A model generated the notes under the pieces. That model saw nothing but the letters and a program-made list of their open reading frames with translations. It did no database searches and had not been told where the DNA came from. Of a stretch of 64,000 bases of DNA, positions 1 through 64,000 are shown in pieces; positions within the stretch are counted from its first letter, which is position 1, and every line of letters begins with the position of its first letter. Origin of the DNA: an uncultured Pelagibacteraceae bacterium. Its GTDB lineage: Bacteria; Pseudomonadota; Alphaproteobacteria; Pelagibacterales; AG-422-B15. The position numbers and the translations under genes were made by a program. The stretch covers positions 1 to 64,000 of the forward strand of contig CABZLP010000001.1 of NCBI GenBank assembly GCA_902526565.1, read 5' to 3'.

Positions 1-606
1 TTAAATGCTGGACTTGGCTTTAGAACATTAACAAACAACGATAGTGCAGTCCTAGGGATAAATATTTTTCACGATTATGAATTTGACGAAGGTCATCAAA
101 GAGGAAGTATTGGTGTTGAGTATTTAGCCAGTAATTTTCAAATTTACGCAAATCTTTACGACCGTTTATCAGAAAGAGTGAGCTATACTTCTGGATCTTC
201 AACTATTCTTGAAGAAGTTGTAAATGGCTATGATTACTCAATTGTGGGAACGGCTCCTTATCTGCCTTGGGCTAAAGTTGTTTATACTGGATACAGTTGG
301 GACAGACAAGGAGCGGATTTAGAAGGCAACAGAATGTCACTTGAAGCTAACCTGCATCAGGGTATTATTTTTGAGTACGGAAAAAATGATATTGATGATA
401 GTTCAAATGATGAAGATTTTTATAAGCTAACTTTTAAGTGGCCTAATGATAAATCAACCCCAACCATCTTCAATGAAACGATCTCTGAAAATATTTTTCC
501 GCTAGTCGATATGTCAGACAAAATGTTAGGTAAAGTAAGAAGAACAAATAATATAATTACTCAAAAGACAGGCGAAGGTGGAGTGATAATAACCAGAGGT
601 ACCTAA
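1..606 (+). CDS. Inverse autotransporter (intimin/invasin-like) beta-barrel domain protein, 5' truncated by window edge
   Basis: Frame 1 is open from base 1 to the TAA at 604-606. The translation begins LNAGLGFRTLTNNDSAVLGINIFHDYEFDEGHQRGSIGVEYLASNFQIYANLY, which matches the inverse-autotransporter barrel pattern (N.G.G.R..-LG.N.F.D...-H.R.S.G.E). The ORF track lists only 178-606. Confidence 0.75.
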   Translation, partial: LNAGLGFRTLTNNDSAVLGINIFHDYEFDEGHQRGSIGVEYLASNFQIYANLYDRLSERVSYTSGSSTILEEVVNGYDYSIVGTAPYLPWAKVVYTGYSWDRQGADLEGNRMSLEANLHQGIIFEYGKNDIDDSSNDEDFYKLTFKWPNDKSTPTIFNETISENIFPLVDMSDKMLGKVRRTNNIITQKTGEGGVIITRGT

Positions 607-608
607 AC

Positions 609-1676
609 ATGAGTCATATTGTTAAATTATTTCTTCTAAAAATAACAATTCTTTTATTCGCATTAACTAATGCCATAGCAAATTCAAATGTATCTCAAGC
701 ATGGACTTATGGAGCTTATGGAACACCTACTGTATTCAAGGTCAAACCGCTATCTATGGAACTATGTGAGTCTTTTGATATTTCGACAGGAATATGCAAT
801 GGAGCAAACGATGTTACATTTACACCAAATGTAACAGAAGATGATGGCAGATGCGATCTCGCGGGTGTATCTCCAGGGGCTGTAGCTTGTACAGCTGCTG
901 GTACAGACGGCATTCCTAAAAATGTAACTTTTAATTATATGAAGGCAACTATTTCCAGAACAATGTGGTTAACAGGATCAGTAGAACCAAAAGATGCTAA
1001 TGGAGATACGATCCAATGGCAAAGTAATTCAAATTATAATGGAAATTTAAGCCAATGTGTAACAAACATCTCCAATACGAATACAAATGGATCATCCGCA
1101 CCACTTGGCTCAACATCAGGAACTCCAAGTGAACAAGCGATATATTTTCTGAATGGACCTGGTAATGATGACTACTCTGGTAATGCTAGTACTGCATCTT
1201 GGTCAGAAGCAAGAGGCAATAGTCAAGATAACCCTCAAGCTACCCCAGACTGGAATGCAGGTTGTAACTCAGGTGATTTTGCTACTTTTCAAGAATTAGA
1301 ATTTGCTTCAGTCTCTATACTTGATACAGCTGGCTATACATCAACAACAACTTCCTCATGTGGGAATTATAGTTATTATAATGATTACTCTGGCGTATGG
1401 CAGGAAGATGGTACTGGCAACGAAATTACCAGGCAGATAATCTGGCAGGGGGGACTATCATCTTCCGATGAAGGTCTAGTTATGATTTATAAACTAACTT
1501 CTCCCTATACAAGAACATCAGATACACCTCCTACACTTAATATGGCATTTGATGTCACTGGCGGACTAAGGGCACAATTTGCGCAATATACTGCTGATGA
1601 AGATCCAAGTCCAGGGACAGAATTCTGCACCCTTGATGTAGGACGCCCATCAGTTACGATCACTATATCAGATTAA
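609..1676 (+). CDS. Secreted protein of unknown function, companion to the inverse-autotransporter barrel
   Basis: 355 aa ORF with an N-terminal signal peptide (MSHIVKLFLLKITILLFALTNAIA). Starts 2 nt after the barrel stop. Contains TPTVFKVKPLSMELC and a beta-rich C-terminus (LNMAFDVTGGL...VTITISD). Confidence 0.7.
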   Translation: MSHIVKLFLLKITILLFALTNAIANSNVSQAWTYGAYGTPTVFKVKPLSMELCESFDISTGICNGANDVTFTPNVTEDDGRCDLAGVSPGAVACTAAGTDGIPKNVTFNYMKATISRTMWLTGSVEPKDANGDTIQWQSNSNYNGNLSQCVTNISNTNTNGSSAPLGSTSGTPSEQAIYFLNGPGNDDYSGNASTASWSEARGNSQDNPQATPDWNAGCNSGDFATFQELEFASVSILDTAGYTSTTTSSCGNYSYYNDYSGVWQEDGTGNEITRQIIWQGGLSSSDEGLVMIYKLTSPYTRTSDTPPTLNMAFDVTGGLRAQFAQYTADEDPSPGTEFCTLDVGRPSVTITISD

Positions 1677-1754
1677 ATCTATAGACTAAAAATTATATGT
1701 AATTTATAAGTTTTCACTGCTTTCAATATTTATATAATTATTGAATGCCTCTTA

Positions 1755-1830
1755 GCCCCTATAGCTCAATTGGTAGAGCAATTGATTTGTAATCAATAGG
1801 TTCGCGGTTCAAGTCCGTGTGGGGGCACCA
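1755..1830 (+). tRNA. tRNA-Thr (TGT anticodon), CCA encoded
   Basis: Cloverleaf readable: acceptor GCCCCTA/TGGGGGC, anticodon loop TTGTAAT between TTGAT/ATCAA, T-arm GGTTCAAGTCC, 3' ACCA. Confidence 0.95.
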
Positions 1831-1862
1831 CTTAATTACAAAAACTACTTCTCATTAATTAA

Positions 1863-2135
1863 TCAATCAAGCTCGACTGCGACTGTACCCATCATTCCAC
1901 CTGTTGTGGTCATGCCTACAGCTTTACCAGCCGCTGCTCTAATTTCATCGATGTTAGCTTTAACTTGTTCTTCACTGCTCCAGATAGTCATCGTTCTAAG
2001 TGTTTTTTCGCCCGTGACTGTTGCACGCATATTAGTCGCTCCGTGCTTTTTCATCTCAGGCCAGAAACCTTTCATATTTTCAACGGCATTTTCAATATTT
2101 CCGTCAAATTCCCAATCGGTAAAAGATACAAACAT
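1863..2135 (-). CDS. Small conserved hypothetical protein (90 aa, possible dimeric alpha/beta-barrel/ABM-like fold)
   Basis: Intact ORF MFVSFTDWEFDGNIENAVENMKGFWPEMKKHGATN... The opposite-strand ORFs look less protein-like. Confidence 0.6.
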   Translation of the reverse strand: MFVSFTDWEFDGNIENAVENMKGFWPEMKKHGATNMRATVTGEKTLRTMTIWSSEEQVKANIDEIRAAAGKAVGMTTTGGMMGTVAVELD

Positions 2136-2180
2136 TTATTACTCCATATTTTTTAATAATAACTAAATAGTATACTAACC

Positions 2181-2226
2181 AATTAACTTATAATCAATAG
2201 GTTCGCGGTCAAGAGTGGGGACGCCA
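2181..2226 (+). repeat. Degenerate partial copy of the tRNA-Thr 3' half (non-functional)
   Basis: aattaacttataatcaataggttcgcggtcaagagtggggacgcca aligns with tRNA-Thr 1780-1830 (aattgatttgtaatcaataggttcgcggttcaagtccgtgtgggggcacca). 19 nt (taatcaataggttcgcggt) are identical. Confidence 0.85.
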
Positions 2227-2234
2227 TTAAAAAA

Positions 2235-2861
2235 TTAATCTGTATAGCCGTTAATTGATTTAGTAGTAGGGCTTTTAGTAATAGTTTTATTATCTTTCAG
2301 AGTTTTGAAAAAATAATCACCAATCATATTTGTAATGCCCCAATTGTAATTTTCATTATGAAAGTGATGACTCATATGCGCATCACGAAGATTCTTGCCA
2401 ATTTTGGTTAAAGGTTTATAGTTTTTTGAATGGTGCGCTAAATGAATCCACTCGTACCAAAGATGATAGATAAGGTGTCCAGTAAATGGAACCATGGCAG
2501 CACCAAAACTCCAAAAAATTAATGAATAAAATAAATAAACCTGACCGTATGTGTAAATTAGATACCTCCAAGGTGCGAACTGAAGTTTTATGTTATCCGG
2601 ATCGCGATGATGTCCATGATGAAGAACTATTTGGTATCTTCTATACCAACCATCTTTTTTTGTAAGCTCAACATGTAGCTGGTATTTGTGAACATACCAT
2701 TCATAAAATGGAGCGAGTAAAATTGGAATAAATATCCAAATTAGATAGTCATTTATAAGGCTAGTATTGAATATGTAAAATGCACCAAATACAGCCATCA
2801 AGATAAAGCCGATAACGGTTGAATGAGAAAAATAATTTTTGAATACGCTACTCATATGCAT
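2235..2861 (-). CDS. Fatty acid hydroxylase/sterol desaturase superfamily membrane protein
   Basis: Histidine clusters HHGHH, HLAHH and HMSHHFHNE with several TM segments. Confidence 0.8.
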   Translation of the reverse strand: MHMSSVFKNYFSHSTVIGFILMAVFGAFYIFNTSLINDYLIWIFIPILLAPFYEWYVHKYQLHVELTKKDGWYRRYQIVLHHGHHRDPDNIKLQFAPWRYLIYTYGQVYLFYSLIFWSFGAAMVPFTGHLIYHLWYEWIHLAHHSKNYKPLTKIGKNLRDAHMSHHFHNENYNWGITNMIGDYFFKTLKDNKTITKSPTTKSINGYTD

Positions 2862-2865
2862 ATTA

Positions 2866-2893
2866 TATAGGACGGAATTTCTTCCGTCCTATA
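2866..2893 (-). promoter_or_regulatory. Perfect 12-bp inverted repeat hairpin upstream of the hydroxylase start
   Basis: On the minus strand: TATAGGACGGAA-GAAA-TTCCGTCCTATA (GNRA-type loop). It lies between the fdh stop and the hydroxylase ATG. Confidence 0.65.
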
Positions 2894-2903
2894 GAAAAAT
2901 CAA

Positions 2904-4103
2904 TTATTTTTTTTGGTACTTAGCCGCTTCTTCAGAGCCACCTGTTGCAGTCCCTTTACTGTAGGAGTGGGCCCCCATGCCAGCTAGTTCGCCATTTTGA
3001 ACAATAAGATATGGATCTCTTATAGGTGAACCATCAAAGAAACATTCAAGGATTTCTCTTACACCTGCGGCATATCTTGCTTGCGCAGACAGCGACGTTC
3101 CTGAGGTGTGCGGAGTCATTCCGTGATGAGGCATTGTTCTCCATACATGATCATTTGGTGCTGGCTGAGGAAACCATACATCTCCTGCATAACCACTAAT
3201 CTGACCAGATTCAAGTGCACGGGCAATTGCGTCTTTATCGCAAATTTTACCTCTAGCAGTGTTTACAATGTATGCTCCTCTTTTCATCTTACTTATTAAT
3301 TCATCGTTAAACATATGCTCGGTTTCAGGGTGCAGTGGACAGTTAATCGTTACTACATCACAAACCTTTACCATAGACTCAACTGACTCATGAAAAGTAA
3401 GGTTTAATTCTTTTTCAACTTCATCAGGTAGTTTATGTCGATCAAAGTAATGCATATGTACATCAAAATGTTTTAATTTTCTAAGAGCATCTAAGCCAAT
3501 ACGACCAGCTGCAACGGTACCAACATGCATACCCTCAAGGTCATAAGAACGTTGAACAGCATCAGCAATATTCCATCCACCCTCATTAATAATTCTATGC
3601 TGATTATGGTAATCTCTGACTAAAGATAAAATCTGCATAACAATGTGCTCTGCAACCGATCTTGAGTTACAAAAAGTTACCTCTACAACATCAACTTTAC
3701 GATCCATTGCAGCTTGTAAATCAACATGATCTGATCCAATTCCTGCTGTAATGGCCATTTTAAGATTTAAGGCTGTCTCCATCTTTTCCCTTGTTAGATA
3801 GTAAGGAAAAAAGGGTTGAGATATAACTACATCTGCATCAATTAATTCTTTATCAGCTTGACAGTCATCGCCGTCTTTATCAGATGTAACAACTAGTGTA
3901 TGCCCAGCATCCTCAAGAAACTTCCTTAGACCAAGTTCACCTGATACACAGCCTAATAATTCTCCAGGTGTAAAATCTATTGCTTTAGGTGATGGAAGTG
4001 TCATGCCATCAGGATACTTATCTAATTTTGGGATATCATCTAATGCATACTTTGATGGCATGCCACCTTTTGGATCGTCATATAAAATGCATAAAATCTT
4101 CAT
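2904..4103 (-). CDS. fdh: NAD-dependent formate dehydrogenase (D-2-hydroxyacid dehydrogenase superfamily)
   Basis: Closely follows methylotroph FDH sequence: ILYDDP...KAIDFTPGELLGCVSGELGLRKFLE, TAGIGSDHVDLQAA, HVGTVAAGRIGLDALR, YAGDVWFPQPAPNDHVWRTMP, HSYSKGTATGGSEEAAK. Confidence 0.95.
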   Translation of the reverse strand: MKILCILYDDPKGGMPSKYALDDIPKLDKYPDGMTLPSPKAIDFTPGELLGCVSGELGLRKFLEDAGHTLVVTSDKDGDDCQADKELIDADVVISQPFFPYYLTREKMETALNLKMAITAGIGSDHVDLQAAMDRKVDVVEVTFCNSRSVAEHIVMQILSLVRDYHNQHRIINEGGWNIADAVQRSYDLEGMHVGTVAAGRIGLDALRKLKHFDVHMHYFDRHKLPDEVEKELNLTFHESVESMVKVCDVVTINCPLHPETEHMFNDELISKMKRGAYIVNTARGKICDKDAIARALESGQISGYAGDVWFPQPAPNDHVWRTMPHHGMTPHTSGTSLSAQARYAAGVREILECFFDGSPIRDPYLIVQNGELAGMGAHSYSKGTATGGSEEAAKYQKK

Positions 4104-4190
4104 TACTTTCTCCTATTTAATAATCTTGAATATTCAATTTTCCGAGTGACTATGTCTTTAATTAATGTGGACGTCAATTATAATTCATTA

Positions 4191-4940
4191 CTAATTCATA
4201 AAAGATGGATCCAATTTTTCCATCTTTCTTCTGACTGCAGGCCATAAAAGTGCCCCTGCCATGCCTTGCGTAGCTTCACCTTGCTGTCTTGTAGTTTCGA
4301 TTGCCTCGGGTGATGGATTATTTAATTCTAATTTACCTGCCATTGCACGAACTTGGTAAGTACACGCTCTTTCTAAAAAATAGATATAAGTAAAGGCATC
4401 TGCAACATTTTTACCCGCAGCTAAAGTACCGTGATTTCGTAAAATCATTAAATTTTTATCCCCTAAATCAGCAACAAGTCTTTTCTTCTCATCCTCAAGT
4501 AGTGCAACTCCCTCATAATCGTGATAAGCAATTTGGTTGCGAACAAGCATTCCAGTTTGTGCTAAGGGTAAGAGACCATCTTTTAAAGAAGCAACCGCGA
4601 CACCATCATCAGAATGTAGATGAACAATACAATGAGCATCGCTTCTTGCTTCATGAATAGCGCTATGAATAATAAATCCAGCTGGATTAATAGGATTGTT
4701 AGTCTCACTGATAATCTTGCCGTTAATATCAACTTTTACTAAGTTTGAAGCTGTTATTTCATCAAACAAAAATCCATACGGGTTTATTAAAAAATGATCT
4801 TCGGTGCCGGGAACTCTTGCAGATATATGAGTAAAAATTAAATCATCCCATCCAAAGTAAGGTATTGTTCTATAAAAGGCCGCTAGATCCACTCTTACAT
4901 CCCATTCTTCTTTTGAAACTGAATTTTTTACATCAACCAT
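4191..4940 (-). CDS. Class II aldolase/adducin family protein
   Basis: FTHISARVPG...FLINPYG, HLHSDDGVAVASL, MILRNHGTLAAG motifs. Confidence 0.9.
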   Translation of the reverse strand: MVDVKNSVSKEEWDVRVDLAAFYRTIPYFGWDDLIFTHISARVPGTEDHFLINPYGFLFDEITASNLVKVDINGKIISETNNPINPAGFIIHSAIHEARSDAHCIVHLHSDDGVAVASLKDGLLPLAQTGMLVRNQIAYHDYEGVALLEDEKKRLVADLGDKNLMILRNHGTLAAGKNVADAFTYIYFLERACTYQVRAMAGKLELNNPSPEAIETTRQQGEATQGMAGALLWPAVRRKMEKLDPSFMN

Positions 4941-6432
4941 TGCTTATTAGTCTTTCTATTGTTTTCTTCCAGCCATCATAGAATTGTTCAGCTTGATCAA
5001 TTGAAATTTCTGGCTCAAATATCTGATCAGTTTTCCATAATTTTTCTACGTCCGCAACATCTTTGTATATACCAGCATAAATGCCTGCTAAGTACGCCGC
5101 TCCAATCGCCGTAGATTCTTGGTTCGCCGGTTTTTCTATTTTTACCTGCAATATATCAGACAAAAATTGCATCATCAAATTGTTACTTGTCATTCCTCCG
5201 TCAACTCGAATTGTAAACTTCTCTCTCGTGAGATTTGAGTCTTTTAAGAGACACTCAAATAAATCTCTGGTTTGAAAACAAATAGATTTGAGAGCTGCCA
5301 TCGCTATATCAGCTTTTGTGGTATCTCTTGTAATACCTGAAATTTGACCTCTAATGTTTGATCTCCAATAAGGGGCTCCTAAACCAGTAAATGCTGGTAC
5401 AAAATGTATATCATTAGAACTTTTGGTGGCTAAGCCCTCAACCTCAGATGCTTTATTAAAAAATTGAAGTTCATCACGCATCCATTGCACAACTGTTCCA
5501 GCATTAAATATACTTCCTTCAATAGCGTAATTCTTAATTCCATTAATGTTATAAGCTATTGTGGAAAGGAGGTTAGATTGTGATTTTATAATATTACTTC
5601 CTGTATTCATTAGTAAAAAGCAGCCTGTACCATATGTTGATTTTACCATACCTTCTTTAAAGCATGACTGACCAACTGAAGCTGCTTGCTGATCTCCAGC
5701 TACTCCACCAATTTGAATTTCGTTTCCAAAAAAGTCAGAAGCAATTTTACCAAAATCATCAACTGATCTTTTAACACGTGGAAGGATATTCTTTGGTAAT
5801 GCAAATATATCTAATAACTCTTCATCCCAATTATCTTCTACAATATTGTAGAGCATGGTTCTTGATGCGTTAGTTACATCGGTAGAGTGTTCGGATCCTT
5901 TCGTAAAATTCCAAATCAACCATGTATCTATTGTTCCAACTAATAAGTTGCCCTTATTGAGACATTCTTTTGCTTCCAGAATATTTTCTATAATCCACTT
6001 TATTTTTGTAGCAGAAAAATATGGATCAATGACTAATCCTGTTTTTGATATGATTGTTTGTATAAGGTTTTTCTCTTTAAGTTCGTTGCAATAATTTTCT
6101 GTGCGTCTATCCTGCCAGACAATGGCATTATAAACTGGTTTACCAGTCAATTTATCCCAAGCGACGATTGTTTCTCTTTGATTAGTGATGCCTGCTACGG
6201 CGATATCTTGCGCATTAATTTTAAGCTCTTCTAAAACTTGCTTGATTGAGTTAGTTGTTGTTTTTATTATTTCGAGAGGATCATGCTCAACCCATCCATT
6301 ATCAGGATAACATTGCTTAAATTCAATATTATTTTGAGCAAGTATTTCCCCATTTTCATTTAAAATTAAGGCTCTTGAACTTGTCGTCCCTTGATCTATT
6401 GAGAGAATATAACCACTTAATGACATATGCAC
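4933..6432 (-). CDS. glpK: Glycerol kinase
   Basis: ILSIDQGTTSSRALI, QCYPDNGWVEHDPLEI, GITNQRET, RVDGGMTSNNLMMQFLSDIL. Start codon may be one of two close ATGs. Confidence 0.95.
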   Translation of the reverse strand: MHMSLSGYILSIDQGTTSSRALILNENGEILAQNNIEFKQCYPDNGWVEHDPLEIIKTTTNSIKQVLEELKINAQDIAVAGITNQRETIVAWDKLTGKPVYNAIVWQDRRTENYCNELKEKNLIQTIISKTGLVIDPYFSATKIKWIIENILEAKECLNKGNLLVGTIDTWLIWNFTKGSEHSTDVTNASRTMLYNIVEDNWDEELLDIFALPKNILPRVKRSVDDFGKIASDFFGNEIQIGGVAGDQQAASVGQSCFKEGMVKSTYGTGCFLLMNTGSNIIKSQSNLLSTIAYNINGIKNYAIEGSIFNAGTVVQWMRDELQFFNKASEVEGLATKSSNDIHFVPAFTGLGAPYWRSNIRGQISGITRDTTKADIAMAALKSICFQTRDLFECLLKDSNLTREKFTIRVDGGMTSNNLMMQFLSDILQVKIEKPANQESTAIGAAYLAGIYAGIYKDVADVEKLWKTDQIFEPEISIDQAEQFYDGWKKTIERLISNG

Positions 6433-6505
6433 TTATTAATAAATTTTGATGTTCAAATAATGAGCATTTTAAGATAAAGAATTACTTTTTAGTAGGTAAA
6501 TTAAT

Positions 6506-7273
6506 ATGAATTTAAATAATCCAGTTTTTTTAGCATCCAGCAATGACGAGGCCATCAAACAAAAAAGGTCTTTAGAGGAAAAATACGGAAAAAATACATT
6601 AGATAACGCGGATGTTATCGTTGTATTGGGTGGTGATGGATTTATGCTTGAGGCAATAAAGGATCGTATGTCTCAAAACCTTCCTCTCTTTGGTTTAAAT
6701 TACGGAAGCATTGGATTTTTGATGAACTCTTCAAATCAAAACGATTTGGTAAATAGAATTAATCAGTCACAATCAATTAAAATATCTCCCTTGATGATGA
6801 AAGCAATAGGTGTCGACGGTGTTGTTCATGAAGCGATTGCTATTAATGAAGTTTCATTACTAAGAGAAACGCACCAAGCATCCAAAATAAAAATTTCAGT
6901 TGATGGTAAAATAAGGTTGGATGAACTAATCTGTGATGGAATATTAATTTCAACTCCATCTGGAAGTACAGCTTATAATTTATCGGCTCATGGTCCAATT
7001 CTGCCGATAAATGCAGATGTTCTTGCATTAACTCCTATAAGTGCTTTCCGACCTAGAAGATGGAAAGGTGCAATACTTAACAATGGGTCCAATGTAAAAT
7101 TTGAAATAATCGAGAGTAAGAAAAGACCTGTAAGTGCTGTGGCTGATAGTACTGAATTTAGAGATATCAGTTCTGTTGAAGTCCATCAAAGTAAAGATCA
7201 AGTTGTAGAACTTTTATTCGATAAGGATCATTCTTTTGACGAACGTATACTAAACGAACAATTTAAGTTTTAG
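6506..7273 (+). CDS. nadK: NAD kinase
   Basis: VVLGGDGFMLEAI, FGLNYGSIGFLMN, DGILISTPSGSTAYNLSAHGPIL. Confidence 0.95.
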   Translation: MNLNNPVFLASSNDEAIKQKRSLEEKYGKNTLDNADVIVVLGGDGFMLEAIKDRMSQNLPLFGLNYGSIGFLMNSSNQNDLVNRINQSQSIKISPLMMKAIGVDGVVHEAIAINEVSLLRETHQASKIKISVDGKIRLDELICDGILISTPSGSTAYNLSAHGPILPINADVLALTPISAFRPRRWKGAILNNGSNVKFEIIESKKRPVSAVADSTEFRDISSVEVHQSKDQVVELLFDKDHSFDERILNEQFKF

Positions 7274-8130
7274 TCGGTAGATATGACCGCCTGAAAGGGA
7301 CCGCTGCCAAAAACAATTCTATTTGAACCATTATTATACATTGACATACCCTCGCCAACATTGAATGACATTGTAATCGTAGTTGTAGTTTCTGTAAAAT
7401 TTACTGGTGATGCAAAGGTGGCTGCACCAAGAAGCTTATCAACGTCTGCATCATTTTCTGCCAAATAAGAATTAGTATCTATTAGATAACCCTTAATACT
7501 TGCTGAAGTCCCATTTAAATTATCTCCTTCTGCAGTTCCTGAAAAAGACCCACTATCAAAACTAGTTAATAGCTCAGTGAATTTTCCTGCAGTTATTTCA
7601 GAAGCTCCACATTCTGAGGTACCCGAAGGAACTGCGCCTGTTCCGTATGTGCCAGAACCACTTTTTGTCCCACAGTAAACGCCTGAATTACCATCCTGGT
7701 CTGTGACCGCTTCGTCAAATTGTAGTGATGCAGTTATTCCAAATGAATTATCTATCAACATAACTCCATGTGTATATGTGCCATTTGGAGGTCGAGTCAT
7801 TGTACCTGGTACATCTACAGTAGCATTCTGTTGAACTGAAAGGGTAGCCCCTGAACTTAATTCCCAGTTTTTATAACAATTGGATAAGTCCATTACAGTT
7901 GTAGTGGTAGGAGCGGCTGGCGCACTGGTGCATAAATACAGTTCATAAGCAATTATTTCATAAGCAGATGGGGCGCTTGCACAATATCCCTCGTCAATTA
8001 CTTCAGTCTTGTCATATATACCCCCTGTGATTGTACAACTATCAACGTGGCTATCAGCATAAGAAAAATTTATAGCTGACAAATTTATAACTAAAATTAA
8101 ATACAATAACTTTATAAATGATCTGGCCAT
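7270..8130 (-). CDS. Secreted protein of unknown function, companion to the inverse-autotransporter barrel (second copy)
   Basis: Signal peptide MARSFIKLLYLILVINLSAINFSYA. APSAYEIIAYELYLC resembles TPTVFKVKPLSMELC of the 609-1676 product, as do the C-terminal strands ITMSFNVGEGM...AVISTD. Confidence 0.7.
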   Translation of the reverse strand: MARSFIKLLYLILVINLSAINFSYADSHVDSCTITGGIYDKTEVIDEGYCASAPSAYEIIAYELYLCTSAPAAPTTTTVMDLSNCYKNWELSSGATLSVQQNATVDVPGTMTRPPNGTYTHGVMLIDNSFGITASLQFDEAVTDQDGNSGVYCGTKSGSGTYGTGAVPSGTSECGASEITAGKFTELLTSFDSGSFSGTAEGDNLNGTSASIKGYLIDTNSYLAENDADVDKLLGAATFASPVNFTETTTTITMSFNVGEGMSMYNNGSNRIVFGSGPFQAVISTD

Positions 8131-8133
8131 AAC

Positions 8134-9021
8134 TTAAAACCCGCTTGCCTTTACATTTAATGTTGTTGTAACAACTTTAATCTTATTTTCTCTTTTAACT
8201 GGCTCATATAATCTTTCAGCAACTGATGTGTACTCAAAATAATTAGAAGAGTTATTTGAAAAAGAGTCATTATTACCAAGAGGTATCACATAACTTAGAT
8301 TTGCAAATGAACCATCACCTGTTTTGTTATCATCGATGTATCCAACCTCTAAATCTAGATTGTTACCAATTATATTAAGACCGTATTTCTCTCCCTCTAA
8401 TTCAAATGAACCAGCTGCATTTTCAAATTCAAATAATCCTGCAAATAATCTCGTATTTGTTTTAATTGGTAAATGATAATCAAGACGCATATCCCATCCG
8501 TCCAGCGCCTCTTCTTTTTTGCCTGTTGAAACTATTTCAATACCAGATGTAGCGTCATAGATATTAGATCTCAAATCGAATACACTACTTATAACTTCTA
8601 ATCCCAATCCATTTCTCTGATGTGAGTCATCAAATGCATAGTCGAAAAATATATTCAATCCAAATATAACTTTATCGTCATTTAACAAAGTTCTGTGTCC
8701 GATACCCAAATTGATTGTTTGGTCATTGTTGTGAAGGTTTAGCGAGTTCTGATTAAAAATAGCACTATTACCGTACTCAGAAATCATATTTACATTAGTA
8801 AGAGAAATAGTTGGCTTTAAATGCTCTTGCACTCCTAAGTTTAAATCAAGATACTTCACCCTACTATTTTCACTCAATAATGATGAAACACTTGTACCTA
8901 TACTACTAGCTAAACCATTAAAATATGAAGTTACTCTATTTTCCAAATTAGAGGCATTAGAAATACCAATTAACAAAAAAACACTAAAGATTGAATAAAT
9001 ATATGATTTAAGATTTATCAT
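8134..9021 (-). CDS. Inverse autotransporter (intimin/invasin-like) beta-barrel domain protein, passenger-less
   Basis: Signal peptide, then INLGIGHRTLLNDDKVIFGLNIFFDYAFDDSHQRNGLGLEVISSVFDLRSNIYDATSG...GWDMRLDYHLPI. The 295 aa end shortly after the barrel. Confidence 0.85.
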   Translation of the reverse strand: MINLKSYIYSIFSVFLLIGISNASNLENRVTSYFNGLASSIGTSVSSLLSENSRVKYLDLNLGVQEHLKPTISLTNVNMISEYGNSAIFNQNSLNLHNNDQTINLGIGHRTLLNDDKVIFGLNIFFDYAFDDSHQRNGLGLEVISSVFDLRSNIYDATSGIEIVSTGKKEEALDGWDMRLDYHLPIKTNTRLFAGLFEFENAAGSFELEGEKYGLNIIGNNLDLEVGYIDDNKTGDGSFANLSYVIPLGNNDSFSNNSSNYFEYTSVAERLYEPVKRENKIKVVTTTLNVKASGF

Positions 9022-9077
9022 AATTTTCTTATAACAAATAATGATATTATTGCACTTATAAATATTACTTACTTATT

Positions 9078-9165
9078 TGGTGGCCTCACCCGGACTCGAA
9101 CCGGGACGGGAATAAATCCCAAAGGATTTTAAGTCCTTTGCGTCTACCAATTCCGCCATGAGGCC
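9078..9165 (-). tRNA. tRNA-Leu (TAA anticodon), CCA encoded
   Basis: Reverse complement GGCCTCATGGCGGAATTGGTAGACGCAAAGGACTTAAAATCCTTTGGG...GGTTCGAGTCCGGGTGAGGCCACCA, class II tRNA with long variable arm. Confidence 0.95.
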
Positions 9166-9225
9166 TATTGCTTTATTTTATAGCTATTTATTTAATGAAC
9201 TACTAGTTCTTTAATTTTTGAATAA

Positions 9226-9250
9226 AAAAAGGGGCCCGAAGGCCCCTTTT
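9226..9250 (-). terminator. Rho-independent terminator downstream of proteorhodopsin
   Basis: AAAAGGGGCC-TTCG-GGCCCC-TTTTTTT on the minus strand, 21 nt past the stop; potentially bidirectional. Confidence 0.9.
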
Positions 9251-9270
9251 AATATCTGCTTTGCAGAAAC

Positions 9271-9963
9271 TTAATTGCTGTCTTGTACTGCAGCTACATA
9301 AATAGCCATACCAAATGCAATTTTGTTTACAAAGTCAGCTAGGTTGTAGATCAAGTTTAGTGCGCCAGCGTCTACGCCGCCACCAAAGTAACCTACAGCA
9401 TAACCAATTGGATAAATTGCCCATCCCACTGTAACAATTAATCTCAATGCATTAAATGCTGTTTGACCAGCAGCATTTCCGCTGCCAGCACTTGCCTTGC
9501 TTGCTTCTCCTGCAAAAACCTCGTAGATGATGTATATCCATCCTGCCATTCCTATAGCGAAGGCTAGACCTACGTTCATCGCTCCAATTTCACCCAGATA
9601 ACCACCAACCAACATCACGATTGATGCGATCAATAGTCTCCAGAATAAACCTGAGGCAACAGCAGTCATTGCCGCAAGAATTACATAGAACTCTACAATT
9701 TGTAATGGCACAGTGATCAACCAGTCAACATACCGAAGAACAGTTGGTGAATCGCCAGTAGCAACCCATACCTCTCTCATGTAGAAATAGTGCCACGCCG
9801 CAACACCAGTAACCAAACCAGCTACTGTTAGGGACGTCTTCCATCTTGCTGCTACTCTGTCTCTTTCAAGAAAAAAGAAAGCTGTAGCGGCAACCATGGC
9901 CATAGAGATCAACCAAAACGATATGGCAACTTGATCTCCGGGATTTAGCATTAATACTTTCAT
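9271..9963 (-). CDS. Proteorhodopsin, light-driven proton pump, blue-absorbing type (Gln at tuning position)
   Basis: Seven TM segments, AAWHYFYMRE, RYVDWLITVPLQIVEFYVIL (acceptor D, donor E, tuning Q), retinal Lys in LADFVNKIAFG. Confidence 0.98.
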   Translation of the reverse strand: MKVLMLNPGDQVAISFWLISMAMVAATAFFFLERDRVAARWKTSLTVAGLVTGVAAWHYFYMREVWVATGDSPTVLRYVDWLITVPLQIVEFYVILAAMTAVASGLFWRLLIASIVMLVGGYLGEIGAMNVGLAFAIGMAGWIYIIYEVFAGEASKASAGSGNAAGQTAFNALRLIVTVGWAIYPIGYAVGYFGGGVDAGALNLIYNLADFVNKIAFGMAIYVAAVQDSN

Positions 9964-10087
9964 TGTTATATTCCCCTTAATTTTATAAAATTACGCAATT
10001 ATCATTGAGAAACTGGGTTAAGTAAAGTAGAAAAAACTAATAATATCTATAAAAATCAATATTTTAAGTGTTTGTGGATAAAAATTA

Positions 10088-10810
10088 TTAATACTTAGTA
10101 TCATAATTTTTCATTAATTCCTTTAAATCTGACTCACAATTTTCAAGTTTTTCGTCATCAGAAGAACGCATTACAACAGAAGTTCCAAAGCGATTGTCTT
10201 TATTAAAAGGGTAGCTTCCTATTTCAACTTCAGAATATTTATTTTGCAGATCTGTTAAGGCGTCAGCAACGCTACTTTCAGGAGTAAAAACATCAATTGA
10301 TTTAGACTTCACTACTACGCCAACAGTTAGATGCTTTTTCGCGCCTTCTAACATGCCCTGCATGATGCTTGGGATCCCAGCTAATACAAATACATTATCC
10401 ATTTTAAAGCCAGGCGCTCTACTGACTGGATTCTCAATAAGCTCAGAACCTACTGGCATTTTAGTCATTTTCATTCTTGCATCAGTCAATTCGCTGTCTT
10501 TATAGTATTCCTTTAAAATACCTAATGCTCCTGAATTGATCTCTAGTTCAACTCCGAAAGCTTTGGCGATACACAAAGAAGTAATATCGTCGTGTGTAGG
10601 TCCTATGCCACCTGTCGTAAATACATAATCATAAGTTGATCTGAGGTAGTTAACCGTCTCTACAACTATTTCTTCCTCATCTCTAATTACCCTAACTTCT
10701 ACTAGTTGAATTCCTATTTCATTCAGCCAATTTGCGAGATATGATAGATTCTTATCTTGCGTACGACCGGATAAAATTTCGTTACCAATAATTATAAGTG
10801 ATGCTTTCAT
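10088..10810 (-). CDS. Molybdopterin-binding / CinA N-terminal-like protein
   Basis: ASLIIIGNEILSGRTQDKN, YDYVFTTGGIGPTHDDITS. No C-terminal CinA amidohydrolase domain. Confidence 0.88.
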   Translation of the reverse strand: MKASLIIIGNEILSGRTQDKNLSYLANWLNEIGIQLVEVRVIRDEEEIVVETVNYLRSTYDYVFTTGGIGPTHDDITSLCIAKAFGVELEINSGALGILKEYYKDSELTDARMKMTKMPVGSELIENPVSRAPGFKMDNVFVLAGIPSIMQGMLEGAKKHLTVGVVVKSKSIDVFTPESSVADALTDLQNKYSEVEIGSYPFNKDNRFGTSVVMRSSDDEKLENCESDLKELMKNYDTKY

Positions 10811-10816
10811 AAAACC

Positions 10817-11524
10817 ATGTCAAAACTTGCTAATCAATATATCTCAGGGAGATTAATTAAAAGGTATAAGAGATTTTTTGCAGATATTCAACTTGATAAT
10901 AATAAAGAGACGATAACTGCACACTGTCCCAATACTGGTTCCATGCAAGGCCTCCTAGAAGAAGGCAATTCTGTTTTTGTTACAAGAGCAAACGATCCAA
11001 AACGCAAACTAAAATATACTCTTGAAATTATAAAATCTGGCAGTGCAAACGTTGGCGTCAATACCCACAAAGCCAATAGAATTGTAGAAGATGCAATCGA
11101 GACGCATCTCATTCCTGAATTAGGTAAATACGACTCATATAAAAGAGAAGTTAAATATGGAACTAACTCTCGAATTGATTTTCTATTGAGTGATGGCAAA
11201 AAACAAACTTATGTAGAAGTAAAAAATGTGACATTATCAAGAAAAAAAGAAACTGCTGAATTTCCAGATGCAATTACAGAGAGAGGCTCAAAGCATTTGA
11301 TTGAACTTTCAAGGCTTCCCAACAAAAATACGAGAGCAGTTATGTTATTTCTCATTCAAAGGGATGATTGTAAAAAATTTAAAATCGCGAGTGATATTGA
11401 TCAGACATACTATGACAACTTTAAAAAAGTCACAAAAAAGGGAGTAGAAATAATATGTTATAACTGTTCTTTTGAAAGTGAGAAAATTCGTATAAACAAA
11501 AAAATAAAACTCATTAATGAATAA
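10817..11524 (+). CDS. sfsA: DNA/RNA nuclease SfsA (sugar fermentation stimulation protein)
   Basis: RLIKRYKRFFADIQL, HCPNTGSMQGLL, RIDFLLSDGKKQTYVEVKNVTL, FPDAITERGSKHL. Confidence 0.95.
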   Translation: MSKLANQYISGRLIKRYKRFFADIQLDNNKETITAHCPNTGSMQGLLEEGNSVFVTRANDPKRKLKYTLEIIKSGSANVGVNTHKANRIVEDAIETHLIPELGKYDSYKREVKYGTNSRIDFLLSDGKKQTYVEVKNVTLSRKKETAEFPDAITERGSKHLIELSRLPNKNTRAVMLFLIQRDDCKKFKIASDIDQTYYDNFKKVTKKGVEIICYNCSFESEKIRINKKIKLINE

Positions 11525-12287
11525 TATATTGCATAATAGTAAAGATTTTGAAGGCATGCGAAAAGCAGGCAATTTAGCTGCATCCACTCTTGATCTTTTG
11601 GTCGATCATGTAAAGCCTGGAGTATCAACAGACGAACTTGATTACTTCGCTTTCGAGTTCATTACAAAAAATGGCGGCTTGATTGCTCCCTTATTTTATA
11701 AGGGCTTTCCAAAATCTATTTGTACATCAATTAACCATGTCATTTGTCATGGAATTCCATCTTCTAGAATATTAGAAGAAGGAGATATCGTTAATATAGA
11801 TGTAACTGTTATCGTTGATGGCTGGCACGGAGATACTAGTCGGATGTTTCCTGTGGGCAAAATAAATGCAAAAGCACAGAAATTAATTGATTGCACTTTT
11901 GAGTCAATGCATGAGGGGATTAAAGTAGCGGGTCCGAATTCCTGTCTTGGTGATATTGGTTATGCAATTCAGAGTTATGCTGAAAAACAGAATTATAGTG
12001 TCGTGAGAGATTTTTGTGGGCATGGACTCGGTAAAGTATTTCATGAATTTCCAAATATATTGCACTACGGCAAAGAAAATACAGGTGATCAAATTAAAGA
12101 AGGAATGTTCTTTACTGTGGAACCCATGATTAATATTGGCAACTATGATATAAGAATGCTGAAGGATGGATGGACAGCTGTAACAAAAGATAAGAGTTTA
12201 TCTGCTCAATTTGAGCATAGTATTGGAATAACCAAAGAGGGATTTGAAATTTTTACTAAATCTCCCGCAGGGCTTGATAAACCATAA
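11517..12287 (+). CDS. map: Methionine aminopeptidase, type I
   Basis: KGFPKSICTSINHVICHGIP, VNIDVTVIVDGWHGDTSRMF, GHGLGKVFHEFPNILHY, FTVEPMINIG. Confidence 0.96.
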   Translation: MNNILHNSKDFEGMRKAGNLAASTLDLLVDHVKPGVSTDELDYFAFEFITKNGGLIAPLFYKGFPKSICTSINHVICHGIPSSRILEEGDIVNIDVTVIVDGWHGDTSRMFPVGKINAKAQKLIDCTFESMHEGIKVAGPNSCLGDIGYAIQSYAEKQNYSVVRDFCGHGLGKVFHEFPNILHYGKENTGDQIKEGMFFTVEPMINIGNYDIRMLKDGWTAVTKDKSLSAQFEHSIGITKEGFEIFTKSPAGLDKP

Positions 12288-12311
12288 ATTAAAGATTAAA
12301 AAAGTATTTAT

Positions 12312-13604
12312 ATGATCCCTCGATATTCAAGATCTCCCATGACTGATATCTGGAGTTCTAAATCAAGATTTAAAATTTGGCTCGATATTGAACTTTATGC
12401 TTGTGAAGCTATGGAAAAAATGGGCACTGTTCCAAAAGGCACAAGTAGAAAAGTTAAGTCAAAAGCTAAAATAAATGAAAAGAGAATTGATGCTATTGAA
12501 AAGAAAGTTAAACACGATGTCATAGCATTTCTTACATCTATATCAGAATATGCTGGACCACCTGCGCGTTTTCTTCATCAAGGCTTAACCTCATCAGATA
12601 TTTTAGATACAGCATTCAACATACAACTTATGCAATCATCTAAAATTATTGAAAAAGAAATGGCTCAGCTTCTTAAATCACTCAAAAAAATAGCGCTCAA
12701 ATATAAAAACACGCCTTGCATTGGACGAAGTCATGGTATTCATGCAGAACCAACAACCTTTGGTGTAAAAATGGCAAACTTCTATGCAGAGTTTGAGCGA
12801 AACCACACACGCTTTAAAAAGGCGATAGAAGAAATATCTGTGTGCGCAATTTCAGGTGCTGTAGGTAATTATGCCAACATAGATCCTCGCGTTGAACAGT
12901 TTGTTGCAAAAAAATTAGGCATGAAAGCTGAAACTATATCTACTCAAGTTATCCCACGTGACAGACACGCTGTATATTTTAGTACTCTTGGAATTATTGC
13001 CAGCTCAATTGAGCGCCTTGCTACAGAAATCAGACATTTACAGAGAACAGAGGTTCTTGAAGTTGAAGAATTTTTTTCAAAAGGACAAAAAGGCTCTTCG
13101 GCCATGCCGCATAAAAGAAATCCTGTACTAACTGAAAACTTAACAGGCCTTTCAAGATTAATTCGAGGCTACACAATACCTGCCTTAGAAAATGTCTCCT
13201 TATGGCATGAAAGAGATATCTCGCACTCAAGTGTAGAGAGAATAATGGCTCCTGATGCCAACATTATAATTGATTTTGCTTTAGCGCGTTTAAATAATGT
13301 AATCGCAAACCTTGTTGTTTATCCTAAAAATATGAAAGCTAATTTAGATAAACTTAGAAAACTGCCTATGTCCGAAGGCTTAATGCTCGCCATGACTCAA
13401 AAAGGGTTATCTCGAGAGAAGGCCTATAAAATTGTTCAGCGAAATGCCATGAAAGTATGGAAATCTGATCTAGACTTTGAAACCGTACTGGATACGGATA
13501 ATGAATTAAAAAAATATTTAAATAAAAAAGAAATATCTAAAATATTAGACCTTAAACACGCAACAAGAAGAACCGATTATATTTTTAAAAAAGTATTTAA
13601 ATAA
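12312..13604 (+). CDS. purB: Adenylosuccinate lyase
   Basis: MIPRYSRSPMTDIWSS, HQGLTSSDILDTAFN, GSSAMPHKRNPVLTENLTGL. Confidence 0.97.
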   Translation: MIPRYSRSPMTDIWSSKSRFKIWLDIELYACEAMEKMGTVPKGTSRKVKSKAKINEKRIDAIEKKVKHDVIAFLTSISEYAGPPARFLHQGLTSSDILDTAFNIQLMQSSKIIEKEMAQLLKSLKKIALKYKNTPCIGRSHGIHAEPTTFGVKMANFYAEFERNHTRFKKAIEEISVCAISGAVGNYANIDPRVEQFVAKKLGMKAETISTQVIPRDRHAVYFSTLGIIASSIERLATEIRHLQRTEVLEVEEFFSKGQKGSSAMPHKRNPVLTENLTGLSRLIRGYTIPALENVSLWHERDISHSSVERIMAPDANIIIDFALARLNNVIANLVVYPKNMKANLDKLRKLPMSEGLMLAMTQKGLSREKAYKIVQRNAMKVWKSDLDFETVLDTDNELKKYLNKKEISKILDLKHATRRTDYIFKKVFK

Positions 13605-13605
13605 T

Positions 13606-13851
13606 TTATTGTGAAAAATAAATAGCTACTACAAAAACTCCAAATATAAGCGCATAACCTCCAATATAATAAAACTGATTTAAACTAGCATTCTGAATTA
13701 CGTTATTGTAATTCTTTTTAGGCCTAGGTTTAGAAGCTCTCTTCTTTTTTTTAATTACAGATTTCTTTTTCTTTGTAATTCTTGAAGCTGTTTTCTTCTT
13801 AACCGCTTTCTTTTTTGAAGCCTTTTTTGCAATTGCATATTTAATGTACAT
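13606..13851 (-). CDS. Lysine-rich small protein with C-terminal TM helix
   Basis: 81 aa. About 20 Lys in the first 46 residues (KKASKKKAVKKKTASRITKKKKSVIKKKKR), then hydrophobic FYYIGGYALIFGVFVVAIYF. Tightly packed between neighbours. Confidence 0.6.
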   Translation of the reverse strand: MYIKYAIAKKASKKKAVKKKTASRITKKKKSVIKKKKRASKPRPKKNYNNVIQNASLNQFYYIGGYALIFGVFVVAIYFSQ

Positions 13852-13865
13852 TTGGAGTGTAATAA

Positions 13866-14195
13866 TTAGATATTATCTTTACCAATGATCTCTTCTTTTG
13901 CTTGAAGTAAAAATTGGTCCATACTTTGTCTAAGTTCATCATCAGTAATGGATATTCCTTTTTCATCAAAATCTTTTCTGACTTTTCTAAAAACATCCAT
14001 ATCTCCTTCCTCCTCAAGATCAGATTTGATAACTTCTGCAAAATATTCCTCAACTGCTGGTCCCGATAAACGAAGTTTTTCTGCTGCCCAGACACCAAGA
14101 TACTTATTTCTTCGAGCCAAAATCTTAAATTCTAACTCTTGATCTCGAGCAAATTTACCCTCAAAACCTTTTTTTCGTTCATCTAGTTTTTTCAT
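13866..14195 (-). CDS. DUF1476 family / F1-ATPase zeta-type inhibitor protein
   Basis: LDERKKGFEGKFARDQELEFKILARRNKYLGVWAAEKL...EEEGDMDVFRKVRKDFDEKGI matches the alphaproteobacterial DUF1476/zeta pattern. Confidence 0.88.
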   Translation of the reverse strand: MKKLDERKKGFEGKFARDQELEFKILARRNKYLGVWAAEKLRLSGPAVEEYFAEVIKSDLEEEGDMDVFRKVRKDFDEKGISITDDELRQSMDQFLLQAKEEIIGKDNI

Positions 14196-14268
14196 TGTTT
14201 CTTTATACTTTTATTTAGATTTGAATTGAATTACATTTCTATCATAACAAATTTTTATACTACCTGCA

Positions 14269-14988
14269 ATGACATCATCGAAGACTTTATATGAAGGTAA
14301 GGCCAAAAAAATAATTAAAGGCCCAAAAAAGAACACGCTTATTCAGATTTTTAAAGACGACGCAACTGCCTATAACAAAAAAAAACATAAGATATTTAAA
14401 GGCAAAGGAGTCATTAATAATAAAATTTCTGAGCACATTATGGAATTTCTTAAAAGTAAAAAGATTCCAACGCATTTTGAAAAAAGATTAAATGATCGAG
14501 AACAATTGATAAAAAAATGTCAGATCATTCCTATAGAGTTTGTTGTTCGCAATATTGTTGCTGGTTCTATTGCTAAAAAATTAGCACTAAAAGAAGGAAC
14601 CAAGTTAAAAAAACCGTTATTAGAGTATTATTACAAAGAAGACAGTTTAGATGATCCGATGATTTCAAGAGATCACGTTGAAACATTTGGTTGGGCTAAT
14701 AGATCAGAGTTAAAAAGAATAGATGACATGTCACTTAAAATTAATTCTTTACTCACTAATTTATTTAAAAAGAAAAATATCATTCTAGTAGATTTTAAAA
14801 TTGAATTTGGTAGGCTTGCCTCTAACCCAAAAAAGATCGTCCTTGCAGATGAGATTAGTCCTGACTCTTGCAGATTGTGGGATATAAAATCAAAAGAGAA
14901 ACTAGATAAAGACGTTTTCAGAAGAAACTTGGGTAGCCTCATGGGTGCCTATGAAGAGGTTGCCTCACGATTAGGAATCGTGCATTAA
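14269..14988 (+). CDS. purC: Phosphoribosylaminoimidazole-succinocarboxamide synthase
   Basis: LYEGKAKKIIKG, VVRNIVAGSIAKKL, LVDFKIEFGR, LADEISPDSCRLWD. Confidence 0.96.
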   Translation: MTSSKTLYEGKAKKIIKGPKKNTLIQIFKDDATAYNKKKHKIFKGKGVINNKISEHIMEFLKSKKIPTHFEKRLNDREQLIKKCQIIPIEFVVRNIVAGSIAKKLALKEGTKLKKPLLEYYYKEDSLDDPMISRDHVETFGWANRSELKRIDDMSLKINSLLTNLFKKKNIILVDFKIEFGRLASNPKKIVLADEISPDSCRLWDIKSKEKLDKDVFRRNLGSLMGAYEEVASRLGIVH

Positions 14989-14995
14989 AGGTTAA

Positions 14996-15235
14996 ATGCT
15001 AGCCAAAATCTATATCACACTTAAAAAAGACGTTCTCGACCCCCAAGGCTCGGTCATCGCCAATTCCCTCAGGTCATTAGGTTTCAATAACATAGAAGAT
15101 GTCAGGCAAGGCAAATTTATTGAAGTTAAACTAAATACTGAAAATAAAATGACGGCCAATAAACAACTTAATGAAATGTGTGAGAAGCTTTTGGCAAACT
15201 TAGTTATTGAAGATTATAAAGTAGAGATAGATTAA
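14996..15235 (+). CDS. purS: Phosphoribosylformylglycinamidine synthase subunit PurS
   Basis: KIYITLKKDVLDPQGSVIANSLRSLGFNNIEDVRQGKFIEV. Confidence 0.95.
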   Translation: MLAKIYITLKKDVLDPQGSVIANSLRSLGFNNIEDVRQGKFIEVKLNTENKMTANKQLNEMCEKLLANLVIEDYKVEID

Positions 15236-15239
15236 ATTA

Positions 15240-15911
15240 ATGAAATCACACGTTATCGTTTTTCCAGGATCAAATTGTGATCGTGATGTAGCGGTAGCAA
15301 TCAAAAATATTTCTGGTCATCAACCGCAAATGGTATGGCACAAAGAAACGTCAATTGATCAATCTGATCTGATAGTTGTACCAGGCGGGTTCTCTTATGG
15401 CGATTATTTAAGATGTGGCGCCATGGCATCAACATCCCCTATTATGCATGATGTTGTAAAAAAGGCAAAAGAAGGTGTTCCTGTATTGGGAATATGTAAT
15501 GGATTCCAAATTCTGATCGAAAGTGGATTATTAGATGGTGCATTGATGAGAAATAGTAGTCTGAGCTTTATATGTAGAGACATATTAATTAAGCCCAAAA
15601 ATCAAAGTTCAGTATTCACAAAAAATGCTCAGGTGGCAAAAATGCCAATAGCACATAATGAAGGTAATTTTTTTGTAACCTCTCAACAATTAAAAAAAAT
15701 TCAAGACAACGACCAAATAGCCTTCCAGTATTGTGACGAAAATGGAAATGTAAATGAACATACAAATCCGAATGGCTCACTTGAGAATATTGCTGGCATT
15801 CTTAATGAAAAAAAAAATGTATTAGGCATGATGCCCCACCCAGAAAGAGCTGCTGAATTGGCACACGGATGTGAAGATGGTAAGAATATTTTTGAAAGTA
15901 TCTTAAATTAA
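15240..15911 (+). CDS. purQ: Phosphoribosylformylglycinamidine synthase subunit PurQ
   Basis: [47 protein letters not shown]. Confidence 0.97.
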
Positions 15912-18118
15912 TGACAAACCACAACTGGCAATTTCAAACAGAGCAGTCTCTTGTAGAAAAGCATGGTCTCAAACTTGATGAGTTTGAAAAAATAGTAGAA
16001 GGCTTAGGCAGAGAACCCAATCTTACTGAATTGGGCATCTTTAGTGCTATGTGGAATGAACATTGTTCTTATAAATCCTCAAAATTTTGGCTCAAAAAAC
16101 TTCCAACATCGGGTAAACGCGTTGTGCAAGGGCCAGGAGAAAATGCTGGAGTTATTGATATTGATGACGGAGATGTCGCCGTCTTCAAGATGGAAAGCCA
16201 TAATCATCCTTCTTTCCTTGAGCCATATCAAGGTGCGGCTACTGGAGTTGGTGGCATACTTCGAGATGTCTTTACAATGGGTGCTCGCCCGGTAGCTAAT
16301 TTAAATGCCTTGAGATTTGGAGAACCCAACCATCCTAAAACAAAACATTTATTGTCTGGTGTTGTCAGCGGTATAGGTGGATATGGCAATTGTATTGGTG
16401 TGCCAACCGTAGGTGGTGAAGTCAATTTTCATCCTTCATATAACGGTAATATTTTAGTAAATGCCATGACAGTTGGGATCGCAAAGAAAGATAAAATCTT
16501 TTACTCCGCAGCAGCAGGAATTGGAAACCCCGTTGTGTATGTTGGATCAAAGACTGGACGTGATGGTATTCACGGTGCAACTATGGCATCCGCTGAATTC
16601 GACGAAGATTCAGAAGACAAAAAACCAACTGTACAGGTTGGAGATCCATTCACTGAGAAGTTATTATTGGAAGCTTGTCTTGAATTGATGAAAGAAGAAG
16701 CAATTATTTCAATTCAAGATATGGGAGCAGCTGGATTAACATCTTCCTCAATTGAAATGGCGTCCAAAGGTGATGTGGGTTTAGAAATTGATCTTTCAAA
16801 AGTGCCAATGCGTGCGAAAAATATGTCAGCATATGAATTGATGTTGTCAGAAAGCCAAGAGCGCATGCTTATGGTCCTCGATCCCTCAAAAGAAGAAATG
16901 GCTAGAGATATTTTTAAGAAATGGGATCTCGAATTTGAGGTGATTGGCAAAGTAACAGATACAAAAAGACTTATTCTTATGAAGAACAGCAAAGAAGAAG
17001 CCAGTATACCTATTAATATATTGGTTGAAGATGCTCCTGAATATCAAAGAGATTACATTGTTCAAGAACCATCTCCAATTAAGGAATACAAACCAGAAGA
17101 CTTCGATCAGAATAATCTTTTAAATGACTTAAATACCATGATTATGCATCCCGATCTTAGTAGCCGAAAATGGATCTGGGAACAATATGATCATATGGTC
17201 ATGGCAGACACTGTGGTAAGACCAGGGTCCGATGCGGCAGTTGTACGTGTTCACGGAACAAATAAAGGACTAGCCATGAGCACAGACTGTTCTCCGGTAT
17301 ATTGCAAACACAACCCTTATGAAGGTGGAAAGCATGCAGTTGTCGAAACGTGGAGAAATATAATAGCTTCTGGCGCCCTTCCGATTGCAATAACAGATTG
17401 TATGAACTTTGGTAATCCCGAGAAACCAGAAATCATGGGACAATTTGTGGAGTGTATTAGAGGCATGGGCGATGCTTGTTCAAAATTAAACTATCCTGTC
17501 GTTTCAGGAAACGTCTCACTCTACAACGAAACTAATGGTGAAGGCATATATCCAACTCCAGCCATAGGAGGTGTCGGATTAATCCAAGATTTATCAAATG
17601 TAAAAACCCTTTCATTAAAAGAAGATGGTAATTTTCTATGCGTTGTAGGTAAAACAGCTAATCACTTAGGCATTTCAAAGTATATATCTATTATCCAATC
17701 TAAAGAGGAAGGCGGAACACCTGAAATTAACCTAGACACTGAATTAAGAAATGGAAATTTTGTAATGGATGCAATAAATCAAAAATTAATTGCTTCAGCA
17801 CATGACGTTGGAGAAGGAGGTATTTTAGTGGCTATATCGGAGATGTGTATGTCAGGAAATCTTGGAATAACAATAGAAATTGAAACAAATTTTCCTCATG
17901 GCTATTTCTTTGCAGAAGATCAGTCTCGTTATCTATTAGAAGTAAGCCCCAATAATTATGATGCATGCCAAAAATTAGCAAATAATAATAATGTTCATTT
18001 TGAAAAAATAGGCATAGTTGGTGGAGACAAAATCAGTATTAAAAATATAGGTGATCAACACATTTCTGCTTTGAAACGCAGTTTCGAAACGGGCATTAAA
18101 CAGATATCACAATTGTAA
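15911..18118 (+). CDS. purL: Phosphoribosylformylglycinamidine synthase subunit PurL
   Basis: [64 protein letters not shown]. 1-nt overlap with purQ (TAATG). Confidence 0.97.
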
Positions 18119-18193
18119 ATAATCAAAACTAAAGGAATTTTTTATAGAATATTTATTATTGAATAAATATTAAAAGCAGTTAATTGTAGTATT

Positions 18194-18523
18194 ATGAACG
18201 AAACAGTACAAAATAATATTAAAGACATAGTTGATCAAAATGATGTTGTTCTTTTTATGAAAGGCACCAAAGCTCAACCTGAATGTGGATTTTCTAATGC
18301 TGTTGTAAATGCCTTATCATTTATGAATATCGAATATAAAGACGTCAATGTTTTAGAAAGTGATGAATTAAGACAAGGAATAAAAGATTTTACAAATTGG
18401 CCAACAATACCTCAGCTTTATGTAAAGGGAGAATTTATTGGTGGTTGTGATATTATATTAGATATGCATAAAACTGGTGAATTATCAGAGGTATTAAAAG
18501 AAAAAAATATCGCCCACGACTAA
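18194..18523 (+). CDS. grxD: Monothiol glutaredoxin, Grx4 family
   Basis: VVLFMKGTKAQPECGFSNAVV, NWPTIPQLYVKGEFIGGCDI. Confidence 0.96.
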   Translation: MNETVQNNIKDIVDQNDVVLFMKGTKAQPECGFSNAVVNALSFMNIEYKDVNVLESDELRQGIKDFTNWPTIPQLYVKGEFIGGCDIILDMHKTGELSEVLKEKNIAHD

Positions 18524-19626
18524 TCGAGCTTTGATAAATATTCCTGAACAGACTTAAAGACAGTATTGCCTCTGCTGATTAGATCTTGCTGCCAACGCTT
18601 ATTGTTTGGATTGAATGTGTTTAATAGATTTTTTCTACTCCAGTGCTTCATTATATTTTTTTCATTATTCAATTGATTGTTTTGTGTCCATCTATTTTCA
18701 GCCCTTAAATTTTTGAAAACAGTTGTAGGACCATATGTTCCGAACTCTTGCGTGATTGTTAACCACTCTATTGATGAAAATTCTTTTACTATACCTGAGT
18801 GAATATCTCCTGTTATTCGGTAACCCACACCTTGTGTAGGATCAAGTGGAGATACATGATCACCAAAAAGTGAAGCTAGTATTTTGTATTTATCTTCTTT
18901 GATATCATCTGGTACAAGGATAGTGTCATATCCTGATTTACCTAATCCAGTATGTAAATCTATACCAAAAACCATTTTTGTGTTAATAAGGTTTTTTTTC
19001 AGCCAATCTAAAATCATCTTTGGTCCCTGTTGAAGTTTATCACCGCCATATTGTAAACTCTGTGGTCTGGTATACTGCCCCTGAGCAAACCATTGCTTCA
19101 CATTGGTGAACCCATACTTCAACAATAAACTAATACCCCGCGGTAAAAACATTAGATCTAATTTCGTTGGAACACTTTTGGGATTTAAAAAAGTATCAAT
19201 TCTTGCATATCCGTCAGGTTCGCCTTGATGATCCTTTATAAAATTTCTGTTCATATCAACATTATTTTCATTCACCCTTCTGTGCCATGCCATACCATAA
19301 GGATTAATGATATGTATAAAAACTACACAATAATCAGTAATGGGATTCTCATTTTTGAGTTGATCTAAAACTGATAATTGAATAGCTGAGCCTGCAAATC
19401 CTTCAACGCCATGAATGCCTGAACTATATAGTAATAGATTATTGCTATCAATTGAACCAATGGTTGCAATATCGATACAAAGATTTTCTTGATTAGGTCC
19501 TTTGCAATCTAAAGTAAGTATATCATGACTAACTTGATGGCCTTGATCCTTAAGTTCATTAATAGACTTAATGAATCTATCTCGTGCTTGAAAGTAATCT
19601 TTTGAAAAAAAGTGCGATGCACTCAT
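18520..19626 (-). CDS. M14-like / DUF2817 family metallopeptidase
   Basis: LLLYSSGIHGVEGFAGSAIQ, HIINPYGMAWHRRVNENNVDMNRNF, FGIDLHTGLG. Confidence 0.85.
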   Translation of the reverse strand: MSASHFFSKDYFQARDRFIKSINELKDQGHQVSHDILTLDCKGPNQENLCIDIATIGSIDSNNLLLYSSGIHGVEGFAGSAIQLSVLDQLKNENPITDYCVVFIHIINPYGMAWHRRVNENNVDMNRNFIKDHQGEPDGYARIDTFLNPKSVPTKLDLMFLPRGISLLLKYGFTNVKQWFAQGQYTRPQSLQYGGDKLQQGPKMILDWLKKNLINTKMVFGIDLHTGLGKSGYDTILVPDDIKEDKYKILASLFGDHVSPLDPTQGVGYRITGDIHSGIVKEFSSIEWLTITQEFGTYGPTTVFKNLRAENRWTQNNQLNNEKNIMKHWSRKNLLNTFNPNNKRWQQDLISRGNTVFKSVQEYLSKLD

Positions 19627-19633
19627 TTGAGAT

Positions 19634-20251
19634 TTATCTAGAATAATACTCGATAACTAGTTTTGGATCCATCTGCGTAGCATATGGAACTTCAGCAAAC
19701 TGAGGTGTGCGAATAAATGTTGAAGAACATTTCTTTTCATCAACAGTAATATAGCCTGGAATATCACGTTCTTGACTTTTCATTGCTTCAACAACAATCG
19801 CCATTTCTTTAGACTTATCTTTAACTTCAATTACATCTCCTTCAGTAACACGGTAGCTTGAAATATTTACTCTTTTACCATTTACTTTGACATGACCGTG
19901 ATTAATGAATTGTCGTGCTGCAAAAACAGTTGGGACAAACTTTGAACGATAAACAATCGTATCTAATCTTCTTTCTAGAAGCGCAATTAAATTTTCTCCT
20001 GAGTCACCCTTTTGTCTGATGGCCTCTTTATAACAATTTCGGAATTGTCTCTCGTTTAGGTTACCATAATAGCCTTTTAATTTTTGCTTAGCATGCAACT
20101 GAACACCATAGTCAGATAGTTTACCAGTATGCTTCTGTCCATGTTGGCCAGGTCTGTATTTTCTTAAATTAAACGGGCTTTTGGGTCTTCCCCATAGGTT
20201 AACACTGAGACGTCTATCGATTTTGTGTTTTTGTGCTATTCGTTTTGTCAT
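19634..20251 (-). CDS. rpsD: 30S ribosomal protein S4
   Basis: [75 protein letters not shown]. Confidence 0.98.
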
Positions 20252-20304
20252 ATATTGTGATCCGTGGTTTATACTGTTTTCCTGAATATTGTCAAACCAG
20301 AATA

Positions 20305-21042
20305 CTAAATTTCCTCAGTTTTCCTATAATCTGATAGAACCGTGACTACTCCTCTCAGTGTTGCAATTTCCCTATCGCTGAGATCAGCCCGGTGAAAAAT
20401 ATTTCTGAGATTTTGCTTCATTTTAGGCATTTTTTCTTCAGGTTGGAAGAAACCTCTGTTTTCCAACTCTTTTTCAATGTGATCAAAAAAATGCATTAGT
20501 TCATTTTGATTGCCGCGCGTTAGAGAATTCTCATCAACTACTTTTTCATCATCATGCATTAATGAAAATATCGAATAACAAAATACATTAACAGCATGTG
20601 AAAGATTCAAAGATGAAAAGTTCTCGTGTGTATCAATCGTCACGCATCGTGTTACTAAAGAAAGATGGTCATTGGTCAGGCCAGATGCTTCCCCACCAAA
20701 CACAACAGCTAACTTATCATTATTGTGGTCATCATGTATTTTCTTAATGATAGATTTATTGTCAGTGAACTGTTTACTCATATCGCGTTTTCGAGCCGTA
20801 TAAGCAATGGAGAGTGTGGAGTCGCTAAGTGCCTCTCTCAAGGTATTGTAAACTTTTGCGCTCTCTATAATTGATTTGGCATCGACTGATACAGCGTGTG
20901 CCTTTTCTGATGGCCAATCTAATTTAGGATTGACCAGCCTCAAGTTAGAAAAACCAAAATTATACATAGAACGCGCAACCAGACCAATATTTTCAGGAAG
21001 TTGGGTATCAACAAGAATAATTGAAATACTATTTAAAGACAT
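20305..21042 (-). CDS. trmJ: RNA methyltransferase, SpoU/TrmJ family
   Basis: [68 protein letters not shown]. Confidence 0.88.
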
Positions 21043-21045
21043 GTA

Positions 21046-22644
21046 CTAACTAAGAACTACAGCCTTTTCTTTCATCAATTTGTACTCAACACTGTCAATT
21101 AGCGCCCTAAAGGAGGCTTCTATGATGTTTTCCGAAACACCGATTGTGTACCAACTCTTTTTATCTTTATCAGAACTCTCAATTGATACTCTAGTGATCG
21201 CATCAGTTCCTGTGTTTAATATTCTCACTTTATAGTCGATAAGAGATAAATCCTTGATCAATTCAGCATAACCACTTGATTGAAAGTTGTTCCTTAAAGC
21301 ATTGTCTAATGCGTTAACTGGTCCTACACCTTGTCCAGTACCAATAAGTTCTTCTTTACCAAATTTTAATTTTACCTCGGCATCTGATATTGTTTTACCT
21401 TTACCACCTGAATTTTTTACGTTCACATTAAAATTAACAACTTCAAAATAAGTTGGCATTTCAGCAATGACCTTTTTCACTAAAATTTCAAATGAGGCAT
21501 CAGCGCCATCGTATGAATATCCGATAAATTCACGTTCTTTCACTCGATCGAGAATTTTTTGTATCGTTTGATCATCATTATTAATCTGTATCCCAGTGGA
21601 TTTTAGTCGTGCATGAATATTTGATTTTCCTGATTGTTCTGAAATGATGATGTGCCGATGATTACCCACTAACTCAGGATCGATATGTTCATAAGTTTTA
21701 GGATCTTTATTTACTGCTGAAACGTGTAATCCTCCTTTATGCGCAAATGCTGCTGAACCTACATAAGGTGCTGTTCTATTAGGTACACGATTTAAGATTT
21801 CATCTAACAGTCTTGAAAGTTCAGTTAACAAACCGAGATTTTTAGTATCAATTGATAGATTAAATTTATCGGCATATTCATCCTTAAGAGCAAAAGTAGG
21901 AAGAAGAGTGATTAAATTAGCATTTCCGCAACGTTCACCAAGTCCATTAATCGTGCCTTGCACTTGTCTTACACCAGCATGAACTGCGGCAAGTGAATTT
22001 GCTACAGCATTTCCAGTATCGTTATGTGCATGAATACCAAGTTGGTCGCCAGGAATATCCTTCACAACTTCTGAAACAATCTGTTCTACTTCATGGGGTA
22101 ATGTGCCTCCATTAGTATCACAAAGAACCATCCATCTTGACCCATTGTCTTGAGCAGTCTTTAAGCACTTAATCGCATATTGAGGATTTGCTTTATACCC
22201 ATCAAAGAAATGTTCAGCGTCAAAATGAACTTCCTTCTTACTGCTTGATAGAAAATTAACAGACTCCGCAATATTTACTAAGTTTTCATCATTGGATATT
22301 CCTAACGCTAAATCAACATGAAAATCCCACGACTTCCCCACTACGCAGGCTGATGGGGCGCTTACGTTAACCATAGCAGCTAGACCAGGATCATTTTCAG
22401 CACTCCTTCCTGTTTTTTTGGTCATGCCAAAAGCAGTAAACGTTGAATTTTTAAATTCCATCTTTTCAGCGAAAAATTGTGTATCAGTTTCATTCGCTCC
22501 AGGCCATCCACCCTCGATATAATCAACACCTAGGGCATCAAGCTTTGATGCGAGAATTTTTTTCTCATCTACATTAAAATCAACGCCGTAAGTTTGTGCT
22601 CCGTCTCTAAGCGTCGTATCAAATATAAATAATTTTTCTTTCAT
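21046..22644 (-). CDS. cimA: Citramalate synthase (CimA-type, 2-isopropylmalate synthase family)
   Basis: IFDTTLRDGAQTYGVDFNVDEKKILASKLDALGVDYIEGGWPGANETD, C-terminal LeuA-type regulatory domain. Confidence 0.92.
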   Translation of the reverse strand: MKEKLFIFDTTLRDGAQTYGVDFNVDEKKILASKLDALGVDYIEGGWPGANETDTQFFAEKMEFKNSTFTAFGMTKKTGRSAENDPGLAAMVNVSAPSACVVGKSWDFHVDLALGISNDENLVNIAESVNFLSSSKKEVHFDAEHFFDGYKANPQYAIKCLKTAQDNGSRWMVLCDTNGGTLPHEVEQIVSEVVKDIPGDQLGIHAHNDTGNAVANSLAAVHAGVRQVQGTINGLGERCGNANLITLLPTFALKDEYADKFNLSIDTKNLGLLTELSRLLDEILNRVPNRTAPYVGSAAFAHKGGLHVSAVNKDPKTYEHIDPELVGNHRHIIISEQSGKSNIHARLKSTGIQINNDDQTIQKILDRVKEREFIGYSYDGADASFEILVKKVIAEMPTYFEVVNFNVNVKNSGGKGKTISDAEVKLKFGKEELIGTGQGVGPVNALDNALRNNFQSSGYAELIKDLSLIDYKVRILNTGTDAITRVSIESSDKDKKSWYTIGVSENIIEASFRALIDSVEYKLMKEKAVVLS

Positions 22645-24009
22645 TTATTTAGTTTTCCAAGTGGTTTCTGCACCTTTATCTTCTAGTGCTATTCCTAAAT
22701 TTTCTAACTCATCTCTAATTCTATCAGCTTCAGCAAAATCTTTATTTGCTCTTGCGGTATTTCTTTGAGCAATTAATGACTCAATCTTACTTTGATCTAC
22801 GCTTGTATCATCTTTGCCCCATGATAACCATTGAGAAGGGTCATCATTCATCAATCCAAGAAATTGGGACGAAATTAAAAATCTATTTAATGAGTCTTGA
22901 TCGTTACTTTTACAATTTTTAAATAATTTATGTAATTCAGCTATTGCCTGCGGTGTATTCATGTCATCATTTAGTGCGTTCATTACATTTTCATCAATCA
23001 TTACACTTAAGTCAGGCTTAAAATCAACTTCAGAAAAATATTGGTACCACTTGTCTAGTGTTTTTTTGCTTTCTTGTAGATTATCATTTGTCCAATTCAA
23101 GGGCTGACGATAATGAGTGAGTATCATGGTTAATCTAATAACCTCACCTTGGTATTTCTCTTTAAGCTCATTCACTGTTACAAAATTTCCATCAGATTTT
23201 GCCATTTTACTTCCTTCAACCGTAACAAAGCCATTATGAACCCAGTAATTTGCAAATTTTTCCCCATTCGCACACTCACTTTGGGCGATTTCATTTTCGT
23301 GATGTGGGAAAATTAAATCTTGCCCACCACCATGAATATCAAATGTTTTACCTAATAATTTTTCACTCATTGCTGAACACTCTATATGCCATCCAGGCCT
23401 TCCCTTGCCCCATGGACTGTCCCATCCAGGCTCGTTATCTTTTGAAGGCTTCCAGAGTATAAAATCAGATGCTTCTCGCTTATAGCTTTCAACATCAACT
23501 CTTGATCCGGCAATCATTTCTTCAAGGTTTTTACCTGACAATGATCCGTATTTAGAAAATTTATTAGATGAAAAAAGAACGTTATTCTCAGCAATATAAG
23601 CATAATTTTTTTCAATCAAAGTCTCAATAATATTGATCATTTCAGCAATATGATCTGTTGCTCTGGGCTCAAAAGAGGGTTCTATTGCTCCTATATATTT
23701 CGCATCAGCGTGAAAATAATTAATGGTCCTTGAAGTTAATTCATTGATATCTTCATTATTTTCTTGAGAGGCATTTATAATCTTATCATCAACGTCTGTT
23801 ATATTTCTCACATATGTTACATGCTCTCTTCCGTATAAGTTTTGAAGAATTCGAAATAAAATATCAAAAACTATTACAGGTCTTGCATTTCCTACGTGTG
23901 GATAGTCGTATACTGTAGGGCCACAAACATACATTCTGATATTTTTTGGATCAATTGGTTCAAACTTTTTTTTTGAGTTTGAGAATGTGTCGTATAAATT
24001 TAGTGACAT
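22645..24009 (-). CDS. cysS: Cysteinyl-tRNA synthetase
   Basis: MYVCGPTVYDYPHVGNAR, GWHIECSAMS, FPHHENEIAQSE, KMAKSDGN. Confidence 0.97.
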   Translation of the reverse strand: MSLNLYDTFSNSKKKFEPIDPKNIRMYVCGPTVYDYPHVGNARPVIVFDILFRILQNLYGREHVTYVRNITDVDDKIINASQENNEDINELTSRTINYFHADAKYIGAIEPSFEPRATDHIAEMINIIETLIEKNYAYIAENNVLFSSNKFSKYGSLSGKNLEEMIAGSRVDVESYKREASDFILWKPSKDNEPGWDSPWGKGRPGWHIECSAMSEKLLGKTFDIHGGGQDLIFPHHENEIAQSECANGEKFANYWVHNGFVTVEGSKMAKSDGNFVTVNELKEKYQGEVIRLTMILTHYRQPLNWTNDNLQESKKTLDKWYQYFSEVDFKPDLSVMIDENVMNALNDDMNTPQAIAELHKLFKNCKSNDQDSLNRFLISSQFLGLMNDDPSQWLSWGKDDTSVDQSKIESLIAQRNTARANKDFAEADRIRDELENLGIALEDKGAETTWKTK

Positions 24010-25338
24010 TTAAAGCTCAACTCTTTCTATGATTTTTTCTCTGCCCAGTAATTGGATAAGTAGTTTCATTTCTGGACCATGATTAAGTCCTGTAAAAGCT
24101 TCTCTAAGAGGCAAGAATAATTCTTTTCCTTTTCTGCCAGTTTTCTCTTTTATGGCCGAGGTCCACAATCCCCATGTTTCATCATTCCATGGATCATCAG
24201 GAATCAATTCCATTGCAATCTTAATATAGTCTTTATCAGAAGGCTCAATAGTCTCACTATTAAATACAATGTCCGTCCATTGTTTTATATCTTCAACAAC
24301 ATTCAGATTACCTCTGATTGTTTCCCAAAACTTTTGATCAATTTTTTCATCAATCTTTTTTAATCTCTCTTCGATCTCGCTAAAATTGTATTTTTGAACC
24401 TGTTTTTTATTGAGAGCATCCAATACATCAATTTCAATTCGACCAGGTGAGGTTGAAATTGTACTCAATTTGAATTCACTTTTTATTTGATTTATGTCGT
24501 CTTTTAACTCGATAGAATTAGATGTGCCGATAGTCGCCAGTAAACTTAGTATTGATATTGGCTCCATATTTGCCTCCCTGAAACTACTAATGGATATGAC
24601 ATTGTCTCGTTTTGACAATTTATCTCCACTTGATGCTTTAAGTAAGGCGTGATGAGCAAAGATTATTTTATTTTGGTCCAACGCATTAATAATTTCCACT
24701 TGAACAGCTGTATTGCTTGTATGATCATCTCCTCTAATGACGTTGGTTATACCATAATCGATATCATCTACAGCCGAACTAAAAGTATACAAAGGAACGC
24801 CGTCCTCTCTAAACAAAACAGGGTCAGACAAACTGGTGAGATCTATATCTATTTTGCCTTTAAGTAAATCATCCCATTTCATACGTTCAGTTTTTAATAA
24901 GAATCTCCAGTGGGGTTTTCTTCCTTCTGCTTCGTAGTCTTTCTTTTGCTGGTCTGTTAATTCCATTGCAGACCGGTCGTACACTTGCTTGCCACCAGCT
25001 GCGATGAGCAATTTTCTTTTTCTTTCAAGTTCTTCGGGTGTTTCATAGCAAGGGTAAATTCTGCCATCAGCTTTTAACTTTACAAATTGCTCCCTGTATC
25101 TTTCGAAACGAGACGATTGATTGAACGTTTCATCATAATCAATCCCTAGCCAATCAAGATCATATTTGATCTGAGAAATATATTCATCTTTTGATCGTTG
25201 TAAATCAGTATCATCAATTCTTAAAATGAATTTCCCATTGTTGGTACGTGCATACAGCCAATTAATTAATGCTGTTCTAATGTTTCCAAGATGTAATAAA
25301 CCTGTTGGACTTGGGGCAAACCTTGTTACTGTTGTCAT
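24010..25338 (-). CDS. gltX: Glutamyl-tRNA synthetase
   Basis: TRFAPSPTGLLHLGNIRTAL, FILRIDDTD, VIRGDDHTSNTAVQ, KLSKRD. Confidence 0.95.
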   Translation of the reverse strand: MTTVTRFAPSPTGLLHLGNIRTALINWLYARTNNGKFILRIDDTDLQRSKDEYISQIKYDLDWLGIDYDETFNQSSRFERYREQFVKLKADGRIYPCYETPEELERKRKLLIAAGGKQVYDRSAMELTDQQKKDYEAEGRKPHWRFLLKTERMKWDDLLKGKIDIDLTSLSDPVLFREDGVPLYTFSSAVDDIDYGITNVIRGDDHTSNTAVQVEIINALDQNKIIFAHHALLKASSGDKLSKRDNVISISSFREANMEPISILSLLATIGTSNSIELKDDINQIKSEFKLSTISTSPGRIEIDVLDALNKKQVQKYNFSEIEERLKKIDEKIDQKFWETIRGNLNVVEDIKQWTDIVFNSETIEPSDKDYIKIAMELIPDDPWNDETWGLWTSAIKEKTGRKGKELFLPLREAFTGLNHGPEMKLLIQLLGREKIIERVEL

Positions 25339-26985
25339 TTAATTTTCCATATCTCTAAATGCGTTCGTGATCGGATATCTTCTGTCATAGCCAAAATTTC
25401 TTTCAGAAATCTTCACGCCTGGTGCTGCTTGTCTTCTTTTATATTCTGAATTGTAGAGTAGATTTTGAATTCTTTTAACTAATTCTTCATCAAATCCTTG
25501 ATCTACAATCTCTTTAACTGAACTTTCTTTTTCAACAAGATGGTACAGTACTTTATCCAACACATCATAGGGTGGAAGTGAGTCACTATCTTTCTGATCT
25601 TCTTTTAATTCAGCAGTAGGTTCCTTGGTTATAATATTGTTTGGTATAATATCATTCTTTTCGAGCAGCGATAAAGAGGGCTTATTTTTGTTTCTCCATT
25701 CTGACAATTTAAATAAATCAGTTTTATAGATATCTTTAACAACTGAGAACCCTCCGCACATATCTCCATAAAGAGTCGAATAGCCAACAGATACCTCAGA
25801 TTTATTACCATTGGTGATAACCATGTGGCCAAATTTGTTTGAATAGGCCATCAAAATCGCTCCTCTTGTTCGCGATTGAATATTTTCTTCAGTGATATCT
25901 TTTTCGGTTCCAGAAAATAGATCATTAAGTGTGCTGTCGTATGAATTGACAATTTCATTGATCGATATCTTTATAAGTTCAATGCCTAGATTGTTGCCTA
26001 GTTCTGATGCATCTGTATTGCTCTCAATGCTTGTATATTTTGAGGGCATTAAGATACCTTTTACTCTTGAAGGTCCAAGTGCATCAGTGGCAACAGCTGC
26101 ACTAAAGGCACTATCAATACCTCCTGATATTCCCAATACAACGCCTGGAAAATTATTCTTTTCAACATAATCTCTTAAGCCCAAGATTAAACTGGAGTAA
26201 ATGATTTCATTCATATCAGTTTGATTAGAGAATGTATCTTTTATTACAAATTTATGGTCTTCATTAAATTCGAATTCTTTAGATTCTGACTGGCAGTGCT
26301 TAAGTTTGTAGATAACTTTTTCTTGATCATTCAGGAATGAACTTCCATCAAAAACTATTTCATCCTGACCTCCTACTTGATTAACATAGATGAGAGGTGC
26401 AGCAATAGATTTTGAAAATTCGATAGCTTTCTTTTCTCTTTCGTTGATTTTATTAATATCAAAAGGAGAAGCATTGAGAGAAACAGCAAGATCGATTTGT
26501 TGTTCACCAATTTCAGTGATTGTTTGATTTACCCAAATATCTTCACAAATAAATATTCCCAGATTAAGACCTTTAAAATCTATAACACTTACTTTTTCTC
26601 CATTAGAAAATATTCTCTTTTCATCAAATACCCCATAGTTTGGAAGTGCCATCTTGTAATGTTTATGTAAGATCTTTCCATCATGAATGACTACTGCAGC
26701 ATTAAATAAATTATCTTCCTCCAACCAAGGTGTGCCTAGTATAACAGTTGGGTGCTTCCCTTTTGATAGATTGACAATTTCATCAACTGCTTCATGAACT
26801 TTCTTCATAAAAGCAGGCTTCAAAATTAAATCCTCTGGCGGGTAACCAGTTAACATTAGCTCTGAAAATAAAATTAGATCAGAATTATTATTTTGTAAGT
26901 GGTCAACAACGATCTGTTTGTTGAATGCAATATTCCCAACAATTGGGTTTGATTGAACTACTAGTAATGAAATTTTTTCTGTCAT
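25339..26985 (-). CDS. nadE: Glutamine-dependent NAD+ synthetase
   Basis: N-terminal nitrilase-like amidase (SELMLTGYPPEDL) plus C-terminal synthetase (VVLGISGGIDSAFSAAVATDALG). Confidence 0.96.
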   Translation of the reverse strand: MTEKISLLVVQSNPIVGNIAFNKQIVVDHLQNNNSDLILFSELMLTGYPPEDLILKPAFMKKVHEAVDEIVNLSKGKHPTVILGTPWLEEDNLFNAAVVIHDGKILHKHYKMALPNYGVFDEKRIFSNGEKVSVIDFKGLNLGIFICEDIWVNQTITEIGEQQIDLAVSLNASPFDINKINEREKKAIEFSKSIAAPLIYVNQVGGQDEIVFDGSSFLNDQEKVIYKLKHCQSESKEFEFNEDHKFVIKDTFSNQTDMNEIIYSSLILGLRDYVEKNNFPGVVLGISGGIDSAFSAAVATDALGPSRVKGILMPSKYTSIESNTDASELGNNLGIELIKISINEIVNSYDSTLNDLFSGTEKDITEENIQSRTRGAILMAYSNKFGHMVITNGNKSEVSVGYSTLYGDMCGGFSVVKDIYKTDLFKLSEWRNKNKPSLSLLEKNDIIPNNIITKEPTAELKEDQKDSDSLPPYDVLDKVLYHLVEKESSVKEIVDQGFDEELVKRIQNLLYNSEYKRRQAAPGVKISERNFGYDRRYPITNAFRDMEN

Positions 26986-27020
26986 TTGACTGATATTACA
27001 ACTAATTAATTTAGTCGCAA

Positions 27021-28400
27021 TTACTTGGCAATTATAATTTTTGACTTATGAGGTTCTTGAGATTCTCTGAGCTTATCAGATATTAAGAAGGCAAGTTCTA
27101 ATGCCTGGTTCGCGTTAAGTCTTGGGTCACAATGAGTATGGTATCTTGCAGATAAATCTTCATCTTTTATCGCTTGGGCACCGCCAATGCACTCAGTCAC
27201 GTTTTGCCCCGTCATCTCCAAATGCACTCCACCAGGATATGTTCCTAAAGAGTGATGAATATCAAAAAATGACACAACTTCTTGAATAACCCTCTCGAAA
27301 GGTCTGGTCTTAAAACCAGAATTAGCTTTCATAGTATTACCGTGCATGGGGTCGCATGACCAAACAAGGTTGTAATCTGAGTTAGCGAAAGGTCCAATTA
27401 GTTTGGGCAACTTCTCTTCAACATTATCAACCCCAAATCTACAAATGAGGGTAATTTTACCAGCTTCATTTTCGGGATTTAGTACATCGATCAATTTCTT
27501 TAATTCATCAGGATCTAAAGTTGGACCACACTTAATTCCAATAGGGTTTTTAATGCCCCTACAAAATTCTACGTGGGCTCCATCGAGTTGTCTTGTCCTG
27601 TCACCTATCCACACCATGTGAGCGGATGTATCGTACACTTCACCTGTCGTACTATCTGTACGTGTTAAACATTCTTCATATGGTAAAAGGAGTGCTTCAT
27701 GACTTGTAAAAAAATCAACATTTCTTAATCTTTTCGTATTTCCAGACGAGATACCAATGGCATCCATAAAAGATAATGTATCTGATATTTTGTCAGCTAA
27801 ATCTCTGAATTTTTTTCCTTGAGGACTCTCATCAACAAAACCCATATTCCATTGGTGAACTTTATTAAGGTCAGAAAAACCACCCTTTGCAAAAGCTCGC
27901 AATAAATTGAGAGTTGCTGCTGATTGAGTGTATGCTCTGATCATTCTTTGAGGATCAGGCACTCTTGAAGACTCATTAAACTCCATATCATTAATGATAT
28001 CACCTTTATAACTTTCTAACTCAACTCCATCAATTTCTTCTTTAGGTGCACTTCTTGGTTTAGCAAATTGTCCCGCCATTCTTCCAACTTTTACAACAGG
28101 ACAATTGCCTGCTGCTGTAAGTGTCACAGACATTTGTAAAAGAACTTTAAAAGTATCTCTTATGTAATCAGCATTAAAGTCGTCAAAACTTTCTGCGCAA
28201 TCTCCACCTTGTAAAAGAAACGCTTTTCCTTCTGAGACTCTAGCAAGATGTCTTTTTAAATCTCTTGCTTCCCCTGCGAAAACTAGAGGTGGATATGTTT
28301 TAAGCTGGTTTTCAGTTTTTTCTAACTCTGATTTGTCTGGATATTCAGGAATATGTTTTGCCTTGTATCCTCTCCAACTATTTACGGTCCATTTACTCAT
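27021..28400 (-). CDS. Class II 3-deoxy-7-phosphoheptulonate synthase
   Basis: [73 protein letters not shown]. Confidence 0.97.
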
Positions 28401-28496
28401 TTTTAAAAACTCAATATTTTTCAGCCTTATAGTACCAAATAATCTAAATTACTAGAGTCTTAGCTAAATATATTGATTTTATTAGATAAATTTGAT

Positions 28497-29180
28497 TTAC
28501 CCAACAGGTGAGGTGATTTGATCTATACCTTTGCTAATTTTAGGCAACACATCTTCCTGATCGAGTTTCTTGGTTTGATCATATTGAGGGTGTGCCAAAG
28601 TTGCTAAATCTTTAGCTTTAGCTAGGGCGACATCATAAAAACTCTCAGGACTTGCAACTTCATCAATATACCCGGGTTCAATAGAATCTTTTATTGAATA
28701 CATTTCAGCATTAAGGAGTGCTCTTTGTTTGTGCGATTTTGTTAATTTAAATTTCGCAATTTCTAAAATAGGTGTTGGCACAATCATATTGTTTCTTAAT
28801 TCATTTGCCCCAACCTTAAAGTCGCCTTCACAGCCAATTCGGTAATCGCTGCTGCATAAAAGAAAAGCCCCGAGAGCAATAGCATGTCCACTACATGCAG
28901 CAACTACAGGACGAGGAAATGAGAAAACTCTTTTTAACATTAAGAAACCTGACTTCACCATAGCAGCAGCATTTTCAGGGCTCGACATCATAACCTTTAA
29001 ATCAAATCCAGCTGAAAACATACCAGGTCTCCCTGTAATTAAAACTGAACCTTTATTAGTTGGTATTTGATCCATAGTTTTTTCAAAATTCTGAATCATC
29101 TCTGGTGAAAAAACATTTACTTTACCATCATCCATATGAATGATTGATACATTACCTTCTGTTTTGAGAGTTACTGTCAT
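28497..29180 (-). CDS. Enoyl-CoA hydratase/isomerase family protein
   Basis: VLITGRPGMFSAGFDLKVM, AACSGHAIALGAFLLCSSDYRIG. Confidence 0.9.
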   Translation of the reverse strand: MTVTLKTEGNVSIIHMDDGKVNVFSPEMIQNFEKTMDQIPTNKGSVLITGRPGMFSAGFDLKVMMSSPENAAAMVKSGFLMLKRVFSFPRPVVAACSGHAIALGAFLLCSSDYRIGCEGDFKVGANELRNNMIVPTPILEIAKFKLTKSHKQRALLNAEMYSIKDSIEPGYIDEVASPESFYDVALAKAKDLATLAHPQYDQTKKLDQEDVLPKISKGIDQITSPVG

Positions 29181-29185
29181 GGAAC

Positions 29186-29710
29186 TTATACTAATTTATT
29201 TTTAAAAAACGTATAGTATAAAAAAGAGATTATTATTGATAGGCCAATAAGAATTGGGCCAAATAATTCAAATAGAGTAAAGGTTGCAATTCCGATTAGT
29301 CCAATCATTGTTAATTCAACATAACTTTTAAGAAAATTCTCTTTGAACGCAGCAGAAATAATTAAAATATTAACTGGCAAATAGAGCATTATACCCGTAA
29401 TTGTTCCTGGACTAAAATCGTTATAATAAAAACTAAAGAATACGTGAAAAAAAGCATTAACTACCTGAGTAGTCATTAAAAAAAACAATACAAGATGTGC
29501 ACTTGCTCGATTTTTTTTAATTAAGTGAAAAAAAATAAAAAGTAATAATGAGGACGACAATATTATTAAAATCACCTCAGTTGGAATGAAATTATTATCA
29601 GAAAAATATTTTATTCTCCATTCCCTAAAATTAAAAATGATATGTTCTTCAAAGTGATGAATAGCGTAGATTAGCGGCCCAAGTACTATTAAGTTTTTAA
29701 ACTCACACAT
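29186..29710 (-). CDS. HXXEE-domain-like integral membrane protein
   Basis: N-terminal AIHHFEEHIIF followed by multiple TM segments. Confidence 0.6.
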   Translation of the reverse strand: MCEFKNLIVLGPLIYAIHHFEEHIIFNFREWRIKYFSDNNFIPTEVILIILSSSLLLFIFFHLIKKNRASAHLVLFFLMTTQVVNAFFHVFFSFYYNDFSPGTITGIMLYLPVNILIISAAFKENFLKSYVELTMIGLIGIATFTLFELFGPILIGLSIIISFLYYTFFKNKLV

Positions 29711-29728
29711 TAATATTTAATTAATTAG

Positions 29729-31552
29729 CTATTCAACTGTAACTGATTTAGCAAGGTTGCGGGGTTGGTCTACATCATTGCCTAGTTCAACAGCCGTGTA
29801 ATACGCCAACATATGTATTGGAACAGAATATATAATAGCTTCAATCGATTTTGGTGTTTTTGGCAATCTAAAAATCCTCCATATATTTTCAGAACTGGAC
29901 TCAAGACTATCGTCATCTGTGATCATCAATATTCTGCCTCCTCGAGCAATGACCTCTTGAATATTGGATACTGTTTTATGAAATAAAGGTCCCGGCGGAA
30001 CAATACACACTACAGGAAGGTCTTTTTCAATTAAAGCAAGAGGACCATGTTTCATTTCACCAGCTGGATAACCTTCCGCATGTATGTAGGAAATTTCTTT
30101 GAATTTTAACGCACCTTCTAGTGCTAAAGGAAAAGCAGTCCCTCTTCCCAAATACATTACACCTTTTGAGTCTATGATAGCTTTTGCGGTTTCTTTTAAT
30201 TCATAAGATCTTTTAATTGTCTTTTCTAGAATTTGTGGAGCCTGCATAATTTCTTTGCAAATCTCTTTATTCTGTTCAATTGTAATATTGTTATTCTTGG
30301 TACCACAATGCAGTGCCATTGATAATAGAACAGACAATTGTGCCGTAAATGCTTTTGTGGAAGCTACGCCAATTTCTGCTCCTGCTTTCGTATATAAACA
30401 ATAATCACTTTCGCGTGCAATTGAGCTATTCATGACATTTGCAATACTGAGTGTTCTAACCTTAGCATCTTTACAGTAGTCTAAGGCCGCTTTTGTATCT
30501 GCGGTTTCACCTGATTGAGAAACAAATATATATAATGCCTTATTATCAAGAACAGGATCGCGGTATCTAAACTCAGATGCCATATCACACTCTACAGGCA
30601 GTCTTGCATATTGTTCGAAATAATATTTTGCAACCAAGCAAGCGTAGTATGCTGTGCCACATGCAATTAAATGTACCTTTGAAATATCAGTGAAATTTAG
30701 GCCGATATCATCAACTGAAATTATACCCTGATCATGATCAATGAATTGTCTAAATGTTTCACCAACTGCTTTAGGATGCTCATGAATTTCTTTTTCCATA
30801 AAATGGTTGTATGAACCCTTGCTAACTTCTGTATCCATAATACCAATATCAAAAAATTCTCTATTAGCTCGATCTCCCGATGAATTGAAGATTTCAACAT
30901 TTTCTTTGCTTAGTACAACAATGTCACCATCTTCTAAGTAACATACTTTTTTTGCAATTGAGCTTAATGCAATTGAGTCAGATCCCAATGAGCTGCAGTT
31001 GCCATCAGTTCCCGCTACCAGAGGACTTCCCTTCCTTGCGCCTATTATTTTATTCTTAAGGTCACTAAAGATGATAGCTAACGCATATGATCCCTCTAAA
31101 AGTGATATTGTTTGTTTAACCGACTCCATATGATTATGACCTTCATTGAGATAATGAGTAATCAGCGCTGTTATAACTTCAGAGTCAGTATCAGACTCAA
31201 AATTATAGTTTTTTAATTCTATTCTACCTTTTAGTTTCGATGCATTTTCAATAATTCCATTGTGAACGAGTGAAACTCTTGGCGATGAGTGAGGATGAGC
31301 GTTTCTTTCAGATGGTTCACCATGAGTAGCCCACCTCGTATGTCCAATCCCAACCTTTCCATCAAAACCGCCTTTTTGAAGAGATAGAATTAAGTTATCA
31401 AGCTTACCTTTCGCTTTTTTTTGATGGATTTGACTTTCTGCATTTATGGCTATGCCAGCTGAGTCATAACCTCTGTACTCAAGTTTTTTCAAGGCTCCAA
31501 TTATGTTTGAAGAAACAGACTCATTTGCTGTTATACCTACTATTCCACACAT
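29729..31552 (-). CDS. glmS: Glutamine--fructose-6-phosphate aminotransferase (isomerizing)
   Basis: MCGIVGITANESV, KLEYRGYDSAGIA, GHTRWATHGEPSERNAHPH, SQSGETADTKAAL, KSVTVE C-terminus. Confidence 0.98.
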   Translation of the reverse strand: MCGIVGITANESVSSNIIGALKKLEYRGYDSAGIAINAESQIHQKKAKGKLDNLILSLQKGGFDGKVGIGHTRWATHGEPSERNAHPHSSPRVSLVHNGIIENASKLKGRIELKNYNFESDTDSEVITALITHYLNEGHNHMESVKQTISLLEGSYALAIIFSDLKNKIIGARKGSPLVAGTDGNCSSLGSDSIALSSIAKKVCYLEDGDIVVLSKENVEIFNSSGDRANREFFDIGIMDTEVSKGSYNHFMEKEIHEHPKAVGETFRQFIDHDQGIISVDDIGLNFTDISKVHLIACGTAYYACLVAKYYFEQYARLPVECDMASEFRYRDPVLDNKALYIFVSQSGETADTKAALDYCKDAKVRTLSIANVMNSSIARESDYCLYTKAGAEIGVASTKAFTAQLSVLLSMALHCGTKNNNITIEQNKEICKEIMQAPQILEKTIKRSYELKETAKAIIDSKGVMYLGRGTAFPLALEGALKFKEISYIHAEGYPAGEMKHGPLALIEKDLPVVCIVPPGPLFHKTVSNIQEVIARGGRILMITDDDSLESSSENIWRIFRLPKTPKSIEAIIYSVPIHMLAYYTAVELGNDVDQPRNLAKSVTVE

Positions 31553-31556
31553 AAAA

Positions 31557-32861
31557 TTACTTTTTATTTTTCCTCTTGGCCCAATTTTTTACTTCCATTT
31601 GAACAGATCTTTCAACAGCCAGACTATCTTGTTTAACTTTCTTTGTAATAGTTGAGCCAGAGCCAATATATGCATTTTTCCCAATCTCTAAAGGTGCAAT
31701 AAGTGAAGAGTTTGATCCTATAAAGGCATTGTCTCTAATAACTGTTTTATATTTTGCTCTTCCATCATAATTACATGTTATTGTTCCTGCTCCAACATTA
31801 ACATTTTTTCCAATTATTGAGTCTCCAACATAAGATAGGTGATTAATTTTTGAATTTGTGTCAATTATTGAATTCTTAACCTCAACAAAATTTCCTACTT
31901 TTGCATGATCAATAATCTGTGTGCCTGGCCTTATACGTGCGTAGGGTCCTATGCTAGTCTTCTTTCCAATCTTACAGTCTTCTAAATGTGAAAAAGAATA
32001 AATCTCAGCCCCATTTAAGATTTTTACATTTTTACCAATTACAACAAAAGGATGAATGATCACATCTTTTCCTATTTTTGTATCTTCTGATAAGTATACA
32101 GTACTGGGGTCATGCATTGTTACGCCAGCTTTAAGATGTTTATCTCTTAAATTTTCCTGAAATTCATTTTCTGCCATAGCTAAATCCTTTTTATCATTGA
32201 TTCCGTAGACTTCTTTCTCGGATGTAATAACTGACTTAATTTTGATATCACTATTTGAGGCCATTTTGAAGATATCTGTTAAATAATATTCTTTCTTTAT
32301 ATTTTTATTATTTATTTTTGGCATCAATTTCGTAAGAAGTGATGAGTGAATTGAAAAAATACCAGAATTACATAGGTAGAAGTTTTCATTTTTTTTGAGT
32401 TCCTTTTGTTCAATTACTTCATTAACCAAACCATTAGTTCCCAATATAACTTTCCCATAATCGTTCTGCTCTTCTTTATTAAAACAAAGAATATTGATTT
32501 CATCTTTTTTAAACTTAATTATTTTTTTTAGCGTGGATAAATGCATAAGTGGAACATCTCCATAAAGAACAAGAATATTAGAATTTTTTTCTAAACTTTT
32601 CACAGCTGCTTTGATTGCATCGCCAGTACCCAACTGTTTTTTTTGTATTATTAAATTGAATTTGCCTTTTAAGTGCTCAAATTCATTCTTTATTTCGTCA
32701 TTAACCACTAAGTGAATTTTCTTTGGTATTAAAGTTTGTGCTGTATCTAACACATGTTCAACTATAGGTTTCCCACCCAAGGGTTGCAGTACTTTTGGTA
32801 TACTAGATTTCATTCTAGTTCCCTTCCCAGCAGCAAGTATTACAATTTCTAAATTATTCAT
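31557..32861 (-). CDS. glmU: Bifunctional UDP-GlcNAc pyrophosphorylase / glucosamine-1-P acetyltransferase
   Basis: VILAAGKGTRMKSSIPKVLQPLGGKPIVEHV, left-handed beta-helix GAGTITCNYDGRAKYKTVI. Confidence 0.97.
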   Translation of the reverse strand: MNNLEIVILAAGKGTRMKSSIPKVLQPLGGKPIVEHVLDTAQTLIPKKIHLVVNDEIKNEFEHLKGKFNLIIQKKQLGTGDAIKAAVKSLEKNSNILVLYGDVPLMHLSTLKKIIKFKKDEINILCFNKEEQNDYGKVILGTNGLVNEVIEQKELKKNENFYLCNSGIFSIHSSLLTKLMPKINNKNIKKEYYLTDIFKMASNSDIKIKSVITSEKEVYGINDKKDLAMAENEFQENLRDKHLKAGVTMHDPSTVYLSEDTKIGKDVIIHPFVVIGKNVKILNGAEIYSFSHLEDCKIGKKTSIGPYARIRPGTQIIDHAKVGNFVEVKNSIIDTNSKINHLSYVGDSIIGKNVNVGAGTITCNYDGRAKYKTVIRDNAFIGSNSSLIAPLEIGKNAYIGSGSTITKKVKQDSLAVERSVQMEVKNWAKRKNKK

Positions 32862-32941
32862 TGGATTTTGAATGAAAAATAAACAATATGTTATTAATTG
32901 TATCGTAAAAATTTATTTCAGAGGCTTACTTTAATTTAACT

Positions 32942-33601
32942 ATGAAAAACAGAAAATTATTTATTTTTGACCTAGATGGCACACTAGTAGATACGGCTCC
33001 TGACTTTAAAAATTCCCTAAACTATATGCTTTCTGAGCTCAACTATCCATTAATTTCACTTGAAGAAATTAGAAATCTGGTGGGCTATGGTGCGCGTGAA
33101 TTAATAAGACGAACTGCTGTTTCAAAAAATATTGAACACGATGATGCAAAATTAAATGAGATGTTAAAAATATTTTTACTTCATTATACTCATAATATTG
33201 ATGATGATAGCGTACTATTTGATAATGTAAGAGAAGTTTTAGAGTTTCTTAAATCAAAAGAAATCAAATTAGCAGTGTGTACTAACAAAATGGAAAAATT
33301 AAGTGTCATGCTTTTAGAAAAGTTAGATGTATTAAAGTACTTTGATCTCCTCGCTGGTGGAGATACATATATTAAAAGTAAACCCGATCCCCTTCCTTTA
33401 ATTGAAATCTGTAACTGCCTCAAAATCAGTCAGTCCGATTCAATTATGATTGGAGATAGTATTACAGATTTAAATGCAGGTCATAATGCAAATATGCCAG
33501 TTGTTTTAGTAGGGTATGGGTATACAGATAATAAAAATATTTACAAAGAGGCTGATATGGTGATAAATAATTTCTCTCAATTAAAAGATTTAATCACATA
33601 G
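32942..33601 (+). CDS. gph: Phosphoglycolate phosphatase-like HAD hydrolase
   Basis: IFDLDGTLVDTAPDF, GYGARELIRR, KPDPLPL, MIGDSITDLNAGHNANMPVV. Confidence 0.85.
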   Translation: MKNRKLFIFDLDGTLVDTAPDFKNSLNYMLSELNYPLISLEEIRNLVGYGARELIRRTAVSKNIEHDDAKLNEMLKIFLLHYTHNIDDDSVLFDNVREVLEFLKSKEIKLAVCTNKMEKLSVMLLEKLDVLKYFDLLAGGDTYIKSKPDPLPLIEICNCLKISQSDSIMIGDSITDLNAGHNANMPVVLVGYGYTDNKNIYKEADMVINNFSQLKDLIT

Positions 33602-33610
33602 GAGTTAGAC

Positions 33611-34513
33611 ATGACAATAAGTTTTAAAGATAAAGTAGCAATAGTAACAGGTGCTGGGGGTGGGTTAGGAAGATGTCATGCACTTCAGTTTGCTGAGAGA
33701 GGTGCTAAAGTTATTGTTAATGATTTAGGTGGTGCTGTTGATGGATCAGGAGGATCAAGTGAAGCAGCTGATAAGGTTGTTGAAGAAATAAAAGATATGG
33801 GTGGCGATGCTATTTCAAATGGATCTAGTGTAACTGATAAAGGCGGTGTAAAAAAACTGGTAGATGATGCTATGGCAGCTTATGGAAGAATTGATGTTCT
33901 TGTAAATAATGCTGGTGTCTTAAGAGATAAATCTTTTGCAAAAGTAACCTTAGATGATTTTGAATTTGTAGTTGATGTACATATGATGGGGTCTGTTTAT
34001 TGCACTAAAGCTGTATGGCCTATTATGGTTGACCAGAAATATGGCCGAATAGTAATGACCTCTTCTTCGTCAGGAATATTTGGTAATTTCGGACAGTCTA
34101 ACTATGGATCAGCTAAAATGGGAGTTGTTGGATTAATGAATACTCTAAGAATTGAGGGACAAAAAAATAATATCAAAGTAAATTCACTCGTACCCGTTGC
34201 AGCAACAAGAATGACAGAAAATCTTGGAATGCCTGACGCAGTATTTGATAGCCTTAAGCCAGAGTCTGTTTCTCCTGCAGTTATCTTCATGGCATCTGAA
34301 GAAGCGCCTGATGGTGTAATGATTTCTGCTGGAGCAGGTGTGTTTGCAATGGCTGAAATAGTTCATTCTGAAGGGATTGCCCTTAAAGGGGATGATCTAA
34401 ATGCTGATATGCTTGCGGAAAAATGGTCAGAGGCTTCAGATATGACAAACCATAAAGCTCTTAGAAGTGGCGCGGAACATACTGCACATATTTTTAAAAA
34501 GCTATCAGAATAG
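33611..34513 (+). CDS. SDR oxidoreductase, MFE-2-like 3-hydroxyacyl-CoA dehydrogenase
   Basis: KVAIVTGAGGGLGRCHALQFAERGAKVIVNDLGGAVDGSG, DVLVNNAGVLRDKSF, SNYGSAKMGVVGL. Confidence 0.92.
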   Translation: MTISFKDKVAIVTGAGGGLGRCHALQFAERGAKVIVNDLGGAVDGSGGSSEAADKVVEEIKDMGGDAISNGSSVTDKGGVKKLVDDAMAAYGRIDVLVNNAGVLRDKSFAKVTLDDFEFVVDVHMMGSVYCTKAVWPIMVDQKYGRIVMTSSSSGIFGNFGQSNYGSAKMGVVGLMNTLRIEGQKNNIKVNSLVPVAATRMTENLGMPDAVFDSLKPESVSPAVIFMASEEAPDGVMISAGAGVFAMAEIVHSEGIALKGDDLNADMLAEKWSEASDMTNHKALRSGAEHTAHIFKKLSE

Positions 34514-34525
34514 GTAATTATTTAT

Positions 34526-35704
34526 CTAAGAAAGATTAATTCCGTCGTCTTTGTTTATTGACTGAATGTTAGATTGGGTCAAATCAATGTATCTTTTCAT
34601 GTGAAAATCGACATTGCCGAAAAGAATTCCAATCATTGTTGCTCTTTTAAAAAAGTGACTGATCATATACTCGTCAACAACGCCCATGCCACCGTGCAGT
34701 TGAATTGCATTTTCACCAACAAATTTAATGGCTTTTCCAATGCGAGCTTTAGCAGCTGATGCTGCCTTCCTTCTTTCATCTGGATTGCTAAGGTCTGCTG
34801 TAATTGCCATGTAGAGAATTGATTTTGCTTGCTCATATTCAATCATCATGTCGACAAGGCGGTGCTGTATAGCTTGATTTGCACTAATTGGCTGTCCAAA
34901 CTGTTTTCTATTTTTACAATAATCGTTAGTTGAATCTTTTAGTACTTGTAAAATGCCGACAGCCTCTGAGCATATCGCAATTGTAGACAAATCTACTTGT
35001 TCTTCAATTGCTTCATAAGAATTGCCCAACTCACCTAAAATATTTTCTTTTGATACTCTTAAATTTTCAATAATAACTTCAGAAGCTCTATACTCGTCTA
35101 TTGTAGGATAATTCTGTAATGTGATACCTTCAGATTTTATATCAACCAGAAATAGTGTAATTCCTGACTTCGATCTTTGATCTCCCTCAGTCCTTGCAGA
35201 AATAATTAAATGAGTTGCCATGCCAGCGCCAAAGACTACCGACTTAAATCCGTTAATATTATAGTTATCTCCATCAAGAGTTGCTGAACATTTGACATCA
35301 AATAAATCAAACCTACTTTGAGGTTCTGCATATGCGAAAACATAACGTCTGTCACCCGATATAATTTCTGGGATAATCAAATTTTTTTGATCTGATGATC
35401 CAAGATTAGTAATGAGACCTCCAGCAAGAATTATTGAAGGCATGTAAGGCTCTACAACAAGGCCTTTTCCAAATTGCTCCATCACAATCATTATGTCAGT
35501 AGCTTCACCACCCAGTCCACCATGATCCTCCTTAAACGGAACTCCTAAAAGACCAAGTTCAGCAAACTTCTTCCAGTTCTCTTCTTTCCATCCCTCCTCA
35601 GTTTTAACAATTGAACATCTTGTATCCCAGTCATAATCATCTCTTACAAATGAAGTAACCATGTTTTCAAGAAGAGTTTGTTCTTCTGTATAATCAAAAT
35701 TCAT
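34526..35704 (-). CDS. Acyl-CoA dehydrogenase family protein (small-type partner)
   Basis: MNFDYTEEQTLLENMV, FKEDHGGLGGEATDIMIVMEQFGKGLVVEP, FGQPISANQAIQHRLVDMMIEYEQAKS, QLHGGMGVVDEY. Confidence 0.92.
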   Translation of the reverse strand: MNFDYTEEQTLLENMVTSFVRDDYDWDTRCSIVKTEEGWKEENWKKFAELGLLGVPFKEDHGGLGGEATDIMIVMEQFGKGLVVEPYMPSIILAGGLITNLGSSDQKNLIIPEIISGDRRYVFAYAEPQSRFDLFDVKCSATLDGDNYNINGFKSVVFGAGMATHLIISARTEGDQRSKSGITLFLVDIKSEGITLQNYPTIDEYRASEVIIENLRVSKENILGELGNSYEAIEEQVDLSTIAICSEAVGILQVLKDSTNDYCKNRKQFGQPISANQAIQHRLVDMMIEYEQAKSILYMAITADLSNPDERRKAASAAKARIGKAIKFVGENAIQLHGGMGVVDEYMISHFFKRATMIGILFGNVDFHMKRYIDLTQSNIQSINKDDGINLS

Positions 35705-35745
35705 GGTGGTAGTCCTATATATTGATAACTACAATGTCAAAAATT

Positions 35746-36948
35746 TTATAATCCAAGAACCATCTTAGCGATAATATTTCTCTGAATTTCATTAGAGCCA
35801 CCATAAATAGAGGCTTTCCTGAAATTAAAGTATGATCCTGATAAATTAGTTGCATAATCTGGACCTACATATTCATTGCTTAATGTAGTGCCCAAATGCG
35901 GGTTAGCATAATATCCAACGGCCTCCATCGCAAGTTCGGTTACCATTTGTTGAATATCAGTACCCTTTATTTTCAAGAGCGAAGACTCTGGGCCTGGACC
36001 TTTACCTGCTGAGTCTTTAGCTAAAGTTCTAAGTTCAGTATATTCTAAGGAATTTAATTCAAGTTCAGCATTCGCTATTTTGGATTTAAATGCCGGATCT
36101 TGTATTAATGGTTCACCGTAAGACATCTCGGTACTAGCAATTTGCTTTATTCTTTCTAAAGCTTTTTTAGACCTAGCGACACCTGCAATACCAGACCTTT
36201 CATGAGCTAACAAAAATTTTGCATAAGTCCAGCCCATATTTTCTTGTCCAATAAGATTCTCAACTGGCACCTTCACATTATCAAACCACGTTTCGTTAAC
36301 TTCGTGAGATCCGTCCATAAGCTTGATTGGTCGAACAGTAATGCCTGGAGTTTTCATATCAATCAAAAGAAATGAGATCCCCTGCTGAGGTTTTTCTGCA
36401 TTTGGGTTTGTTCTTACGAGACAAAAAATCCAATCTGCATGCTGAGCAAGTGTAGTCCAAGTTTTTTGTCCATTAACAACATAATGATCGCCCTCTTTGA
36501 CCGCACTTGTTTTAAGAGATGCTAAATCAGAACCTGACCCTGGCTCTGAATATCCCTGACACCAAAATACATCACCACTTAGAATTCCTGGAAGATGTTT
36601 TGCTTTTTGTTCATCGTTGCCAAATGTATAAATAACTGGACCAACCATATTAACACCGAATGGCATTATGTACTGACATTCAGCTCGAGCGCACTCTTGC
36701 TCAAATATATATTTTTGAGTTGGAGAAAATTCTGCTCCGCCATACTGTTTAGGCCATCCAGGTGCTGACCAGCCATTGTGTTTGCCTAAAATTTTGTGCC
36801 AGGACATTAAGTCGTCACGGGACAACTCTTTTCCAGTTTTTCTTTTTGCACCAATTGACTCTTTGAGTTCTTTTGGATAATTGTTTGTAATAAATTCTCT
36901 TACATCTGATTGAAACTTTAAATCTTCACTTGAAAATGCTGTATCCAT
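35746..36948 (-). CDS. Acyl-CoA dehydrogenase family protein (large-type partner)
   Basis: GWSAPGWPKQYGGAEFSPTQ, CQGYSEPGSGSDLASLKT, NGQKTWTTLAQHAD, YGGSNEIQRNIIAK. Confidence 0.93.
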   Translation of the reverse strand: MDTAFSSEDLKFQSDVREFITNNYPKELKESIGAKRKTGKELSRDDLMSWHKILGKHNGWSAPGWPKQYGGAEFSPTQKYIFEQECARAECQYIMPFGVNMVGPVIYTFGNDEQKAKHLPGILSGDVFWCQGYSEPGSGSDLASLKTSAVKEGDHYVVNGQKTWTTLAQHADWIFCLVRTNPNAEKPQQGISFLLIDMKTPGITVRPIKLMDGSHEVNETWFDNVKVPVENLIGQENMGWTYAKFLLAHERSGIAGVARSKKALERIKQIASTEMSYGEPLIQDPAFKSKIANAELELNSLEYTELRTLAKDSAGKGPGPESSLLKIKGTDIQQMVTELAMEAVGYYANPHLGTTLSNEYVGPDYATNLSGSYFNFRKASIYGGSNEIQRNIIAKMVLGL

Positions 36949-37015
36949 GAAATCACCTAATTCTCTAATTTAAAAATATATAATGCCTTAAAATACTGAT
37001 TTCAACTCTATTTTT

Positions 37016-37531
37016 TTACGCATTATTGCCAAAAATCATACGTTTATTGATTAGATCGTAGATTAAGAAGGCTCCCATTCCATACAAAATACTTGAAATA
37101 AATGTGTTTTGAAGAAATGGTAGCCCCATAACATAGCATGTAATGAGTCCTGAAAAACTATTTTCATACATGCCTGATCCATACCAGACGGTAAAGTTTG
37201 TAATTAAATAGAATACCAGAACGCCAGCAGTAATACCTAAAATAGAATTTAAAATTGTTACTCTTGATTCTATAAATGTCCCAATCAAAACACATATTGC
37301 TAAAGAAAAGTATATTATTGGCATGCCTGAGTGAAATCCAAGATATAAATCGCTTAAGAGCATGGCTGCTAATGGAACTAAATATGCTACGATTTTTTTA
37401 TTTATTATAGCACCTGAAAATACAGCCATTCCAAGAATTGGGGTGAAGTTCGGTGGATGGGGTATCAATCTACTCAACGCAAGTAATATAATTAAACCTA
37501 ATCCAAAATAAACACTATACTTCGCTTTCAT
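37016..37531 (-). CDS. DUF6580-like integral membrane protein, putative transport protein
   Basis: RLIPHPPNFTPILGMAVFSGAI followed by multiple TM helices. Directly downstream of the riboswitch-linked TonB receptor. Confidence 0.75.
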   Translation of the reverse strand: MKAKYSVYFGLGLIILLALSRLIPHPPNFTPILGMAVFSGAIINKKIVAYLVPLAAMLLSDLYLGFHSGMPIIYFSLAICVLIGTFIESRVTILNSILGITAGVLVFYLITNFTVWYGSGMYENSFSGLITCYVMGLPFLQNTFISSILYGMGAFLIYDLINKRMIFGNNA

Positions 37532-37555
37532 AAGATAATTTATAAACTCAATGTA

Positions 37556-39796
37556 TTAAAAAGTATATGCTAAATCGAAGAATAAGTTTCTTTCAGGTAA
37601 TGGATAAACGCTTGATAATCCATAATGGGCATCATCGTGAAAAGTGCTTGATACAGCAAAATCATATGCCGCTTTATCAAATAAATTATTAATACCAAAA
37701 TTTAGCGTATAATTTGAGTCAACAAGATTAAAATAAGTATTTATAAAATAATAATCTGGTATTTGTGGCTCTATATTTTCCTGATCATTCGATACATACT
37801 TTTTGTCTAAATAATTTAATTCTAAATCAAGAGTTAAATTATTTCTGACCTCTGTTTCATATGCAATACTAAATTGTATTGGAGAAACAAGTGGAACGGA
37901 TTTACCTTCTAAACTTAAAGTTGTACCACCACCCATTAAATTTTTCCAAGTACTAGAGTTACTACAATAAGTTGTGTTATCATAGTTACATGCATTCGGG
38001 CCGCCTGTTCCAGGAGTAAGTGAGCCCGAAGTAAACTCTGCGATTGTATAGCTCAAAGAGCCCTTTAACTTATTAGATTGATCAAAATTATACCCAAAAT
38101 CAATGTCTACGCCTTGACGCTCTATAGGGTCTATATTTGTATTTATATTATTATAATATTGTATTTCATTTGTAGTATCAATCTCGTAATAACTTACATT
38201 AAAATTTAGACCATCTTTAATATATCTTAGTCCAATATCATATCCTTCAGACTCCTGACTCTTCAGATCAAATGTTAATGCTGGACTCGATGAGGCAACT
38301 CTTTCATCAATATTAGGAATTCGAAAAGATACTGAATAACTTGAGTAAAGAGTTAGTTCTCTATTGAGCTTTTTTTCAAAACCTAGATTGAAAGCCTGAT
38401 TGCTTGAAGTGTTATTATACGTTGTCATATCGTAAATAACTGGATAGAAAACTCCAAAATATTCTACATCCGCAAAACCAGGGGCAGTTTTATCTATATC
38501 GTCTCTTGCTTGAAAAATACTTTTTTCGTCTCTGTAACCTAATGAAATTGAGAGATCATATTCATTAATATATGTTGTATTTTGAAAATATAACGATTTT
38601 ACTTTAAGATCAGCATAAATATTCTGTCCTACAGAGTCACCTTCCTTGCGACTTTTTGCTGAGTCATAAAATGAATGTGCATAATCATAACCGAGATTTA
38701 ATATGTTTGAGTGTGTTTCATATATTTGCCTTGTTTCATATCGTGAATTAAACTGATTTCCATCGATGGTTGTCACTGTATACCTGTCACTACTATCAGG
38801 AGTTGTGATCGTATTATTATTAGTAGGGTAAAAAGATTTATCTGTTTTATCTCTGTATCCAGCATTAAGAGTAAATTTATTTAATTCATTCACATTAATA
38901 ACAACGTTTGCATTTATTGCCTGCATATCTGTATTAGCATAACTTCTCCTTCTCACGTCATCACATGAGCCAGTGCCGGAGTCCCCACTGCCAATATTTC
39001 TTGCGATTTTGCTATCCTCATATCGGTTACAAGAGTGATAACTATAAACCTCACCATTTTTTACTCTTGGACCTGGGAGATCTTTTTCATTTTCTATCGA
39101 CATGACATCCAGGCTTAAATTTATATTATCTATTTTATACTTCGTATTTAATAAAAGATTACTTTCCTCAAAGTCTGCTGCATCTCGATAGTTGCTATTT
39201 GAAGTTTGGGACCCAAAAAGACTCAAGGAACTAGCATCATTTATTTTGGTAAATAATGATAAATCTGCACTCTTATTACTGTATGAACTTATTGAGGTTT
39301 TTAGTGAGTTAGTAATATCGTCATTATTTATTACAATATTGATAGCACCTCCAACTGCACCTGAACCATACAATGTTGCAGCCGATCCTCCTCTAACTAC
39401 CTCAATTCTCTCAATGCTATCAGTAGGTATATGAGAGTTTATGGTAGACATATCAACGTCATTGAGACGTCTACCATTAATTAAAATTAATGTATTTGAT
39501 TTTGCTGTTTCTCCAAACCCTCGAATGTCTAGAGTTGTATATACTCCGTCATACCCAGCTGCTGTTGTTCTTGTAGAAATACCTGAGTAGCTTTCTATTA
39601 TTTTTGGCAAGGATTTATTTTGATACAGTTTAAGATCATCTTTAGAAATTATTGTGATATTTGAGCCAGCCAAGCCAGATGAAAGCCTTGTGTACTCTTC
39701 ACTGCTAGGATTAATCAAAATTTCTGGCGTTTCGGCACTTAAATTGCCAATAAAAGTTATTAATATAAATATAGATAGTACTAATTTTTTAGTCAT
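37556..39796 (-). CDS. TonB-dependent receptor (BtuB-like, cobalamin-responsive)
   Basis: Signal peptide MTKKLVLSIFILITFIGNLSA, plug domain (LDIRGFGETAKSNTLILINGRRLNDVD...IERIEVVRGGSAATLYGSGAVGGAINIVI), C-terminal barrel ending NLFFDLAYTF. Start moved from 39829 to 39796, where GGAGG precedes ATG. Confidence 0.93.
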   Translation of the reverse strand: MTKKLVLSIFILITFIGNLSAETPEILINPSSEEYTRLSSGLAGSNITIISKDDLKLYQNKSLPKIIESYSGISTRTTAAGYDGVYTTLDIRGFGETAKSNTLILINGRRLNDVDMSTINSHIPTDSIERIEVVRGGSAATLYGSGAVGGAINIVINNDDITNSLKTSISSYSNKSADLSLFTKINDASSLSLFGSQTSNSNYRDAADFEESNLLLNTKYKIDNINLSLDVMSIENEKDLPGPRVKNGEVYSYHSCNRYEDSKIARNIGSGDSGTGSCDDVRRRSYANTDMQAINANVVINVNELNKFTLNAGYRDKTDKSFYPTNNNTITTPDSSDRYTVTTIDGNQFNSRYETRQIYETHSNILNLGYDYAHSFYDSAKSRKEGDSVGQNIYADLKVKSLYFQNTTYINEYDLSISLGYRDEKSIFQARDDIDKTAPGFADVEYFGVFYPVIYDMTTYNNTSSNQAFNLGFEKKLNRELTLYSSYSVSFRIPNIDERVASSSPALTFDLKSQESEGYDIGLRYIKDGLNFNVSYYEIDTTNEIQYYNNINTNIDPIERQGVDIDFGYNFDQSNKLKGSLSYTIAEFTSGSLTPGTGGPNACNYDNTTYCSNSSTWKNLMGGGTTLSLEGKSVPLVSPIQFSIAYETEVRNNLTLDLELNYLDKKYVSNDQENIEPQIPDYYFINTYFNLVDSNYTLNFGINNLFDKAAYDFAVSSTFHDDAHYGLSSVYPLPERNLFFDLAYTF

Positions 39797-39879
39797 ATTT
39801 TGCCTCCAGTTTGAAGTCACCGCAAACAAAGTATGCCCAAATGATTATCCCGATCACGTGTGGATGACTATATTTTGTT

Positions 39880-40022
39880 GGTAGGTCTCCTGACTTCTCC
39901 ATCAATATTTGAATACGCCTTCCCAATAGAATCAGTGGCATCTGTATTCAAACTCATGAGTTACAGTTGCGGGTACAGCTAAGGATTTAAACCTTATTCC
40001 CTGTTATTCACTTTTCGTGAAC
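39880..40022 (-). promoter_or_regulatory. Cobalamin (AdoCbl-class) riboswitch
   Basis: Minus strand carries ACAGGGAATAAGG...TTAGCTGTACCCGCAACTGTAA...ACAGATGCCACTG...TGGGAAGGCG...GAAGTCAGGAGACCTACC, the characteristic cobalamin-element order. Confidence 0.95.
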
Positions 40023-40069
40023 CAACACAATTAATATGTTATATTCTTTTAAAATAAGCAACATTTAAT

Positions 40070-41584
40070 ATGAAAATATTTGACTCACAATCTGGCCTCA
40101 GTTTTGACTTTAATGAAAAACATGAAGCTGCAAATATTTCTCCTTTTGGATTTAGAGAATATGATGCCCGATGGCTCTATCCAGATCAGATAAATAAAAA
40201 AGGCCTTGAGGTTTTTGGTTATGGTTTAGGCCAATATATATCTGATGTTAAAGGGAGTGGATCTTCAATCGTAGTTGGTCATGATTATAGATCCTATAGC
40301 GAAGAAGTAAAATATCATGTCGTAAAAGGTTTACTGTCCTCAGGTTTAAAAGCGATGGACATCGGACTTTCAGTGTCACCAATGGTTTATTTTTCTCAAC
40401 ACCATTTAAATGCAGATAGCTTAGCCATGATCACTGCCAGTCATAATGAAAATGGCTGGACTGGAATTAAATGTGGTATTGAAAAATCACTTACCTTTGG
40501 GCCTGAAGAAGTGAAATCAATTAAAAAAATTGTTGATAACAATCATAACACCAAGATAGAAAATAATGGGGTGTATCAATTTATTCCTGGGGTGAAAGAT
40601 GAATACATTGATTACCTATTATCAAATATAAAAATTAAAAAAGGAATTAAAGTTGTGGTTGCGTGTGGTAATGGAACCGCTGGAGCTTTTGCACCAGAAT
40701 TGCTGAAACGTTTGGGTTGTGATGTGATAGAGTTACACTGTGATTTAGATTTTAAATTTCCAAATTATAATCCAAACCCTGAGGACTTAGTAATGCTAAA
40801 GGACTTATCAGAGAATGTTGTTAAGTATAATGCTGACGTTGGTCTTGCTTTTGACGGTGATGGTGACAGGCTTGGCGTAGTAGATGATAAAGGGGAAGAA
40901 ATATTTTCTGATAAAATAGGATTATTATTATCTGAGTTTTTGTCATATGACTTTCCAGAATCAAAGTTTGTAATCGATGTTAAATCTACAGGGCTTTATT
41001 TTGAAAGTTCAATACTCAAGAAAAATAATTGTACAGTCGATATGTGGAAAACAGGGCATTCTCATATGAAAAGAAGAGTTAAAGAAATAGGTGCGCTATG
41101 TGGTTTTGAAAAAAGTGGTCATTTTTTTATTAACGATCCATTAGGACTAGGTTTCGATGATGGATTAAAATCTGCATGTTTAATGCTACAATATTTAAGT
41201 AATGACTTAACAACAAAATTATCAAATAAGAAATTAGAAATTAAGAAGACTTTTCAGTCTCCAACTATGGCCCCTTATTGTGAAGATAGTGAAAAGTATC
41301 AAGTTGTAGACTCAATTATAAAAAAAATTATCGAGTCAAAAGAAAAGAGTGAACAGGTTGGAAATCAAACCATTAAAAAAATAATTACAATAAATGGTAT
41401 TCGGTTTGAACTTTCTAACGGGTCCTGGGGATTGGTAAGGGCCTCTTCCAATAAACCATCTTTAGTAATTGTTATTGAAAGCTATGAGTCTAATAATGAA
41501 GTTGAGTTGATCTTTAATTATATAAATGAACTTCTCGACCAGACAGGCAAGGTTGGTGAATATGATCAGACATTAACTGGTTAA
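40070..41584 (+). CDS. Phosphomannomutase/phosphoglucomutase
   Basis: FGFREYDARWLYPDQINKKG, MITASHNENGWTGIKCG, GLAFDGDGDRLGVVD, GFEKSGHFF. Confidence 0.93.
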   Translation: MKIFDSQSGLSFDFNEKHEAANISPFGFREYDARWLYPDQINKKGLEVFGYGLGQYISDVKGSGSSIVVGHDYRSYSEEVKYHVVKGLLSSGLKAMDIGLSVSPMVYFSQHHLNADSLAMITASHNENGWTGIKCGIEKSLTFGPEEVKSIKKIVDNNHNTKIENNGVYQFIPGVKDEYIDYLLSNIKIKKGIKVVVACGNGTAGAFAPELLKRLGCDVIELHCDLDFKFPNYNPNPEDLVMLKDLSENVVKYNADVGLAFDGDGDRLGVVDDKGEEIFSDKIGLLLSEFLSYDFPESKFVIDVKSTGLYFESSILKKNNCTVDMWKTGHSHMKRRVKEIGALCGFEKSGHFFINDPLGLGFDDGLKSACLMLQYLSNDLTTKLSNKKLEIKKTFQSPTMAPYCEDSEKYQVVDSIIKKIIESKEKSEQVGNQTIKKIITINGIRFELSNGSWGLVRASSNKPSLVIVIESYESNNEVELIFNYINELLDQTGKVGEYDQTLTG

Positions 41585-42424
41585 TGATAGCCATTCCAGA
41601 TAGAACCTGATAGACATAAACAAAATAAATATTCCAAAAAGAAGGTTTAATTTACTTCTAGATAAATAGTGAGCAAACTTAACTCCAATCGGGGCACCAA
41701 TTATCGTTATAGGTGTAATTAATATAAGTCCTACAAGGCTCACGTAGCCAAAGGATAATGGTAAATCGACATTGTTTTGTAAGCCTGCAATCATAAATCC
41801 TATTGTTCCAGGTACAGCAACAATGGTTCCAATTCCAGCTGCTGTTCCAATCGCTTTGTGAATTTCAAAATTATATAGTTTAAGTATAGGAATACTTATT
41901 GACCCGCCACCTACTCCGATAATCACTGAGAGAAAACCAATTACCGAACCAAATCCATGACCAGTGAAATTTTGTGGGAAAGAAGAAGATAGTTTCCATT
42001 TATCTTGCCAGAAAAAAAACTGCGCTGCGACAAATAATAATATTATTGAGTAAATCAAAATAAGCATGCTTCCCTCCAGATAAGACACTGCAACAGAGCC
42101 GCAAATAACGCCAACGATTATAGAAATAAATATAAACTTTAAGAAATCTATATTTACAGAATTTTTCCTAGCATGACTTACTGCAGAAATAATTGATATT
42201 GGAACGATATTTGCAAGTGATGTACCAACCGCTAAGTGCATTCTTATACTTTCATCTACTTCAGCTAGAGTAAAAATATAGTATAGAGCAGGCACTACTA
42301 CGACACCTCCTCCAATGCCAAAAAGACCCGCTATAAAACCAGCAAAAATGCCTGTGCTGATCAATAAGGAAATAGAAAAAAGCAAGTCGCCTGACGCAAC
42401 ATTGCTAAAAATTGTACTGAACAC
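41573..42424 (-). CDS. TauE/SafE (TSUP) family membrane permease
   Basis: GIFAGFIAGLFGIGGGVVVVPALYYIF repeated as GFLSVIIGVGGGSISIPILKLY; multi-TM. Confidence 0.92.
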   Translation of the reverse strand: MFSTIFSNVASGDLLFSISLLISTGIFAGFIAGLFGIGGGVVVVPALYYIFTLAEVDESIRMHLAVGTSLANIVPISIISAVSHARKNSVNIDFLKFIFISIIVGVICGSVAVSYLEGSMLILIYSIILLFVAAQFFFWQDKWKLSSSFPQNFTGHGFGSVIGFLSVIIGVGGGSISIPILKLYNFEIHKAIGTAAGIGTIVAVPGTIGFMIAGLQNNVDLPLSFGYVSLVGLILITPITIIGAPIGVKFAHYLSRSKLNLLFGIFILFMSIRFYLEWLSLTS

Positions 42425-42434
42425 TTAACTAATA

Positions 42435-43718
42435 TTAGTTTTTGCCAGATGGCAACTCGTTGAAAGGCAGTTTTTTATCTGGCCTTTCATCTTGCGGCAA
42501 ACCTAAAACTCTCTCTGCGATAATATTTCTTAAAACTTCGTCAGTACCGCCAGCAATTCTCATGGCAGCGGAGAAAAAATAACCGTTTTGGAATAAGTTC
42601 TTAAGTATTGGATTTTTATCTTGGTGAACCATGCCCGACATATCCATCAAATCAAGTGCGTAAGATGATACATCTTGCATTTTTGATGCTGTAACTAATT
42701 TACTTATTGAAAGCTCAGGTCCAGGTGTTTGGCCTTTTGATAAAGCGGTCATGCTTCTGTATTTCGTATATTGCAAACCACGCGACTGAATGTACCAGTC
42801 AGCCATTTTTTGTCTTACTTCACTATTTTTTACAGCGAGACCATCTTCAACTTCAATCTCTTTTGAGGCTTCAAAAATTTGGTCGAAATCTAAGCCTGGA
42901 GGATCTCCTACCGCTAATCTTTCATTCATTAGAGTAGTAAGTGATACTTTCCACCCGTCACCCTCTGCGCCAATTCTTTGACTATCAGGTATGCGGACAT
43001 CATTGAAAAATACTTCATTGAAATTGGCTGAACCAGAAATCTGTTTAATAGGTTTAGCTTCAATGCCTGGTGTTTTCATATCAACATAGAAATATGTAAG
43101 CCCTTTGTGTTTTAGGGCGGTAGGGTCAGATCGGGCAACAATCATTCCATAATCGGCAAAATGAGCTCCTGAAGTCCATACCTTTTGACCATTTAGTACC
43201 CATTCATTACCGTCCTTTTCAGCCTTCATTCTTATACCAGCTAAATCTGATCCTGCTGAAGGTTCAGAAAATAATTGGCACCAAATTTCCTCGCCTGTAA
43301 TCATTTTTGGTAGGAATCTTTTTTTATCTTCATCATTGCCCCAAGCCATCATAGTTGGTCCAAGCATGCCAATTCCAATTTCAAAATATCCTGAATGAAC
43401 AAAATAGTCATGTTCTTCTTGAGCGTATATAACTTGCTCTATAGGAGTACCTCCATAACCTCCGAATTCCTTTGGCCATAAAATAGCGGCAAATCCTGCA
43501 TCAGCTTTTTTTCTTTGCCATTCTTTAGCATTCTCGAGTGCTACCTTTGCAGCATCTTCACCTTTTACAGTTTCTGGTGCACCAGCGCTTGAAATAGACG
43601 ATCCAGAATCGCCATTTGGTTTTGCTGCCAGAGTAGATCTTTTTTCTGCATTTTCTTCCAGAAAAGCTCTTACTTTTTTTCTAAATTCAGCTTCTTGGGG
43701 TGTGTCGTTAAAGTCCAT
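42435..43718 (-). CDS. Acyl-CoA dehydrogenase family protein (large-type partner)
   Basis: FAAILWPKEFGGYGGTPIEQVIYAQEE, CQLFSEPSAGSDLAGIRMKA, NGQKVWTSGAHFADYG, GGTDEVLRNIIAERVLGLP. Confidence 0.94.
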   Translation of the reverse strand: MDFNDTPQEAEFRKKVRAFLEENAEKRSTLAAKPNGDSGSSISSAGAPETVKGEDAAKVALENAKEWQRKKADAGFAAILWPKEFGGYGGTPIEQVIYAQEEHDYFVHSGYFEIGIGMLGPTMMAWGNDEDKKRFLPKMITGEEIWCQLFSEPSAGSDLAGIRMKAEKDGNEWVLNGQKVWTSGAHFADYGMIVARSDPTALKHKGLTYFYVDMKTPGIEAKPIKQISGSANFNEVFFNDVRIPDSQRIGAEGDGWKVSLTTLMNERLAVGDPPGLDFDQIFEASKEIEVEDGLAVKNSEVRQKMADWYIQSRGLQYTKYRSMTALSKGQTPGPELSISKLVTASKMQDVSSYALDLMDMSGMVHQDKNPILKNLFQNGYFFSAAMRIAGGTDEVLRNIIAERVLGLPQDERPDKKLPFNELPSGKN

Positions 43719-43720
43719 CT

Positions 43721-44851
43721 TTAAACTATATTCCTTTTTTCAAGATTTGAAATTAAATTTTCTTTCCACTGACGAATACTTCCAATATTTAAAGAAAGTA
43801 GTTTAGATCTACGATAAAACAAGTGGCAGTCATATTCCCAGGTAAAACCAACTCCTCCATGTATTTGAATATTTTCCTGAGACGCGTAATTGTATGCTTC
43901 TGAGGCACTGACCCTTGCACCTGCAGCAGCAATTGGCAGTTCATTTGAGTCTGTACTTAGCGCCCAGGCACCATAATAAGCATTTGATCTTGCTAATTCA
44001 ATTTTGACGTACATATCTGCCATCTTGTGTTTTAAGGCTTGGAATGCACCTATCTGCTTTCCAAAAGCAAAACGCTCAAGTGAATATTTCTTTGCTTCAT
44101 CAAGTGAGACCTGTGCCCCACCTACTTGCTCGAACGAAAATAAAACAGCTGCTCTATTAAGTATATCATCAATCATATCCCATCCACTTCCCTCTTCTCC
44201 GAGTCTTTCACATGCAACATTTTCTAAATTTACAGTGCAAGCAGGTCTCGTGGGATCAATGGTGTCTAAGTTTGAAATATTTACACCAGGATCATTTCTA
44301 TCAATAATAAAAAGAGAGAGCGAATTATAATTTGAATTATTGTCAGAATTTGCAGCAACAATGATATAGTCAGCTGACTCGCCATCAGAAACAGGATTTT
44401 TAGATCCATTTAATTTACCTGAAGTATGCAGTACCTTGATGTTGTTAGGTTTTGGCTTGCCATTAGTTTCGGATAAAGCGAATGTTCCAATTTTTTCACC
44501 AGATGCAATGAGTGGTAAATATTTTTTCTTTTGTTCGTCCGTACCATAAGATTTTAAAAATTCCGCAAAGATATAAATCGAGGAAGAAAATGGTGTGGGC
44601 GCAAGAGCTCTGCCTAACTCTTCAGCTATGACGCATAATTCCAACATGCCTAAACCAAGTCCTCCATATTCTTCAGGTATTGCGGTTCCCGTCCAACCTA
44701 ATTCAGAAATTTGAGACCAAAGATCAGCATCATAATTTTGCTCATGGTTTTCTAGAATGCTTCTTACGGACTTTCTGTCGCATTTATCTTGTAAAAACTT
44801 TCTTGCTTGATCGCGCAAAAGCTTTTGATCATCTGAAAAGTCAAAATTCAT
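43721..44851 (-). CDS. Acyl-CoA dehydrogenase family protein (small-type partner)
   Basis: MNFDFSDDQKLLRDQARKFLQDK, IPEEYGGLGLGMLELCVIAEELGRALAPTP, FGKQIGAFQALKHKMADMYVKIELARS, QIHGGVGFTWEYDCHLFYRR. Confidence 0.94.
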   Translation of the reverse strand: MNFDFSDDQKLLRDQARKFLQDKCDRKSVRSILENHEQNYDADLWSQISELGWTGTAIPEEYGGLGLGMLELCVIAEELGRALAPTPFSSSIYIFAEFLKSYGTDEQKKKYLPLIASGEKIGTFALSETNGKPKPNNIKVLHTSGKLNGSKNPVSDGESADYIIVAANSDNNSNYNSLSLFIIDRNDPGVNISNLDTIDPTRPACTVNLENVACERLGEEGSGWDMIDDILNRAAVLFSFEQVGGAQVSLDEAKKYSLERFAFGKQIGAFQALKHKMADMYVKIELARSNAYYGAWALSTDSNELPIAAAGARVSASEAYNYASQENIQIHGGVGFTWEYDCHLFYRRSKLLSLNIGSIRQWKENLISNLEKRNIV

Positions 44852-44856
44852 ATTAA

Positions 44857-45552
44857 TTATTCTTTTGGTGTATTATCATCTTCAATGTCAGATGTAACTT
44901 CAGGCAGATCTTCGACATAAATAGCTTCATTTTCGTTAGTCTCCTCAAGATGATCACTATCTGTAATGCTTTCATCTTCAAAAGATGAATTTTCTCTAAT
45001 TGTATCGTTTATAGACTGGTCAGCTGTCTCCTCATGAACTGTTTCAATACTATCTGTCAATGGGACTTCAAGTTCTGGTCTATCTAATGCATCCTCGGGC
45101 TCATTAAGACCAGGAGTTTCATTTATATCTGTTGAAATCTCAGGCGAGACTTCTCCATCGCTTATTGTATCATCAGCTGGTTTAGCTCTTGTTTCAACTC
45201 TTGGGGATCTAGCGGTAAATTTACGAGTTGCAGACTTTTCCATTTCAGATTTCGACAATCCTCCTTGATACATCTGCCTAAACGTATCATTATCCACTTC
45301 CTCTAATTCTTCTTCTTCTTCATAATCTGGAATTTGTCTCAACTTAGATACAATACTTTCTTTTAATTCTTCAGCTGTAATTTTAGATTCACTGATTTCT
45401 CTGAGCGCTATTACAGGCTTTTTGTCATTTTCGGGATCAACAGCTGGAGTAGCTCCCCTACCCAATTGAACTGCTCTTTCTTTTGCAAGAATAACTAAAT
45501 CATACTGGTTATTTATAAGTCTTATGCAATCCTCAACGGTAATACGTGCCAT
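44857..45552 (-). CDS. rpoZ: DNA-directed RNA polymerase omega subunit with long acidic C-terminal extension
   Basis: MARITVEDCIRLINNQYDLVILAKERAVQL...KKPVIALREISESKITAEELKESIVSKL, then about 155 further residues rich in D/E/S/T. Confidence 0.9.
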   Translation of the reverse strand: MARITVEDCIRLINNQYDLVILAKERAVQLGRGATPAVDPENDKKPVIALREISESKITAEELKESIVSKLRQIPDYEEEEELEEVDNDTFRQMYQGGLSKSEMEKSATRKFTARSPRVETRAKPADDTISDGEVSPEISTDINETPGLNEPEDALDRPELEVPLTDSIETVHEETADQSINDTIRENSSFEDESITDSDHLEETNENEAIYVEDLPEVTSDIEDDNTPKE

Positions 45553-45611
45553 ACAATTATTTGAAATTGAAGTTGCTTTTTATTGTAATATGTAAATAAA
45601 TCAAGCTTTAT

Positions 45612-45818
45612 ATGATTAAAAATAATACACATGTAGATAGTCCATGCGTCAAAATATGTAAGTATAATGAGGCTTTTATGGACGGCAAGGTCTGTATTGG
45701 GTGTTTCAGAGAGCAGTTTGAAATAACTAATTGGTTAAGAATGTCTGATGAGGAAAAAGCCTTAGCACTAAAAGATGCTAATGAAAGACAGGAGGAATTT
45801 AAAAAATTTGATGCTTAG
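45612..45818 (+). CDS. DUF1289 family protein
   Basis: DSPCVKICKYNEAFMDGKVCIGCFREQFEITNWLRMSDEEK. Confidence 0.92.
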   Translation: MIKNNTHVDSPCVKICKYNEAFMDGKVCIGCFREQFEITNWLRMSDEEKALALKDANERQEEFKKFDA

Positions 45819-46236
45819 TATTAGTTGGGCTTGTAAAGCAACATGGAAAACTTCAAGCTACAATACTTTGTGGTGTCTTATTGGCTGCAGTATTGGAGAC
45901 TTTGGTACAATATTTTATTTTCAAATGATAGATCATTCCCTGTCAATTTATCTTGTGATGATAATTGCTATATTCAATGGACTTGTAACAAGTATTTTGT
46001 TAGAGACTTTTATTTTAATGAAAAGTTTTCCTTTTTCAGAAGCTTTGAATATCGCTTTCAAAATGAGCTTCATTAGTATGATAGCAATGGAGATTTCGAT
46101 GAATTTAACAGATCTTATTTTTGCAGGAGGTGTATTAACCATTACTATTATTCCTTTCATGCTCTTAGCAGGGTTTGTCACTCCACTGCCCTATAATTAC
46201 TATAGGCTTAAAAAATATAATGAATCATGTCACTGA
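45811..46236 (+). CDS. DUF4396-like integral membrane protein
   Basis: SWACKATWKTSSYNTLWCLIGCSIGD plus TM helices. The start likely overlaps the DUF1289 stop (ATGCTTAG) rather than the ORF-track 45775. Confidence 0.7.
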   Translation: MLSISWACKATWKTSSYNTLWCLIGCSIGDFGTIFYFQMIDHSLSIYLVMIIAIFNGLVTSILLETFILMKSFPFSEALNIAFKMSFISMIAMEISMNLTDLIFAGGVLTITIIPFMLLAGFVTPLPYNYYRLKKYNESCH

Positions 46237-46240
46237 GTAA

Positions 46241-47101
46241 ATGTTAGAAAAAGAATTTGAAGTAGAATCTAAAAAGATAGTTACATATAGGAAAGAAAAA
46301 CCTGGCGCAGATAAATTTTACTTTTCTCATGCAAATGGATTTAGTGGTAGAGTCTACAATAAACTATTATTAAACATTAGTGATAGTTACGAAGTCATAA
46401 CTTATGATATGCGAGGTCATGGAAATACAACCCTAAAAGCTGATCCAAACAAATTAAAATCTTGGTACACTTTTAAAAATGACCTAATAGAACTTATCAA
46501 AATGGAAAGTAAACCTGTTGTGCTTTCAGGTCATTCAATGGGTGGAACCGCAAGTTTGCTTGTAGCTTTGTCCAATCCTGATCTCGTGAGTAAGTTAATA
46601 CTTGTTGATCCAGTAATATTGCCTTTGAGATACATTTTATCTTATAAGTTTTTACAATTTACTGGCCTCTCTCATTTAGTAAATCCACTAGCAAAAAATG
46701 CATCTATAAGAAGAAACGGATGGTCAAGTAAAGATGATGCTTTTCAATATTTCTCAAAAAAAAAATTATTTAAATACATTGATGAACAAATTATCAGAGA
46801 TTACGTTGAATATTGTACATATACTGACCAAAACAATGAACTCAAACTTAAATGCGAACCGAGCTGGGAGTCAGCTTGCTTCAAGTTGACATCACATGAA
46901 GTTTGGTTTGATCTAAAAAGAATAAACATACCTTTAAAAATAATTCTTACTCCAAATAGTGTGGTCTGCAATAAGCTAAGTCAGAAGAGAATAAAGAAAT
47001 ATAACCCTCAAACGGAAATATGCTTTATTGAAGACACAAGTCACATGCTTCCTTTAGAAAAAACCACTGAAGTATCAAGAGAAATCAATAATTTTCTGTA
47101 A
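46241..47101 (+). CDS. Alpha/beta hydrolase
   Basis: YFSHANGFSGRVY, YDMRGHGNTTL, VVLSGHSMGGTASLLVAL, catalytic DTSHMLPLE. Confidence 0.92.
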   Translation: MLEKEFEVESKKIVTYRKEKPGADKFYFSHANGFSGRVYNKLLLNISDSYEVITYDMRGHGNTTLKADPNKLKSWYTFKNDLIELIKMESKPVVLSGHSMGGTASLLVALSNPDLVSKLILVDPVILPLRYILSYKFLQFTGLSHLVNPLAKNASIRRNGWSSKDDAFQYFSKKKLFKYIDEQIIRDYVEYCTYTDQNNELKLKCEPSWESACFKLTSHEVWFDLKRINIPLKIILTPNSVVCNKLSQKRIKKYNPQTEICFIEDTSHMLPLEKTTEVSREINNFL

Positions 47102-47148
47102 ATTAACTATATCTATTATCTGAATGCTAAATCAGTTAAAATGATAAG

Positions 47149-48237
47149 ATGGATAATTTTTTAGACTTAGTTTCATCAGTTTGGTCTCAAGGAGTGTTTG
47201 GAATAGATTTCAATAATGTATTAATCGGTATTCTGATTCTTATACTTTTTGTCCTATTCAGATCTTTATTTTCAAAGATTGTTGTTGGAAGATTGAAAGC
47301 AATAGTAAAAAAATCTTCAACGCAAATTGATGATGAAGTTTTAGAGGCTTTTGATGGCCCACTGAGATTTTTTCCAATCGTAATCGGGGTATACATCAGC
47401 ACTCAGTATTTAAATTTGAACAGCACACTTGAAACAATTGCTGCTAATTTAAATACATCACTCATAACAATTCAAATATTCTGGTTCCTTTATAAAGTAA
47501 TTGATCCTTTTTCTTTTTTTATTCATAAATTTGGTGAACTGTTAACGTATGATTTAATTGATTGGGGTGTAAGGATACTTAAATTCTTTATCTTTATCAT
47601 TGGAGGTGCGGCAGTACTTGAAATATGGGGCATAAAAGTAGGACCCATATTAGCTGGCCTTGGATTATTAAGTGTTGCTGTTGCTTTAGGCGCTCAAGAT
47701 TTATTTAAAAACTTAATTTCAGGTATACTGATACTTCTTGAAAAAAGATTTCAAAATGGTGATTGGATAAAAGTTGAAAATATAGTTGAAGGCACTGTTG
47801 AAAAGATTGGGTTTCGCTCAACGCTTGTGAGAAGATTTGACTCCTCGCCAGTAATGGTCCCTAACTTTAACTTTGCCGAAAATGCTGTGACAAACTTTAG
47901 TAATATGAAAAGTCGCCGAATTTATTGGACCATTGGCTTAGAATATCGAACAACACATGATCAGCTAAGAAAAATAAGAGACGAGATTGAAAAATATCTA
48001 AAAGATAATGGAAACTTTGTAAAATCAAGTGAACAGCCATTGTTTGTTAGGATAGAAAAATTCTCAGACAGCTCAATTGATTTATTAGTTTATTGTTTTG
48101 CTACCACTACAAATTGGGGAGAATGGCTAGAGATAAAAGAAAACTTAGCATTTGAAATTAAAAGTATTGTTGAAAAGAATGATGCTGGCTTTGCTTTCCC
48201 TTCTCAATCCATATATATAGAAAAAGGATCGACCTAA
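47149..48237 (+). CDS. MscS-family mechanosensitive ion channel
   Basis: GLGLLSVAVALGAQDLFKNLISGILILLEKRFQNGDWIKVENIVEGTVEKIGFRSTLVRRFDSSPVMVPN. Confidence 0.93.
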   Translation: MDNFLDLVSSVWSQGVFGIDFNNVLIGILILILFVLFRSLFSKIVVGRLKAIVKKSSTQIDDEVLEAFDGPLRFFPIVIGVYISTQYLNLNSTLETIAANLNTSLITIQIFWFLYKVIDPFSFFIHKFGELLTYDLIDWGVRILKFFIFIIGGAAVLEIWGIKVGPILAGLGLLSVAVALGAQDLFKNLISGILILLEKRFQNGDWIKVENIVEGTVEKIGFRSTLVRRFDSSPVMVPNFNFAENAVTNFSNMKSRRIYWTIGLEYRTTHDQLRKIRDEIEKYLKDNGNFVKSSEQPLFVRIEKFSDSSIDLLVYCFATTTNWGEWLEIKENLAFEIKSIVEKNDAGFAFPSQSIYIEKGST

Positions 48238-49568
48238 AAAGACTCCTTTTGAAAAAGCTCTTTTTGATTAAGGGTATCTTGTAAATAGTATTTTTTAATC
48301 ATACGCATAGAATTAGACTCTTTGTTTTTAATGATATCTATCAGAAAATCTAGGTGAACTGCTTCGCTGTCACCATATAAATTAAATTTTCCACGTCTGT
48401 GTAAGCCCTCTGAGGAAATTTTGACTATTCTTTCTGCTAACTCCCATCCTTCAATATTATTAATAGTTGAGTAAAGACCATTCTTTAAAACGCCTGCTCT
48501 AAAATTCATTAAATCAGCATAATCGAACTGTCGTGTGATACTCAAAGCCTCCTCGAGAGCAGTCTCATCATAGAGGATACCTGTCCAAAAAGCAGGCAAT
48601 GCACATAATGTATCATACCCACCTGCATCAGCTCCTCTCATTTCAATGAATGTTTTTAATCTTACTTCGGTGAATATGGTAGAAATATGATCAGCCCAAT
48701 CTCTGATCGTAATCTGATCTCCAGAAAATTCGCTATGCTTACCCTCAATTAAGTCTGAGAATGAATAATCTGTACATTTTATATAATTACCATCTCTGAT
48801 TAGTGCATAAACAGGAATATCTAGAGCATAGTCTACATATTTTTCAAAGCTCATGTTTGGCTCAGTAAGAAATTTGGGTATGCCCGTCCGATCTGCATCA
48901 GTTCTTGTCCACACATGTCCTCTATAACTTTCAAAACCTGATGGTTGGTTATTTTTAAATGGCGAGTTAGCAAATAAGCCTGTCACTAATGGTTGAAGTA
49001 CAGATGAAACATTGATTTTTTTACCCATATCTTCCTCTGAAGTAAAATCAAAATTTGCTTGCACAGTTGCAGATTGATACATCATCTCTAAACCCAATCC
49101 ACCGAGCGACTTCATATAGGGAGTCATAATTTCTGCATATCTTTTTTTGGGAACCATTGGTATTTCTTCTAATGTTCCTATGGGCAAGAAGCCAATTCCT
49201 AGAAATCCAATATTATATTTTCTTTCTAAGTTTTTAGTTAAATCCAAATGACTGTTGATTTCACTACATGTTTCATGAACTGATTTAAGTGGAGCACCAG
49301 ATAACTCAAATTGACCTCCAGGTTCAAGAGTTATGCTTGCATTATTTTTTGTGAGGGCAATTGTATTTTTACCTTCTTTAACTTCTTTCCAGCCTTCTTT
49401 TACAAAATCTTGAAAGATAGATTGTATACTCACATCGCCATCATATGGGATCAAAGATAAATCATTTTGCTTAAAGATAAATTTCTCGTGCTCAGTGCCG
49501 ATCCTGAGAGTATCATCTTTTTTTATTCCTTCGCTGAAGTAGTTTATTAAATCTTTTTTATTAATCAT
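48234..49568 (-). CDS. gshA: Glutamate--cysteine ligase (alphaproteobacterial/plant type)
   Basis: LRIGTEHEKFIF, LEPGGQFELSGAPLKSVHETCSE, MRGADAGGYDTLCALPAFW. Confidence 0.93.
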   Translation of the reverse strand: MINKKDLINYFSEGIKKDDTLRIGTEHEKFIFKQNDLSLIPYDGDVSIQSIFQDFVKEGWKEVKEGKNTIALTKNNASITLEPGGQFELSGAPLKSVHETCSEINSHLDLTKNLERKYNIGFLGIGFLPIGTLEEIPMVPKKRYAEIMTPYMKSLGGLGLEMMYQSATVQANFDFTSEEDMGKKINVSSVLQPLVTGLFANSPFKNNQPSGFESYRGHVWTRTDADRTGIPKFLTEPNMSFEKYVDYALDIPVYALIRDGNYIKCTDYSFSDLIEGKHSEFSGDQITIRDWADHISTIFTEVRLKTFIEMRGADAGGYDTLCALPAFWTGILYDETALEEALSITRQFDYADLMNFRAGVLKNGLYSTINNIEGWELAERIVKISSEGLHRRGKFNLYGDSEAVHLDFLIDIIKNKESNSMRMIKKYYLQDTLNQKELFQKESF

Positions 49569-50280
49569 TATATATGCTGTTCATGACTAGTGAGGAAGCA
49601 ACAACCCCAGCTGTTTCAGATTTAAGAATATTACTACCTAGGGTTACTGGCACAGAATTTTTCATACTCCCTAAATCTATCAATTCGTTTGGAGAAAAGT
49701 CACCTTCTGGGCCAATTATAATTCCTATACTTTCATTAAGCGATAAATTTATTTTATTAATTAAACTGTTATTTTTTTCTAGTGAGCAAAAGATAAGTTT
49801 ATCATGACACATAGTTTTAATCATTTCTCTAATAGAAATTAAATTATTAAATAAAGGTAAATTTACCCTATTAGACTGCTCCGATGCCTCTATAGAGATA
49901 AGCTTTAATCTCTCAAGATTAATTTTTTTATTATTAGTTCTCTCCATTAATACTGGCTGGAAAGAAGTGATCCCAATCTCTGTACATTTCTGCACCATAA
50001 ACTCCATGGGAGTTCTCTTTATCGGTGAGAAAAACAGAGTTATCTTATGTTTATCGATCTCATTTTTCTTACATTCCATTAATTTAAGTTTACATCCGTT
50101 TTTAGCATTGCTTACAACTTGAGCTATACATTCAGATTTTTCATTGAAAAGAGAAATATGGTCACCGATTTTACACCTAAGAACATTGTTTAAATAATGA
50201 GATTTATCATCACCTAAAGATACTGTCTCTCCTGCCTTTAAGTTTGAAGTTATAAAAATTCTATTTTTTATCTTATTCAT
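49561..50280 (-). CDS. rsmE: 16S rRNA (uracil1498-N3)-methyltransferase
   Basis: HYLNNVLRCKIGDHI, EFMVQKCTEIGITSFQPV, ASEQSNRVNLP, IIGPEGDFSPNEL, LGSNILKSETAGV. Confidence 0.94.
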   Translation of the reverse strand: MNKIKNRIFITSNLKAGETVSLGDDKSHYLNNVLRCKIGDHISLFNEKSECIAQVVSNAKNGCKLKLMECKKNEIDKHKITLFFSPIKRTPMEFMVQKCTEIGITSFQPVLMERTNNKKINLERLKLISIEASEQSNRVNLPLFNNLISIREMIKTMCHDKLIFCSLEKNNSLINKINLSLNESIGIIIGPEGDFSPNELIDLGSMKNSVPVTLGSNILKSETAGVVASSLVMNSIYND

Positions 50281-50309
50281 TTATATATATTAAATTCATA
50301 ATATTAGTT

Positions 50310-51176
50310 TTGAGGAAATACAAGTTGCAGAAGTATATTCATTTATTAAGACTCCATCAGCCCAATGGATTTATATTACTTATGTTACCGTGTTTTTGGG
50401 GAATATTTGCAGCTTTTAACTCGTTTAAAGATATACATAACAATCTTAACACCATTATATTATTTGCCATTGGATCGGTTGTAATGAGATCTGCAGGGTG
50501 TGTTATAAATGATTTATTTGATAAAGATCTTGATAAGCATGTAAGTAGAACATCAAAAAGGCCTTTAGCAAGCGGAGCTGTAAGCTCATTTGAAGCAATC
50601 ATAATATTTTGTTTTTTGTGTCTAGTCGGACTTGCAATATTACTTTCATTAAACAAGATGGCAATTACTGTCGGATTTATTTCATTTTTTCTTTTTATAT
50701 TGTACCCTTTAATGAAAAGGATTACATACTGGCCACAGTTATTTCTTGGTCTAACTTTTAATATTGGTGTTATTATTGGATTTGTATCCATTAATGGGAA
50801 TATTTCTTTATCTATTTTCTTCTTATATGTTGCAGGAATATTTTGGACTTTAGGTTACGATACGATATATGCGCACCAGGACCGAGAAGATGACTTAAGA
50901 ATTGGAATAAAATCAACGGCTATTTTGTTTGGAGATAATTCCAAATTATGGATTTCTGCTTTTTACTCTTTAATGATTATATGTCTGTTAATCTTTGGCC
51001 GATTATCTGGTTTTGAATATTTATATTATACTGCAGTTGTTCTCGTAGGAATTCATTTGTTATTTCAATTATTCAAACTAGATATTTATAATAGTGATGC
51101 ATGTCTAGAAATTTTCAAAAGTAATCGGTATACTGGCGCCCTGATTATGATCTCTTTACTGCTAACACTAATTTAA
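50310..51176 (+). CDS. ubiA: 4-hydroxybenzoate polyprenyltransferase
   Basis: LHQPNGFILLMLPCFWGIFAA, GCVINDLFDKDLDKHVSRTSKRPLASG, DTIYAHQDREDDLRIGIKSTAILFG. Probable TTG start. Confidence 0.93.
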   Translation: MRKYKLQKYIHLLRLHQPNGFILLMLPCFWGIFAAFNSFKDIHNNLNTIILFAIGSVVMRSAGCVINDLFDKDLDKHVSRTSKRPLASGAVSSFEAIIIFCFLCLVGLAILLSLNKMAITVGFISFFLFILYPLMKRITYWPQLFLGLTFNIGVIIGFVSINGNISLSIFFLYVAGIFWTLGYDTIYAHQDREDDLRIGIKSTAILFGDNSKLWISAFYSLMIICLLIFGRLSGFEYLYYTAVVLVGIHLLFQLFKLDIYNSDACLEIFKSNRYTGALIMISLLLTLI

Positions 51177-51181
51177 TATAT

Positions 51182-52513
51182 ATGGATTTTGAAATTACAG
51201 CTCAAAAAATTATTGAAAAGTCTCTCAAAAGTGGAGCTACGGATTGCGATGTTGTGCTTGCAAAGTCAAGTGGTAAATCAATTAGCTGCAGAAAACAGAA
51301 TATAGAAGATCTTGAAGAGTCAAATGATAGCACTATTGGAATAAGAGCACTAGTTGATCAGAAGCAAGCTTTTGTTTCTTCGTCTGAAGTGGATGATGAT
51401 AATATAGAAACACTTGTCAATAAGTGTGTATCCATGGCAAAATTAGCGCCTAATGACGATACGGCTGTCTTAGGCGACAGTTCGTTGTTTGAAAACGAAA
51501 TAGGTAATTTAGAACTACATCAAAGTGAAGAGACTAATACCGAAGTTCTAATAGACTCTGTTAAAGAGTGTGAAGATGCAGCTCTTTCAGTGCCTGGTAT
51601 AAGTAATTCAGAAGGGGCCGGGGCATCTTATTCGCAGGGCGAATTCTACTTAGCAACTAGTAATGGCTTCGAGGGAGGATACAAATCATCAACAAATTCT
51701 ATATCTTGCTCCGTTCTAGCTGGTGAAGGACAAAGTATGGAAAGGGATTACGATTATTCTGTATCTAGACATTTTTCAGATTTGCGCTCAGCAAAAGAAA
51801 TCGGAACATCAGCAGCAAACAAAACATTAAAGCGTTTAAATCCAAAAAAAATAAAATCAACAAAACTTCCGGTAATATTTGATAAGAGAATCAGTAATGG
51901 TTTAATTGGATATCTTGCTGGAGCAATATCGGGTCCGTCTATCGCAAGAGGAACGAGTTTTCTAAAGGATAGTTTAGGAAAACAAATATTCAAAAAGGAT
52001 ATAACCATAATCGATGATCCAGGAATATTAAAGGGATTGGGCTCTAAACCATTTGATGGAGAAGGAATTCAAGTCAGTAAAAAAGAAATTGTATCCAATG
52101 GGAAACTCAACACTTGGATTTTAAATACCTCAACAGCAAAGAAACTTAACTTTAAAACAACAGGAAATGCATCACGTTCTGTTGGAACACCTCCAGGCGT
52201 ATCAACATCAAATTTTTTTATGACTAATGGAATACTTTCCTATGATGACATGATCAAATCTATTAAATATGGTTTTTATGCAACCGAACTAATTGGAATG
52301 GGTGTTAACTTAGTTACAGGTGATTATAGTATGGGTGCTAGTGGTATGTTGATAGAAAATGGTGAGATTACTCATGCTGTAAGTGAAGTAACGATAGCTT
52401 CAAATCTCACAGAAATGTTTTTGAATTTATCCGCAGCTAACGATCTTGAGTTCAAGTACCGAACCAATGCTCCTACAGTTCTAATTGAGAATATGACACT
52501 AGCGGGAAAATAA
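51182..52513 (+). CDS. pmbA: TldD/PmbA family protein, PmbA (TldE) type
   Basis: GATDCDVVLAKSSGKSISCRKQNIEDLEES, IDDPGILKGLGSKPFDGEGI, GNASRSVGTPPGVSTSNFFM. Confidence 0.9.
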   Translation: MDFEITAQKIIEKSLKSGATDCDVVLAKSSGKSISCRKQNIEDLEESNDSTIGIRALVDQKQAFVSSSEVDDDNIETLVNKCVSMAKLAPNDDTAVLGDSSLFENEIGNLELHQSEETNTEVLIDSVKECEDAALSVPGISNSEGAGASYSQGEFYLATSNGFEGGYKSSTNSISCSVLAGEGQSMERDYDYSVSRHFSDLRSAKEIGTSAANKTLKRLNPKKIKSTKLPVIFDKRISNGLIGYLAGAISGPSIARGTSFLKDSLGKQIFKKDITIIDDPGILKGLGSKPFDGEGIQVSKKEIVSNGKLNTWILNTSTAKKLNFKTTGNASRSVGTPPGVSTSNFFMTNGILSYDDMIKSIKYGFYATELIGMGVNLVTGDYSMGASGMLIENGEITHAVSEVTIASNLTEMFLNLSAANDLEFKYRTNAPTVLIENMTLAGK

Positions 52514-52579
52514 GCTTTTTTAGCCATAAACTAATATTTAGATTTAAATTTTTTGTAATAGTATTATGAATACTTTCTC

Positions 52580-54310
52580 ATGACTGGATCGCAGATATTA
52601 GCAAGGTTATTTAGAGATAGTATAAGACCTTACACGTCAAGATTGGCAAGTTCATTATTCTTTATGATAATAATAGCCCTTTCAACAGGCGCGACTGCTT
52701 GGCTGCTTGACCCTGCAATTGACAAAATTTTTCTGGATAAAGATGAGTCAATGTTGCTGTTGATACCAATTGCAATAATTCTAACATTACTAATTAAGAG
52801 TATCGCAACTTATATCCAGGTTGTACTTTTAAATGAGGTAGCTCAAAATGTTATCGCAGATACACAAATCAAATTATTTAGAAAAATTATCAATGCTGAC
52901 TTATCTTGGCTTCATAAAATACACTCAGCAAAAATAATTTCTAATTTTCTCTATGATGTTACTCTGCTTCAAGACTCTGTAAGCAGTAGTTTAGCAAACG
53001 GGATTAAGGACCTACTAACACTCATTTGTCTTTTGGGTGTTATGTATTATCAAGACTGGCAGTTAGCAACAATCGCTATAATAGCATTTCCTTTAGTTGG
53101 TGTATTGACTAGAAGATTAGGTAAACGAGTAAAAAAAGCTTCAACAGAAACACAAGAAGAAACTGGCATCCTTGCCTCAATACTCTCTGAGAATCTTGAT
53201 GGAACTAGAATTGTTAAGGCCTATCAACAGGAAGAAAAAGAGATTGAGAAACTCAGCAACTCTGTCTGGAGAAGAGTTCAAAAAATTCTTAGAGGGGTAA
53301 ATGCACGCGGAGCAGCTTCACCGTTTGCAGAGTTTCTTGCCGGATTTGGTATTGCAGGAACACTATATTATGCTGGCTTGAGAGGCCTTCAGGGGGAACT
53401 GCCTCTTAACGAATTCGTATCATTTCTTGGAGCAATGATGTTAGCATTTCAACCGCTTAGAAGACTCGCCTCAATAAATACAACTCTTCAAGAAGGTTTT
53501 GCGGCGGCTATAAGAGTATTCAGTTTATTAGACCAAAAGAGCTTAATTAACGAAAAAAAAGATGCAAAAGATCTATCATTAAGTAAATCTAATATTAATT
53601 TGCGGGAGGTAACTCTCTCTTATGAGGGCCAGACCAATTCAGCACTAAAGAAAGTTAGTCTTAATATTCCTCATGGAAAAACTACTGCTTTGGTAGGGCC
53701 AAGTGGATCAGGTAAATCATCAATCCTAAATCTTATACCAAGATTCTATGATCCCGACTCAGGTGAACTAAAAATTGATGGACAAAATATAAAAGATCTT
53801 ACAATTTCCTCAGTCAGGTCAGTGATTGCTTTAGTTAGCCAAGAACCAATTCTATTTGATATGTCTATAAAAGAAAATATCTTGTACAGCCGACCCAACT
53901 CCACTGACGAAGAAATAATCAGTGCTGCAAAATCCGCTGCAGCGGACACATTTATTTCTGAACTGCCAAATGGATATGATACGATAATTGGAGAGAAGGG
54001 ATATAGTCTTTCAGGTGGTCAAAAACAAAGAATCTCAATTGCAAGAGCTTTTTTAAAAAATGCACCAATACTACTATTGGATGAAGCAACTTCAAGTTTA
54101 GATACCGAATCGGAAAGCCTTGTCCAGGAAGCGATCAAAAAACTGATGAAAGAAAGAACAACTCTGGTAATAGCTCATAGGCTAAGTACTATAATAAATG
54201 CAGATCAAATTATAGTTCTAGATGATGGAAAAATTGTTGAAAGCGGCAATCATGAAGAGTTGCTATTAAAGAACGGCATTTATAAGAAATTATACGAACG
54301 CGAATTTTAA
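52580..54310 (+). CDS. msbA: Lipid A/multidrug ABC exporter, MsbA-like
   Basis: N-terminal TM domain plus ABC domain: TALVGPSGSGKSSILNLIPRFYDP, YSLSGGQKQRISIARAFLKNAPILLLDEATSSLDTESE. Followed by lipid A genes. Confidence 0.92.
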   Translation: MTGSQILARLFRDSIRPYTSRLASSLFFMIIIALSTGATAWLLDPAIDKIFLDKDESMLLLIPIAIILTLLIKSIATYIQVVLLNEVAQNVIADTQIKLFRKIINADLSWLHKIHSAKIISNFLYDVTLLQDSVSSSLANGIKDLLTLICLLGVMYYQDWQLATIAIIAFPLVGVLTRRLGKRVKKASTETQEETGILASILSENLDGTRIVKAYQQEEKEIEKLSNSVWRRVQKILRGVNARGAASPFAEFLAGFGIAGTLYYAGLRGLQGELPLNEFVSFLGAMMLAFQPLRRLASINTTLQEGFAAAIRVFSLLDQKSLINEKKDAKDLSLSKSNINLREVTLSYEGQTNSALKKVSLNIPHGKTTALVGPSGSGKSSILNLIPRFYDPDSGELKIDGQNIKDLTISSVRSVIALVSQEPILFDMSIKENILYSRPNSTDEEIISAAKSAAADTFISELPNGYDTIIGEKGYSLSGGQKQRISIARAFLKNAPILLLDEATSSLDTESESLVQEAIKKLMKERTTLVIAHRLSTIINADQIIVLDDGKIVESGNHEELLLKNGIYKKLYEREF

Positions 54311-54314
54311 TTTA

Positions 54315-54995
54315 ATGATAAAATATCTTGCAAGTAAGGTAATTGCACAAAATATAATATCGTACTTAGGATCTCTATATATTTTATTTGTACACAAGTC
54401 CTCGAAAATAAAATTTAAAGATCGAAAAAATATTAGTGGGCTGTTTAAAAAAAATGAGTCTTTTATTTATTCTTTTTGGCACGACCAACTTTTAATGTGT
54501 CCCCTTACGTGGCAAAATAAAAAACCTATAAGAGTTCTTATATCAAAGCATCGTGACGGAGATATAATATCTAAAGTCATTTCGCATTTAGGCTTTAGCG
54601 CGATCCGAGGATCAACTCACAAATCCAACAAAACAAAAAATAAGGGTGGGATTTTATCAGCTAGAAAAATGATAAAATCGCTTCAAGAAGATATCTGTAT
54701 TGGCATTTCCCCAGATGGGCCTAAAGGGCCAAGACATAAAGTAAGTGACGGTATAATTAGTATCGCAAAGCTGAGCAATTCAGTGATTGTTCCTGTGGGC
54801 ATTGGATTTAAAAATAAATGGAAATTAAATACCTGGGATCAGTTCATTATTCCAAAGCCGTTTAATGAAATAACTATAATTTGGGGCAAACCAATTAAAG
54901 TAGGTAAAAAAAATACAAAGATTAAGCAAACAAAAGAAACGCTTGAGAATCTGATGAATGATATCACAAAAAGAGCCAATAAAGGATATAATTAA
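54315..54995 (+). CDS. Lysophospholipid acyltransferase family protein (DUF374)
   Basis: SFWHDQLLMCPLTW, SKHRDGDIISKVISHLGFSAIRGST, GISPDGPKGPRHKVSDG. Confidence 0.9.
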   Translation: MIKYLASKVIAQNIISYLGSLYILFVHKSSKIKFKDRKNISGLFKKNESFIYSFWHDQLLMCPLTWQNKKPIRVLISKHRDGDIISKVISHLGFSAIRGSTHKSNKTKNKGGILSARKMIKSLQEDICIGISPDGPKGPRHKVSDGIISIAKLSNSVIVPVGIGFKNKWKLNTWDQFIIPKPFNEITIIWGKPIKVGKKNTKIKQTKETLENLMNDITKRANKGYN

Positions 54996-56244
54996 AAAAG
55001 TGATATTCTTTCTCTACCGTATATTTTCAAATTTAGCTCTCATCTTTATTCCTTTGGTTATCTTTATACGAAAAAGAAAAGGCAAAGAATTGCAAGAAAG
55101 GACTAATGAGAGGTATGGGAAAAATACATATAAGCGAAAAAAAGGTAAACTGATCTGGATTCATGCTGCCAGCATTGGTGAGTGTCAATCAATACTGCCA
55201 ATAGTAGATAAATTGAAAAAAGATCAATCTATTGATCAAATATTAATAACATCTGGAACTGTAACATCGGCACAAGTAATAAATAAAAGAATTAAAGGTA
55301 AAGTTGTACATCAATTTATTCCTTTCGATGTACCAGTATTTGTAAATAGATTTCTAAATTATTGGAAGCCATCTCTTGCAGTTTTTGTAGAATCCGAAAT
55401 TTGGCCTAACTTTATTCATAACCTAAATAATAAAAATGTACCTCAAATTATAATTAACGGAAGAATGACAATTAAAAGTTTTAAAAGGTGGTCTTTATTT
55501 GATTCATCGTCTAAAGATTTATTTTCCAAATTTAGTTCCTGCAGTACGCAAAATACAGATAGTACTTTATTTTATGAAAAACTTGGAATTAAAAACACCA
55601 ATTATACTGGCAATTTAAAGTTTGCCCTAACACTTGATCCTACTGATACTAAAAAATATGACGAGCTCAAAGTTCTGACTGGCGGTAGAAAAATATTTCT
55701 TGCAGCCAGTACACACCCTGGAGAAGAAGAAATTATTAGTAGAGTGACTCTAAAATTAAAAAAAACTTGTAAAGATCTTCTTACAATTGTTGTTCCTAGA
55801 CATCCAAAAAGAAATAACATCATCAATAAGAATATTATTAAAAACACTGCAATTAGATCAATGGGAAATAAAATTAAAAGAAATACTCATATTTATTTAG
55901 CTGATACAATTGGTGAATTAGATTTATTTTACAAGTTAGCTGATATAATTTTTATTGGTGGCAGTTTAGTGATGCATGGGGGGCAAAATCCAATTGAAGC
56001 AGCGTACCATGGAAAGAAAGTATATCATGGCGAATACGTTGAAAATTTTTCTGATGTATATATGACTTTGAATCAAATGAAATTATCACAAATTGTAAAA
56101 AATGAGAGACAGCTAGAACATTTTATTAATGAAGAGTATAAAACTTTAGACAATAAGGTTAGAAAAGTTGGTGTCGGCAGGTTAAAAAGAGAAGGTGAAG
56201 AAACCGTAAAAAAAGTATTGAAAGAAATTTATCAATACCTCTGA
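54958..56244 (+). CDS. waaA: 3-deoxy-D-manno-octulosonic acid transferase
   Basis: ERTNERYGK, IWIHAASIGECQSILPIVD, LAVFVESEIWPN, AASTHPGEEEIISRV, GGSLVMHGGQNPIEAAYHGKKV. Confidence 0.94.
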   Translation: MISQKEPIKDIIKKVIFFLYRIFSNLALIFIPLVIFIRKRKGKELQERTNERYGKNTYKRKKGKLIWIHAASIGECQSILPIVDKLKKDQSIDQILITSGTVTSAQVINKRIKGKVVHQFIPFDVPVFVNRFLNYWKPSLAVFVESEIWPNFIHNLNNKNVPQIIINGRMTIKSFKRWSLFDSSSKDLFSKFSSCSTQNTDSTLFYEKLGIKNTNYTGNLKFALTLDPTDTKKYDELKVLTGGRKIFLAASTHPGEEEIISRVTLKLKKTCKDLLTIVVPRHPKRNNIINKNIIKNTAIRSMGNKIKRNTHIYLADTIGELDLFYKLADIIFIGGSLVMHGGQNPIEAAYHGKKVYHGEYVENFSDVYMTLNQMKLSQIVKNERQLEHFINEEYKTLDNKVRKVGVGRLKREGEETVKKVLKEIYQYL

Positions 56245-56250
56245 TTCATT

Positions 56251-57225
56251 ATGGAAAAATTTTTTTTGAAAATATGGTACCAAGAAGTATACTATGCAAA
56301 TCTTGTCTCCTTATTTTTTATTCCATTATCATGCATATATATAAGCCTTTTTTACTTAAGAGCGATATTTTATAAAAATAAAAAGTTCAGTATCCCTATC
56401 ATATGTATTGGTAATATAAATATTGGAGGAACAGGTAAAACTTCAACGTTACTGACATTAATTGAGGAGATAAAAAAGAAAGACAAGAGAGTATCAGTAT
56501 TGTTGAGAGGTTATGGATCTAAAAATAAATCTTTTTTCTATAAAGTTTCAAAATCGGATAAGTTTAACAAGGTTGGAGACGAAGCTCTGCTCTATGCAGA
56601 TTGCGTTCCAACTTACATCACCACAAATAGAAATTTTGCAATTGAGAGAATAATAAATGAAAAGCAAACAGACATCTTATTGTTGGATGATGGATTTCAA
56701 GATCGATCATTTCATAAAGATAAAAGTTTACTAACAGTTAATGGCAAGAGAGGTTTTGGAAATAAAATGTGCTTACCTGCCGGACCACTTAGGGAGCTTA
56801 TAAGACCTGCTCTAAAATCCGCACAATTTGTAGTTATTGTTGGAGATGACCTACATCATATTACAAAAAAATATGATTTTGATAACTTAGAATTCTACAA
56901 TGCTAGCATTAAAGCTGTAGATGTTTTTGATAAGAAAAGTTATTTCGCATTTAGCGGTATTGGAAATAATGATGGCTTTTTTGATACCCTAAAGAACAAA
57001 GGATACGACGTTATAAAAAAGAAAAGTTTTCCCGACCATTATCAGTTCACAAGAAAAGATTTAGAAAGCTTATTAGATAATGCAAAAAAAGAAAATTTAT
57101 CACTTATTACGACAGAAAAAGACTATGTTCGCATTCCTGAAGACTATCAGAAGAACATTAATTGTTTTAAGATTAAGCTTGAAATACCGAATGTTGAAAA
57201 ACTAATAGCAAAATTAATTAATTAA
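56251..57225 (+). CDS. lpxK: Tetraacyldisaccharide 4'-kinase
   Basis: IPIICIGNINIGGTGKTSTLLTLIE, GDEALLYAD, LLLDDGFQDRSFHKDKSLLTVNG, LPAGPLREL. Confidence 0.95.
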   Translation: MEKFFLKIWYQEVYYANLVSLFFIPLSCIYISLFYLRAIFYKNKKFSIPIICIGNINIGGTGKTSTLLTLIEEIKKKDKRVSVLLRGYGSKNKSFFYKVSKSDKFNKVGDEALLYADCVPTYITTNRNFAIERIINEKQTDILLLDDGFQDRSFHKDKSLLTVNGKRGFGNKMCLPAGPLRELIRPALKSAQFVVIVGDDLHHITKKYDFDNLEFYNASIKAVDVFDKKSYFAFSGIGNNDGFFDTLKNKGYDVIKKKSFPDHYQFTRKDLESLLDNAKKENLSLITTEKDYVRIPEDYQKNINCFKIKLEIPNVEKLIAKLIN

Positions 57226-57229
57226 AATA

Positions 57230-58105
57230 ATGAAATCATTATTCAAGATCTTGGTAAAGTATCCACTGGAATTTTTGTTTTTTATTATCTTCTTTACAGT
57301 TTTTAAAATTCTACCTCTAAGAATCTCGCGTACTCTTGGAATACTGGTTACTACTTCTGTTGGACCATTTCTTCCAATACATAATCTTTTAATAAAAAAT
57401 TTATCTATTGCATTTCAAGATAAAGATAAAAAGTGGATTAATGATACAGCTAATAGGGTTTGGATGAATCTTGGCTATACGATCTCTGAATATGCCCATA
57501 TGAATAGTGTGCTTGAGAGTAAGATTGAAGTTATTAATAATGAATTTTCTAATGATATATTTGATGAAACTAAACATAGCGTAATTGTATCAGGTCATAG
57601 TTCAAATTGGGAAATACCTGGGATGGCTCTTCGAAGAAAGATGAGTAATGTCTCAGCGATAGTAAGAGAGCCAAATAATCCTCTAATAAATTTTGTAGTA
57701 AAACAACTAAGGCGCAAATATAGCGTTCAGTGTTATAGTAAAAACAGATTGGGGACGAGACAGCTTTTAAATCAATTCAATAAAGGAAGTTCTATTGCCC
57801 TCTTGGCAGATCAACAATTGTCTTCAGGAATAAAGGTAAAATTTTTTAATAAGGAAATGAATATCTCAACACTTCCCGCTCAAATTGCTTTAAAAGCAAA
57901 ATGTAAAATATTTTTAGCATGGCCAATACGCACAAATGATAATAATTTTAAATTCGAGGTAATTGAGTGCATTGATACAAAAGATGAAGAAAGTAATAAA
58001 GAAAATATTTATAAAATTTCAGCACAAATATCCTCATTCTACCAAAAAATGATTACTAAGTACCCTGAACAATATTTTTGGTTCCACAATAGATGGAAAT
58101 TATAA
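57230..58105 (+). CDS. Lysophospholipid/lipid A acyltransferase, LpxL/HtrB-like
   Basis: VSGHSSNWEIPGMALRRK, YSKNRLGTRQLLNQFNKGSSIALLADQQLSSGIKVKFFN, WFHNRWK. Confidence 0.9.
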   Translation: MKSLFKILVKYPLEFLFFIIFFTVFKILPLRISRTLGILVTTSVGPFLPIHNLLIKNLSIAFQDKDKKWINDTANRVWMNLGYTISEYAHMNSVLESKIEVINNEFSNDIFDETKHSVIVSGHSSNWEIPGMALRRKMSNVSAIVREPNNPLINFVVKQLRRKYSVQCYSKNRLGTRQLLNQFNKGSSIALLADQQLSSGIKVKFFNKEMNISTLPAQIALKAKCKIFLAWPIRTNDNNFKFEVIECIDTKDEESNKENIYKISAQISSFYQKMITKYPEQYFWFHNRWKL

Positions 58106-58124
58106 GTTTATTATTTCTAAAAAT

Positions 58125-58925
58125 TTAATCTAAAAGCAATTGTGGATCTACATAGGTATTAAACACCATTACTCCCCAGTGAAGGTGGGGGCCGGTTGAT
58201 CGTCCTGTAGAACCTACTTCACCAATAATATCATTTTTTGATACGATTTGATTTACTGTTACTTTCACATCTGATAAATGGGCATAAATTGATTTTACTC
58301 CATGCCCATGGTCAAGAATTATAGTTCCACCTGTGTAATAAAGATCATCTTCGGCATGTATAACAAGTCCTTCATTGCAGGCATAAATTGGGGTTCCAGT
58401 TTCAGCCGCAATATCTAGACCCCGATGAGGACTTTTAGCTTTTCCATTTAATATTCTTTGGCTACCAAAAACACCACTGATAATTCCTTCTGTTGGTTGA
58501 ATAAAACTATCTTTAAAATAAGTAAGGTCTAAATTGATTTTTTTCTTTTCTTTTATCAAATCATTTTCATAAATTATTCTTTCGATTATTTCATCATCAA
58601 GTGGTGTAACCATTTGTTCTGGTAAACCGTCAATCTTTTGTATGTCGTAGTCTTGTTTTATTATATTTATTTGATGAATTTTAATTAATGTTTCATTTTT
58701 TAAATATTTCACACTTATAGGTTCCAGGTGATCCCTGCCGACTGCAAATACAAAGTGACCTTTTTTGCTCACTTTTAAAGAATTATTATCTACTATAATT
58801 TCATCTGCATCAGATGACTGACCAATAACCAGGCTTCCTTGAGGTATTTCTTTGGGTAAATCAGCTGCTATAGCTGGTTGAAAAATAAAAAAAAAGATCA
58901 CTATTAATTTAATCTTTATTTTCAT
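58125..58925 (-). CDS. M23 family peptidase (LysM-less, secreted)
   Basis: Signal peptide, GIISGVFGSQRILNGKAKSPHRGLDIAAETGTPIYA, GSTGRSTGPHLHWGVMVFNTYVDPQLLL. Confidence 0.93.
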   Translation of the reverse strand: MKIKIKLIVIFFFIFQPAIAADLPKEIPQGSLVIGQSSDADEIIVDNNSLKVSKKGHFVFAVGRDHLEPISVKYLKNETLIKIHQINIIKQDYDIQKIDGLPEQMVTPLDDEIIERIIYENDLIKEKKKINLDLTYFKDSFIQPTEGIISGVFGSQRILNGKAKSPHRGLDIAAETGTPIYACNEGLVIHAEDDLYYTGGTIILDHGHGVKSIYAHLSDVKVTVNQIVSKNDIIGEVGSTGRSTGPHLHWGVMVFNTYVDPQLLLD

Positions 58926-59121
58926 TTATCTCTTTGTATCTCCTTAGTGCAACTTCTGGATTTGCATAAATTTCCTGTAAATCAACGTTCCAATACTTCA
59001 AATTATCAAGTGAGATCTTCTCTTTTGTGATTGAGCATTCTACATAATCCCCAGACTTTATTATTTGAAACTGGCCATGATGCAACGTTATTTCTGCCTT
59101 CTTAATAAAACTATTTGTCAT
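58909..59121 (-). CDS. DUF2093 family protein
   Basis: 70 aa, IIKSGDYVECSITKEKISLDNLKYWNVDLQEIYANPEVALRRY, downstream of xseA. Confidence 0.87.
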   Translation of the reverse strand: MTNSFIKKAEITLHHGQFQIIKSGDYVECSITKEKISLDNLKYWNVDLQEIYANPEVALRRYKEINENKD

Positions 59122-60412
59122 TAATTTCTCTAAGTTTGGCTTTTAAAGTAGCAAAATTAGTTTCTATGATCAACTCACTTTCATCATTTAAATCTTTTCT
59201 TGATTTGATTATTTTATTTGAACTTCTTGTAACTGAGTAACCTCTTTTTAAAATGGATTTATAACTGAGGCTTTCAAGAAGCATACTTTTATTGTCTAAT
59301 TCTTTTTGAAGTCTCTCTACCAAAATATTTTTAGCCTTTAATAAAGACTCCTCTAAAGAAATAAGTTCTACTTTATTACTCTTTAATTGCTCGCCGATAA
59401 CGCGAAAATTAAGTGATTGAGAAATATTTTGAAAATATGACATAAGATTATTTAAAAAAAGCTTTAGTGAAATAGGTAATTTATCTATTATGGTGATGAA
59501 ATTATCTTTAAGATTATTAAGGTATAAATTTACTGCATAATTCAAACGATTCTTTTTTTCATTGATGTCCCTTAAAAGTTCTACTTTATCTGGGGAAGAT
59601 ATTTCTGCTGCAGCTGTCGGCGTTGGTGCTTTTAAGTCTGAAACAAAATCAATCAGTGTAGTATCTGTCTCATGACCAATAGCAGATACAATTGGAATGT
59701 TACTTTTAAAAACAGCCCGGATTACAATTTCTTCATTGAAAGGCCAAAGGTCTTCAATGCTACCACCGCCACGTGCAATGATAATAAGATCAGGCACATT
59801 TACTTCGTCTTTACTCGATAAGCTATTAAATCCATCTACTGCATCAGAGATTAACTGAGCGGCATCTTGACCCTGAACCGGAACGGGCCATAGAATAACA
59901 TTGCAAGGAAACCTCTCTTTTAATCTATGAAGTATATCTTTTATAACTGCGCCAGTTGGAGATGTAACTATTCCAATTGTTTCAGGATACTTTGGAAGAC
60001 TTTTCTTGTTATGTTCCTCAAATAAACCCTCTGCCGCAAGCTTCTTCCTACGTTGCTCTAAAAGAGCCATTAAAGCTCCCTCTCCTGCAGGAGTTAGTTT
60101 ATCAACTATAATTGAATAATCTGATCTTCCCGGGTATCGATCAGAATATCCTGTTGTGAGCTTACCTGAACATATAACTTCTAATCCATCTTCGGGTACG
60201 AAACTAATTCTTGCAGCTGCACTTCGCCAGATTATTGCTTTTATAACGGCTCTATCATCTTTAAGATTTAAATATATGTGGCCTGATGCCGGCTTACTTA
60301 AACCTGAGACTTCCCCTCTAACTTTTACGTAGCCAAAACTGTTTTCAAGTGTTCCCTTGATTGAGTCTGAAATTTCCGAAACTGAATACTCTTGGATATT
60401 TTCTCTAACCAT
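59111..60412 (-). CDS. xseA: Exodeoxyribonuclease VII large subunit
   Basis: EYSVSEISDSIKGTLENSFGYVKVRGEVSGLSKPASGHIYLNLKDD, GIVTSPTGAVIKDILHRL, ARGGGSIEDLWPFNEE, GHETDTTLIDFVSDLKAPTPTAAAE. Confidence 0.97.
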   Translation of the reverse strand: MVRENIQEYSVSEISDSIKGTLENSFGYVKVRGEVSGLSKPASGHIYLNLKDDRAVIKAIIWRSAAARISFVPEDGLEVICSGKLTTGYSDRYPGRSDYSIIVDKLTPAGEGALMALLEQRRKKLAAEGLFEEHNKKSLPKYPETIGIVTSPTGAVIKDILHRLKERFPCNVILWPVPVQGQDAAQLISDAVDGFNSLSSKDEVNVPDLIIIARGGGSIEDLWPFNEEIVIRAVFKSNIPIVSAIGHETDTTLIDFVSDLKAPTPTAAAEISSPDKVELLRDINEKKNRLNYAVNLYLNNLKDNFITIIDKLPISLKLFLNNLMSYFQNISQSLNFRVIGEQLKSNKVELISLEESLLKAKNILVERLQKELDNKSMLLESLSYKSILKRGYSVTRSSNKIIKSRKDLNDESELIIETNFATLKAKLREINDK

Positions 60413-60463
60413 TTAATTTAATTCCTTTTATGCTAATATATCAATTAATTTAAATTTTACTTT

Positions 60464-61726
60464 ATGAAAATTCTTGTACTTGGAAATGGAGCTAGGGAGC
60501 ATTCTCTATGCTATGCAATATCAAGAAGTCCTTTAACTACATCACTATTTTGTATCCCTGGGAATTATGGAATAAGTCTACTGGCTGAATGTAGAGTTTT
60601 AGACCTTGATGATTTTGACTCTATTCATTCATTTTGTGTCGAAAAATTTATTGACTTAATTGTAGTTGGACCTGAGGTTCCATTAGTCTCAGGAATAGTA
60701 GATTATTTTCTATCAAAAAATATTAAAATATTTGGTCCAAATAAATATGCATCCCAACTTGAAGGATCAAAGAGCTTTATGAAAGATCTTTGCAAAAATT
60801 ATTCTATCCCAACAGCTGCCTATTCTACTTTTGATAACTTCGAAGACGCAGTGAAATATTTAAAAAAACAAAGTTTGCCAATTGTAGTAAAAGCAAACGG
60901 ATTGGCTGCTGGAAAAGGAGTGACTGTCGCAGATAATTTTGAAATGGCTGAAAAAGCTCTGAAGGAAATTTTTGAAAATAAATTTGGAATAAATATGACT
61001 GCAGTCATTGAAGAATTTATGGAAGGTGAAGAAGCGAGTTATTTTGTATGCACTGATGGTACTGAATTTATTTCTCTCGAAAGTGCTCAAGACCATAAAC
61101 GCATAGGAGAAAATGATACTGGACCAAACACAGGTGGGATGGGAGCCTACTCACCTGCTCCTATCTTTACAGACGAAATTAAAAAACAAGTTGATGATGA
61201 GATTATATATCCCACACTAAATGCCATGAGAGAGTTAGGTCACCCATATCAAGGTATTCTGTATGCAGGACTGATGATTAAAAATGGGACGGCAAAACTT
61301 GTTGAATATAATATTAGATTTGGAGATCCTGAATGCCAAGTTTTAATGTTAAGAATGAAAAGTGATATAGTTCAACTTATGCTGAGCTGTATTGATAAGG
61401 ATTTACAAAACTATGAATTAAAGTGGGAAGATGATCATTGTGCAACAGTTGTAATGGCATCGAATGGATACCCAGGATTATTTGAGAAAGAAACAGTAAT
61501 TAATGGAATAGATAATTTAGAAAATACTGACACTTTTCAAATATTTCACGCTGCAACAGCTATTAAAGATAAAAAAATTATTGCTACTGGTGGAAGAGTC
61601 CTCTCTGTAACGGCAAAAAATGCATCGCTTGGTAAAGCTTTAAGTAAAATTTATGATTCAATTCACTTGATAGACTGGCCCGAGGGGTACTATAGAAAAG
61701 ATATTGGGAAGAAAGCTTTAACATGA
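60464..61726 (+). CDS. purD: Phosphoribosylamine--glycine ligase
   Basis: ILVLGNGAREHSLCYAI, VKANGLAAGKGVTVAD, EEFMEGEEAS, GPNTGGMGAYSPAP, EYNIRFGDPECQV. Confidence 0.97.
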   Translation: MKILVLGNGAREHSLCYAISRSPLTTSLFCIPGNYGISLLAECRVLDLDDFDSIHSFCVEKFIDLIVVGPEVPLVSGIVDYFLSKNIKIFGPNKYASQLEGSKSFMKDLCKNYSIPTAAYSTFDNFEDAVKYLKKQSLPIVVKANGLAAGKGVTVADNFEMAEKALKEIFENKFGINMTAVIEEFMEGEEASYFVCTDGTEFISLESAQDHKRIGENDTGPNTGGMGAYSPAPIFTDEIKKQVDDEIIYPTLNAMRELGHPYQGILYAGLMIKNGTAKLVEYNIRFGDPECQVLMLRMKSDIVQLMLSCIDKDLQNYELKWEDDHCATVVMASNGYPGLFEKETVINGIDNLENTDTFQIFHAATAIKDKKIIATGGRVLSVTAKNASLGKALSKIYDSIHLIDWPEGYYRKDIGKKALT

Positions 61727-62787
61727 CTGATAGAAATGAAATTTTTTCAGGCACAAAACAAGTTGATGATAAACTCAAAATTAATAAAGAATCTTTAAAT
61801 GATTATCTAAAAAAACTTATGGGTAATAATTTTCAGATAAGTCAGATAACACAATTCAAGGGCGGTCAGTCTAATCCAACTTATCTAGTTGAAACAAATA
61901 TTAATAATTTTGTACTTAGAAGAAAGCCACCAGGTAAACTTCTTAAATCAGCTCATGCAGTTGATAGAGAATGCAGGGTAATGACAGCTCTTCAAGATAC
62001 CGATGTTCCTGTTCCTAAGACATTTGGTTATTGTGATGATGAAACAGTAATTGGTACACCTTTTTTTGTTATGGATCATGTCATTGGTAACATTTATTGG
62101 GAACTTCTTTTACCAGGATGTGATCCAAATAAAAGAAGGGAAATTTACTTATCTATGAATGATACTATTGCAAGGTTACATAACGTTGATTTTAATAAAG
62201 TTAATTTAGCTGATTATGGTAAACACGAAAACTACATGGGCAGACAGATTCATAGATGGACAAAGCAGTACAAAGATTCAGAAACACAAAGGATACCCGA
62301 GATAAATGAATTGATAGAATGGTTACCTAAAAATATACCGTCTGATCAAGAGACCTCGATCGTTCATGGGGATTTCAGATTGGACAATATGATATTCGAC
62401 CCTACAACTCATGAAGTGAAGGCAATATTAGACTGGGAATTGTCTACTTTAGGAAACCCAATAGCTGATTTTACTTATCATATGATGTCATGGAGATTGC
62501 CAGCAGGCGCTAAGGGATTGGGGATGATGGGATCGGATCTTAAGTCACTCAATATTCCATCAGAGAGTGAGTATGCTGAACTTTATTATAAAAAAACAGG
62601 AAGAGAAAAAATAGATAATTGGGATTTTTATATGGCATATAATATATTTAGACTTGCAGGAATAGCTCAAGGCATTGTAGGTCGGGTAAGAGATGGAACC
62701 GCTTCAAGTTCTGAAGCAAAAAATTATGAGGCTTTTGTCCCAATATTAGGTAAGCTTGGCTGGAGTATTGTAGAAGGAATTAAATAA
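61723..62787 (+). CDS. Phosphotransferase (APH/ACAD10-N-like) family protein
   Basis: FKGGQSNPTYLVET, VLRRKPPGKLLKSAHAVDRE, IVHGDFRLDNMIFDPTTHEVKAILDWELSTLGNPIADFTYHMM. Confidence 0.9.
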   Translation: MTDRNEIFSGTKQVDDKLKINKESLNDYLKKLMGNNFQISQITQFKGGQSNPTYLVETNINNFVLRRKPPGKLLKSAHAVDRECRVMTALQDTDVPVPKTFGYCDDETVIGTPFFVMDHVIGNIYWELLLPGCDPNKRREIYLSMNDTIARLHNVDFNKVNLADYGKHENYMGRQIHRWTKQYKDSETQRIPEINELIEWLPKNIPSDQETSIVHGDFRLDNMIFDPTTHEVKAILDWELSTLGNPIADFTYHMMSWRLPAGAKGLGMMGSDLKSLNIPSESEYAELYYKKTGREKIDNWDFYMAYNIFRLAGIAQGIVGRVRDGTASSSEAKNYEAFVPILGKLGWSIVEGIK

Positions 62788-62788
62788 T

Positions 62789-64000
62789 TTGAGTAGAAAT
62801 ATATTAGATATAGACTTCGTGAGAAAACAATTTCCTGTTTTTCAAAATCCAAAAACTGCTGATTTTGCATTTTTTGAAAATGCCGGGGGTACATATGTTC
62901 CAAAGCATGTGATTGAAAAGCTAAATGATTTTATGATTACAAAGAAAGTTCAACCTTATGGTGACTTTGGCCCATCAATTGAAGCAGGAAACGAAATGGA
63001 TAACAGTTTAGAGAAAATTGCAGAACTGTTAAATATTTCAAAAAATGAATTTATTATAGGTCCATCGACGACCATGAATATGTTTTTGCTGTCTAATGCG
63101 ATAAAAGATTGGCTTATAACAGACGATGAAATAATTGTAACCAATCAAGACCATGAGGCAAATATTGGGTCATGGAGGAAACTTGCAGAAAAAGGAATTA
63201 ATATTAAGGAATGGAAGTTTAATCCAAAAAGTGCTGAACTTGAAGTTGAAGATTTAAAAAATTTGATAACAAAAAGAACCAAATTTATTTGTGTCTGCCA
63301 TACATCAAATGTTGTGGCTTCAATAAATAATTTAAAAGAAATAATTTCAATAGCTCATAATCACAACATAAAAGTAGTCGGTGATGGAGTGGCTTACATG
63401 GCACATGATATTATTGATCTAAAAGAATTAGACATCGATTTCTATGGATTCAGCCTCTACAAAACATATGGCCCGCATTTAGCCCTCCTATATGGGAAAA
63501 AAGAACTTCTTGATCAAACTAAGAACTTAAATCACGAATTTCTAGCATCGGAGATACCATACACAATGAATCCAGGAGGTCCAAACCACGAGGAATTGGC
63601 ATGTTTGTCAGGAGTCACAGATTACTATGAAACACTTTACAGTCATCATTTTACAGAACAAAAATTAAACCTTCATGAAAAAGGAAAAAAAGTTTTTGAG
63701 CTAATTTATAGCCACGAAGAAACACTAATCAAAACACTTATTGAATTCTTAAAGCTCAAAAAAAATGTGAGATTAATTGGCAAAACTTCACACTCGAGAA
63801 GTGAACGAATGCCCACTGTCTCATTCACTGTGAAAGACAAAAGTTCACTTGAAATTGCAAAAGCTGCAGGTAAAAACCAAATTGGCATTCGCAATGGTGA
63901 GTTTTATGCATGGAGGTGTTTAAAGGGATTAGGAATTGAACCAAATGATGGTGTGGTTAGAGTTTCAATGGTTCATTATAATAATATTGAGGAAGTAAAT
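62789..64000 (+). CDS. Class V aminotransferase / cysteine desulfurase-like protein, 3' truncated by window edge
   Basis: Open from TTG 62789: MSRNILDIDFVRKQFPVFQNPKTADFAFFENAGGTYVPKHVIEKL, PLP-Lys motif FYGFSLYKTYGPHLALLYG. Not in the ORF track because it runs off the end. Confidence 0.88.
   Translation, partial: MSRNILDIDFVRKQFPVFQNPKTADFAFFENAGGTYVPKHVIEKLNDFMITKKVQPYGDFGPSIEAGNEMDNSLEKIAELLNISKNEFIIGPSTTMNMFLLSNAIKDWLITDDEIIVTNQDHEANIGSWRKLAEKGINIKEWKFNPKSAELEVEDLKNLITKRTKFICVCHTSNVVASINNLKEIISIAHNHNIKVVGDGVAYMAHDIIDLKELDIDFYGFSLYKTYGPHLALLYGKKELLDQTKNLNHEFLASEIPYTMNPGGPNHEELACLSGVTDYYETLYSHHFTEQKLNLHEKGKKVFELIYSHEETLIKTLIEFLKLKKNVRLIGKTSHSRSERMPTVSFTVKDKSSLEIAKAAGKNQIGIRNGEFYAWRCLKGLGIEPNDGVVRVSMVHYNNIEEVN

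Follow-up and report, generated by a model that had tools for sequence, protein, structure and literature searches.

A DUF6580 Membrane Protein as a Candidate Inner-Membrane Cobalamin Importer in a Riboswitch-Controlled Operon of an Uncultured Pelagibacteraceae Bacterium

The DUF6580 (PF20221) protein of an uncultured Pelagibacteraceae bacterium, encoded in the 64,000-nucleotide stretch of DNA analysed here (the window), is likely an inner-membrane cobalamin importer that functions without an ECF module, in a manner resembling BtuM, as part of a B12 uptake operon; transport is untested. This assignment is built on gene content, linkage, a topology signal, residue conservation and a predicted fold. 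BtuCDF is missing from many B12-dependent bacteria, for which the inner-membrane step of B12 uptake is an acknowledged gap (PMC6072759). A literature search found nothing naming the DUF6580 family, and two papers on HIMB59/AEGEAN-169, whose identity with this lineage is uncertain, make no mention of B12 transport.

Organization of the Proposed Uptake Operon

The leader of the operon includes: (i) a cobalamin riboswitch aptamer (RF00174; 39863..40041, minus strand), (ii) a P13/L13-type hairpin (39838..39860, minus strand) and (iii) an expression-platform hairpin (39794..39835, minus strand). The aptamer is matched by cmscan over the full-length model (positions 1-189) with 112 bits (E 3e-27; gathering score 31.5), and the match encloses the complete cobalamin riboswitch that the earlier note had placed at 40022-39880 on the minus strand. 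By covariance model the element is a cobalamin riboswitch, with cobalamin binding and a change in expression being inferred. Directly 3' of the aptamer, the second element has an 8-bp stem and a CGGGAU loop. Among 13 distinct family sequences, 93% of cells in this hairpin are paired, compared to 25-50% in slid controls, and two pairs have changes on both sides. The hairpin is read, from established cobalamin riboswitch anatomy, as a putative P13/L13 that kisses L5 (AUCC), the kissing role being an inference. In the expression-platform hairpin, both the Shine-Dalgarno sequence (GGAGG) and the start codon (AUG) of the receptor gene are base-paired. This hairpin has an RNA fold z-score of -2.8 and is found in similar form in many, not all, relatives. 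The leader is built like a translational off-switch, and that cobalamin turns expression off is inferred.

The first gene of the operon (37556..39796, minus strand) opens with ATG and encodes a TonB-dependent receptor of 746 aa, with the Plug (PF07715) and TonB barrel (PF00593) domains of Pfam. Its closest solved relative in the PDB is BtuB (E 3e-12), and the protein, noted earlier as a TonB receptor, is read as a BtuB-related outer-membrane corrinoid receptor. The cut-off of the full-length BtuB equivalog is not met (67.7 bits vs 599.7), and the match is mainly to the plug region. The receptors at other DUF6580 loci have TIGR01779 BtuB as their best match. A gap of 24 nt separates the receptor gene from the DUF6580 gene (37016..37531, minus strand; 171 aa), in agreement with the small multi-transmembrane gene noted earlier at about 25 nt past the receptor. 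The DUF6580 protein scores 154.1 bits against the PF20221 cut-off of 27. The best explanation of this arrangement is that riboswitch, receptor and DUF6580 form one B12-controlled uptake operon.

Predicted Fold and Comparison to Known Transporters

The DUF6580 protein is modelled with six helices by AlphaFold (pLDDT 93.2 and pTM 0.88 in a run with 87 sequences), and two runs agree. In both, the PDB matches above 0.5 probability are ECF S-components only, including a second FolT. In the second run, FolT is matched with a probability of 0.98 (TM 0.55, E 0.4) and PanT follows at 0.87 and 0.82, with E-values of 0.3-1.3 across these matches. Foldseek E-values in this range are weak and not significant alone; an ECF S-component fold is thus probable for the DUF6580 model, not proven. 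The comparison to ECF S-components proposed in the earlier note is, in this sense, positive with moderate statistics. BtuM is absent from the PDB matches listed for the model, and no sequence match to PDB chains is detected with a single sequence or a profile at E up to 10.

The Lys and Arg residues of DUF6580 cluster in L2, L4 and the two termini and are nearly lacking from L1, L3 and L5. Such a distribution is consistent with a six-helix protein whose termini are both cytoplasmic; the conserved loops L1 and L3 would then face the periplasm, the side from which S-components bind substrate. The conserved loop motifs are R21 and PHPPNFTP in L1 and D61 and GFH in L3. Four residues (R21, D61, N112 and W116) are invariant in 87 DUF6580 sequences, while His25 of L1 is present in 84 and His67 of L3 in 75 of the 87. 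His67 and/or His25 probably ligate cobalt, as inferred from conservation and position without binding data. A conserved cysteine as cobalt ligand, in parallel to BtuM, was considered and rejected: the sole well-conserved cysteine (Cys132) resides in helix 6, outside L3, is Ser or another residue in 19 of the 87 sequences, and is replaced in riboswitch-linked members such as L131.

A divergent branch of DUF6580 proteins (L051:8711-9214 and L052:8518-9015) has neither His25 nor His67, has no riboswitch and is encoded beside a peptidase M3 gene. The large adjoining genes were evaluated as TonB receptors and rejected on their Pfam assignment to peptidase M3; thus, these are not B12 loci, and the branch probably has another substrate.

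The nearest functional parallel is BtuM of Thiobacillus denitrificans, a small six-helix inner-membrane protein of S-component fold with cytosolic termini and no ECF module, which is linked to BtuB and proposed to import cobalamin alone (PMC6072759). BtuM ligates cobalt via an invariant Cys80 in L3 and is reported mostly in Proteobacteria (PMC6072759). DUF6580 shares with BtuM the absence of an ECF module and the linkage to a BtuB-type receptor, and its predicted six helices and cytosolic termini and its probable S-component fold would match those of BtuM; EcfT is noted in none of the 53 genomes of the window's family and in four of 50 other DUF6580 genomes. By contrast, Cys80 has no counterpart in DUF6580, which has His67 and His25 in L3 and L1, and the distribution of DUF6580 extends to candidate phyla radiation (CPR) bacteria, Verrucomicrobiota, Acidobacteriota and others. 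On these features, DUF6580 would resemble BtuM in function, yet it lacks the sequence similarity and the defining cysteine that would place it in the BtuM family.

Other transporters are more distant. FolT and PanT, the best fold matches, share 12-16% identity with DUF6580 over the structural alignment and differ in having folate or pantothenate as substrate and in depending on an ECF module, a dependence for which the 53 family genomes provide no EcfT. BtuCDF, an ABC transporter with a FecCD permease that acts behind BtuB, has the same place in the pathway as is proposed for DUF6580, yet FecCD is missing from the family and from 42 of the 50 other genomes. CbrT of Lactobacillus delbrueckii is a vitamin B12 S-component that needs the ECF module (ECF-CbrT) and in solitary form does not support growth (PMC5997447), whereas most DUF6580 genomes are devoid of EcfT.

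Neighbour Genes and the CPR Loci

The neighbour genes of DUF6580 that were scanned include, on the transport side, TonB receptors (11) and BtuF-like binding proteins (six) and, among others, diphthamide-synthase-like ATP pyrophosphatases (seven), ribonucleotide reductases (five) and cobalamin adenosyltransferases (five). The ATP pyrophosphatases (PF01902; L089:3768-4463, L109:3736-4458 and L153:2835-3749, with similar genes in other loci, e.g., L126) recur in several phyla at loci headed by a cobalamin riboswitch, where they are encoded between the BtuB-like receptor and DUF6580; diphthamide is not known from bacteria. The BtuF-like proteins (PF01497) adjoin DUF6580 in L109:5038-5979, L115:3477-4475 and L150:5039-6001, and the genomes of the first two (G454 and G460) have only weak FecCD matches. 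A BtuF-like binding protein may hand B12 to DUF6580. In an Ignavibacteria locus (L114), a complete MetH (2137 bits) is encoded directly after DUF6580.

Six CPR loci pair DUF6580 with a class II-type ribonucleotide reductase, and five of the six include an adenosyltransferase of the PduO or BtuR type. Two of these (L096 and L138) have the order nrdR, reductase, AdoCbl-II riboswitch, DUF6580 and adenosyltransferase, two (L125 and L141) have reductase, adenosyltransferase and DUF6580, and one (L092) has reductase, an adenosyltransferase of the unrelated BtuR type and DUF6580. In L118, a reductase with a class II B12-dependent domain resides beside DUF6580. No riboswitch is detected in L118, L125, L141 or L092, even at E 1. 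The combination of reductase, adenosyltransferase and DUF6580 looks like a minimal module to import, activate and use B12.

These loci bear on an explanation in which DUF6580 handles B12, by stripping or swapping the upper ligand or by delivery, while another, unrecognised permease performs the transport. BtuM also modifies its substrate, by decyanation (PMC6072759), and the BtuF-like neighbours of several loci would suit a handling role. However, FecCD and EcfT are not found in the 53 family genomes nor in most of the CPR genomes that bear DUF6580, and the only B12-related genes seen in the CPR loci are the reductase, the adenosyltransferase and DUF6580 itself. A handling role is thus considered unlikely, and import by DUF6580 remains the preferred reading.

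B12 Use and Supply in the Family of the Window

The family of the window was sampled in 53 genomes, most of them incomplete and mostly of 0.7-1.3 Mb. DUF6580 is encoded in 46 and RF00174 in 44 of the 53, each as one copy per genome. The two share a contig at a distance of a few kb, except in G010, where they are split across contigs. In the three genomes with DUF6580 and without the switch, the contigs break off some 0.7-1.7 kb upstream of DUF6580. Six genomes have neither DUF6580 nor riboswitch, five of which are incomplete. In one genome that is 98% complete (G007), mutases are kept and no DUF6580, cobalamin riboswitch, FecCD or EcfT is found. G007 is a real exception in the family, perhaps due to an assembly gap.

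Proteins with a B12-binding domain are present in all 53 genomes. The examples read are of the methylmalonyl-CoA mutase type, one of them followed by a MeaB-like GTPase and one from the window's own genome. The B12 users of the family are, by these sequence assignments, AdoCbl-dependent acyl-CoA mutases. MetH with an activation domain was rejected as a B12 user, as the domain is found in none of the 53 genomes.

The known routes of supply are not apparent. The genome of the window (69% complete) has no detectable FecCD (BtuC-type) permease, consistent with the earlier remark that no btuC, btuD or btuF is nearby. Across the 53 family genomes, no genuine FecCD is found and matches reach only 20-31 bits; these were rejected as BtuC, the example examined (L032) being a ZnuB-type ABC-3 protein (227 bits) encoded beside an ABC ATPase. 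EcfT and CobS are likewise found in none of the 53. With mutases present and CobS, FecCD and EcfT absent, these bacteria would use B12 while neither making nor completing cobamides and without a known inner-membrane importer.

Import of cobalt or of another precursor for corrinoid synthesis can be weighed on the same genomes. Cobalamin riboswitches also control cobalt transporters, and riboswitch control alone cannot separate corrinoid from cobalt uptake. CobS, however, is needed for both corrinoid synthesis and cobinamide salvage, and its absence from all 53 genomes would render cobalt or cobinamide useless for making B12 there. The partner of DUF6580 is, moreover, a BtuB-like receptor, and in the CPR loci DUF6580 is paired with adenosyltransferase. 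A precursor as the substrate is therefore very improbable. Thus, of the earlier proposal that the protein is the inner-membrane component for B12 or a precursor, the B12 part is supported by the association with B12 loci, the absence of FecCD and the predicted fold, with transport itself inferred, while the precursor option is disfavoured.

Riboswitch Linkage Beyond the Family

DUF6580 is rare in the class, with nine matches over the cut-off in a draw of 385 genomes. In complete genomes of a second family of the same order, an AdoCbl-II riboswitch and a BtuB-like receptor precede DUF6580; thus, two different riboswitch classes are upstream of the same receptor and DUF6580 pair. A third lineage has a cobalamin riboswitch upstream of a receptor gene that converges on DUF6580.

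A search of the whole collection retrieved more than 574 relatives. The best 80 of them were taken, and 71 of these come from outside the family of the window. Among these 71 loci, 24 have a cobalamin riboswitch within about 4.5 kb. The query was itself B12-linked and only its best matches were sampled, so that this rate may be inflated for PF20221 overall. The linked loci span about 11 phyla (Pseudomonadota, Fidelibacterota, Patescibacteria (CPR), Verrucomicrobiota, Ignavibacteriota, Bacteroidota, Myxococcota, Acidobacteriota, SAR324, Planctomycetota and Rokuibacteriota), and the DUF6580 context therefore reaches further than the earlier note proposed. In five loci (L096, L138, L120, L131 and L150), the switch immediately precedes DUF6580 in the same orientation; in 13 of the 24 it has the same orientation at a greater distance upstream, and in six it is on the other strand. 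L120 has two cobalamin riboswitches (L120:4269-4399 and L120:5018-5156) on the strand of DUF6580, one on either side of it, and the second precedes a gene for an FAD-dependent oxidoreductase.

In 50 non-family genomes with DUF6580, RF00174 has 48 matches in about 158 Mb. The DUF6580 loci account for 0.445 Mb (0.28%) of this sequence and include 21 of the 48 matches, compared to 0.14 expected (Poisson probability about 1e-38, kinship ignored). On the tree, the linkage label needs 14 changes, and at least eight of these cannot be avoided without breaking well-supported branches. No riboswitch linkage is seen in a clade of 19 Bacteroidota rows. Genuine FecCD (>280 bits) is present in eight and EcfT in four of the 50 genomes, leaving 42 without FecCD. 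The co-occurrence of the family with cobalamin riboswitches in the absence of BtuCDF, which the earlier note had marked for survey, is thus upheld, and the finding that would have refuted its reading (a complete btuCDF elsewhere in the genome together with no B12 association) did not materialise, as FecCD is absent from the 53 family genomes and the linkage is strong. That the linkage is an accident of gene order and the role of DUF6580 unrelated could draw on the L051/L052 pair and the Bacteroidota clade without riboswitch neighbours, yet is already strongly contradicted and scarcely tenable given the 21 matches against 0.14 expected, the two riboswitch classes that precede DUF6580 loci and at least three B12-enzyme contexts (mutase genomes, ribonucleotide reductase operons and a MetH operon).

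Proposed Mechanism and Implications

The B12 uptake operon is proposed to operate as follows. With ample cobalamin inside the cell, the riboswitch would favour the expression-platform hairpin, in which the start codon and ribosome-binding site of the receptor gene are sequestered; a shortage of cobalamin would allow translation of the operon. The BtuB-like receptor, with TonB, would bring cobalamin across the outer membrane, and DUF6580 would then move it across the inner membrane. DUF6580 is predicted to do so as a six-helix protein of S-component fold with cytoplasmic termini and the conserved loops L1, L3 and L5 in the periplasm, where His67 and/or His25 would probably ligate cobalt in the role of Cys80 of BtuM. 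As no ECF module is encoded, DUF6580 would act by itself, which also appears to be the case for BtuM. AdoCbl-dependent acyl-CoA mutases would be the recipients of the imported cobamide. Substrate, transport, cobalt ligation and switch direction are inferred in this scheme, for which no transport or binding data exist.

The evidence leaves evenly balanced a broader proposal: among bacteria without BtuCDF, DUF6580 would be the main, so far unrecognised, importer of cobalamin, also in those CPR bacteria that encode their B12-dependent ribonucleotide reductase together with an adenosyltransferase and DUF6580, and it would function without an ATPase module, with histidine as the cobalt ligand. If true, one family of hitherto unknown function would supply the inner-membrane step of B12 uptake across some ten phyla besides CPR and open-ocean bacteria, and predictions of which bacteria take up B12 would change. 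DUF6580 would also join the small set of S-component-like proteins for which transport needs no ATPase module and would explain how B12 is supplied to ribonucleotide reductase in the tiny genomes of CPR bacteria.
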